This document shows, one piece after another, positions 1-33,144 of a stretch of DNA of 33,144 bases. Position numbers and translations under genes: made by a program. Numbering within the stretch: the first letter of the stretch is position 1; each line of letters begins with the position of its first letter. Under the pieces are notes generated by a model that was given only the letters and a program-made list of their open reading frames with translations, was not told the origin of the DNA and ran no database searches. The stretch covers positions 1-33,144 of the IMG/VR virus record IMGVR_UViG_3300042544_000731; one strand, given 5' to 3'. This stretch comes from a virus.

Positions 1-75
1 CGACAAGAGCTGCGTGACATCACGGCACAATCCGGTTATCCTACAGAAATCATCTGGCCAACTCCACCGCAATAA
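1..75 (+). CDS. C-terminal end of an unidentified late protein (partial)
   Basis: The first frame is open from the window edge to a TAA at 73-75 and gives 24 residues ending IIWPTPPQ. It runs in the same direction as, and 14 bases ahead of, the acetyltransferase gene, so it is probably the end of the preceding late gene. The tail is too short to recognise a family. The other two plus frames are less convincing because they do not stop at a sensible distance from the next start. Most of the gene lies outside the window. Confidence 0.5.
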   Translation, partial: RQELRDITAQSGYPTEIIWPTPPQ

Positions 76-89
76 GACATAATACGCAC

Positions 90-506
90 ATGGCAGAACT
101 TGTCTTTGACCAGAAAGATCGTATTGGCGCTTGGGTTGCTGAGCGTGTCGGTCAGAACGCAGACTGGGGAAGTTTCTATGCGCTCGGTGTCATGCAGGGT
201 GACGAGGTTCTAGCCGGAGTAGTCATAAACAACTACAATGGATCAAACGCTACATGTCATATAGCCATCGCACGGCAGACGAAGCAAATCATTCCCCTCT
301 TCGAGCATGTGTGCAACTATGCATTTAACCACTGCCAGTTAAAAAGACTCACTGGTATGGTGCCCACAAATGAACCACATATCATAGAATTCGATAAGCA
401 TCTTGGGTTTGAAGAAGAGTTTGTAATGAAAGACGGCGCTCCCGGCGCTGATATGCAGATTTTGGTAATGCGGCCTGACACCTGTCGTTGGCTGCGCAAG
501 GAGTAA
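90..506 (+). CDS. GNAT-type N-acetyltransferase-like protein
   Basis: This 138-residue protein looks like a single GNAT fold: an N-terminal GVMQGDEVLAGVVINNY strand pair, a central strand with a basic segment (AIARQTKQIIPLFEHVCNYAF) leading into the cofactor-binding helix, then LKRLTGMVPTNEPHIIEFDKHLGF, the usual end-of-domain pattern in which the helix before LGF contacts the acyl group. GNAT enzymes move an acetyl group from acetyl-CoA to an amine. Comparable genes sit among late genes of many podoviruses, where the substrate is unknown. The ribosome binding site is weak. It lies just before the virion protein gene, suggesting co-transcription. Family assignment is fairly secure; the substrate is not known. 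Confidence 0.75.
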   Translation: MAELVFDQKDRIGAWVAERVGQNADWGSFYALGVMQGDEVLAGVVINNYNGSNATCHIAIARQTKQIIPLFEHVCNYAFNHCQLKRLTGMVPTNEPHIIEFDKHLGFEEEFVMKDGAPGADMQILVMRPDTCRWLRKE

Positions 507-508
507 AT

Positions 509-1516
509 ATGGGCGGAAAATCGTCAGCACCACCAGACTATTCGGCGATGGCGGCAGCCACGGAACGCGGTATTGCTACTGCAGAGCGTCTTGGCAATCG
601 TCAAATGGACTTTGCACAACGTCAGTATGAGGAAATGAAACCTCTAGCTGAACGAGTCGCTAACCAACAAATGGCTGCTCAAGAAGAACTGATGCGACAG
701 GGGCGCGATTACTACGACTACCAGAGGCAAACGTTCCGACCGTTGGAGCAAGGTCTTGTTGCGCAAGCGCAACAGTACAACACCGAAGGTAACCGAGCCC
801 AGCTTGCTGCTCAGGCTTCTGCTGATGCAGCTAACGCATTCCAATCTGCTCAAGGTGTTACGTCTCGAGACATGGCTCGTCGTGGTATCAACGCTTCGTC
901 TGGCGCTGCCCTGATGATGAGAAATCAGAACGCCCTTGGCCTTGCAGGTCTAACCGCCGGTGCAGCTACCAACGCTCGTCGCCAAGCTGAACAAACAGGT
1001 TTTGCTCGTAGCCTAGATGTTACTGGCTTAGGCCGAGGTCTCGCAGGTGCTTCTCTCGGTGCTTATGGTGGCGCTTCTGGGGCTGGTACTGCGGGTCTTG
1101 GCTCAGCAATGTCTGCCGGTAATCAGCGTAGTGCCGCGTTTGGCCAAGGTGCTGGCTATTCTCTGGCTGGAGCTCAGATGGGTCTCACAGGCCAAGGCAA
1201 CATCCTCAACGCGCAGACAAGCGCATACAACACCGGCGTTAATGCGCAAGGTCAAATGTATGGCTCCATTCTGGGCGCAGGCGCTGCGTACTTCTCTGAC
1301 CGACGCCTCAAAGAAAACATTGAGAACGTTGGTCGTGATGAGCGCACCATGTTGCCGCTTTATGAGTTTGAGTACATCGGTGGAACCGGCAAACGCTTCT
1401 TGGGCGTGATGGCCGACGACGTTGAGAAACGTTACCCTGAGATGGTGTTCACAATGCCCGACGGCTACAAAGCAGTTAACTACGCCGGTCTCGGCATCGA
1501 AATGTTGGAGGTTTGA
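509..1516 (+). CDS. virion protein with C-terminal S74-like chaperone domain
   Basis: This is a 335-residue protein. Residues 1-160 are Ala/Gln/Arg-rich and helical, starting MGGKSSAPPDYSAM, a start typical of podovirus ejection or tail-associated proteins. Residues 165-262 are Gly/Ala-rich and low in complexity. Residues 262-335 resemble the intramolecular chaperone (peptidase S74) domain: SDRRLKENI with Ser263 and Lys268, the residues expected for self-cleavage, then GVMADDVEKRYPEMV. In known S74 proteins this domain helps trimers fold and then cuts itself off. Here it is about 70 residues, shorter than the usual domain. ATG 509 is chosen over an upstream TTG at 488 because AAGGAG lies at 498-503. 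It overlaps no neighbour and is followed by the next gene after one base. Confidence 0.75.
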   Translation: MGGKSSAPPDYSAMAAATERGIATAERLGNRQMDFAQRQYEEMKPLAERVANQQMAAQEELMRQGRDYYDYQRQTFRPLEQGLVAQAQQYNTEGNRAQLAAQASADAANAFQSAQGVTSRDMARRGINASSGAALMMRNQNALGLAGLTAGAATNARRQAEQTGFARSLDVTGLGRGLAGASLGAYGGASGAGTAGLGSAMSAGNQRSAAFGQGAGYSLAGAQMGLTGQGNILNAQTSAYNTGVNAQGQMYGSILGAGAAYFSDRRLKENIENVGRDERTMLPLYEFEYIGGTGKRFLGVMADDVEKRYPEMVFTMPDGYKAVNYAGLGIEMLEV

Positions 1517-1517
1517 T

Positions 1518-3350
1518 ATGGGATGGGCATCAGGTTTACAAGCGGGTCTTCAGTTAGGTAGAGCTTTTAAAGAAGGCCAAGAACGCCGTGCCATGGAGAA
1601 AATCCAAGGCGCTACTGCTAATGAGATACAAGATTACAGTACTGCAGGGACTCAGCAGATTCAAGGCTTGCAAGCCTCTGGTGCTTATGACGTTGAGGCT
1701 GTTCCTGCGGCTCCGGGCCAAGCCCCCACGCTTCGCTACACACCTAAACAAGGTTTGGACTTGCAGGGTGACATGCCCGCTCCAGCAGGAGCGTCTATCG
1801 ACGTAGCTCCTCAGCGACTGACTGAGTTCCTTGGGCAACGCTATGAAGGTGGGCTAACACCGGAGCGTATGGAAACAATCCGCACTCGCGCTATGGCTAA
1901 CGCCATGACTGACCCCATGCGTCGTCAACAGGCTTTACAGAACGTTACTGCTGAAGAACGCGCACAAGCGGCAGAGAAACGTACGCAGCTAGGGTTTGAA
2001 ACCCAGCAAGAAGCCGCTTTACTTACGATTGCAGAACAAAAGCGTCTAAAAAAAGAACGTGATGATGTTGAAACCCGCCAAGCGCAGCTGTCTAAAGATT
2101 GGTCTGACCGCTTGGCTATTAAAGACGCAGACGGTAATGTTACGGGCATGCGTCCTCCCACTAACGAAGACATGATGTGGTCTGCGCAGCGCAATGCACA
2201 GAATCTCGCTGCTGCTGGTAAGACAACAGAGGCTATGGGCGCGTATAGAGACTTTGTGACTACCGCTAAAGCGCAAATCGAGTTGCAAGGTGCGGAGCGT
2301 ACTGATGCTATTCGTATAGCTGCTGATAGAGTCAACAGAGGAGACTTTTCTGGTGCTAAAGATTTCTACGACAAGTTTGTACCAGACGGTGCCAAAGTCA
2401 AAGAATTTAAAGAAAACAAAGACGGCACAATCACCGTCAAACGTGTCGACCTGAACGGCAACGCCTTGCCAGATACCAAAACAACTAGGCAAGAACTTAT
2501 TGAAGGTTTGGTAGCGTTTAATGATCCGTCTAAGCTAATTGATTACGCGCAGAGATCGTTCATGAACAACATTCAGACCGAACAACTTAAGTTGCAAAGA
2601 AGGCAGACCGCAGCTTCAGAAGCCAATGTTAGGATATCGCAAGAAAACTTGCAGCTTACCAAGGAAAGAGAAGACCGTCTGGCTAAACCGATTCAGACTA
2701 TGGTTGACGATCTCAAAGCTGCTGGTCTTGAGGTTAGCCAAGCCGATGTTAGAGCTTTGGCCAAGCTTGACAAACCTGAGAGCGCGGCAGTTAAAGCACA
2801 AGTTGATGCCATTCTTAAAAGTATTGACCCGTTGCAGCCCAAGTCGTTGGAAACTGCACAGGCGAAGATTACCGATGTGTACAAAGGCGTTGCGCTTCAA
2901 GACCGCAACAAAACAATTGTGCAAGGACTCGTTCGTGCCAAAAAAGACGGCAACGAAGAATCTGCCCTTGCTACTTTGCGTGATAACGGAATTGGTGAAG
3001 CCACCATTGCTGGGTTGGCTAAAGAGGCGGGTATTACATACACAGCTCCTACTAAGGCACCGCAACCCGCTGCCGCAGCGAATGTAGCACCAACATCTGG
3101 TATCAACACATCTCGTACTGGTACTGGCGAAACTAATCCCTACGTTACCACTGCAGGGAAGCCAACTGGTTTAACTACTGGAGCGCCATCTGTTGTTTCA
3201 CAGGTACTACCGCAAGTAGCACAAACAGTTGAAAATACTGTAGGAACAACCGCTACAGCAACGCGCTATTTACAGGGTAAAATTTCTCGTAACGAGTCGT
3301 TGACCCCAGCTGAGACTGCAAGGGCACGACAACTCGGCCTTATCAAATAA
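1518..3350 (+). CDS. coiled-coil internal virion protein (ejection-protein-like)
   Basis: This 610-residue protein starts MGWASGLQAGLQLGRAF and continues with long charged Gln/Ala/Arg/Lys helices, including a strongly helical stretch around residues 120-240 and another around 370-450, with an Ala/Pro/Thr-rich linker near residues 520-580. It has no catalytic motif I can recognise. Composition, size and position directly before the giant internal virion protein match the gp15-like ejection proteins of T7-like phages, which form a tube for DNA entry; this is inference from context, not from a motif. The start at 1518 is set by GGAGG at 1507-1511; the reading frame is open further upstream to 1422, but that part overlaps the S74 domain gene and looks unlike protein. 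Confidence 0.7.
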   Translation: MGWASGLQAGLQLGRAFKEGQERRAMEKIQGATANEIQDYSTAGTQQIQGLQASGAYDVEAVPAAPGQAPTLRYTPKQGLDLQGDMPAPAGASIDVAPQRLTEFLGQRYEGGLTPERMETIRTRAMANAMTDPMRRQQALQNVTAEERAQAAEKRTQLGFETQQEAALLTIAEQKRLKKERDDVETRQAQLSKDWSDRLAIKDADGNVTGMRPPTNEDMMWSAQRNAQNLAAAGKTTEAMGAYRDFVTTAKAQIELQGAERTDAIRIAADRVNRGDFSGAKDFYDKFVPDGAKVKEFKENKDGTITVKRVDLNGNALPDTKTTRQELIEGLVAFNDPSKLIDYAQRSFMNNIQTEQLKLQRRQTAASEANVRISQENLQLTKEREDRLAKPIQTMVDDLKAAGLEVSQADVRALAKLDKPESAAVKAQVDAILKSIDPLQPKSLETAQAKITDVYKGVALQDRNKTIVQGLVRAKKDGNEESALATLRDNGIGEATIAGLAKEAGITYTAPTKAPQPAAAANVAPTSGINTSRTGTGETNPYVTTAGKPTGLTTGAPSVVSQVLPQVAQTVENTVGTTATATRYLQGKISRNESLTPAETARARQLGLIK

Positions 3351-3366
3351 TCGCAAGGTACCAAGC

Positions 3367-6300
3367 ATGGACTACTTCAACGGCCTCTTCTCTGACAGCG
3401 AACCTAGGAAAAAGAAGGAACGAGAAGTTGGTACCGCGGGGGCGGCGACCACTAACTACTTCGGTGGTTCAATTCTTCCAGACAGTTACTTTGCTAGCCA
3501 AGCACCCGCAGCTCCGCAGGAGCGAGTGAACACACCCGGCCTGATGTCTGACATCAAACGGGCTTCCGGCCAGTTTATTTCTGGTGCTGGCTCTGCCTTG
3601 CGCGACGTTGGTGCTGAGCAGTTAGGTAGTGGTATTGAGCAGTACGGCACTGGTATTGTCCGTCGTAACCCTAGCGAGATCAGTTCGTTTAGCGATGTCC
3701 TGTCACGTCCGTTCACAACAGCTCGTGAAGCTGTTGGCGAGGTAGCTCCACAAGTCGGTCTTGCTGTTGGCGGCCAAGTTACTGGCCGTCTAGTTGGTGG
3801 CGCGTTGGGTATTCCGTTTGGCCCTGCCGGTATTGCAGTTGGTCAGCAAGTTGGTGGTTTCGTAGGCGGCTTGCTACCTGCCGCTGTCCAGACATACGGC
3901 GGTATCCGTTCTGAGCAACGTGAAAAGGGCATCGATGAAAAAGGCCGCGCCCTTGCAGTCACGATCCCTGCTGCATTGCTTGAGCGTTTTGGCGGTGCGG
4001 AACGAGTTGCGTTAAGGGTTGCTGGAGAAGGCACAGAGTTCTTGGCTCGTGAGGTCGGTTCAAACGCATACAAAGCTGCTGCTAAACAGTTCGCACGAGG
4101 TGGTGTCGAAGAACTTATTACTGAGATTCCTCAGACTGCACTTGAACGTTATGGTGTAACTGGTGAAGCTGCGGACTTAACCAGTGCCGAAGCTATCGAT
4201 CAATACGGTGTAGCTGGTGCTAAAGCATTCTTAGGTGGTGGTGCTATTCGCACTGGTTTGTCTGTTGCTGCAGGTACGCGCCAAGACCCAACCGTTACGA
4301 TTCAACCTGACGGCACTATTACATCTAATCAACCATTGCCCGGTGCCGATGGCGAAGTCGACCTGACTAATCCAAACAACGTCATCACAACTCCTGAAGC
4401 TGCAGCTAAGAAGCTCGCAGAGTTTGACCCCTACGCCACGATCGCAGAACGTGCGGCTGCTGGCCGTCCAATGTCCGCCGAAGAGGCAACGCAGTTCTTG
4501 TCTTCGTCTTTGGCCGCACAGAAAGCTGGTCAAGACTACATCGATCTAATGCAAAGCCGTGAGGAAACCATTGGCCGTATCGGTCAAGTTGGTGAGCAGT
4601 ATCAACGCATGATCGGTCGCCGTGGCGATCAGTTGCTTGGTATCCAAGAAACCGGTGACTTGGCTCGTCCCATAGTGTCACGTCTGCAAGACGAAACTCA
4701 GCAACAAGAAGCTCCATACATTGCCGCAGCTCAGGCTGGTGCAGGTACACAACAACTTCCCGGTATGACACAGGGCGCTGGTACACAGGCTGATTACTCA
4801 CGCATCATGAACCCCGATGTGATGGAGCCTGTTGAGCCACAAGGCTTTGAGCCTCTTGCACGTACTGATCTGCTCCCTGCTCAGCCAGCTCCGTTCAGCA
4901 ACATGCGCTTGGACAGACCGGGCCCTCAAGAGTCGCTTACTGGGCCAACAAGCCAACTTTCTGATCGCCCTGTTACACCTGAGCCTGCCCCCGCTTCTCC
5001 TCTGGGTGGCGTGACCACAGCCGCCCCTTTGCCTCCTGCGCCAGCCGCAGGGGGCGTTTCTTCTACTCCTGCTACGACTACCCAAGATGGCGCTCAAACC
5101 ACTCAAGCCAAGCAAACAAAAACGAAAAAACAAAAAGCACCCATTGCCGTTGGATCAGTCGTAAAGGTTAACGACAAAGAGATCACACTCAGCCAAGAAC
5201 AAGCTGACGCTTGGAACAAGGCTCAGGAAGCTTACGAAAGCAGAGCCCGTCGTGCCCGTGAGATGACTAACTACCAAGAGCGCGAGAGCGCCTTGCGTGG
5301 TGCCGGTATGCAGTTGTCGGCTGAGCGCAGAAAGATTACTGGTGCGTTGACCGCCAAAGAACAGCAAGCTGCTAACCGCGTTGCTGATAGACAAACTGCC
5401 GAGCAGAAAGCTCAAGATGATATGGGCTTGACCGCGGCGCTTCAGACCGCCAACCGCACTAACGTTGCGAACAACCCACTGCAGGCTGGCGTCGAAGGCG
5501 CTGATAAGAAACCTGTACCGGGCAAGACTTCATTAACCGTCAGCTCTCTACGCAACATTCGTGACGCGTTGCTTAACCCCTCCGCAACTGTTGAAGGTAT
5601 CAGTGACAAAGAACAGCAGATTGCTGACGCTGTGCGTGCCTTTGCTAAGTCTTACTACAAGTTCAGCAACGCTGGTGGCAACATGCTTCGTGGCATCCCC
5701 ACAGAACGCGCGATCAAGGGTGAGAACGGCGAAACAATCTATAAGCCAACAAAGCTGGCTAGCCAAACCCCTGCACAGCAACGTGGCCAGATTAAGGCTA
5801 AAACCGGTGCCCGTGTCAGCACTACCCTAGATCAGTTGGGAGAAACTCGGGAAGCTCTTGCTGGTTTGGGCAAAGCAGTAGGGGGTAACGCCAAAGATGT
5901 TGAAGCTATCGTCAAGCTTGTCAAAGATATGGTGCAGCAGAAGTTGCATACCGAAGTCAATGATGAAGGTATGAACGAAGATTTCGGGCAAACGGACGAT
6001 GGTGATGATGGTGTAGCGCAGGCTTTCAAAAAGATGGACACCATGCTGTCGCAAGGTTGGAGAGCTGCCAAGGACAATATGTTCCAAGGCGCATCTGATG
6101 CCGCCTTTGTTCGTCAGACACCAATCCGTAGTTCCAAGGAAGCTACTGCCGCCGCTAGCACTGCAGTAACGCTAGACACACCGCTTGAGATGGCCGCACA
6201 GGGTTATGCCATATTTGGCAAGGGTGAATCTTCAACTGGCCTACTTGGTGTATTGAACTACATCCAAACACATGGCACGCCTTTCGAAAGAACTATTGCC

Positions 6301-9300
6301 AAAGGTGTGTTCGAGTCTTTATACGACAGCGACACCGCGCCTAAGCTTGAGTTTATTACTGAGGGTAAACCCTACTACGATCCTAAGACCAACACAGTCT
6401 ATATCCAACGAGATGCGTCTGCGGCGGTTACATTGCATGAAGCTTTGCACTCAGCCTTGCAATGGTATGTTTACCAGAACCCAGACGCACCAGAAGTGCG
6501 TGCGTTAAAAGCGTCACTAAAACGCGTCGTTAACTTTAAGGGTGAACTGAGCCCTGACGCTAAGCGCGTGCAGGATGTTCTCAAGACGCTAATGAAGGAC
6601 AAGAAGGAACTCGACGCTGTTCTGGAATTGATTTCTTACGGCAACACGCTGAACGACTTCCGTCGCGCACTGGAAGCTATGGACAGCACAGAGGCTCCCA
6701 AGACTTTCTATGATGCGGCTAAGAACGTCTGGCAGGCAATTCTGACCACAGTGCAGAAGCTTGTTGGTGTCCGTCCTTCTGTTGCTGCTGATGTAATTGG
6801 CAACACATTTAAGCTGCTTGAAGCCGCTGGTGCTGGTAAGAAGGGTGCGGCCGTTGGTAATATTCTGAAAGCTGAGGTAGAAACTACAGGCACGCCACAG
6901 AAGAAAGTAACCGCGCTTGACCTCCGTGTGTACAACAAGAAGGTTGCACCTGCGGCCCTGAGCACTAAGTTTATCTTTGATCTAGTTGGCTGGCAACGTG
7001 GCGCTGCAAAAGTAAGTGAACTGTCTACCAAGTTAGCAGACAAAATTCGTAAGGACTTCCCAACTACTGAAAGGTACATCACCTATTTGAACTCTACGTT
7101 TGGTGCAAACGCCCCAACCATTGACGCGATGCGTGATTACAAGGTAGACAAGAATACTGGCTACCAACGCATGGAGCAGCTCGCCAACTTCGTAGAATCA
7201 CGTAGCGCAGAAGAAGCCAACGCATTGTTCGACTACTTAGACGGCAACGAAAAAGCATTGGACAAATTTGCAGATGCGGACAAAATTAAAGAAATCGCGG
7301 ATTCCGTCGCCAAGAGTATGGCGCTGTACATTTCGCAGTTGCCGAAAAAAGACCAAGACTATTTCAAGGGGACTAAGTTCTCTGAATCGTTGCTGTTTGC
7401 AGGTAACACCAATCAAGTTGCTAGCCACACATTCGGTGCACGTAAACTCAGTGAGATTATTGGATTGCAACATCGGTTCGAGGAAACAATCGATGGCTTC
7501 CAACACTGGATGGGCAAAGACGCAAACGGTGACGTCGACATAACTGGCCCGTTCTACCAAGTGTTCGGCCCTAATATTAAAGACCCAGCTGGCCCGCAAG
7601 CGCCACAAGGTTACATGTCGATCAAGGAATTTAATGCTAACGGTAACCCCGTAGGTTTTACTGTTGACCCATCACGTCAGTGGCGCATCTCTGGCAAGAA
7701 GGGTGAAGGCTACAAGTTCACATCCAACATGACTGCCAAGCAGGCTATTCTCGAGAAGAAGGTTACCTCGCTTGGCAACGCTATGCGTAACACCATGGCC
7801 GCGCTTGCAAACAACTACGCGTCACGCAACTTCTCTAAAGCCGCTGCACAGATCGGTTACGAAGACGGCAAGCCAACAGCTCTGAGCGTAGCCTTTACTT
7901 CTGTCGCTGACATCAAGAAAGTGTTCGGAGCCGCACCGGAGGAAAGCCAAATCCTAAATATTTCAAAGGACGAAGCTAGATCACCGCAGATTGCTGACTT
8001 GTATCGTAACTCCAACACATGGGTTCGAATTCCTAGTGTAGATGCTTACGGCGACTTGGCAGGAAAGCTTATGCCCGGCCCTGTGTGGAGTGCTATGACC
8101 GATATGGCGGATCGCAAGCCGCTGGTGTCGTTCCGTGCATACAACGCCCTTATGCGTTGGTTCAAAAAGTCGAAGACTGTTTATAACCCCGGAACCCACA
8201 TTACAAACATCGCATCCAACGTTACGTTGGCGATGATGCATGACATACCTGTCAGCACAATTGGTTCCGCGGCTAAGTTGTTTGCCAAGTACGAGCTTAA
8301 CCCCAAAGACCTGAACAAGACTGAACTGGCAATCATGTCTCAGTTCATGAACTCAGGTGCGATGCTTGGCGACTACTCCAGTGCCGAAGTTAAAGAAGCC
8401 ATCTACAAGGCATGGAGTGAGAACCTTTCACAGCCAACTGATACGTCACTGATGCAACGTCTTAAGATGTTCACAGGTTACGAGAAGTCCAAGGCTGAGA
8501 TGGGCGTCAAACTGGCTGCCAAGTTAGGTAACAAAGCCGACGCCGTTGCTACTGAGTTGTACGCCGCAGAAGACAACGTGTTCCGCCTTGCAGCCTTTAT
8601 GAAGAAGGTCGGCGAACTGCAAGAGAAGAACGGTGAAACCACACCTTCTGATGAGACGTTTAAAAACAGCGGAAACTTTGCTCGTGAGGCATTCCTCGAC
8701 TACGACATTGACTCTAAAGCTGTCCGTCTTGCACGTCAATCATTCCTGCCGTTCGTGTCTTGGTTGTATGCGATTACCCCAGTGATGGGCCGTATTGCAA
8801 TGCACCAGCCTTGGAAGATTGCGAACGTGATGATGGTGTACTACCTCATTGATGCAGCCATGGCTTCCGCCGCCGGTGATGATGACGAGGAACTACGTAA
8901 GAAGGGCCCTGAGTACGTTCGTGAGCGTATGTTTGGAATCGGCCCTTACATGCATATCCGCATTCCATTTATGGGTGATGACAACAACCCTGTGTATTAC
9001 CGCCTTGGTGACTACGTACCTATGGCTTCCGCCGCAAAGGGTTTGCCAAATGGATTCATGGGACAGTCATGGTTCCCCGGCTCGTTGACACCTAGTGGCC
9101 CGCTTATTTCTGCAGTTGCTGGCATGGTTCTTGGTGTAGACCCTTACACAGGCAAGTCGATCCATAAGCCTACAGACTCTGACTGGGACAAGCTAGGTAA
9201 CGTAGGTAAGTTTGCGTACGACATTGTCACACCACCTGCAATAAGTAGTAGGCAGTTGCAGTCAATTAGTGATATTCTTGCTGACAAGACAGGCCCAACT

Positions 9301-9555
9301 GGAACTCCTGTTAGCGACCTTGCAATCGCTCGCACATTCGGTCTTAAGTTGTATGAGTTCAACGTCGATGAAGCGGCGTACTACCGCAGCTTAGAGATTC
9401 GCAAACTGCAACGTGACTATAAAGCCGCAATGACAAAGGCCGCCCGCGATGAGTACCGCAGAGGTTACCCAGACCCCGCAGCGTTGGATAAAGAACTGGG
9501 TGACTTGCGCGAGCGTATGATGGAAGCTATCGACAAAGCGAAAGGGGAAGAGTAA
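3367..9555 (+). CDS. giant polyvalent internal virion protein with HExxH peptidase-like domain
   Basis: This 2062-residue protein has several parts. A Gly/Ala/Val-rich hydrophobic stretch (about 124-180, glycine-zipper-like) could enter membranes. A Pro/Ala/Thr/Lys-rich linker covers about 480-595. Around residue 1024 the motif VTLHEALHSAL gives an HExxH (His1024, Glu1025, His1028), as in zinc peptidases. The C-terminal third includes FLPFVSWLYAIT near 1793 and a probable membrane segment near 1816-1837, resembling the large polyvalent protein-associated regions (LPD38-like) of podovirus internal proteins. In gp16-like proteins such cargo is injected with the DNA and opens a path through the cell wall; here a peptidase could replace the lytic transglycosylase. 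AAGG lies ahead of ATG 3367. Virion role is likely; peptidase activity is untested. Confidence 0.8.
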   Translation: MDYFNGLFSDSEPRKKKEREVGTAGAATTNYFGGSILPDSYFASQAPAAPQERVNTPGLMSDIKRASGQFISGAGSALRDVGAEQLGSGIEQYGTGIVRRNPSEISSFSDVLSRPFTTAREAVGEVAPQVGLAVGGQVTGRLVGGALGIPFGPAGIAVGQQVGGFVGGLLPAAVQTYGGIRSEQREKGIDEKGRALAVTIPAALLERFGGAERVALRVAGEGTEFLAREVGSNAYKAAAKQFARGGVEELITEIPQTALERYGVTGEAADLTSAEAIDQYGVAGAKAFLGGGAIRTGLSVAAGTRQDPTVTIQPDGTITSNQPLPGADGEVDLTNPNNVITTPEAAAKKLAEFDPYATIAERAAAGRPMSAEEATQFLSSSLAAQKAGQDYIDLMQSREETIGRIGQVGEQYQRMIGRRGDQLLGIQETGDLARPIVSRLQDETQQQEAPYIAAAQAGAGTQQLPGMTQGAGTQADYSRIMNPDVMEPVEPQGFEPLARTDLLPAQPAPFSNMRLDRPGPQESLTGPTSQLSDRPVTPEPAPASPLGGVTTAAPLPPAPAAGGVSSTPATTTQDGAQTTQAKQTKTKKQKAPIAVGSVVKVNDKEITLSQEQADAWNKAQEAYESRARRAREMTNYQERESALRGAGMQLSAERRKITGALTAKEQQAANRVADRQTAEQKAQDDMGLTAALQTANRTNVANNPLQAGVEGADKKPVPGKTSLTVSSLRNIRDALLNPSATVEGISDKEQQIADAVRAFAKSYYKFSNAGGNMLRGIPTERAIKGENGETIYKPTKLASQTPAQQRGQIKAKTGARVSTTLDQLGETREALAGLGKAVGGNAKDVEAIVKLVKDMVQQKLHTEVNDEGMNEDFGQTDDGDDGVAQAFKKMDTMLSQGWRAAKDNMFQGASDAAFVRQTPIRSSKEATAAASTAVTLDTPLEMAAQGYAIFGKGESSTGLLGVLNYIQTHGTPFERTIAKGVFESLYDSDTAPKLEFITEGKPYYDPKTNTVYIQRDASAAVTLHEALHSALQWYVYQNPDAPEVRALKASLKRVVNFKGELSPDAKRVQDVLKTLMKDKKELDAVLELISYGNTLNDFRRALEAMDSTEAPKTFYDAAKNVWQAILTTVQKLVGVRPSVAADVIGNTFKLLEAAGAGKKGAAVGNILKAEVETTGTPQKKVTALDLRVYNKKVAPAALSTKFIFDLVGWQRGAAKVSELSTKLADKIRKDFPTTERYITYLNSTFGANAPTIDAMRDYKVDKNTGYQRMEQLANFVESRSAEEANALFDYLDGNEKALDKFADADKIKEIADSVAKSMALYISQLPKKDQDYFKGTKFSESLLFAGNTNQVASHTFGARKLSEIIGLQHRFEETIDGFQHWMGKDANGDVDITGPFYQVFGPNIKDPAGPQAPQGYMSIKEFNANGNPVGFTVDPSRQWRISGKKGEGYKFTSNMTAKQAILEKKVTSLGNAMRNTMAALANNYASRNFSKAAAQIGYEDGKPTALSVAFTSVADIKKVFGAAPEESQILNISKDEARSPQIADLYRNSNTWVRIPSVDAYGDLAGKLMPGPVWSAMTDMADRKPLVSFRAYNALMRWFKKSKTVYNPGTHITNIASNVTLAMMHDIPVSTIGSAAKLFAKYELNPKDLNKTELAIMSQFMNSGAMLGDYSSAEVKEAIYKAWSENLSQPTDTSLMQRLKMFTGYEKSKAEMGVKLAAKLGNKADAVATELYAAEDNVFRLAAFMKKVGELQEKNGETTPSDETFKNSGNFAREAFLDYDIDSKAVRLARQSFLPFVSWLYAITPVMGRIAMHQPWKIANVMMVYYLIDAAMASAAGDDDEELRKKGPEYVRERMFGIGPYMHIRIPFMGDDNNPVYYRLGDYVPMASAAKGLPNGFMGQSWFPGSLTPSGPLISAVAGMVLGVDPYTGKSIHKPTDSDWDKLGNVGKFAYDIVTPPAISSRQLQSISDILADKTGPTGTPVSDLAIARTFGLKLYEFNVDEAAYYRSLEIRKLQRDYKAAMTKAARDEYRRGYPDPAALDKELGDLRERMMEAIDKAKGEE

Positions 9556-9809
9556 TGGCTAAGACACCAGCATGGCAACGTAAAGAGGGCAAGTCCGAAA
9601 AGGGCGGGCTCAATGCTAAGGGGCGTGCCTCTTACAACAAAGCAAACCCCGGCAAGCCGGGACTCAAGGCTCCTCAACCAGAGGGTGGCCCACGTCGTGA
9701 CTCGTTCTGTGCCCGCATGGAGGGTATGAAGAAAAAGCTCACAAGCGAGAAGACGGCTAAAGACCCGAACTCCCGCATCAATAAATCACTGCGTGCATGG
9801 AACTGCTGA
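9555..9809 (+). CDS. small basic phage protein (DUF6321-like)
   Basis: This 84-residue protein is rich in Lys, Arg and Gly. It begins MAKTPAWQRKEGKSEKGGLN followed by AKGRASYNKANPGKPGLKAPQP and contains two late cysteines (SFCARM and the C-terminal Cys). The pattern matches, from memory, a phage family of unknown function listed as DUF6321. It is translationally coupled to the giant virion protein: TAATG shares one base. The strong positive charge suggests contact with nucleic acid or packaging with DNA, which is inference only. Confidence 0.7.
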   Translation: MAKTPAWQRKEGKSEKGGLNAKGRASYNKANPGKPGLKAPQPEGGPRRDSFCARMEGMKKKLTSEKTAKDPNSRINKSLRAWNC

Positions 9810-9810
9810 C

Positions 9811-9999
9811 ATGGCTACCAAGTCTAAATCCACAGTCAATGCGGCTGGCAACTACACCAAGCCTGAACTGCGCAAGCGGATTGTGTCTCAGGTAAAAGCA
9901 GCTGCTACGCAAGGCACTGGCGCAGGCCAATGGTCTGCCCGTAAAGCACAACTTGTTGCCAAGAAGTACAAGGCAGCCGGTGGGGGGTACAGAGATTGA
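9811..9999 (+). CDS. small basic phage protein
   Basis: This 62-residue protein starts MATKSKSTVNAAGNYTKPEL and ends with GQWSARKAQLVAKKYKAAGG. The KPELR...QWSARKAQ...KKYK pattern recurs in small proteins of aquatic phages and some large viruses, but I know no function. ATG 9811 follows the TGA of the previous gene by one base; a reading frame open back to 9793 lies inside that gene and is less likely. It belongs to a run of five tiny basic genes that closes the late block. Confidence 0.65.
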   Translation: MATKSKSTVNAAGNYTKPELRKRIVSQVKAAATQGTGAGQWSARKAQLVAKKYKAAGGGYRD

Positions 10000-10229
10000 A
10001 AGCCTCTCAGAAATCCCTTAAAGACTGGACAGACCAGAAGTGGCGTACTAAGTCAGGCAAGCCATCCAGTAAAACTGGCGAGCGCTATTTGCCTGAAGCC
10101 GCTATAAAATCATTGAGTCCTGCTGAGTACGCAGCAACGACACGGGCCAAGCGTGCAGGTAAAGCGCAAGGCAAACAGTTTGTAGCTCAACCCAAAAAGA
10201 TTGCTGCAAAAACCGCGAACTTTCGTTAA
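9996..10229 (+). CDS. small basic phage protein with TKSGKPSSKTGERYLP motif
   Basis: This 77-residue, Lys-rich protein has the run DWTDQKWRTKSGKPSSKTG then ERYLPEAAIKSLSPAEYAATTRAKRAGKA. This motif is widespread in small proteins of aquatic phages and large eukaryotic viruses; the function is unknown to me. The start is a TTG whose last two bases are the first two of the preceding TGA stop (TTGA), a coupling that explains the missing ribosome binding site. Translation may depend on the upstream gene. Existence is well supported by the recognisable motif. Confidence 0.7.
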   Translation: MKASQKSLKDWTDQKWRTKSGKPSSKTGERYLPEAAIKSLSPAEYAATTRAKRAGKAQGKQFVAQPKKIAAKTANFR

Positions 10230-10248
10230 CCCTTGATTGGAGATTATT

Positions 10249-10386
10249 ATGTACGGCAAGAAAATGATGATGGCCCCCGCCAAACCCGCAGGAAAAAAAG
10301 CTGCACCTTTCAAACCCTGTAAAGGCTGCCCTAACCCAGCCAAGTGCGCCAAGATGGGTATGTGCGCTGCAAAAGCTAAGAAGTAA
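10249..10386 (+). CDS. tiny Lys-rich protein with four-cysteine motif
   Basis: This 45-residue protein starts MYGKKMMMAPAKPAGKKAAP and carries Cys24, Cys27, Cys33 and Cys39 (CKGCPNPAKCAKMGMC). The spacing could hold a zinc or Fe-S ion, but this is inference. GGAGATTATT precedes ATG 10249, a good ribosome binding site. Its stop overlaps the next start (TAATG at 10384-10388). Basic and very small, it belongs to the same end-of-late-block group. No family is recognised. Confidence 0.65.
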   Translation: MYGKKMMMAPAKPAGKKAAPFKPCKGCPNPAKCAKMGMCAAKAKK

Positions 10387-10640
10387 TGCCTGCTCTAGAG
10401 AACAGACTTACCCAGCAGCTTGCTGCAAAGGGTAATAAGAACGCTAGAGGTATGGCCATTGCCATTCTGACGAAGCGTGGGGATTTAGCTAATGGAAAGC
10501 TAACAGCTAAGGGTGAGGCTCGCCAAGCCCTAGGTAATGCCGGTAGAGCTAAAGATCGCGCTGCGAAAGAAAGTGGACGTTCGCCAAGCGAGTATAAATA
10601 CAACGCTAAAACGAACTCCGCTACGCTTAAAAAGAAGTAG
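10386..10640 (+). CDS. small basic phage protein, last of the rightward genes
   Basis: This 84-residue protein is Ala/Lys/Arg-rich (NRLTQQLAAKGNKNARGMAI...KGEARQALGNAGRAKDR...SPSEYKYNAKT). AAKGNK..ARGMAIAIL looks like a short helical domain shared by similar proteins in aquatic phages; no function is known to me. It overlaps the previous gene by one base. Its TAG at 10638-10640 abuts the stop of the leftward HNH gene at 10641, so two convergent units meet with no intergenic terminator. Confidence 0.65.
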   Translation: MPALENRLTQQLAAKGNKNARGMAIAILTKRGDLANGKLTAKGEARQALGNAGRAKDRAAKESGRSPSEYKYNAKTNSATLKKK

Positions 10641-10892
10641 TTACTTCATCCCTGCTGAACGTGTTCGTGCAAACGAACGGTTCGCAGACTTAGGAACTGC
10701 GCGGAGGTTACCTCCGCCATTTCCACCGCCCTTTGCAATGGGCTTCTTATGATCGACGTCGAGGCCATCGCCCTTTCGGACGATGCCCTTCTTTTCCATA
10801 TGCCGACGTGCCGCGTTGCGGTCAGCTCGGTTAGCGATCTGTTCAGGTTTGCCTTGGTAGTTGGCGTACTCTTTCTTGTAGTCACGTGGCAT
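10641..10892 (-). CDS. HNH endonuclease-like protein
   Basis: This 83-residue protein has a basic N-terminal half (MPRDYKKEYANYQGKPEQ, then RADRNAARRHMEKK) and a C-terminal HNH core: DVDHKKPIAKGGGNGGGNLR with Asp47-His48, then Asn62 and Asn71 (AVPKSANRS). HNH enzymes nick or cut DNA at a single metal ion. The protein is short, as many free-standing phage HNH proteins are; they may act in packaging or in homing. AGGAC lies before the start at 10892. It is the last gene of the leftward block, 24 bases after the primase-helicase gene, and ends directly against the rightward late genes. The family is clear; the cellular role is not. Confidence 0.8.
   Translation of the reverse strand: MPRDYKKEYANYQGKPEQIANRADRNAARRHMEKKGIVRKGDGLDVDHKKPIAKGGGNGGGNLRAVPKSANRSFARTRSAGMK
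10663..10717. other. two hairpins near the convergent junction, inside the HNH gene
   Basis: GTTCGT-GCAA-ACGAAC (10663-10678) is a perfect 6-bp stem with a GNRA-type loop. GCGGAGG-TTA-CCTCCGC (10701-10717) is a perfect 7-bp stem. Neither is followed by a clear U-run, and both lie in the coding part of the HNH gene. They could slow rightward transcripts that run past 10640, or they may be incidental to the Gly-rich coding sequence. Confidence 0.3.
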
Positions 10893-10916
10893 GATGTTGT
10901 CCTCACAAAAGATTGC

Positions 10917-13886
10917 TTATTGTCCCACAGCCGCGCCATTTAGAACAGCCAGTAGCACAGGGCTTTGTTCCCTAGAGGATGTGCCAGTTAGCGTAGACAC
11001 AAAACGAGGGTGATTTAAATTCACCATCACGCAATGCGTCTGGCCGGGGCTTCTGTCTTTGCATCCTTTGAACACAGTCACGCGCTCGCGGGCGGAGATC
11101 AATGCACCATTTGCCTGTAGTTCCCGTACAACACGATCCATGCTGTCCTTGGTTCTGTTGAGCCAAGACTTGAGCAACGCCAAGTTAAGCGCCGCCACGC
11201 TACCGGGCAGCACGGGGTTAGCCGCATCATAGACAACCTTGATACGTGCAACGGCCTTATCTGGAGCCGGTTGCGTTACCTGCTCTTTACCTGTGCCATA
11301 CACCTCTGTGCAATGCACCAGACGGTCATTGTGCTCCATCAGGTATTGGCCAATGGTGTCGAACACATCTGACTTACTTTCAACCGCGGCTTGACGAGTC
11401 TGTTTAACGCGCTCAATCATGTACTCAATGGTTGCCTTGATGTCGAATGGGAACAAGCCCAGTGCTTCACCGATACGCCCCATGCCCCATGATGCAATGA
11501 GGAGCGTTCTGTAGAAGCGCTCTTGTGGCTCGAACACAAAGCCGAACGTTTTATTAAACGAAGCCTCAGACCATTTCCATACAGCCTCGGGGCCGCCCTT
11601 GTCGATCACAACTTGCACAAGCTCAGGGAATGCCCAACCGTTGTTCTTCTCAACGATCTCATAGAAGTCATAACCATTGCTACGCCCATCCTCGCGGGTA
11701 GCGATAAATTCTCTGTCGTCCTGAATGAACTCCAAGCAACGGGCCTTCAATGGGTCATTGCCAGACTGCGCGTTCTCAAATTTCTGATACATCGAAATGT
11801 TGGACGTCACATGAGTAGGCCCACACCACTTAGCGGGCTCGCGCAACTCGCGCTCTTTCGTCATGGAAATCTTTTCGCGGCCTGAGCTCAATGTGTAGCC
11901 TATGTCGGCCATGTCACGGTCATCAGACGCAGTCATCTCATCGATACAGCATGGCAAGTTGTTCAGCACGCCACGCATTTTGTACAGCGCGTTGGCTGTG
12001 TCCTTCTGGCTCAAGAACAATTCCTTGGGGTAGCCGATCAAACTGTTAACACCGATGATGGACAGTGACTTGCCCGTTGTTGTCTCATGCGAATAGATTG
12101 ACACGATGGCTGTCGCGTTACCCGCAACGGGGCCGAGGATACCCACTGTGCCAGTCAGTATAGATGCACGAATGTTGTCTGTGCCGGGTAGGGTCAGCAT
12201 TTCCATAGCACGTACCCACTCAGAGCGTTCACCATGCGGGCCAATAAGCTTAGCGAAGTTAGACGCAGGGCCACGCAGACGTGTATCTACTGTGCCAGTT
12301 GGAGAACCTAGCACTGTCTGCCCGCACATGAACGAGCCGTCTTCTTGCCAACCAAAGTTGATATAGTCCAAACCTGTGGGCGCTTGTTGTTGCACCATAG
12401 ATAAATAGTCCATTAAATAACTCCGTACTTTTTCTTGCTGTCCAGCATTCTTTATGTAGATTTGTTGGTTCAATAAAAATCCTGAGAAGTCCTTACCGAT
12501 CGAAGCAAGCACAGTGATCTCGTGTTCTGTTTCTTTCCACCCAGTCATTGGGTATTTGGTCAGCATCTTGAACGCTGACTTTTTACTCTCAGGGTCGTGG
12601 TACACACCAGTGATGTGCATCTCGTAGGGGCTGACGTGGTCAAACTCAATTACTTCTTGCGCGACTTCATTGCCGTTTGCATCGGTCGTCGTGATCTCAG
12701 TCTTGACCTCGCGCATGATGTTGTTGTTCTGGATCGCGTAGCCCTTGGGCAATGTGAACGTGAACTCTTCGCCTGCCTCAGTAACGATCTCAGTCTCAGT
12801 AGCAACGGACAACTGCGCAGGGCTTGTAATGTTTCCACGGCTCGGGCATCCCTCGCAACCCTTGGAGCACAGCTGCTCGAACTTAGCGCATGTGGTTGGC
12901 CCTGTACCATTCCAACCATCGAGTTTGGCCATGCTTGTATCGAGATCAAAGTCAGGGTGCTTACCTGCGATCTTGATGACAGCTTCTTTGACATCGGTAC
13001 AGTGTTTGGCTAAGCCTAGCGAAGCACGCCATAATGGCTCAGGTACATCGCGACCAGCGGCATCGAGAACGCCGCCAGAATCAACAAGAGCTTTGACTTG
13101 GTTGCATCGGCTTGCAACTGCGTCGAGGTTGACATCATTTGAGTTGAGCACTGCATCGAGTATTGATGACTTCCCACCCTTGCGTGATGCAGTTGCTTTC
13201 TTTGCGACAGGCCCTTTGTTAAACCAAGGCTTAAGGATCGTGAAGAGCGAAGCTGCATCGTAGTCTGGGCAGTCCGCAACACACTTGACTTCCTTCCATG
13301 GCTGTTGCTTCTTATGATGCGTGCCGACGGGACGGAGCACCATAGATGGGTCGTGAATCTTTGATGTGTCAATTACAACTCCCTGTTCTTCTAATGCAAT
13401 GCGAAATGCAATGGAGGCTTTCTCCCAGTGTTCCCTACTCACAGTCTGTGTCAGTGGCCAATACAAGTGCACGCCGTTGCCGGATGAAATCACCATGGGG
13501 TCTGGCATACCAATAGCCGCAAGCGCAGGCATCATCGCCTTCATACCTTCAGCCTTAGTGGCGTAAGGTGTCTTACTGCCAATATCCAAATCGAGGGCCA
13601 GTGCTTTGAACCAAGTGGCTTGCACTTGTTTACGTTCGATCTTTTCACGACCATCCGGTCGAGCTACTCTGTTGTTTGTAAACGCACCAACAGAAAAATA
13701 AATTGTGGTCTCAGGTTCAGCATCCCACATTGAAATGTTGGCAACAGCTTCGTCGATATCTGAGAACGATCCGCGGTTCCAACCGAACCCTCTTGGGTTT
13801 TGGCCTGTGTGGTCAGGCTTGTGTGCCATGATGACGACTTCGTCACGTTGGGCAAATATACGAGTAAGAAAGTTTTTTGTGTCCAA
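10917..13886 (-). CDS. primase-helicase (AEP-type primase plus DUF927-like helicase)
   Basis: This 989-residue protein has an N-terminal archaeo-eukaryotic primase-type domain: ALDLDIG with Asp99 and Asp101, SSGNGVHLYWPL with His140, and the basic VLRPVGTHHKK near 183-193. A four-cysteine knuckle follows (Cys333, 340, 344, 347). The C-terminal half resembles DUF927 helicases: P-loop SHETTTGKS (Lys606, Ser607) and Walker B-like CCIDEM (Asp649, Glu650). Such fusions make primers and unwind DNA at the fork. The likely start is TTG 13886, with AGGGG just upstream. An ATG at 13891 is in another frame; Met20 (MAHKPDHTG) is the alternative start. A terminator lies only 17 bases upstream, so expression probably depends on read-through. 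It works with the polymerase and SSB-like protein upstream. Confidence 0.85.
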   Translation of the reverse strand: MDTKNFLTRIFAQRDEVVIMAHKPDHTGQNPRGFGWNRGSFSDIDEAVANISMWDAEPETTIYFSVGAFTNNRVARPDGREKIERKQVQATWFKALALDLDIGSKTPYATKAEGMKAMMPALAAIGMPDPMVISSGNGVHLYWPLTQTVSREHWEKASIAFRIALEEQGVVIDTSKIHDPSMVLRPVGTHHKKQQPWKEVKCVADCPDYDAASLFTILKPWFNKGPVAKKATASRKGGKSSILDAVLNSNDVNLDAVASRCNQVKALVDSGGVLDAAGRDVPEPLWRASLGLAKHCTDVKEAVIKIAGKHPDFDLDTSMAKLDGWNGTGPTTCAKFEQLCSKGCEGCPSRGNITSPAQLSVATETEIVTEAGEEFTFTLPKGYAIQNNNIMREVKTEITTTDANGNEVAQEVIEFDHVSPYEMHITGVYHDPESKKSAFKMLTKYPMTGWKETEHEITVLASIGKDFSGFLLNQQIYIKNAGQQEKVRSYLMDYLSMVQQQAPTGLDYINFGWQEDGSFMCGQTVLGSPTGTVDTRLRGPASNFAKLIGPHGERSEWVRAMEMLTLPGTDNIRASILTGTVGILGPVAGNATAIVSIYSHETTTGKSLSIIGVNSLIGYPKELFLSQKDTANALYKMRGVLNNLPCCIDEMTASDDRDMADIGYTLSSGREKISMTKERELREPAKWCGPTHVTSNISMYQKFENAQSGNDPLKARCLEFIQDDREFIATREDGRSNGYDFYEIVEKNNGWAFPELVQVVIDKGGPEAVWKWSEASFNKTFGFVFEPQERFYRTLLIASWGMGRIGEALGLFPFDIKATIEYMIERVKQTRQAAVESKSDVFDTIGQYLMEHNDRLVHCTEVYGTGKEQVTQPAPDKAVARIKVVYDAANPVLPGSVAALNLALLKSWLNRTKDSMDRVVRELQANGALISARERVTVFKGCKDRSPGQTHCVMVNLNHPRFVSTLTGTSSREQSPVLLAVLNGAAVGQ

Positions 13887-13902
13887 GACATGCCCCTAGA
13901 TG

Positions 13903-13925
13903 AAAAACCCCGGCGTTACCCGGGG
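13903..13925 (-). terminator. intrinsic terminator after the SSB-like gene
   Basis: On the minus strand CCCCGG-GTAACG-CCGGGG (13925-13908) forms a 6-bp GC stem followed by TTTTT (13907-13903). It lies between the stop of the SSB-like gene at 13948 and the start of the primase-helicase gene at 13886. It should lower transcription of the primase-helicase and HNH genes relative to the genes upstream. Confidence 0.8.
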
Positions 13926-13947
13926 AGCGATTTACGTTTTTATTTTA

Positions 13948-14859
13948 TTACTCGTCGAACAAACTGTCGAGCTTTGCCGCTAATTCATCCGACGCTTTTA
14001 CTGGAGCGACGACTGGTTTTGCCGTTGTGGTTTTCTGTGGAACACCATGAGACACCGTTTCGTCTTCGTATGCATCATCGACTTGTTGTACGGGTGCAAC
14101 AGGTGCCGCAATACTTTGCTTCGCTGTTGGTGCCGCAATAGCAGGCCCTGCCGCTTGAGGAGCGAGCTGACGTGTAGCTACTTTAACAGAATCACTTGCC
14201 AACAAAGTGTCGACGCGAGAAATTGCTTTCTCAGGCACGTAACCTTTTTGCTTGAATGTGATCTTGGGGAAGCTAGCTTGGTCGTCGAAGCCCAACTCAG
14301 TGATGACTTCTTCAGGGCCAATGCCGTAGTTGCCCAAGTCCTTGAAGTACTCACGCAAAGCTTTCATGCCGCTGACAGGCACGGTCAGGCTGTAGACCTT
14401 TGATGGATCAGCCGCGGCCACCACTGCCAAGTGACGTTGATCGGCACACATCTTTGACTTTGCACCAGAGGGCAGAATCTTAGAGCCAAGCACATTGTTC
14501 GGGCAGTCAGCGCAACCACTGTGAACGGGAGCCTCAACGCTAGCATCAGGCTTGAGACCATCATTCGACCAACAATCTGGACGGACATTCTCTGCTGATG
14601 CATCGAACGCTTTAGCGTAGAACACCTTGGAGACCCTAGGGTTTGCACCTACGATGATGGTGTCTAGCGTGACGCCAACTGTTGTTTCAACACCGTCTTC
14701 GCTCAGGCGGTAACGCCCTGCACGAATGCTGATACGGGGAATACCACCGCCATTGTCACTGCCGACGATGGCAGAAGCAACTGTTGACTTAACGCCTGCT
14801 TGTTGACGGGCGGCGATACGGGCTGCAATGTGTGCAGGTACTGTTTGAATGTTGCTCAT
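13948..14859 (-). CDS. putative single-stranded DNA-binding protein
   Basis: This 303-residue protein has a beta-rich core (residues 40-85 and 140-230), a zinc-like cysteine set (Cys96, Cys116, Cys119, Cys138; CADCPNN), an Ala/Pro/Val-rich linker and a strongly acidic tail ending LAAKLDSLFDE. An acidic tail after a flexible linker is the hallmark of SSB proteins, including T7 gp2.5 and T4 gp32; the latter also has a zinc site. Such proteins coat single strands and recruit replication partners through the tail. GGAG lies before ATG 14859; a frame open to 14958 overlaps the RyR gene and is rejected. It is followed by a strong terminator. The call is from architecture and context, not from a decisive motif. 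Confidence 0.65.
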   Translation of the reverse strand: MSNIQTVPAHIAARIAARQQAGVKSTVASAIVGSDNGGGIPRISIRAGRYRLSEDGVETTVGVTLDTIIVGANPRVSKVFYAKAFDASAENVRPDCWSNDGLKPDASVEAPVHSGCADCPNNVLGSKILPSGAKSKMCADQRHLAVVAAADPSKVYSLTVPVSGMKALREYFKDLGNYGIGPEEVITELGFDDQASFPKITFKQKGYVPEKAISRVDTLLASDSVKVATRQLAPQAAGPAIAAPTAKQSIAAPVAPVQQVDDAYEDETVSHGVPQKTTTAKPVVAPVKASDELAAKLDSLFDE

Positions 14860-14872
14860 GAGGTTACTCCTG

Positions 14873-15247
14873 TTATTGAGCTTTGGGGGGACGCATGGCA
14901 TGAACCACTGCGCGGAAAAGGTAATCTTTAATTTGTTGCTCTTTAGGTAGATCAGCAAATGGTTTGATGCAGGGATGGATTTTTAGCACTGGGTCTTTAA
15001 CCAACCCATACTCCCAACCATCTGCAATTTTCTGAGCCATCCAACTTTCGTGGCTAGCTTCAGGGCCAACGTCGTTGTGGGTATGCAGGTCTACGCCTAG
15101 CAAGGCGCTTTCCTTCTGCCACTCTGGCGCGTCTTCCCATGAAGGTTGGCTATCATCGCCAATAGCTTGGCAATATGCGCGGTTCACCTCATGGCATACA
15201 CGTGCTGTGTGCGTCATGTACGCGAGGACTAAGTCGTCGTCATTCAT
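14873..15247 (-). CDS. RyR-domain protein
   Basis: This 124-residue protein is almost entirely one RyR (ryanodine receptor repeat) domain, residues about 37-118: SWEDAPEWQKESALLGVDL, then ASHESWMAQKIADGWEYG and VKDPVLKIHPCIKPFADLP followed by a YLFRAVVHAM helix. Named for animal calcium channels, the domain also occurs in bacteria and phages, where its ligand is mostly unknown; nucleotide-type ligands have been proposed. AAGGAATAACTTA precedes ATG 15247. It sits between a coiled-coil protein and the SSB-like gene in the replication operon. The domain is certain by pattern; the function is not known. Confidence 0.85.
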   Translation of the reverse strand: MNDDDLVLAYMTHTARVCHEVNRAYCQAIGDDSQPSWEDAPEWQKESALLGVDLHTHNDVGPEASHESWMAQKIADGWEYGLVKDPVLKIHPCIKPFADLPKEQQIKDYLFRAVVHAMRPPKAQ

Positions 15248-15251
15248 TAAG

Positions 15252-15644
15252 TTATTCCTTTGATTGAGCTTTACGTAGATTAAATACGCGGGTTGATGAG
15301 AAGTTGACACCGGGGGGTGGAGCACCATTGGCTTCAATGAAACTCTTAACTCCCAGTTTCGATGCGCGGGCTTCTACCATGTCCCACGAATCGTTTTCCT
15401 TGCAATACGCAAAGAACTCTTCACGCGACGCAACGGTCGCGGTATGGTGTGTCGACCAGTAGGCCGTACCAAAATTTGTCTTGACAGACTCGAGACCATC
15501 TTCCTGCGCTTTAGCAGTCATCCAGTTCTCTACAGCAACAAGCTTTTCCATAAGCTTTGCCTTAGCGGCTTTGTGCTCACGCTCGAGGGCGTCAATAGCA
15601 CCGCGTACTTGCAGATATTTCTCTGCGGCTAATTCATAGTTCAT
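15252..15644 (-). CDS. phage protein with N-terminal coiled coil, unknown function
   Basis: This 130-residue protein has a coiled-coil first half (RGAIDALEREHKAAKAKLME) and a second half with KTNFGTAYWSTHHTATVASR, WDMVEARASKLGVKSFIE and PPPGVNFSSTRVFNLRK. The GTAYWS...ATVA...PPGV pattern recurs in phage proteins next to recombination and replication genes; I know no experimentally defined role. TAGGATTTACTT precedes ATG 15644. It lies between the SNF2 helicase and RyR genes, with only 4 bases to the latter, so it is likely co-translated with them. Confidence 0.7.
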   Translation of the reverse strand: MNYELAAEKYLQVRGAIDALEREHKAAKAKLMEKLVAVENWMTAKAQEDGLESVKTNFGTAYWSTHHTATVASREEFFAYCKENDSWDMVEARASKLGVKSFIEANGAPPPGVNFSSTRVFNLRKAQSKE

Positions 15645-15665
15645 AAGTAAATCCTAACTGTTTAA

Positions 15666-17216
15666 CTAATCGTCACTGTTGATGCCTTGCACCAAATTCA
15701 AAAACTCCGCCAATGTGTTCTGCTTTGCGCGGAGTCGGCGGTATAACTCTGCTTCAAAGCCTGTGGCCCAGATGTGCCATACAGTCGTCTTGCCAGTTGT
15801 TGTCAACCGGCGAATCCTTGCGTTGGCTTGCTCATACTGTTCAAGTGAATAAATTGGAGCAAACCAAACAATATCTTTCGCACGTGTCAATGTCAATCCA
15901 TGTGCCGCCACTTTCGGGTGAGCCAACAAAATCTGTGGCCTGTCCGTGTGTTGGAAGTCGTTGAAGATTTGATTGCGGTCATTCTTACTAACGTCGCCGT
16001 GAACCGATGCAACATCGAATCCATCAGCAGTTAACTTCGCCTGCAACTCATCTTGTACGCCTCTCAGCGGAACAAATATGATGACCTTGTCACCAATCTC
16101 ATTAAGTAGTTCAGTGAGTGTATTATACCTCAACGAGCCATCGATTGCAATCTTACCGGTCTCGCTGTACACGACACCGCAGCTAATTTGCAACATCTTA
16201 CTCAGTACAACTGCCGCATTCGCAGCAGTCACTTCACCCGCCGCAAACACAGTCACGGCTTTGTCTTTCATTTCCTTAAACGCTTTTTGTTGTTGAGGTG
16301 TTAGCTCTGTCTTGCGACCAACGAAGTTAGTGTCAGGTAAATCCTTGCACTCGTCAAGCGAAAAACGAATCGATGGTTGCAAAACTTTCTTGCATGTCTC
16401 AAGCGCGTCTTGTCGTGGTGTCCACTTAAACGTTGTCACCTTCTGCATCACCATATCTTTAAACGTCGTGAAGCTCTTAGGGCAAGTGGGCGAATCAACA
16501 AGTCGTGCGAGTGTCCATGCATCAGCAGGTGTCTGTGAGATCGGTGTACCCGTGAGCATCCACAGCCATGGCTTATGCGTCTGCATCCACTTAGCAAAAA
16601 TCTTGTAGCGTTGTGAGCTCGGTGACTTCAGTGCTGTGGCCTCGTCGTAAATTACTACGTCGAACCCTTTCAAATCCGCGGCCATGTTGCTAAAGCCATC
16701 GTGGTTGATGATGAAGTACTGCACACCGGGCTTCTCCAGCAATTGCTTGCGCTTCTCCTTCGTACCAGTGACGATCGAAAACATGCGGTGCGGCAAGTGG
16801 TGCTTGAGCTCCCTCCCCCATACAACAGTCAGCGTCGACAACGGCGCGACGATCAGAATCTTTTTCGCAACACCCTCGTCAAGCAAAAAGTCCGCGGCCC
16901 AGATCGAGCTGATGGACTTGCCGGTACCCGGCGCGTTCAGGCACAGGGCACGCTTATGTGTTGTGAGAAATGCGGCTGTGTCCTTCTGGTGATCCATCGG
17001 TGCGAACCGAGCGGGCCAGTTGTAGTAATGCATGATGGGAGCAGGGACACTAAAGCCCAAGTTCTTCAACACGATCGACTCGTCCACACCATACGGCACA
17101 GCAAGCATCGACTCACCATCATGGGTGAACTGTTTGGCGTGCGGCATCACAGACTGCACAGTGGCATTCTCATTGCTGTTAATGATGATCTTACGTTTGT
17201 CAGGTATTACAAGCAT
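15666..17216 (-). CDS. SNF2-family DNA helicase/translocase
   Basis: This 516-residue superfamily 2 enzyme has two RecA-like domains. Motif I is APGTGKS (Lys100), motif II DEAT (191-194, in the place of DEAH), motif III LTGTPI (221-226), and the C-terminal domain ends with motif VI QANARIRR (463-470). SNF2 proteins use ATP to move along duplex DNA; in phages they are thought to remodel forks or recombination intermediates. It follows the VRR-NUC-like gene with a 10-base overlap, a pairing seen in many phages. ATG 17216 is chosen; TTG 17231 in the same frame is possible. Neither start has a strong ribosome binding site, so translation is probably coupled to the upstream gene. Confidence 0.9.
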   Translation of the reverse strand: MLVIPDKRKIIINSNENATVQSVMPHAKQFTHDGESMLAVPYGVDESIVLKNLGFSVPAPIMHYYNWPARFAPMDHQKDTAAFLTTHKRALCLNAPGTGKSISSIWAADFLLDEGVAKKILIVAPLSTLTVVWGRELKHHLPHRMFSIVTGTKEKRKQLLEKPGVQYFIINHDGFSNMAADLKGFDVVIYDEATALKSPSSQRYKIFAKWMQTHKPWLWMLTGTPISQTPADAWTLARLVDSPTCPKSFTTFKDMVMQKVTTFKWTPRQDALETCKKVLQPSIRFSLDECKDLPDTNFVGRKTELTPQQQKAFKEMKDKAVTVFAAGEVTAANAAVVLSKMLQISCGVVYSETGKIAIDGSLRYNTLTELLNEIGDKVIIFVPLRGVQDELQAKLTADGFDVASVHGDVSKNDRNQIFNDFQHTDRPQILLAHPKVAAHGLTLTRAKDIVWFAPIYSLEQYEQANARIRRLTTTGKTTVWHIWATGFEAELYRRLRAKQNTLAEFLNLVQGINSDD

Positions 17217-17512
17217 GTCAGTGCGACCCAAGCTTTGAACTCAATTTCCCACACATCAACAGAAGTCTCGCGAACGATCCATACTTTCCCACCGCTGTTC
17301 AATATCGCGCTGATCTCTTTGTCTTGGTGGGCTGTAGTAGTGCCTTTACCGAACTTGGTTTCAACAGCAAAAAAATGACCATCAACATGGCCCACAAAGT
17401 CAGGCACACCAGACCGACCAAAGCCATTAGCAGATGGCATAAACCACCAACATTTCTCAGTAGCCTTGAGTACATCTTTGACAATCTTTTTAACATCGCC
17501 TTCATTCTTCAT
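17207..17512 (-). CDS. VRR-NUC-like PD-(D/E)XK nuclease
   Basis: This 101-residue protein fits the compact VRR-NUC fold: GRSGVPDFVGHVDGHFFAVE gives the metal ligands Asp38 and Glu51, with Lys53 completing ETK, and Gln63 follows in AHQDKEI. SGGKVWIV makes the closing strand. VRR-NUC enzymes include structure-specific nucleases and resolvase-like proteins; phage copies commonly sit beside an SNF2 helicase, as here. The stop overlaps the helicase start, so the two are probably made together. Catalytic residues are complete. The DNA structure it cuts cannot be told from sequence. Confidence 0.85.
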   Translation of the reverse strand: MKNEGDVKKIVKDVLKATEKCWWFMPSANGFGRSGVPDFVGHVDGHFFAVETKFGKGTTTAHQDKEISAILNSGGKVWIVRETSVDVWEIEFKAWVALTCL

Positions 17513-17516
17513 TTAG

Positions 17517-17750
17517 TTAACCTCTGTAGTGGTTGCTACAAGTTTGTCGATACCCATTTAGTATCGGAAACCCACACGTCGCTTGTTGATTGCAATTTGG
17601 CTCATCGCATGCCAACACCAATGACTGATCTCGACAATCTGGGCATGCGTACAACATGTCCCCTTCATTGAATGGATCGGGGGCAGATAACATATTTTCC
17701 TCAAGCCCTAGCCATCTACAGTGTCGGTTTTCACAGACATACTTTTTCAT
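17517..17750 (-). CDS. small zinc-ribbon-like protein
   Basis: This 77-residue protein has cysteines in pairs: CENRHC (6-11), CPDC (36-39), CDEPNC (48-53), then Cys59 and Cys71. This looks like one or two zinc-binding ribbons. It overlaps the Cas4-like gene by four bases (ATGA) and precedes the VRR-NUC-like gene by 4 bases, so it is a member of the replication operon. Such proteins often bind DNA, RNA or a partner protein; no specific family is recognised. Confidence 0.65.
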   Translation of the reverse strand: MKKYVCENRHCRWLGLEENMLSAPDPFNEGDMLYACPDCRDQSLVLACDEPNCNQQATCGFPILNGYRQTCSNHYRG

Positions 17751-18439
17751 CGTTTACCTTTCAGTCGTGCGTCAGGGCAAATGTCTTTTGCCGCGCACCA
17801 TGGGCATAAGCCCGAGGGTTTTGTTTTAAATACACCGAGCTCGATTGTGTCTTGCACCTTGGTAAACCTAGGCTTCAGTGCCCGCCACATGGAGTCCAAG
17901 AACCTGCGCTCATAGATAGCATTTGTTGTCTCATTGAACTTGAGCCAGATGAACGACGTCTTGACCTTTGTAACTTCAGGGTAGTGCCAGAACACCATGG
18001 CCGCAAACAACTGCAACTGTGTTGGGTTGTCTTTTACTTTGCCAGTCTTGTAGTCAAGGCAGTATGCAGTGTCACCATCCACAACGAGTACGTCAGCGAT
18101 CGATCTGATCCACACATCTTTAGCAAACCAGTCGACGGGTTGCAGGTCTGCATTGACAGCCATTTGATGCTCGAACAATTTCTCGCCCGGGCGTTTCATG
18201 ATGACATCGACAACGCTACCCCACTGATCGAGTGTGCTACGTCCTTCACTGGACAATGAATCTAGATCAAGCACACCACGGCCTTTAGCCTCTAGCAACT
18301 TGTGAACACGGTCACCATATTCGGATGCCTCGTTCGATGTGTTGAGTACGCGTTTGGATACGTACAAGTAATCGAACTGGGCCTCGCATGTTTCGAAGGT
18401 TGATAAACGACTAAACGACAGTGGCATTGGTTGTGACAT
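17747..18439 (-). CDS. Cas4/RecB-like Fe-S PD-(D/E)XK nuclease
   Basis: This 230-residue protein has the order of Cas4/AddB-type nucleases: Cys18 in LSTFETC, His46, then IRSIADVLVV with Asp116, CLDYKTGK with Asp129 and Lys131, Gln141, and a C-terminal Cys212, Cys215, Cys221 set (LCPWCAAKDIC). Cys18 with the three late cysteines would hold a 4Fe-4S cluster. These enzymes resect DNA ends in recombination or repair; phage copies occur with family A polymerases. ATG 18439 has TAGGAAACTT ahead of it and is preferred to 18487, which would overlap the polymerase. Seven bases separate it from the polymerase stop. Confidence 0.85.
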   Translation of the reverse strand: MSQPMPLSFSRLSTFETCEAQFDYLYVSKRVLNTSNEASEYGDRVHKLLEAKGRGVLDLDSLSSEGRSTLDQWGSVVDVIMKRPGEKLFEHQMAVNADLQPVDWFAKDVWIRSIADVLVVDGDTAYCLDYKTGKVKDNPTQLQLFAAMVFWHYPEVTKVKTSFIWLKFNETTNAIYERRFLDSMWRALKPRFTKVQDTIELGVFKTKPSGLCPWCAAKDICPDARLKGKR

Positions 18440-18446
18440 AAGTTTC

Positions 18447-20282
18447 CTATTTAGCGTCCCCATACGAAGGGCCAATGCCCGTCTCACAAGATACGGGAAT
18501 GCTCCGGCACCACTTGGGTGTCAGGGACAGGCACTCTTCCATATAGGCACGAGCTTCAGTAAGTTCTTCGTTTGGCACCACGCAGACTGCTTCGTCATGG
18601 ACTGACAGCTTCACGGGGTACCGTTGGTTGATACGTGCAGTTTGCCACATAACGATGCGCATTGCAGCATGTTGTGATAAATTTTCTACAACTTTCGGGC
18701 CGAAGATACGCACCCGTTGTTTTCCCATCAGGTACGACCATTCCTTGCCGTCGAACTTCAGGTCGTGGTACATCACCCCGGGCTCACCGGGGCGGCCAAA
18801 GCCATCCTTCTGCGTGATAAACCATCCGTTGACGTCCACGTTCAGCATACTGCAACCATTGGCGATGTCGGGCAGGATCAATTGCTGACAACGACCCCAC
18901 AGGTCAACAACCTTGTGGTGCACAGAGCGGTACAGATTCACAATGTCGTACGCACGGTTCAGGTCAATGGCTTGCACAGACGGATCGCTACGCGCCGCGA
19001 TACGCACCATCTCTTGGAATCGCTGAGCACCGGCACCGTACTGCAGACCAAGCATAGCGGTCTTGCCCAAGAAACGTTCAGCCTTGTCAGCCTTGGTGAT
19101 GTTGCGGCCAAAGAGCTTAGATGCGAAGTCGCAGTACAAGTCAACACCATTGGCCAACTTATCTACCACGTCATCTTGTCCGGCCAAAGCCATCACAGTG
19201 CGAAGCTCGATGTTGGACGAGTCACCGACGAGCACAGTGTGTCCCTCGGGAGCAAGCAGGGCGTTACGCAGACCCGCAGACGGGCCACGCGCAGGGATGT
19301 TCTGCCAGTTGATGCTGTTGCCGCCTGAGTACCGGCCAGTGGTCTTAGCGCCCCAGAAGTTGAGGTACACCGGCAGTGGGCCACGCTTCGCAGTATCCAC
19401 GAACTTGAGCGCACGGGTCTCAGCGATGGTTGTCTTCACACCAAGGCGTGCGGCGACAAGCGCCTGCACGTTGGAGTTCTCATGGTCGAGCAAGTCAGTG
19501 AAGTCCTTGTCGCTCTTAGCGAACGCAAACGTTTCCTTGCCTGTGGTGTTGCTGATTTTCTTGGGGGCGGGCACACCGAGCAGCTCGAGCTGTTCAGCGA
19601 ACTTGTCATTGGACATCAGCGTTTCCTTGCCGACAACCAGTGAGCGCATCAGTGCTTCCTTGCGGGCTACCTCGTCCTTGTACAACTGCTCCATCTTAGG
19701 TACGTCACCAACGAGCAAGGGCTCAGTGAACATACGCACAGTCATATCAATCAGGCGGGCTTCTAGAGGCGGCGTGAACGCATCCATCTTCTCACCCATC
19801 GCACGGCATAGCCACGTGTCATGCTTGCAATAATCTGCATACGCCTCTAATCCCATGGGATTAAAGTCGGCACGACGCATGCCCATTGCTTTAATTACTT
19901 CAGTGCCTTTGTCAGGGAACCCGAAGAATTTAGTTAAGTTAGCAAGTGAGTGTGAGACTAAGTAAGGGTAAAGCATGCGGGCTTGTGAGAGTGTGTCCAT
20001 CCACAGCCGCGGTCGTATCCCTAGTCGTTGCGTCAGCGCATAGCCGTCGAACAAAGTGTTGTGGCACCGCACAGCAGAGTTAGCCCAGTCGTAGTTGGAG
20101 TGCATCCACTCAGCGATCTCAGCTTCGTCACCACTGAACCACACGGGCGGCTCCGCATTGCGTGCAACGCAAACGCCGATGAATTCAAAGCGATCGTCCA
20201 TGATGTACGCATCAGTCTGCATCTTTGACAAACTAAATGCCGCATCGTAGTACGTTTCAATATCTACAGTAAGTATGTCCAT
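18447..20282 (-). CDS. polA: family A DNA polymerase with 3'-5' exonuclease, Leu762 type
   Basis: This 611-residue replicative polymerase keeps an exonuclease domain (VDIET with Asp7 and Glu9; CHNTLFDG with Asn75 and Asp79; ADYCKHD with Tyr151 and Asp155). The palm/fingers carry motif A GDSSNIELR (Asp354, Glu359), motif B RFLGKTAMLGLQYG (Arg403, Lys407, Tyr415) and motif C SVHDEA (His562, Asp563, Glu564). Aligning motif B with E. coli Pol I (R-x3-K-x3-F762) places Leu411 at the 762 position. There is no 5'-3' exonuclease domain, as usual in phages. GGAAT precedes ATG 20282; it shares one base with the upstream stop. A copy of the 16-bp palindrome lies inside at 19848-19863. Confidence 0.95.
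   Translation of the reverse strand: MDILTVDIETYYDAAFSLSKMQTDAYIMDDRFEFIGVCVARNAEPPVWFSGDEAEIAEWMHSNYDWANSAVRCHNTLFDGYALTQRLGIRPRLWMDTLSQARMLYPYLVSHSLANLTKFFGFPDKGTEVIKAMGMRRADFNPMGLEAYADYCKHDTWLCRAMGEKMDAFTPPLEARLIDMTVRMFTEPLLVGDVPKMEQLYKDEVARKEALMRSLVVGKETLMSNDKFAEQLELLGVPAPKKISNTTGKETFAFAKSDKDFTDLLDHENSNVQALVAARLGVKTTIAETRALKFVDTAKRGPLPVYLNFWGAKTTGRYSGGNSINWQNIPARGPSAGLRNALLAPEGHTVLVGDSSNIELRTVMALAGQDDVVDKLANGVDLYCDFASKLFGRNITKADKAERFLGKTAMLGLQYGAGAQRFQEMVRIAARSDPSVQAIDLNRAYDIVNLYRSVHHKVVDLWGRCQQLILPDIANGCSMLNVDVNGWFITQKDGFGRPGEPGVMYHDLKFDGKEWSYLMGKQRVRIFGPKVVENLSQHAAMRIVMWQTARINQRYPVKLSVHDEAVCVVPNEELTEARAYMEECLSLTPKWCRSIPVSCETGIGPSYGDAK
19848..19863. repeat. TAATCCCATGGGATTA palindrome inside the polymerase gene
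   Basis: This is a perfect copy of the 16-bp inverted repeat found in leaders further right. It is read in frame as FNPMGL, just before the third exonuclease motif. It is the only copy I see inside a gene and the only one left of 25 kb, so if the repeat works as a protein-binding site on DNA this may be an internal site. Confidence 0.85.
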
Positions 20283-20668
20283 TAGGGATTCCATTCGAGC
20301 AACGTCGCCGCAACTCTGTTAGTTAGTAAGTCAGTAATTTCTTTGAGGTCGCTTGCAACGTGTTGCCTGTTACCAACTTGAATTATATAGCCGTTCTCAA
20401 CTTGCTTAACAATGATGTTAAGCATCCTCTCTGATGTCACCTCGTATGGGTAAGAGTTCATGAGCGCGTTACGTTGTTGCACTGCGTTATTCCACGAATT
20501 TTGGGCGGCAAGTGAGTTGCTTTGGCTTTGGATTACACCTGTTGCGATGCCACCGCCGTTGTTTGTATTCGAGCCCATGATTGAGTTAGTAAGTGTGCCA
20601 AGTATTGACATGATTCGTTTCGCTTTCTTAGTTAGTCGCCACATAGTTAGTCGCCAGTGGGTTGGCAT
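20282..20668 (-). CDS. hypothetical protein upstream of the polymerase
   Basis: This is a 128-residue protein from ATG 20668, which has GAGGAAACC well placed ahead of it. A second start at 20611 (MSILGTLTNSIMG) would remove 19 basic residues, including WRLTM/WRLTK encoded by a 15-base tandem duplication, and is a fair alternative. The middle is Asn/Gln/Ser-rich; the C-terminal part (YEVTSERMLNIIVKQVENGY, then ASDLKEITDLLTNRVAATLL) looks folded. Its stop overlaps the polymerase start by one base. No family is recognised; tight coupling to the polymerase hints at a replication accessory role. Confidence 0.55.
   Translation of the reverse strand: MPTHWRLTMWRLTKKAKRIMSILGTLTNSIMGSNTNNGGGIATGVIQSQSNSLAAQNSWNNAVQQRNALMNSYPYEVTSERMLNIIVKQVENGYIIQVGNRQHVASDLKEITDLLTNRVAATLLEWNP
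20629..20656. repeat. 15-base tandem duplication at a gene start
   Basis: TAGTTAGTCGCCA occurs at 20629-20641 and 20644-20656, a 15-base period. On the minus strand it encodes WRLTM then WRLTK in the N-terminal extension of the gene at 20282-20668 and also contains the stop of the small gene at 20647-20811. It looks like a recent slippage event. Confidence 0.7.
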
Positions 20669-20811
20669 TTTGGTTTCCTCGGGTTAACGATTTTCTCAAG
20701 CACACGCTTTAGTATTTGCACGTGCATGATGTTGTCTTTGTTACGAACAATTGCTCGACGCACGATGGCCGCACAACGCTTACGTTCTTCTGCAGTGTCA
20801 ACGAGGATCAT
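20647..20811 (-). CDS. small basic hypothetical protein
   Basis: This 54-residue protein, starting MILVDTAEERKRCAAIVRRA, is rich in Arg and Lys and mostly helical. Its ATG at 20811 overlaps the TGA of the glutaredoxin gene (ATGA), and it overlaps the next gene by 22 bases if that gene starts at 20668, whose ribosome binding site lies inside it. This tight packing and a full-length open frame support it as a real gene. No family is recognised. Confidence 0.6.
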   Translation of the reverse strand: MILVDTAEERKRCAAIVRRAIVRNKDNIMHVQILKRVLEKIVNPRKPKCQPTGD

Positions 20812-21059
20812 AGGGGCACACTCCCTAGTTGTTTTAACGCGGCTTGCAATCCTGCGAGGCCACCGACGCGTTGGTCATTAAAAAATATCTGTGGCATCTG
20901 ACGTGCGTCAGGGAACTCTTTGAGTAGGTTGGCCAAGCGGTCACCTACCTCAACGTCAACTTCTGAGTACTTCAAACCAAAGTGCTCTAGCACCATCTTC
21001 GCTGTCACGCAGTTAGGGCAGTTAGCCTTGGTGTACATTGTTATGTTGATGTTGTTCAT
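20808..21059 (-). CDS. glutaredoxin
   Basis: This 83-residue protein is a complete glutaredoxin: ITMYTKANCPNCVTAKMVL has the dithiol site CPNC (Cys14, Cys17), RQMPQIFFNDQRVGGLAGLQ has the cis-proline and GG motif that binds glutathione. Glutaredoxins pass electrons from glutathione; phage copies are thought to support ribonucleotide reduction during DNA synthesis, though no reductase gene is in this window. The neighbours overlap at both ends by four bases (ATGA), so it is part of a tightly coupled early operon feeding the polymerase genes. Confidence 0.9.
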   Translation of the reverse strand: MNNINITMYTKANCPNCVTAKMVLEHFGLKYSEVDVEVGDRLANLLKEFPDARQMPQIFFNDQRVGGLAGLQAALKQLGSVPL

Positions 21060-21259
21060 GTCTTCATATTCCTAATTTCTTGAGCGCACATACGCCCAGT
21101 CCAAGTTGGGTGTTCATCAATTGCCTTTGCAGCTTCCTCTAATACTTGGTTGCGCTGTGATGGAGAAACATACACAGGATCAAAGTGGTAGGGTTGCCCC
21201 TTCATGTTGTTCTCACGTGCAATGCGTTCGAACTCATCGTCTTCATCGGTGTGAATCAT
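21056..21259 (-). CDS. hypothetical acidic protein
   Basis: This 67-residue protein, starting MIHTDEDDEFERIARENNMK, is acidic at the N-terminus and helical toward the end. AAGGAGCAAAA before ATG 21259 is a strong ribosome binding site. It overlaps glutaredoxin by four bases and the gene upstream by 17. No motif or family is recognised. Confidence 0.6.
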   Translation of the reverse strand: MIHTDEDDEFERIARENNMKGQPYHFDPVYVSPSQRNQVLEEAAKAIDEHPTWTGRMCAQEIRNMKT

Positions 21260-21614
21260 TTTTGCTCCTTAGTTTGGTTTCAATGGCTCGGACGAACATT
21301 CCCCATGTCTGCTCGTGTGACTTGGCTGTATTGCAAAGCCATGTAACTTCCTCATCCGTCAGCCCTACCCATGTGCGCTGTGGTGGGGTGGTGTAAAGAG
21401 GTGTGATGTATTCGCCTTCTACTCTTGCGTGTTCATTAGGGTGTATTGCATCAATGAAATGTCCATTGCCATGCAACATCGCCCAAGCCACAGGCTCATC
21501 CTTCGCTTCTAGTGCGGCTTTAATGGCGGTGATGGCTTGCAGTTGCTTTTGCTGTGGATACATACTTGTTTCCAACGCCTCCAATGCAAGGCGTAATGTT
21601 TCTGTATGTGTCAT
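21243..21614 (-). CDS. phage protein of the ALEALE...PVAW...PLYTTPP type
   Basis: This 123-residue protein begins with a helical repeat (LRLALEALETSMYPQQKQL, then AITAIKAALEAKDEPVAWAM), followed by EYITPLYTTPPQRTWVGLTD and a helical C-terminus. Proteins with this beginning are frequent in phages of proteobacteria; I know no function. It overlaps the XRE regulator gene upstream by four bases. Unlike most neighbours it has a clearly modular build, so it may be two short domains joined. Confidence 0.65.
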   Translation of the reverse strand: MTHTETLRLALEALETSMYPQQKQLQAITAIKAALEAKDEPVAWAMLHGNGHFIDAIHPNEHARVEGEYITPLYTTPPQRTWVGLTDEEVTWLCNTAKSHEQTWGMFVRAIETKLRSKNDSHR

Positions 21615-21853
21615 AAGTATTGCCCCATCTGATTCAAACTTGTTTTGTAGGCTTTAGCCATGATTGCTGACTTTGCCAACGTGGGCATTACCTTGTTGTT
21701 TTCTACATCAGACAAGTAAGATTTTGCACAGCCAATTTTTTTGGCCATTTTTTCTAACGACATATCAGTTTGGCAAAGCCGTAGCCCTCTTAAATATTCA
21801 CCAAGGGTTACTTTTTCATCCAATGCAAGGCATAATGCTTGGTCTTTAGTCAT
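21611..21853 (-). CDS. XRE-family helix-turn-helix regulator
   Basis: This 80-residue protein is a single HTH_3 domain: LGEYLRGLRLCQTDMSLEKM, AKKIGCAKSYLSDVENNKVM and PTLAKSAIMAKAYKTSLNQM give the five helices, with KSYLSDVENNK as the recognition helix. XRE proteins usually dimerise and bind inverted repeats. It is the only obvious DNA-binding regulator in the window and so the first candidate to bind the 16-bp palindrome, although nothing in the sequence proves this. ATGA overlaps join it to both neighbours. There is no C-terminal sensor or protease domain, unlike a CI repressor. Confidence 0.85.
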   Translation of the reverse strand: MTKDQALCLALDEKVTLGEYLRGLRLCQTDMSLEKMAKKIGCAKSYLSDVENNKVMPTLAKSAIMAKAYKTSLNQMGQYL

Positions 21854-22008
21854 ATCGGTGCGTCCTCTTCATTCTCGATGTTGAATGGCAGTTTGTATAA
21901 GGGCTCGTGTTCAGGCGGTTTGTTTGGGAACGGCCACGTTACAGCATTGCGCTTGTTATCGTCAGGTACACAAACGCCCAAAAGGTGGCTAGGCATATTG
22001 CTATCCAT
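21850..22008 (-). CDS. small hypothetical protein
   Basis: This 52-residue protein, starting MDSNMPSHLLGVCVPDDNKR, is Pro/Asn-rich with an acidic tail. ATG 22008 is chosen because AAGGAGATTTTCAT lies directly ahead; a longer frame to 22047 would run into the next gene. It overlaps the XRE gene by four bases. No family is recognised. Confidence 0.55.
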   Translation of the reverse strand: MDSNMPSHLLGVCVPDDNKRNAVTWPFPNKPPEHEPLYKLPFNIENEEDAPI

Positions 22009-22027
22009 ATGAAAATCTCCTTGTTGC

Positions 22028-22501
22028 TCATGTTTTACTTTCCACAATAGGTCGCATCTTGCGTTGACGAAACTCTTCCTTCACAAGTTCAACGGCTTTG
22101 TCCATGTCCTTGATCGTGATTAAGTCCATCTGTGCATCGTGCAGTTCCATCACCAAGTTAAGCGCGTTCATCTCAGTTGACTTCAAAATAAATCTACCAG
22201 ACTCCACGCCTCGTTTACCTACATCACGCAACGCATCAAGCCCTTCACGCACAACATCAGCATACTCTTTACCAAACCCAAGTCGGTATAGTGCTTCTAC
22301 TATGTTGACTGATGCAATGAGCGTATCAATGTCACTACGTGTTGCTTCACCCCTTGTCAGGGTTGTCATTGCCAAGTGGTTCTTGATCTTAAGTTCCACA
22401 AGGTACTGCTCATGGTGTGCCACTGGCTTGATACTTTCAAGCACATAGCCCAAGGGGTTAACTAGTAAAGGCTTAGGCCGATACTTACTTCGTTTGCGCA
22501 T
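22028..22501 (-). CDS. hypothetical helical phage protein
   Basis: This 157-residue protein starts MRKRSKYRPKPLLVNPLGYV and is mostly helical and charged (EQYLVELKIKNHLAMTTLTR, then MDKAVELVKEEFRQRKMR). The RPKPLLVNPLGYVLE start recurs in phages of beta- and gammaproteobacteria, with no function known to me. ATG 22501 lies inside the end of the DUF3310 gene (17-base overlap); a frame open to 22615 is not used because it lies fully across that gene. Confidence 0.6.
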   Translation of the reverse strand: MRKRSKYRPKPLLVNPLGYVLESIKPVAHHEQYLVELKIKNHLAMTTLTRGEATRSDIDTLIASVNIVEALYRLGFGKEYADVVREGLDALRDVGKRGVESGRFILKSTEMNALNLVMELHDAQMDLITIKDMDKAVELVKEEFRQRKMRPIVESKT

Positions 22502-22721
22502 CTTCAAACTCGCGCAACTTGTGAATGTAATGCATGGCCTTGCCTGCGTCGTCGCTACCTTCCTTACGCCCGGCACGCATACTGTACTTGATAACGTTGC
22601 CTTTGAGAAACCCACGGAACTCGTCGGGCGTCATCACAGCTTCCATTACAGCCCATGGTTGAATGGGCATATCTTTGTAGTGGGCTCCACCCACTTGCAT
22701 GTTGTCTGCGCTTTCAGTCAT
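22485..22721 (-). CDS. DUF3310 protein
   Basis: This 78-residue protein matches DUF3310: VGGAHYKDMPIQPWAVMEAV, FLKGNVIKYSMRAGRK and DDAGKAMHYIHKLREF. The family is very common in phages of many hosts and is sometimes annotated as a nucleotide-kinase-like protein, but its biochemical role is not established to my knowledge. Length is normal and the conserved HYK, GNVIKY and HY segments are intact. It overlaps genes on both sides in the early operon. Confidence 0.9.
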   Translation of the reverse strand: MTESADNMQVGGAHYKDMPIQPWAVMEAVMTPDEFRGFLKGNVIKYSMRAGRKEGSDDAGKAMHYIHKLREFEDAQTK

Positions 22722-22920
22722 TGCGTTCTTTCTTTACTTGTTTAAGGTTGCGTCCCGTGACGCGGTTAGTCCAACACGAAGCACAAATCCATCGTGAGGG
22801 GTTCATCTGTACGCCGCCCTCTGGCAGTCGCAGCTCTTCACATTTGTTGCATAACTTAGCCTTGTGTACTGGTTGTTCACTACCAATTGACAAGTGGTTG
22901 TTTACAAAATTACTCTTCAT
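22714..22920 (-). CDS. small four-cysteine zinc-finger-like protein
   Basis: This 68-residue protein, starting MKSNFVNNHLSIGSEQPVHK, has two CxxC pairs (LCNKCEEL and ICASCWTNR) about 20 residues apart, a usual zinc-ribbon arrangement, then a basic tail. ATG 22920 lies inside the end of the previous gene; a frame open to 22944 exists. The basic tail and cysteine pairs suggest nucleic-acid or protein binding, without a named family. Confidence 0.6.
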   Translation of the reverse strand: MKSNFVNNHLSIGSEQPVHKAKLCNKCEELRLPEGGVQMNPSRWICASCWTNRVTGRNLKQVKKERND

Positions 22921-23158
22921 CAAACTCATCCATCCAAAGATCATTCGGCCACACTAACACAGGTGTCTCTGGGCCCAAGTAGCCACCCTCAATGTTGAAC
23001 TCAATAAACTCGCGGGCTTGCTCAGCGTCCATGCCATGACGCATAAGGATGTCGCGAATCTTTTCTGCGTCGTAAACAAGTACGTGTACTAGTTGGTGAT
23101 CCCTGTGCATGTACGCGGGGCCAATGATGGCCTCGTCGTACCCGTCGTACTTAATCAT
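22910..23158 (-). CDS. hypothetical protein, acidic C-terminus
   Basis: This 82-residue protein contains YDEAIIGPAYMHRDHQLVHV, DILMRHGMDAEQAREFIEFN and ends WMDEFDEE. It resembles small phage proteins of unknown function whose middle helix reads like 'MDAEQAREFIEFNIEGGYLG'. It overlaps the upstream gene by four bases. A role cannot be given. Confidence 0.65.
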   Translation of the reverse strand: MIKYDGYDEAIIGPAYMHRDHQLVHVLVYDAEKIRDILMRHGMDAEQAREFIEFNIEGGYLGPETPVLVWPNDLWMDEFDEE

Positions 23159-23463
23159 ATTGTCACCCTTAACTCTCGGATTGCGTTGGCGGCGTAGTGG
23201 TAATAATTGTGATTGCCCATCTGCGCTGCATGCAGTCCTAAAACAAGATCAATGCACGCTTCCCGTTCCCCCTCTATAGCGTCTTCGACCATCGCAGTAA
23301 TATGCTTACTCAATGCGGCGTCAATAAGCGCTACGCAAGCGTCAATCATCTCGTCATACGTTTCAGGATCAGCCTTCTTTATTGCTAGTAAAGTTATTTT
23401 GGCGTCCTCAAGCGCATCGTTATCAGCCCAAACGGCTTCGCAAATATCTATGAACTTAGTCAT
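23155..23463 (-). CDS. hypothetical helical protein
   Basis: This 102-residue protein is acidic and almost wholly helical (ALEDAKITLLAIKKADPETY, then CVALIDAALSKHITAMVEDA and AIEGEREACIDLVLGLHAAQ). Such short helical proteins are common in phage early regions. It overlaps the genes on both sides. No motif or family is recognised. Confidence 0.6.
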   Translation of the reverse strand: MTKFIDICEAVWADNDALEDAKITLLAIKKADPETYDEMIDACVALIDAALSKHITAMVEDAIEGEREACIDLVLGLHAAQMGNHNYYHYAANAIRELRVTI

Positions 23464-23632
23464 GAGTTGCTTTCGCTTTTGTTTCTTCTAGCGGCTTCCA
23501 CCCGAAGCGACGCCACACTGATTGCACATCTGCACCGGCAGTCCACACGAAGCGGCTGTCGTCTGCGGGGATACGTGGGTAGCACACCGAGCGAACGGGA
23601 ATGCCATGGTGAACGATTGGTTCTTGGTTCAT
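23456..23632 (-). CDS. small hypothetical protein
   Basis: This 58-residue protein, starting MNQEPIVHHGIPVRSVCYPR, has a short beta-rich core and the run FVWTAGADVQSVWRRFGWKP. ATG 23632 has GTGAGG nine bases ahead; a GTG at 23647 is a weaker choice. It overlaps the gene downstream by eight bases. No family is recognised. Confidence 0.55.
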   Translation of the reverse strand: MNQEPIVHHGIPVRSVCYPRIPADDSRFVWTAGADVQSVWRRFGWKPLEETKAKATHD

Positions 23633-23643
23633 GATAGTAAGCC

Positions 23644-23925
23644 TCACACGATTGGTTTAAAACAGATTGATCCGACAACCTCGCCACGATGGACGACGTC
23701 GTAGAACTTGTCGACACTCTTAGCACCTGCCCGTGCCATGTCGCTCAGCACCACAGTCATAGAACGTCCCAGTGTAGAAACGTACACGACAAGGTTCTCT
23801 TCGTCGACGGACAACCACTCGCGGTCTTGGTCGATGTTGACGCCCAGCTCCTCAAACCCGCGCACGAGTTTGGTCTCGATGCGGGTCAGCCGGTACATAA
23901 TATCTTTGGATAAAGGCGCGTTCAT
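23644..23925 (-). CDS. hypothetical protein
   Basis: This 93-residue protein, starting MNAPLSKDIMYRLTRIETKL, has a helical N-terminal half and a beta-rich second half (ENLVVYVSTLGRSMTVVLSD...GEVVGSICFKPIV). ATG 23925 has GAGAACTAT ahead and lies 7 bases after the VWA gene. It could serve with that module by position, but nothing in its sequence shows this. Confidence 0.55.
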   Translation of the reverse strand: MNAPLSKDIMYRLTRIETKLVRGFEELGVNIDQDREWLSVDEENLVVYVSTLGRSMTVVLSDMARAGAKSVDKFYDVVHRGEVVGSICFKPIV

Positions 23926-23932
23926 ATAGTTC

Positions 23933-25075
23933 TCACAATGCAACAGTAACCCGTGTGCCGAAAGGCTCACTGGGATGGGAATGGCCGATGTCGGCCCAGA
24001 TCACAGGATAGGCAGGCTCCTCGCACTCGGCCAAGTCACCCTCCATGTCAGTGAAGAAAATCATGCCGCAGTAACGCTCGCCGGTATTCTCGAAGTGCTC
24101 GAACACTGGTTGGAAGCGCGTGCCGCCACCGCCCTTGGGACGGAGCTCTAACTTGTCGTCACGCTCGAAACGCTCGACACGTGTCACCGATGAGTCGCAG
24201 TACGCAACCTCAACGAACGATGGTTGCAAGTCGTCAACGATCGCCTGAATCTCAGCGGCAATCTGGTTGCATTCCTTGGGGCCCATCGAGCCTGATGTGT
24301 CAAAGCCAATGGCCAAGCCACCGAGCGAGTCAGTGCGAAGCGATGGCATGTACAAGCCAGAGCCAATGAAGCGACGTGAGGGACGCAGGTACGTGTAGTC
24401 CGCGGCTGATGACTCAGTCATCATGGAACGAGTCACGTCTTGCCAACGCACGTTGGGCTGACCAACATTGTCCAGTATGCGATCGATCATGCTAGAACCT
24501 TGACCGCATTCCTTGGCCATCTTAGCGGCGGCAACAATGGTAGCTTCCATGTCGACACGAGTCGCCTCGTCTTGTGCATCCTCAAGGTCACCCTTGCCAT
24601 CAAAGCCACCGGCATTGGGCGTACCCTCGCCGTCGCCATCACCTGAGCCAGAGCCACTAGATGGAGGGGGAGGATTTTCTTTGAGCTTGGCGTAGACTTC
24701 CTCGGAGGACATGTTCTCACGCACCCAACGCAAGTCGACACCGCCCTTGGGTAACTGCCACCCACGGCTACGGATGTACGCATTGATAAGCGCATCGTTG
24801 GCATAGTTCCACAGGCTAGGGTCACGACCCTCGCGACGCCACATGTGCATCATCACAACGTGACAAGCCTCATGCAACACAAGGCCGAACAACTCCTCGT
24901 CATTCAGTGGATCACAGAACGCAGGGTTGAAGCGAACCCATGTACCATTAGTACCGGCAGTGGATACCTTGTCAGACACCTCACGCTTGACGCGTGTCAT
25001 GACAGCGGCAATGAAGGACTCGCGAAGACCTAGCTTGCTGTAGGCTACATCGATGCGGTCAGATAAGTTACTCAT
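23933..25075 (-). CDS. metallopeptidase-like/VWA protein (DUF2201-like), MoxR partner
   Basis: This 380-residue protein has two parts. The N-terminal half carries LVLHEACHVVMMH, an HExxH (His68, Glu69, His72), as in the putative metallopeptidase part of DUF2201 proteins. A Gly/Ser/Asp linker (about 134-160) leads to a VWA-like domain with the metal-site motif GFDTSGSMG (Asp259, Ser261, Ser263) and a later TDMEGD. VWA proteins of this type act with MoxR AAA+ ATPases, such as the one two genes upstream, to remodel or load metal into target proteins. The start at 25075 follows TTGGAGAATATT. A copy of the 16-bp palindrome lies 26 bases upstream. The target of the pair is unknown. Confidence 0.8.
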   Translation of the reverse strand: MSNLSDRIDVAYSKLGLRESFIAAVMTRVKREVSDKVSTAGTNGTWVRFNPAFCDPLNDEELFGLVLHEACHVVMMHMWRREGRDPSLWNYANDALINAYIRSRGWQLPKGGVDLRWVRENMSSEEVYAKLKENPPPPSSGSGSGDGDGEGTPNAGGFDGKGDLEDAQDEATRVDMEATIVAAAKMAKECGQGSSMIDRILDNVGQPNVRWQDVTRSMMTESSAADYTYLRPSRRFIGSGLYMPSLRTDSLGGLAIGFDTSGSMGPKECNQIAAEIQAIVDDLQPSFVEVAYCDSSVTRVERFERDDKLELRPKGGGGTRFQPVFEHFENTGERYCGMIFFTDMEGDLAECEEPAYPVIWADIGHSHPSEPFGTRVTVAL

Positions 25076-25089
25076 AATATTCTCCAATC

Positions 25090-25116
25090 AGTAAACAAGT
25101 TAATCCCACGGGATTA
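25090..25116. repeat. 27-bp leader repeat containing the palindrome (copy A)
   Basis: Bases 25090-25116 are identical to 28630-28656. The right part (25101-25116) is the inverted repeat TAATCCCACGGGATTA; the left part gives ACTTGTTTAC on the minus strand. The first three bases of the palindrome (minus strand) are the TAA stop of the 95-residue gene, and the block forms the leader of the VWA gene. Confidence 0.9.
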
Positions 25117-25401
25117 CTCCGTGCTGTATTCTAATGCAAACAACGACTCAACGTAAACACGTGCAACAGCTAAGTCATCGAAGGACTTCACATCATCGAA
25201 CGTGTTGCGAGTCACAACCCACCCACGATCTGAGTCGAGTAACCCAGATGTGTTGTATGCAGGGCGAATGTACGCGAACACGTGCTTGACGATCGACTTC
25301 TTGTAAGACTTGTAGTCTCTATGTTTTTCTACATAGGCAGTCCAAGCACCGACAGGTGTGTTCTGCCAACGTAACTCTGGTCGTTTGTCCATGCCGATCA
25401 T
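25114..25401 (-). CDS. hypothetical protein between MoxR and VWA genes
   Basis: This 95-residue protein contains QNTPVGAWTAYVEKHRDYKS, aromatic and basic in the first half, and ends with a short helix (DDLAVARVYVESLFALEYST). Its start overlaps the MoxR stop (ATGA) and its TAA stop is part of the palindrome in front of the VWA gene. Its place between the ATPase and its likely partner suggests a shared role. ATG 25392 is an alternative start. No family is recognised. Confidence 0.6.
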   Translation of the reverse strand: MIGMDKRPELRWQNTPVGAWTAYVEKHRDYKSYKKSIVKHVFAYIRPAYNTSGLLDSDRGWVVTRNTFDDVKSFDDLAVARVYVESLFALEYSTE

Positions 25402-26405
25402 TTCATCGCGAATGCGGCTTGGTTAGCGATAGCCCACTGGGTAAACGCTGAGCTCTTGGTGATCGTGCGGTCGCGCTTGTGTGCCAACTTAATGGTGAGT
25501 GTCTGCACCTCGCCGGGCATCTTGGACAAGAACTTCCATGCCTTGTCGAAGTTGGTTGCATCGAGACGTGTAGCCAAGCCCATTGCGACGCAATAACGTA
25601 CGTTTAATTCCTTGGGCACAGGCACGTCCTTACCTTGCAGGATGTCCTCGATACGTGGCATCGACTCCCACACACGCAAGTGTGTCTCGAAGATCATGGC
25701 CGCCTCTTCACCGACGTCACCCTTGATAAGCTCGACGCGATCTTGCACAGGCAAGTCAAGCTCCAGTGTGTGCGACACAGCGAACCACGAACGTGGTGAG
25801 GGGAAGGGACGAATGTCACCAGTGGGCTCGAACTTGTGCAACAAGTCAGGACGGTCTTGCAACAGAGACAGAATCTCTGGGCGAATGCCACGGGTAATAG
25901 CGTGAGCAACGAAGTCGTCGATCGTGGTGTTGACGTCGATGTCACACATGCGGTTCTGCAGTGGTGCGGCAAGGTTAAACGTCACGCCTCGGTCGGTCTT
26001 GCGATTACCGGCGGCGATAATCATCCACTCTGGGGGAATGCCGAAGTCCTCGGGTGTAAGGCATAGCTGATATGCCGCGGCCTGCACTGAGGGAGGCGCT
26101 GACGTGATCTCGTCAAGGAACAGAATACCTGCACCTGACTCAGGTAGGAAACTAGGGCGTGCCCAGTTAGTGCGACCCTCGACCACATGAGGGATACCAC
26201 GTAGGTCAGTGGGTTCCATCTGCGCTAAGCGCAGGTCGATGACACCCTGCCAGTTGGCAACGTGCTCTGACAATAGCTTGCTAGTCTGGAAGACAACCTC
26301 GGACTTGCCGATACCCGATGGGCCGCGCAAGAAAGTTGTACGTGCTCGTGTCTTGTCGTTGAGGTAACGCTTAACGAGGATGGGGGTAACGTGTGCAATA
26401 CGCAT
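25398..26405 (-). CDS. MoxR-type AAA+ ATPase
   Basis: This 335-residue protein is one AAA+ module: Walker A GPSGIGKS (Lys34, Ser35), Walker B GILFLDEI (Asp98, Glu99), sensor 1 AAGN (Asn134) and the arginine of PLQNRM (Arg152), which likely acts in trans. MoxR/RavA/CbbQ-type ATPases form rings and, with a VWA co-factor, remodel or activate specific proteins. AGGAAATCATC precedes ATG 26405. The leader holds a perfect 7-bp hairpin and a copy of the 16-bp palindrome. The VWA partner lies two genes downstream and a DUF3150-like gene upstream. No cobaltochelatase subunit is near, so cobalamin synthesis is unlikely. Confidence 0.85.
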   Translation of the reverse strand: MRIAHVTPILVKRYLNDKTRARTTFLRGPSGIGKSEVVFQTSKLLSEHVANWQGVIDLRLAQMEPTDLRGIPHVVEGRTNWARPSFLPESGAGILFLDEITSAPPSVQAAAYQLCLTPEDFGIPPEWMIIAAGNRKTDRGVTFNLAAPLQNRMCDIDVNTTIDDFVAHAITRGIRPEILSLLQDRPDLLHKFEPTGDIRPFPSPRSWFAVSHTLELDLPVQDRVELIKGDVGEEAAMIFETHLRVWESMPRIEDILQGKDVPVPKELNVRYCVAMGLATRLDATNFDKAWKFLSKMPGEVQTLTIKLAHKRDRTITKSSAFTQWAIANQAAFAMK

Positions 26406-26438
26406 GATGATTTCCTATAAGTGAACAAGTTGAAAGGT

Positions 26439-26457
26439 GCCGATGAACCGCATCGGC
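26439..26457 (-). promoter_or_regulatory. leader hairpin upstream of the MoxR gene
   Basis: GCCGATG-CGGTT-CATCGGC on the minus strand is a perfect 7-bp stem with a 5-base loop, 34 bases ahead of the MoxR start and 6 bases after the palindrome at 26464-26479. There is no U-run after it, so it is not a normal terminator. It could protect the transcript, pause polymerase or affect ribosome access. Confidence 0.55.
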
Positions 26458-26463
26458 TACGGG

Positions 26464-26479
26464 TAATCCCATGGGATTA
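26464..26479. repeat. TAATCCCATGGGATTA palindrome, MoxR leader
   Basis: This perfect 16-bp inverted repeat lies between the stop of the 69-residue gene and the MoxR gene. On the minus strand its first three bases are the TAA stop of the upstream gene (26479-26477). Confidence 0.9.
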
Positions 26480-26686
26480 GTTTAGGGGAGTAACGGGCAT
26501 GCCGTCAACTTCAGTCGGTGCGGCCTCAGCCTTAGCACGTGCTTCGTTCTCTTGAGCTTGTGCTTGCTGAATGATGTTGTCGATCATGCCACGCATGAGA
26601 CCATGAGGGCCTGCGTCCAATGTACGAAGCAACACTTGCAATGCGTTAGCGTCGAGGTTCATCTCGAGTTTGATTGAGTAATTCAT
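26477..26686 (-). CDS. small hypothetical protein
   Basis: This 69-residue protein, starting MNYSIKLEMNLDANALQVLL, has a short strand, then a helix (TLDAGPHGLMRGMIDNIIQQ) and an Ala/Glu-rich tail. AAGGAAACTT precedes ATG 26686; an upstream extension to 26728 is rejected for lack of a binding site. Its stop is formed by the palindrome. No family is recognised. Confidence 0.6.
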   Translation of the reverse strand: MNYSIKLEMNLDANALQVLLRTLDAGPHGLMRGMIDNIIQQAQAQENEARAKAEAAPTEVDGMPVTPLN

Positions 26687-26708
26687 AAGTTTCCTTGGGT
26701 TAATAAGT

Positions 26709-26726
26709 GCCCGCCGTGAGGCAGGC
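26709..26726 (-). other. leader hairpin upstream of the 69-residue gene
   Basis: On the minus strand GCCTGCC-TCAC-GGCGGGC forms a 7-bp stem if one U-G wobble is allowed. The same bases on the plus strand contain a mismatch, so it would fold better in leftward RNA. No U-run follows, so termination is unlikely. Confidence 0.4.
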
Positions 26727-26739
26727 ATCCAGTTTACTC

Positions 26740-26970
26740 TTAGTTAGAGTTCAGTGCAAGCTCAGCGTACTGAGCTGTTGTAAATTGTCGAATCGACATG
26801 TTGTTCACAGTTGACTCACGCTTGACATGCTTATAGCGCTGTGCAGTCCAGTCGTAGGTTACCTCTTCAGCTTGACACAACAGCGGGAATAGTTGCATCG
26901 CTACGTCAGTCGGTAACACAAGCCCAGAACCACCAAGCTCAATGATGCAGTATGTGACGGGCTTGGTCAT
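26740..26970 (-). CDS. hypothetical protein
   Basis: This 76-residue protein, starting MTKPVTYCIIELGGSGLVLP, looks like a small alpha/beta protein with a helix around DVAMQLFPLLCQAEEVTYDW. CTGGAGTAATC before ATG 26970 is a good ribosome binding site. Only two bases separate it from the gene upstream. No family is recognised. Confidence 0.6.
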   Translation of the reverse strand: MTKPVTYCIIELGGSGLVLPTDVAMQLFPLLCQAEEVTYDWTAQRYKHVKRESTVNNMSIRQFTTAQYAELALNSN

Positions 26971-26972
26971 GA

Positions 26973-27320
26973 TTACTCCAGACGCAGGACTTCTAAGCCC
27001 TTGCCGTCATTGGTCAACGATGATGTTGTAGCACCAGAACCGAACACCTTGGCACAACGTGACGACACTGATGAACGCAATGACTGCATAGGTAGTCCGT
27101 CAGGCAAGGGGATGATCGCTGACTGACCAACACCTAGGGTGTCAATGACTGCTCGGTAGTCGACAACACCGCGCACATCGACCACTGGCTTGGTAGTTTT
27201 CTTGGGTGCGACGACAAGCTCGCCATACTCGTAGCCCTCGGGTGAAATGATCTTGAGATCACAGCCTAAGTTAGTGAGTTGATTGGCAAGACGTTCAATG
27301 GTTTTTTCTGTGATTGACAT
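26973..27320 (-). CDS. hypothetical protein
   Basis: This 115-residue protein starts MSITEKTIERLANQLTNLGC and has a basic middle (VVAPKKTTKPVVDVRGVVDY) and a Ser/Thr-rich end. GAGGACTAAACC precedes ATG 27320. It sits directly after the DUF3150-like gene (three bases). No family is recognised; a DNA-contact role is possible from its basic segment but unproven. Confidence 0.6.
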   Translation of the reverse strand: MSITEKTIERLANQLTNLGCDLKIISPEGYEYGELVVAPKKTTKPVVDVRGVVDYRAVIDTLGVGQSAIIPLPDGLPMQSLRSSVSSRCAKVFGSGATTSSLTNDGKGLEVLRLE

Positions 27321-27323
27321 GGT

Positions 27324-28205
27324 TTAGTCCTCTAACATGGAGTTGATGGAAGCAAGTAACGCAGTGGTTTGGATGTTGACTTCCTTGCGTTTAGCAGGGT
27401 CGTCGCGCAGTTGTTGTGGATGTGGCGTCGTATCGATGACTGTCTTAGCCAGTGCGATGATGTTGTCGGGGAGAATCTCCGCGAAGTCATGCAACAAGTT
27501 AATTTCCTCAGCGATGTTCTCGCACACAGAGTCACGAAAGATTGGTGCACGTACTTCTGTGCGGCCAGTCCTCTTATCGATAGCCACACGTTCAGTGCGT
27601 CCAGTCACCTCATGTAAGCGAGACACAACTTCTTTGAGTCGCTCGAGGGGTGCACGCAGAACAGCGTTCATCGATTCCTTGGTCGCCTCTTCCACTTGTT
27701 GCCTGAGTGCGGCAAGCTCTTCCTCTTGCATCGCAACGCGGAAGTCCGTCACGTCAGTGATGGGGCGGTAGTTGATCTTGAACCTGAACGCACTACGCAA
27801 GTCCGTCAGGTCTGGGTAAGCACTGGGATCGAACAGCCCACCTTGGCTAGCTTGGGCATGCATCATGACGTTGCTCCAGTTGTTGAGGAACGCAGTCACG
27901 GCCTGATCGAACTCGAGCTCGTACTTACCAATGCGCTCAGCGAACTGCATGAAGCGAGCGGACGGGAGCATGTTCTCGCCTCTGCCCCATGGGTACGTGG
28001 TGCTCTCGATGTAGGCACGGGCTTGTGACTCAATGAGACTGATGGGTTGCACCAGTGACTTGGGATACAAGTCCTTGCGGTACTGGCCTGCACCATGTGC
28101 GTTGTTGGCGGACTCTGCATCTGCAGTGGCTTTGCTGTCCTTCTGAGTCATCTGTGGTTTGTTGACTGACAGCGACACGAGTAATGCGTGATCTTTGATT
28201 GACAT
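27324..28205 (-). CDS. DUF3150-like protein
   Basis: This 293-residue protein has the order expected of DUF3150: an N-terminal segment after LVSLSVNKPQM, YPKSLVQPISLIESQARAYI, PWGRGENMLPSARFMQFAER, FDQAVTAFLNNWSNVMMHAQ, then GGLFDPSAYPDLTDLRSAFR and TDVTDFRV. The C-terminal half is helical with a likely coiled coil around residues 160-200. DUF3150 genes occur next to CobS/MoxR ATPases and VWA genes in phages and bacteria, so it is likely the third member of that module here. CTGGAGAAAATT precedes ATG 28205. A palindrome lies 21 bases upstream. The biochemical role is unknown; the family match is from memory of its pattern. Confidence 0.7.
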   Translation of the reverse strand: MSIKDHALLVSLSVNKPQMTQKDSKATADAESANNAHGAGQYRKDLYPKSLVQPISLIESQARAYIESTTYPWGRGENMLPSARFMQFAERIGKYELEFDQAVTAFLNNWSNVMMHAQASQGGLFDPSAYPDLTDLRSAFRFKINYRPITDVTDFRVAMQEEELAALRQQVEEATKESMNAVLRAPLERLKEVVSRLHEVTGRTERVAIDKRTGRTEVRAPIFRDSVCENIAEEINLLHDFAEILPDNIIALAKTVIDTTPHPQQLRDDPAKRKEVNIQTTALLASINSMLED

Positions 28206-28226
28206 AATTTTCTCCAGTTAAAGGGC

Positions 28227-28242
28227 TAATCCCATGGGATTA
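28227..28242. repeat. TAATCCCATGGGATTA palindrome, DUF3150-like leader
   Basis: This perfect inverted repeat lies between two genes. On the minus strand its first three bases (28242-28240) are the TAA stop of the 123-residue gene, and it ends 21 bases ahead of the DUF3150-like start. Confidence 0.9.
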
Positions 28243-28611
28243 GAGGGCGTCACGAATGACAGTGCGGACAGCTTCCTCGAAGTCACCGCCAGTAAAGTTG
28301 GGCTCATAGTCTGTGAGCTTCTGGTCAACAACGTCATCGATCTTGGAGTCGAAGTCGAAGTCGTTCATCGCGTCCTCAACCTTCTGCTCGATCTGGTCGT
28401 CGATGTAAACAACCGATGCATTGCACACAGCCTCACGGGTCTGGTCGTCGTCGTTGAGTAACTCAATGAGTGACGAGCGCAGGGTCTCGGGGTCAAGTGC
28501 AAGCACTGCCTGAGTCTCAGCTTTCATCTTGCTGATAACTGCGTCTGCAACGTCCGACACAAGTTTGTCGTACACGCCGCCAAGAATAGATAACATTTGT
28601 GCTTGATCCAT
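28240..28611 (-). CDS. acidic helical hypothetical protein, first gene of the left early operon
   Basis: This 123-residue protein is strongly acidic (DDQTREAVCNASVVYIDDQI, then VEDAMNDFDFDSKIDDVVDQ) and mostly helical. AAGGAGATTCATC precedes ATG 28611. It is the first gene after the sigma70-type promoter at 28701-28729, with a palindrome in its leader, and its own stop is formed by another palindrome. It could be a DNA mimic or a partner-binding protein given its charge, but this is only inference. No family is recognised. Confidence 0.65.
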   Translation of the reverse strand: MDQAQMLSILGGVYDKLVSDVADAVISKMKAETQAVLALDPETLRSSLIELLNDDDQTREAVCNASVVYIDDQIEQKVEDAMNDFDFDSKIDDVVDQKLTDYEPNFTGGDFEEAVRTVIRDAL

Positions 28612-28629
28612 GATGAATCTCCTTCAGTT

Positions 28630-28656
28630 AGTAAACAAGTTAATCCCACGGGATTA
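28630..28656. repeat. 27-bp leader repeat containing the palindrome (copy B)
   Basis: This block is identical to 25090-25116 and includes the palindrome TAATCCCACGGGATTA at 28641-28656. It lies about 38 bases downstream of the expected transcription start of the promoter at 28701-28729 and 19 bases ahead of the 28611 start codon. Confidence 0.9.
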
Positions 28657-28700
28657 GGAAAGGGCAAGGGGTGTGGGCGATCCCCTAGTCCATAGTCATT

Positions 28701-28729
28701 ATTGTAGCAGGTTGTTGGCCACGTGTCAA
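28701..28729 (-). promoter_or_regulatory. sigma70-type leftward promoter
   Basis: Read on the minus strand, TTGACA (28729-28724), a 17-base spacer, then TACAAT (28706-28701), with TGC just before the -10 (extended -10). Upstream sequence CCCCTTGACTTGACA is shared base for base with the promoter at 32205-32233. Transcription should start near 28694 and run left through the 28611 gene and the MoxR, VWA and replication genes. The -35 overlaps the stop codon of the gene at 28726. Confidence 0.85.
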
Positions 28730-29343
28730 GTCAAGGGGACGTGCAGTGGTAGCTCTAACTGTCCGGGATGCAACGACGCGCGTATCTCCCATTCCAGTTC
28801 CCTGATGGCCTCGTTGATCGTGGCGATCTTGTCCTCAACCATGTCAGTGTCAAGCGGCAGTGAGCTCTCGTACCCACCTACGTTGTACTGATGTGTGAAG
28901 TCAGGCTTGCCGTCGATCACGGGCGTTACCTCAAGATGCACCCAGTGCCAGTCATCGTCGTACCAACCCTTGAGATACTTGTAGTCCTGCTCAACCGCCT
29001 TCATGCAATCCTCGGGCGTCTTGTGTCCCCAGTCTTTGCGTGCAACCTCAAGCGTTGCCATGACGTCGTAGTACAGACGATGCACAGTGCGGCCGGTGTT
29101 TGTGAACAGTGGTTTGAGCATCCGCAGGCGGGTCTCTTCCTCAAGCTCAGGTTCCTCGTCAAGGATGTGTTGCTCCATCTGGTACTCGCTGAGCGGGTTC
29201 CAGTCCATCTCAACCACAATCCCATGGCAGTCTGACCACTCGAGCGGAGAGTCAGCGTCATAGTCCGGTAGCCAACGCACGCGGTACACCTTGCCACTCT
29301 TGTGCGTGAATATCTCTTCGTGTGTTATGTCTTCGTGTCTCAT
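28726..29343 (-). CDS. hypothetical protein, last gene of the right early operon
   Basis: This 205-residue protein is rich in acidic and aromatic residues (YRVRWLPDYDADSPLEWSDC, KYLKGWYDDDWHWVHLEVTP) and ends with a helix and a short tail ELPLHVPLT. The first part looks like a small beta domain, the middle like helices. ATGA overlaps the gene upstream. Its TGA stop lies within the -35 box of the next promoter. No family is recognised. Confidence 0.65.
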   Translation of the reverse strand: MRHEDITHEEIFTHKSGKVYRVRWLPDYDADSPLEWSDCHGIVVEMDWNPLSEYQMEQHILDEEPELEEETRLRMLKPLFTNTGRTVHRLYYDVMATLEVARKDWGHKTPEDCMKAVEQDYKYLKGWYDDDWHWVHLEVTPVIDGKPDFTHQYNVGGYESSLPLDTDMVEDKIATINEAIRELEWEIRASLHPGQLELPLHVPLT

Positions 29344-29609
29344 GGTTGATCCTCCGCATACAAAGCGATTGGTTTATATGTACTGGGCGGCTTCTTCCAC
29401 CTAAAGTACTTATGCCCAACAGCGTTCTCACAAAGATAACCAATAGGTTGTGAAGCAGTTATTGAAACCACCCCCAACTGTTTTGGCTCCGGCTGTTCTA
29501 ACTGTTCGGCATTTGCTTCGTCATACCCATCCCTAAACCCCTGCTTGTAGCCATCCAAAAAGGATTGCTTAAGCGCATCTTCTATAATTTTGTCCAAACG
29601 TCCGCTCAT
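29340..29609 (-). CDS. hypothetical protein with short coiled-coil start
   Basis: This 89-residue protein starts with a helical segment (LKQSFLDGYKQGFRDGYDEA, a repeated aromatic-Gly pattern FLDGYKQGFRDGY) and then SITASQPIGYLCENAVGHKY and a basic aromatic WKKPPS segment. AAGGAGCAATT precedes ATG 29609. It overlaps the next gene by four bases. The GY/GF repeat resembles short docking helices in other phages' small proteins, but no function is known to me. Confidence 0.6.
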   Translation of the reverse strand: MSGRLDKIIEDALKQSFLDGYKQGFRDGYDEANAEQLEQPEPKQLGVVSITASQPIGYLCENAVGHKYFRWKKPPSTYKPIALYAEDQP

Positions 29610-29618
29610 AATTGCTCC

Positions 29619-30014
29619 TTAAACAAAGTTTGATCTGCGGGTTAGCTCAATGTAGTTGTCTACATAAACACCCTCGTTGTTGTATGCATCGGTCTGCGTA
29701 TCGATGTCGTCGTCTTCCTCACCCAAGCGCAGGAACACAAACGCACCCTCATAGGTTTTACTCACAAGTTGCATGAGCTTGATTTGCAAGTCAACCCAAG
29801 GCGTCGACTCGTACCACTTGATGTCGTTGTAATGCACGCGTATCTGGTATGGATACTCATCGCTGTTGTCGATGTGGTAGTCCCAGTCGTTGTTGATAAC
29901 GTCAAGCCCAGAGTTAATGTCAGCGGCAACGAGCATCGCTTCCAACTTAAAGGCTTGGCGGTTCTCCTCTGTATTAAATAACATGACGTACTTTACGTCT
30001 GATCTGTAACCCAT
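29619..30014 (-). CDS. phage protein starting MGYRSDV, unknown function
   Basis: This 131-residue protein begins MGYRSDVKYVMLFNTEENRQ, a start common to small phage proteins, and has alternating strands with YQIRVHYNDIKWYESTPWVD and FVFLRLGEEDDDIDTQ. The family occurs in many phages of proteobacteria with no known role. The ribosome binding site AAGGAAGGA lies immediately after the palindrome at 30029-30044. Confidence 0.7.
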   Translation of the reverse strand: MGYRSDVKYVMLFNTEENRQAFKLEAMLVAADINSGLDVINNDWDYHIDNSDEYPYQIRVHYNDIKWYESTPWVDLQIKLMQLVSKTYEGAFVFLRLGEEDDDIDTQTDAYNNEGVYVDNYIELTRRSNFV

Positions 30015-30028
30015 AATAGTTCCTTCCT

Positions 30029-30044
30029 TAATCCCGTGGGATTA
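30029..30044. repeat. palindrome TAATCCCGTGGGATTA directly ahead of a ribosome binding site
   Basis: This inverted repeat fills most of the gap between two genes. On the minus strand its first three bases (30044-30042) are the stop of the 94-residue gene, and its last bases run directly into AGGAAGGA, the ribosome binding site of the MGYRSDV gene. Confidence 0.9.
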
Positions 30045-30326
30045 GTTACTCATTGCAAAAAACAACGCAACCTTCTGCGTCGTGCCATAGTGGCCGGTGA
30101 TCTCGTCGAACTCAAACTCCTCACGAGAGTGGTCAATCACAACCATGTGGGAATACACCCACAAGTTGTCGTCGGTATCCCGCCAGTCGTCAGTGCTCGC
30201 ACTGAACCATTCGTCGATGAGGGTTTGCTCCTCGTCGTCAAGTCCTGACGGGTCGGCATTGATTAGGTACGGCAAGGCGAACTCACCGATCACACATTCA
30301 ATGGTCTCAAATACAGTAAAAGTCAT
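30042..30326 (-). CDS. small acidic hypothetical protein
   Basis: This 94-residue protein contains IGEFALPYLINADPSGLDDE, then WFSASTDDWRDTDDNLWVYS and HYGTTQKVALFFAMSN. The YLINxDxSGLxDEE pattern followed by a beta region recurs in small proteins of phages and plasmids (DUF6926-like by my memory); the function is unknown. ATGA overlaps the gene upstream. Its stop is provided by the palindrome at 30029-30044. Confidence 0.65.
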   Translation of the reverse strand: MTFTVFETIECVIGEFALPYLINADPSGLDDEEQTLIDEWFSASTDDWRDTDDNLWVYSHMVVIDHSREEFEFDEITGHYGTTQKVALFFAMSN

Positions 30327-30526
30327 AGCACATCCTTTTCAATCAGTTCGATGTTGTCAATTTTCACGGGGCCCAGCTCGTCGAAGTCATCGTCGCGCCA
30401 TGGCCCACCATCTTGCAGTAAGTTATTAGCCGCGGTAATCAGTGCATCCTCTGTGCTGTCTGCAATGACCTTGGTGCGGCAAAATACCTCACGTCTCCAG
30501 TAAACAACGTATTCGTTGGCCATCAT
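30323..30526 (-). CDS. small hypothetical protein
   Basis: This 67-residue protein, starting MMANEYVVYWRREVFCRTKV, has strand-helix order (STEDALITAANNLL) and an acidic end. GGAGACC precedes the tandem ATGATG at 30526; either ATG may be used. It overlaps the tiny membrane protein gene at its start and the next gene at its stop. No family is recognised. Confidence 0.6.
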   Translation of the reverse strand: MMANEYVVYWRREVFCRTKVIADSTEDALITAANNLLQDGGPWRDDDFDELGPVKIDNIELIEKDVL

Positions 30527-30612
30527 GGTCTCCAGTAAAACAAGTCAAGCAGGACGACGATGAACCCGAGCAGGAACACAACGCGTTCCAGTTTTTCCCA
30601 ATTAGTGAGCAT
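30523..30612 (-). CDS. 29-residue single-span membrane protein
   Basis: Starting at ATG 30612 the frame encodes MLTNWEKLERVVFLLGFIVV then LLDLFYWRP and TGA at 30525-30523. Residues about 11-26 are continuously hydrophobic, enough for one membrane span, with basic residues on the N-terminal side and WRP at the end. AAGGACAAAC precedes the start. The start lies inside the end of the previous gene and the stop overlaps the next start, so it fits the operon exactly. Its role is unknown; small phage membrane proteins can block superinfection or alter the envelope. Confidence 0.6.
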   Translation of the reverse strand: MLTNWEKLERVVFLLGFIVVLLDLFYWRP

Positions 30613-30775
30613 GTTTGTCCTTTGTAAGTTTTGTTGATTTCAAAACACCTTTGGCAAACTCAATGTCAAGTGTCAAGTGCTCGATCCATGAACCTTCCTC
30701 GATGTAGCGATCAGCGGACTCAATCAAGTTTTTAAGTGCCGCTCTGAGGTGCACGATGCGTTCTAAGTCAGTCAT
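30602..30775 (-). CDS. small helical hypothetical protein
   Basis: This 57-residue protein, starting MTDLERIVHLRAALKNLIES, is helical and charged, ending LTKDKHAH. AAGGACAGAACAA precedes ATG 30775; a longer frame to 30814 is rejected. It overlaps both neighbours (four bases upstream, 11 bases with the membrane protein gene). No family is recognised. Confidence 0.6.
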   Translation of the reverse strand: MTDLERIVHLRAALKNLIESADRYIEEGSWIEHLTLDIEFAKGVLKSTKLTKDKHAH

Positions 30776-31299
30776 TTGTTCTGTCCTTTCGCAAACTGAA
30801 TCGCTTGGTACCACACCTCGTGGGCATCTGCAATGGATGTGTAGTACTCGCTCATGGAGTCGTAAAACTCACGGCTACTGCGGTGCTCAGAGTCACAGAG
30901 GACAAAGCGCACAACCTCTCCCCGTGGTGCAACTGCAACAGCGTCGCCATACGCCTCGACGAACGCAAGCTCTTCTGGTGTCAATTCGCGGTGTTGTGAT
31001 AATTCCTTGACGGCAATCACAGTCTGATCCCAGTGCGAGTCTGAACCCTCGTCGCCAAACTCCATGGGGCTGAGTATGTCGTTGGCACACTCGATGGCTT
31101 CCTCAATACTGGATGCTTGTACAGTGTGTAGTTTGGTCACAGTTGAATAAACAGTGATCTGGTATTTGTTGAGCTTTTTCTCTTGTGTCATGATGTTTTT
31201 CCTAAATGTATAAAGTGCATCGGGTCGCGTCGCGAACCAACGGCTGAGTTGTGGGTTGTCGTCCTGCATGAGCAGGGGCGGAGGCCACCCCGTTTTCAT
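30772..31299 (-). CDS. hypothetical protein with two possible starts
   Basis: From ATG 31299 the protein has 175 residues; from ATG 31191 it has 139 (MTQEKKLNKYQITVYSTVTK). Both have good ribosome binding sites: AAGGAGACTTT right after the palindrome for the first, AGGAAAAACATC for the second, which matches the style of neighbouring leaders. The shared part has a beta-rich start (TVYSTVTKLHTVQASSIEEA) and a helical end. The extra 36 residues (MKTGWPPPLLMQDDN...) look less protein-like, so 31191 may be the main start. No family is recognised. Confidence 0.6.
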   Translation of the reverse strand: MKTGWPPPLLMQDDNPQLSRWFATRPDALYTFRKNIMTQEKKLNKYQITVYSTVTKLHTVQASSIEEAIECANDILSPMEFGDEGSDSHWDQTVIAVKELSQHRELTPEELAFVEAYGDAVAVAPRGEVVRFVLCDSEHRSSREFYDSMSEYYTSIADAHEVWYQAIQFAKGQNK

Positions 31300-31309
31300 A
31301 AAGTCTCCT

Positions 31310-31325
31310 TAATCCCGTGGGATTA
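31310..31325. repeat. palindrome TAATCCCGTGGGATTA ahead of AAGGAG
   Basis: On the minus strand the palindrome starts with the TAA stop of the 257-residue gene (31325-31323) and its last two bases begin the AAGGAG ribosome binding site for ATG 31299. Confidence 0.9.
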
Positions 31326-32096
31326 GTTGTTGGTGTGAAGTGCAATGAATCCGGCCACAGTAGAACGCATCTGCTTTACTGGGTAATCAGAGACAACATA
31401 TATAAAGTCAAGCACGTTGTTGCATGCGTCCAAGAACGCAGGGTTGTCGAAGTGTGACGCCACGGCTGAGTGGGGGTGAATGTCTTGCGACACGTTGCGA
31501 ATGCAAGTGCGAAGGTGAACCCGTGCATGGTCTAAAAGTGCAAACCTTGTCTCATCACGCAACCGCGGGCGAATCGCGGCCGTCTCTAGGTTTTCCATGG
31601 CCTCGTCGTAGTTCTGGCCGTACTGGCACGCCTCTGCACGATGGGGTCTGGTCAGTGATTGCATCTTGAGGTCACCCGCGTTTGCATTCCACTTGCCACG
31701 TGTGCGGTATGAAGTCTCGAAGCAACCGGTGCGGTAAACCTTTCTGACTGCTTCATCATAGGAAAAACCCGCATCCTTTTGTTGCTCAATGAAGGCGTTG
31801 AAATACAGTGACTTGTGGCGTTTGGTTGTTGGTGAGAATCCATTGACGTGCATCCATAGCTCAACGTTGTCTGTGTGTTGGTTGTGCACTAACTGAGCAA
31901 CTTCTGTGCTGTATGAATAGCCGATGGCAAGGACATCGAAGTGCCCGAAGGATTCAATGTTGAGGCTGTGGGATTGGTGAATTGTCGGGTTGCGTGCAGA
32001 CATGTTGGTGCCTATACCCAAACCGCGCATTTCAGTACCGACGAGCTTTTTAGCCGCAGACGCAAAGCGTGCGGCAACTTGTGCATTAGTTGTCAT
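31323..32096 (-). CDS. hypothetical protein, first gene of the right early operon
   Basis: This 257-residue protein starts MTTNAQVAARFASAAKKLVG, with a His/Asn-rich middle (HQSHSLNIESFGHFDVLAIG, EVAQLVHNQHTDNVELWMHV), then RKVYRTGCFETSYRTRGKWN and a helical C-terminus. TGGAGATCATC precedes ATG 32096; an open frame to 32192 lies in the promoter leader and is rejected. It is the first gene after the promoter at 32205-32233, so it is probably expressed early and strongly. No family is recognised. Confidence 0.65.
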   Translation of the reverse strand: MTTNAQVAARFASAAKKLVGTEMRGLGIGTNMSARNPTIHQSHSLNIESFGHFDVLAIGYSYSTEVAQLVHNQHTDNVELWMHVNGFSPTTKRHKSLYFNAFIEQQKDAGFSYDEAVRKVYRTGCFETSYRTRGKWNANAGDLKMQSLTRPHRAEACQYGQNYDEAMENLETAAIRPRLRDETRFALLDHARVHLRTCIRNVSQDIHPHSAVASHFDNPAFLDACNNVLDFIYVVSDYPVKQMRSTVAGFIALHTNN

Positions 32097-32135
32097 GATG
32101 ATCTCCAGTGATACGTAAATAAGTGAGGGAGTTGC

Positions 32136-32151
32136 TAATCCCACGGGATTA
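32136..32151. repeat. palindrome TAATCCCACGGGATTA in the promoter leader
   Basis: It lies about 47 bases downstream of the expected start of the 32205-32233 promoter and 39 bases ahead of ATG 32096. It is not linked to a stop codon here. Confidence 0.9.
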
Positions 32152-32204
32152 GCGCTTTGTTGAGTCGGAGGGTTTGCTAAGACCTTTTCCAACTAAACAC
32201 CCAC

Positions 32205-32233
32205 ATTGTAGCAAGATATGGCATGGTTGTCAA
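32205..32233 (-). promoter_or_regulatory. sigma70-type leftward promoter
   Basis: Minus strand: TTGACA (32233-32228), 17-base spacer, TACAAT (32210-32205), with TGC before the -10. The 15 bases CCCCTTGACTTGACA match the promoter at 28701-28729 exactly, while the spacers differ, which supports function rather than chance duplication. Transcription should start near 32198 and run left over the 32096 gene and its neighbours to about 28726. Confidence 0.85.
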
Positions 32234-32252
32234 GTCAAGGGGCTGACTAAAT

Positions 32253-32299
32253 ATTACGTGGCGGACTTTCTGGCTGGGTGATTACGTGGCGGACTTTCT
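32253..32299. repeat. 19-base direct repeat, two copies
   Basis: ATTACGTGGCGGACTTTCT occurs at 32253-32271 and 32281-32299, 28 bases apart, just upstream of the leftward promoter. A shorter TGGCGGA follows at 32319-32325. The position suggests binding sites for an activator or an origin protein. Confidence 0.9.
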
Positions 32300-32424
32300 A
32301 CGCCTGTGTTTTGTAGTTTGGCGGATTAGTTTGCGGGGCGGGGAAATTAGTTCGGAAATTAGTCAGCTAAAGTGAGCGCAAGTTGTTGTTTTTAAAGACT
32401 TTAGTCAATTAGTTGGGTTTTCCG

Positions 32425-32504
32425 GTTAGAGAGAGAAAAGTATTGGGGGGTTTGGGGGGCTTAACCATCTAAAGGCTACTGGAATTTAACTTTTGCTCTC
32501 TAAC
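32425..32504. repeat. long imperfect inverted repeat around G-rich sequence
   Basis: GTTAGAGAGAGAAAAG (32425-32440) faces CTTTTGCTCTCTAAC (32490-32504); they pair along about 15 bases with one small bulge. The 49-base loop holds two G6 runs in TTGGGGGGTTTGGGGGGC. The structure could extrude in the origin region or fold in RNA. Confidence 0.6.
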
Positions 32505-32550
32505 TAACTAAACTAATAACTAATCAACTAATCTATCTATATCTATATAC
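32501..32550. other. AT-rich low-complexity tract
   Basis: This run is built from TAACTA, ACTAAT and CTATAT units with almost no G. It follows the inverted repeat and lies among other repeats, so it may be an unwinding element. It could also be simple-sequence drift. Confidence 0.45.
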
Positions 32551-32639
32551 CCCCCATGCCGATCCATGCCGAAAAAATCCTTTAAAATCAACAACTTAGC
32601 TCATCCATACAACATACCCACAATTCATGGTGAAAATAG

Positions 32640-32670
32640 TTTAGATTTTGTAAGTTTCGTGTAATCTAAA
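32640..32670. repeat. TTTAGATT / AATCTAAA inverted repeat
   Basis: The two 8-base arms (32640-32647 and 32663-32670) are perfect complements 15 bases apart. A third AATCTAAA lies at 32719-32726. These may be protein-binding sites in the control region. Confidence 0.5.
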
Positions 32671-32746
32671 AAAGCGGTCACTTACGTCGCAACCCGCATG
32701 AATACTCACTTCTTGCCAATCTAAACGACCATGCTTACGTCATGGT

Positions 32747-32762
32747 TAATCCCGCGGGATTA
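32747..32762. repeat. palindrome TAATCCCGCGGGATTA in the control region
   Basis: This fully symmetrical copy has no gene directly on either side. It lies between two isolated TACGTC sites and the TACGTC array, so it may link the leader palindromes to the origin-like region. Confidence 0.9.
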
Positions 32763-32786
32763 GGGGGGTATACAAAACGGGGGTTT

Positions 32787-32839
32787 TACGTCGCTCGTAC
32801 GTCATACGTCGGCCATATGTCGCTCATACGTCGTACGTC
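32787..32839. repeat. TACGTC array with 11- and 7-base spacing
   Basis: TACGTC starts at 32787, 32798, 32805, 32827 and 32834, with TATGTC at 32816. The steps are 11, 7, 11, 11 and 7 bases, built from units such as TACGTCGCTCG and TACGTCG. Two outlying TACGTC lie at 32683 and 32736. Regular spacing of one helical turn suggests iterons or a multi-site protein-binding region. Confidence 0.75.
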
Positions 32840-32860
32840 GTCGCATACTGGGCCGCGCGC

Positions 32861-32906
32861 ATGATAGTAGTTTGACGCAGGGCACGGCATGATAGTAGAT
32901 GATAGT
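32861..32906. repeat. ATGATAGT repeats
   Basis: ATGATAGTAG occurs at 32861-32870 and 32889-32898, and ATGATAGT directly again at 32899-32906. They lie between the TACGTC array and the terminator. Their role is unknown. Confidence 0.6.
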
Positions 32907-32926
32907 TTTGGCAAAAAATTTTGACG

Positions 32927-32950
32927 AAAAAAAAGCCCCCTTGCGGGGGC
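32927..32950 (-). terminator. intrinsic terminator of the right-edge gene
   Basis: On the minus strand GCCCCC-GCAA-GGGGGC (32950-32935) is a perfect 6-bp stem with a GNRA loop followed by TTTTTTTT (32934-32927). It ends transcripts coming from the small gene at 32971-33138 and isolates the control region from genes to the right. Confidence 0.9.
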
Positions 32951-32970
32951 TTGGCCGGTTTACCGGTTGG

Positions 32971-33138
32971 TTAAATTGAGGCGGTGCCTTTTACTGTTTT
33001 GCCCTTGGCCGCCTTGCTGACGCTAAACCCAAGGGTTATCAGGTGCGCGACAATGCGGGGGTGAAACACCGCATCTTTGAAATAACCCTCAAAATCGTCA
33101 AGCCATGCCGAAAATTTATCGGTTTCGGTTTTGACCAT
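32971..33138 (-). CDS. small hypothetical protein at the right edge
   Basis: This 55-residue protein, starting MVKTETDKFSAWLDDFEGYF and ending AAKGKTVKGTASI, has a helical acidic first half and a basic end. The frame is open to the window edge, so the true start may lie outside. It is followed after 20 bases by a strong terminator, which supports it as a transcribed gene. No family is recognised. Confidence 0.5.
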   Translation of the reverse strand: MVKTETDKFSAWLDDFEGYFKDAVFHPRIVAHLITLGFSVSKAAKGKTVKGTASI

Positions 33139-33144
33139 ATCAGG

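Follow-up and report, generated by a model that had tools for sequence, protein, structure and literature searches.

A MoxR ATPase, metallopeptidase-VWA and DUF3150-relative module of uncultured phages, its plasmid counterpart, and the repeated palindromes in its gene leaders

The MoxR ATPase, the metallopeptidase-VWA protein and the DUF3150 relative encoded in the window (a virus record of 33,144 bases, analyzed at its full length and treated as a fragment of an uncultured phage genome) constitute a real module, which is already known in part. The pairing of a MoxR ATPase with a metallopeptidase-VWA protein has been described in jumbo phages and as gp24/gp25 of phage N4; new here are the DUF3150 component and the plasmid counterpart of the set, a fourth small gene, and the marking of the genes by a palindrome. 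Taken jointly, the trio is read as a MoxR–VWA chaperone machine and the palindromes as duplex-DNA sites of a dimeric regulator, with a probability put at roughly 0.55.

The three ORFs of the module all reside on the minus strand, and the ORF list bears out the coordinates given for them in the preliminary description. The protein encoded at 23933-25075 combines an HExxH zincin domain (DUF2201_N) with a C-terminal VWA domain; its initial assignment as a VWA protein is upheld by Pfam matches to DUF2201_N (E 4e-37, 128.6 bits) and DUF2201 (E 1e-19, 71.2 bits), both above the cut-offs, and its PHROG match is phrog_1314 (1.8e-84). In the alignment, the HExxHxxxxH and MIDAS (DxSxS, T, D) motifs are intact, with H68, E69, H72, H77, D259, S261, S263, T319 and D343 invariant across phage and plasmid sequences, hence the protein displays the hallmarks of the DUF2201 metallopeptidase-VWA class, i.e., a zincin HExxH domain and a VWA domain with a MIDAS. 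The label of phrog_1314, “HNH endonuclease”, is common in phage records; the proteins aligned here carry HExxH and MIDAS, and the name looks wrong.

The product of 25398-26405 (minus strand) is an AAA+ ATPase of the MoxR type, as indicated by Pfam (AAA_5, E 1.6e-8, 35.1 bits at a cut-off of 22), PHROG (phrog_1297, 7e-72) and the residues conserved in 16 sequences: Walker A G31/G33/K34, Walker B D98/E99, sensor-1 N134, Arg152 and sensor-2 R205. The AAA+ core typical of the MoxR class (Walker A, Walker B, sensor 1, Arg finger and sensor 2) is therefore complete, and the characteristic partner is also present, since a VWA protein is encoded 0.3 kb downstream and the pair recurs across phages and plasmids. 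Phage and plasmid homologs alike retain the residues that hydrolyze ATP, bind zinc and form the MIDAS, so that the ATPase and the metallopeptidase are both probably catalytically active.

The third component is a mostly helical protein of 293 aa encoded at 27324-28205 (minus strand). Its earlier label, DUF3150-like, stands as a statement of homology but not as a Pfam assignment: the window protein has no Pfam match and does not reach the gathering threshold of PF11348, and the best score in the group, obtained for a single member (E 5e-4), is also below the cut-off. At the same time, tblastn links it to the DUF3150 protein of Synechococcus phage MinM2 (5e-14), and a profile of 25 sequences matches a Manganitrophus plasmid protein (hhalign probability 98.3, E 1.2e-14) that itself passes PF11348 (35.3 bits at a cut-off of 24.9). 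For this reason the product is termed a DUF3150 relative, as judged by sequence, and not a formal PF11348 member. AlphaFold2 predicts long helices (pLDDT 85), and a Foldseek search against PDB structures returned no confident match (E >= 0.25). Matches of the fold to VIA were dismissed as generic helical bundles; a BFVD match to a protein of the cluster O phage Dylan (E 8e-3, TM 0.37) was dropped because hhalign gave it no support, and a scan for distant homologs with the Manganitrophus DUF3150 found nothing. The model suggests that this protein, a candidate third component, is likely an adaptor of the MoxR–VWA pair.

A candidate fourth component is the 92-aa protein encoded immediately 3' of the VWA gene (23644-23922, minus strand), just outside the span 23933-28205 initially delimited as the module. 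Its gene is universal in the phage group (9/9 genomes) and its product, which yielded no confident match to a known fold, is recognized by the motif E-[ST]-K-[LV]-V-R-G-F-E-E-[LI]-G. The small genes lying between the main ones had been proposed as adaptors or targets, and they fare less well. The gene 25114-25401 (minus strand, 95 aa), overlapping the end of the MoxR gene by 4 nt, is weakly conserved in the group, and the 92-aa gene is a better candidate. The stretch 26477-27320 turned out to comprise three minus-strand genes instead of one: 26477-26692 (71 aa) and 26740-26970 (76 aa), both of them kept in close relatives only, and 26973-27320 (115 aa), present in G001 and G008 only. Since their conservation ends with close relatives, their role as adaptors was rejected.

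The DUF3150, MoxR and VWA genes are present, in that order, in 8/8 contigs of the phage group, uncultured phages of 58-61 kb with polA 58-93% identical. They belong to the common non-structural gene set of the group, together with primase, SNF2 helicase, VRR-NUC, exonuclease and polA, and in Vibrio phage K479 the MoxR–VWA pair likewise adjoins a Dda-like helicase and a DNA polymerase. This location among replication genes argues against a purely structural role of the module. Beside the primase, all group members also keep a small Lys/Arg-rich, HNH-like protein (10641-10892 of the window; motif DVDHKKPIAKGG...NL). The early block is headed by a gene fragment (32971-33144) related to a 213-aa protein of G008 (15805-16446); it matched no known family, and its product is possibly a regulator.

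Outside the group, contiguous MoxR–DUF3150–VWA genes are found on the Rhodovastum plasmid RHOApb and on the conjugative plasmid pBVIE02 of B. vietnamiensis. According to the hit lists, all plasmids with a DUF3150 of the pBVIE02 type (41/41) also match MoxR and VWA; the cluster occurs on plasmids of soil bacteria, among them Burkholderia, Paraburkholderia, Cupriavidus and Variovorax. The protein families are the same three as in the window, but the gene order differs (MoxR-DUF3150-VWA versus DUF3150-MoxR-VWA in the window). MinM2 (L194) carries the three genes as well. Hence, the preliminary view of the trio as a set is borne out: the genes co-occur in phages (8/8 group relatives and MinM2) and in plasmids (41/41), instead of being carried independently. 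The DUF3150 protein is seemingly not required for the pair everywhere: Rhizobium phage RHph_TM3_14A (L216) has MoxR and VWA without it, and searches of MoxR–VWA phages with no annotated DUF3150, the last of them with phage Tunturi_3 as a positive control, detected none in the N4-like phages tested, phiFa, CRP-7, K479 or RHph. Other partners of DUF3150 were also observed (L219, L223): on the Manganitrophus plasmid it is separated from a classical AAA ATPase by DUF1257 and DUF2997, and in Tunturi_3 an ATPase lies 2 kb upstream of it.

By analogy with the established MoxR–VWA systems RavA–ViaA and NorQ–NorD, docking of the VWA protein on the AAA+ ring is to be expected here. In the mechanism proposed for the phage module, the AAA+ ring would consume ATP, the metallopeptidase-VWA protein would dock on it as a co-chaperone and might cleave the client, with the helical DUF3150 protein acting as an adaptor or scaffold, the whole set being produced together with the early/middle replication genes. 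From gene presence, intact catalytic motifs, co-occurrence and position, all of which were observed directly, we infer complex formation, its chemistry, its timing and its target. The client would most likely be a protein that takes part in phage or plasmid DNA replication, in gene expression or in taking over the host, and not solely a virion part, a preference grounded in the plasmid occurrence, the replication-gene setting and the middle-gene timing of the N4 homologs, which belong to middle transcripts (PMC4193335).

A role as a chaperone-protease of virion assembly or maturation has been put forward for the jumbo phages of group 2.2, in which Iyer et al. 2021 (PMC7824862) describe this combination of MoxR with a metallopeptidase-vWA protein, and for the Acidianus two-tailed virus, and some virion proteins of N4-like roseophages are encoded near the gp24/gp25 homologs (PMC4193335). 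For the module described here such a role is deemed unlikely: the trio is found on conjugative and other plasmids, which have no virions, and the phage module sits in a replication block on the strand opposite to the late genes of the window.

The preliminary description also envisaged a counter-defence or host-takeover machine, which would remodel or cleave a defence or regulatory protein of the host. The distribution over phages and conjugative plasmids, both of which need to overcome host defences, and the probably early expression of the module block are in line with this idea. Still, no known anti-defence family was matched, and PADLOC models gave no match to the three module proteins or their plasmid homologs, a result uninformative on counter-defence either way. 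Anti-defence genes are often patchy in distribution, whereas the module is core throughout the phage group; on balance, this function, too, appears improbable.

The palindromes form the second part of the joint reading. Nine perfect copies of the 16-base palindrome TAATCCCRYGGGATTA are present in the 33 kb window, where 0.18 copies would be expected even with three mismatches allowed; no shuffled sequence reached nine. As the preliminary description had it, each of the three main genes has its own perfect copy in the leader: TAATCCCACGGGATTA at 25101-25116 for VWA (25 nt from the start), 26464-26479 for MoxR (58 nt) and 28227-28242 for DUF3150 (21 nt), overlapping the stop codons of 25114-25401, 26477-26692 and 28240-28611, respectively. 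Two more copies are situated between a sigma-70-like promoter and a gene, namely 28641-28656 (promoter 28729-28701, TTGACA-17-TACAAT; gene 28240-28611) and 32136-32151 (promoter 32233-32205; gene 31323-32096), and two precede the gene 29619-30014 (30029-30044) and a gene with its start near 31299 (31310-31325). These seven lie where one gene meets the next, from 25.1 to 32.2 kb, a region in which most junctions with enough room are occupied, and most of the palindromes are away from recognizable promoters. Of the other two copies, one falls within a gap of 874 nt that precedes the early block (32747-32762), and one is inside the DNA polymerase gene polA (19848-19863, codons for NPMGL), where none was seen in the relatives examined. 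The notion of a module-specific element was rejected, because most of the nine copies are elsewhere in the early block.

The relatives, of 51,953-61,078 bases, harbor 6-11 perfect copies per genome. A perfect palindrome is found near 29/36 DUF3150, 36/41 MoxR and 37/50 VWA starts, compared with 21% of random 460-nt windows from the same loci (distinct starts were counted, which are not phylogenetically independent); some of the starts lacking it probably reflect wrong start calls. The marked genes outside the module vary from genome to genome, and it is the module genes that carry the mark most regularly. At MoxR identities of 59-97%, the flanking DNA has diverged with the dyad unchanged, and such strict conservation at the three genes calls for a maintained function.

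Several peculiarities of the sites favor a duplex-DNA site over an RNA element. The central dinucleotide is RY in 241/243 distinct sites, a count inflated since part of the set was retrieved with an RY pattern; the window palindromes, searched with an NN center, are RY only. Both AC and GT centers occur on the sense strand. Over the 243 sites, position -1 is almost never A and position +16 almost never T, which is a strand-symmetric rule, and the flanks do not covary as base pairs. In addition, the dyad of RHph_TM3_14A, TTACCTNNNNAGGTAA, is present in both orientations, with one copy between convergent genes. The symmetry, position, conservation and lineage-specific versions of the palindromes are observed features, from which we infer protein binding and an effect on transcription. 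Judging by the sites themselves, the palindrome is probably a symmetric switch site for a dimeric regulator, which would bind at open junctions so that the early block, and each module gene individually, is switched or insulated. A domain search of ten group/window proteins for the binder revealed a DNA-binding family only in the protein encoded at 21611-21853; this is the only helix-turn-helix protein recognized in the window and is outside the common genes of the group.

Alternatively, the palindromes might act as RNA hairpins (UAAUCC-CRYG-GGAUUA) shaping mRNA processing or translation gene by gene. Their placement after the stop codon of one gene and ahead of the ribosome-binding site of the following one agrees with this, as does the coincidence of the TAA stop with the first three palindrome bases in 117/243 sites. 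Yet such an overlap is expected of a TAA-starting site in short, tightly packed junctions, and the strand-symmetric rules, the flanks without base-pair covariation and the Rhizobium phage copy between convergent genes are all at odds with a hairpin, making this explanation quite unlikely.

In L009, whose module proteins are 99% identical, the gene preceding DUF3150 has been swapped near 6198 and the palindrome lost with it. A role of the palindromes in cassette swapping, as recombination joints or selfish boundary repeats, might be suggested by this swap at a palindrome junction and by the deletions described between cluster O repeats (PMC4351075), but it is very unlikely, given that the exchange removed the palindrome and that the same three genes remain strictly marked across the range of MoxR divergence.

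Repeated dyads of other sequence are encountered in further lineages with the trio or the pair. MinM2, an isolated phage, possesses 33 copies of GGTTCAGNCTGAACC (up to one mismatch allowed), and in its relative L222 (DUF3150 66% identical) the arms GGTTCA-N3-TGAACC are kept and the center is changed. In RHph_TM3_14A, also an isolate, TTACCTNNNNAGGTAA recurs about 30 times over 42 kb, with at most one mismatch; its exact copies frequently have inner bases that do not match (C..A or T..G), as though the half-sites were not alike. The dyads of the palindrome lineages (the window group, MinM2 and RHph_TM3_14A) include TAATCCCRYGGGATTA, GGTTCANNNTGAACC and TTACCTNNNNAGGTAA. A count of dyads with 6-nt arms gave 8-27 copies in these lineages and none above four in eight comparison phages (six with the MoxR–VWA pair, the DUF3150 phage Tunturi_3, and the polymerase relative Rollin). 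Since the lineages are few, the association of the trio or pair with repeated dyads is suggestive only. On the plasmids, no repeated palindromes were found in the 16-19 kb examined of the Burkholderia and Rhodovastum loci, so the module and the palindromes are separable. It is conceivable, if highly improbable, that the machine remodels or cleaves a palindrome-bound protein, thereby releasing early genes or organizing phage DNA; if true, this would explain why the trio or pair lineages have different dyads and why the eight comparison phages have no array.

These findings matter since many phages have a MoxR–VWA pair among their core genes. The plasmid trio weakens the virion-assembly idea and offers a tractable non-viral place to seek the target. 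Palindromes differing between lineages but placed in the same way predict a matching DNA-binding dimer in each lineage.

Among the known systems, the jumbo-phage pair resembles that of the window in uniting a MoxR ATPase with a vWA protein bearing an N-terminal metallopeptidase domain; the window adds the DUF3150 relative, the fourth small protein and a replication setting in a phage of ~60 kb, and its trio recurs on plasmids. N4 gp24 (an AAA+ ATPase) and gp25, which N4-like phages have among their core genes (PMC7650795), are homologous to the window pair (for the N4-like Erwinia phage S6, the identities are 31% and 28%), but neither DUF3150 nor a repeated palindrome was found in the N4-like phages tested, and the window has both. 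With respect to the palindromes, the cluster A stoperators also occupy many short intergenic spaces genome-wide; being asymmetric and oriented with transcription (PMC9283540), they differ from the symmetric window palindromes, and a perfect dyad with both AC and GT centers on the sense strand is not an asymmetric stoperator. The 17-bp dyads of cluster O mycobacteriophages (PMC4351075) are likewise short and perfect, with invariant arms, a variable center and many copies at junctions. They differ in sequence and center length and number tens of copies versus nine in the window; in Corndog, 14/34 sites are clearly between genes (PMC4351075), whereas nearly all of those in the window are.
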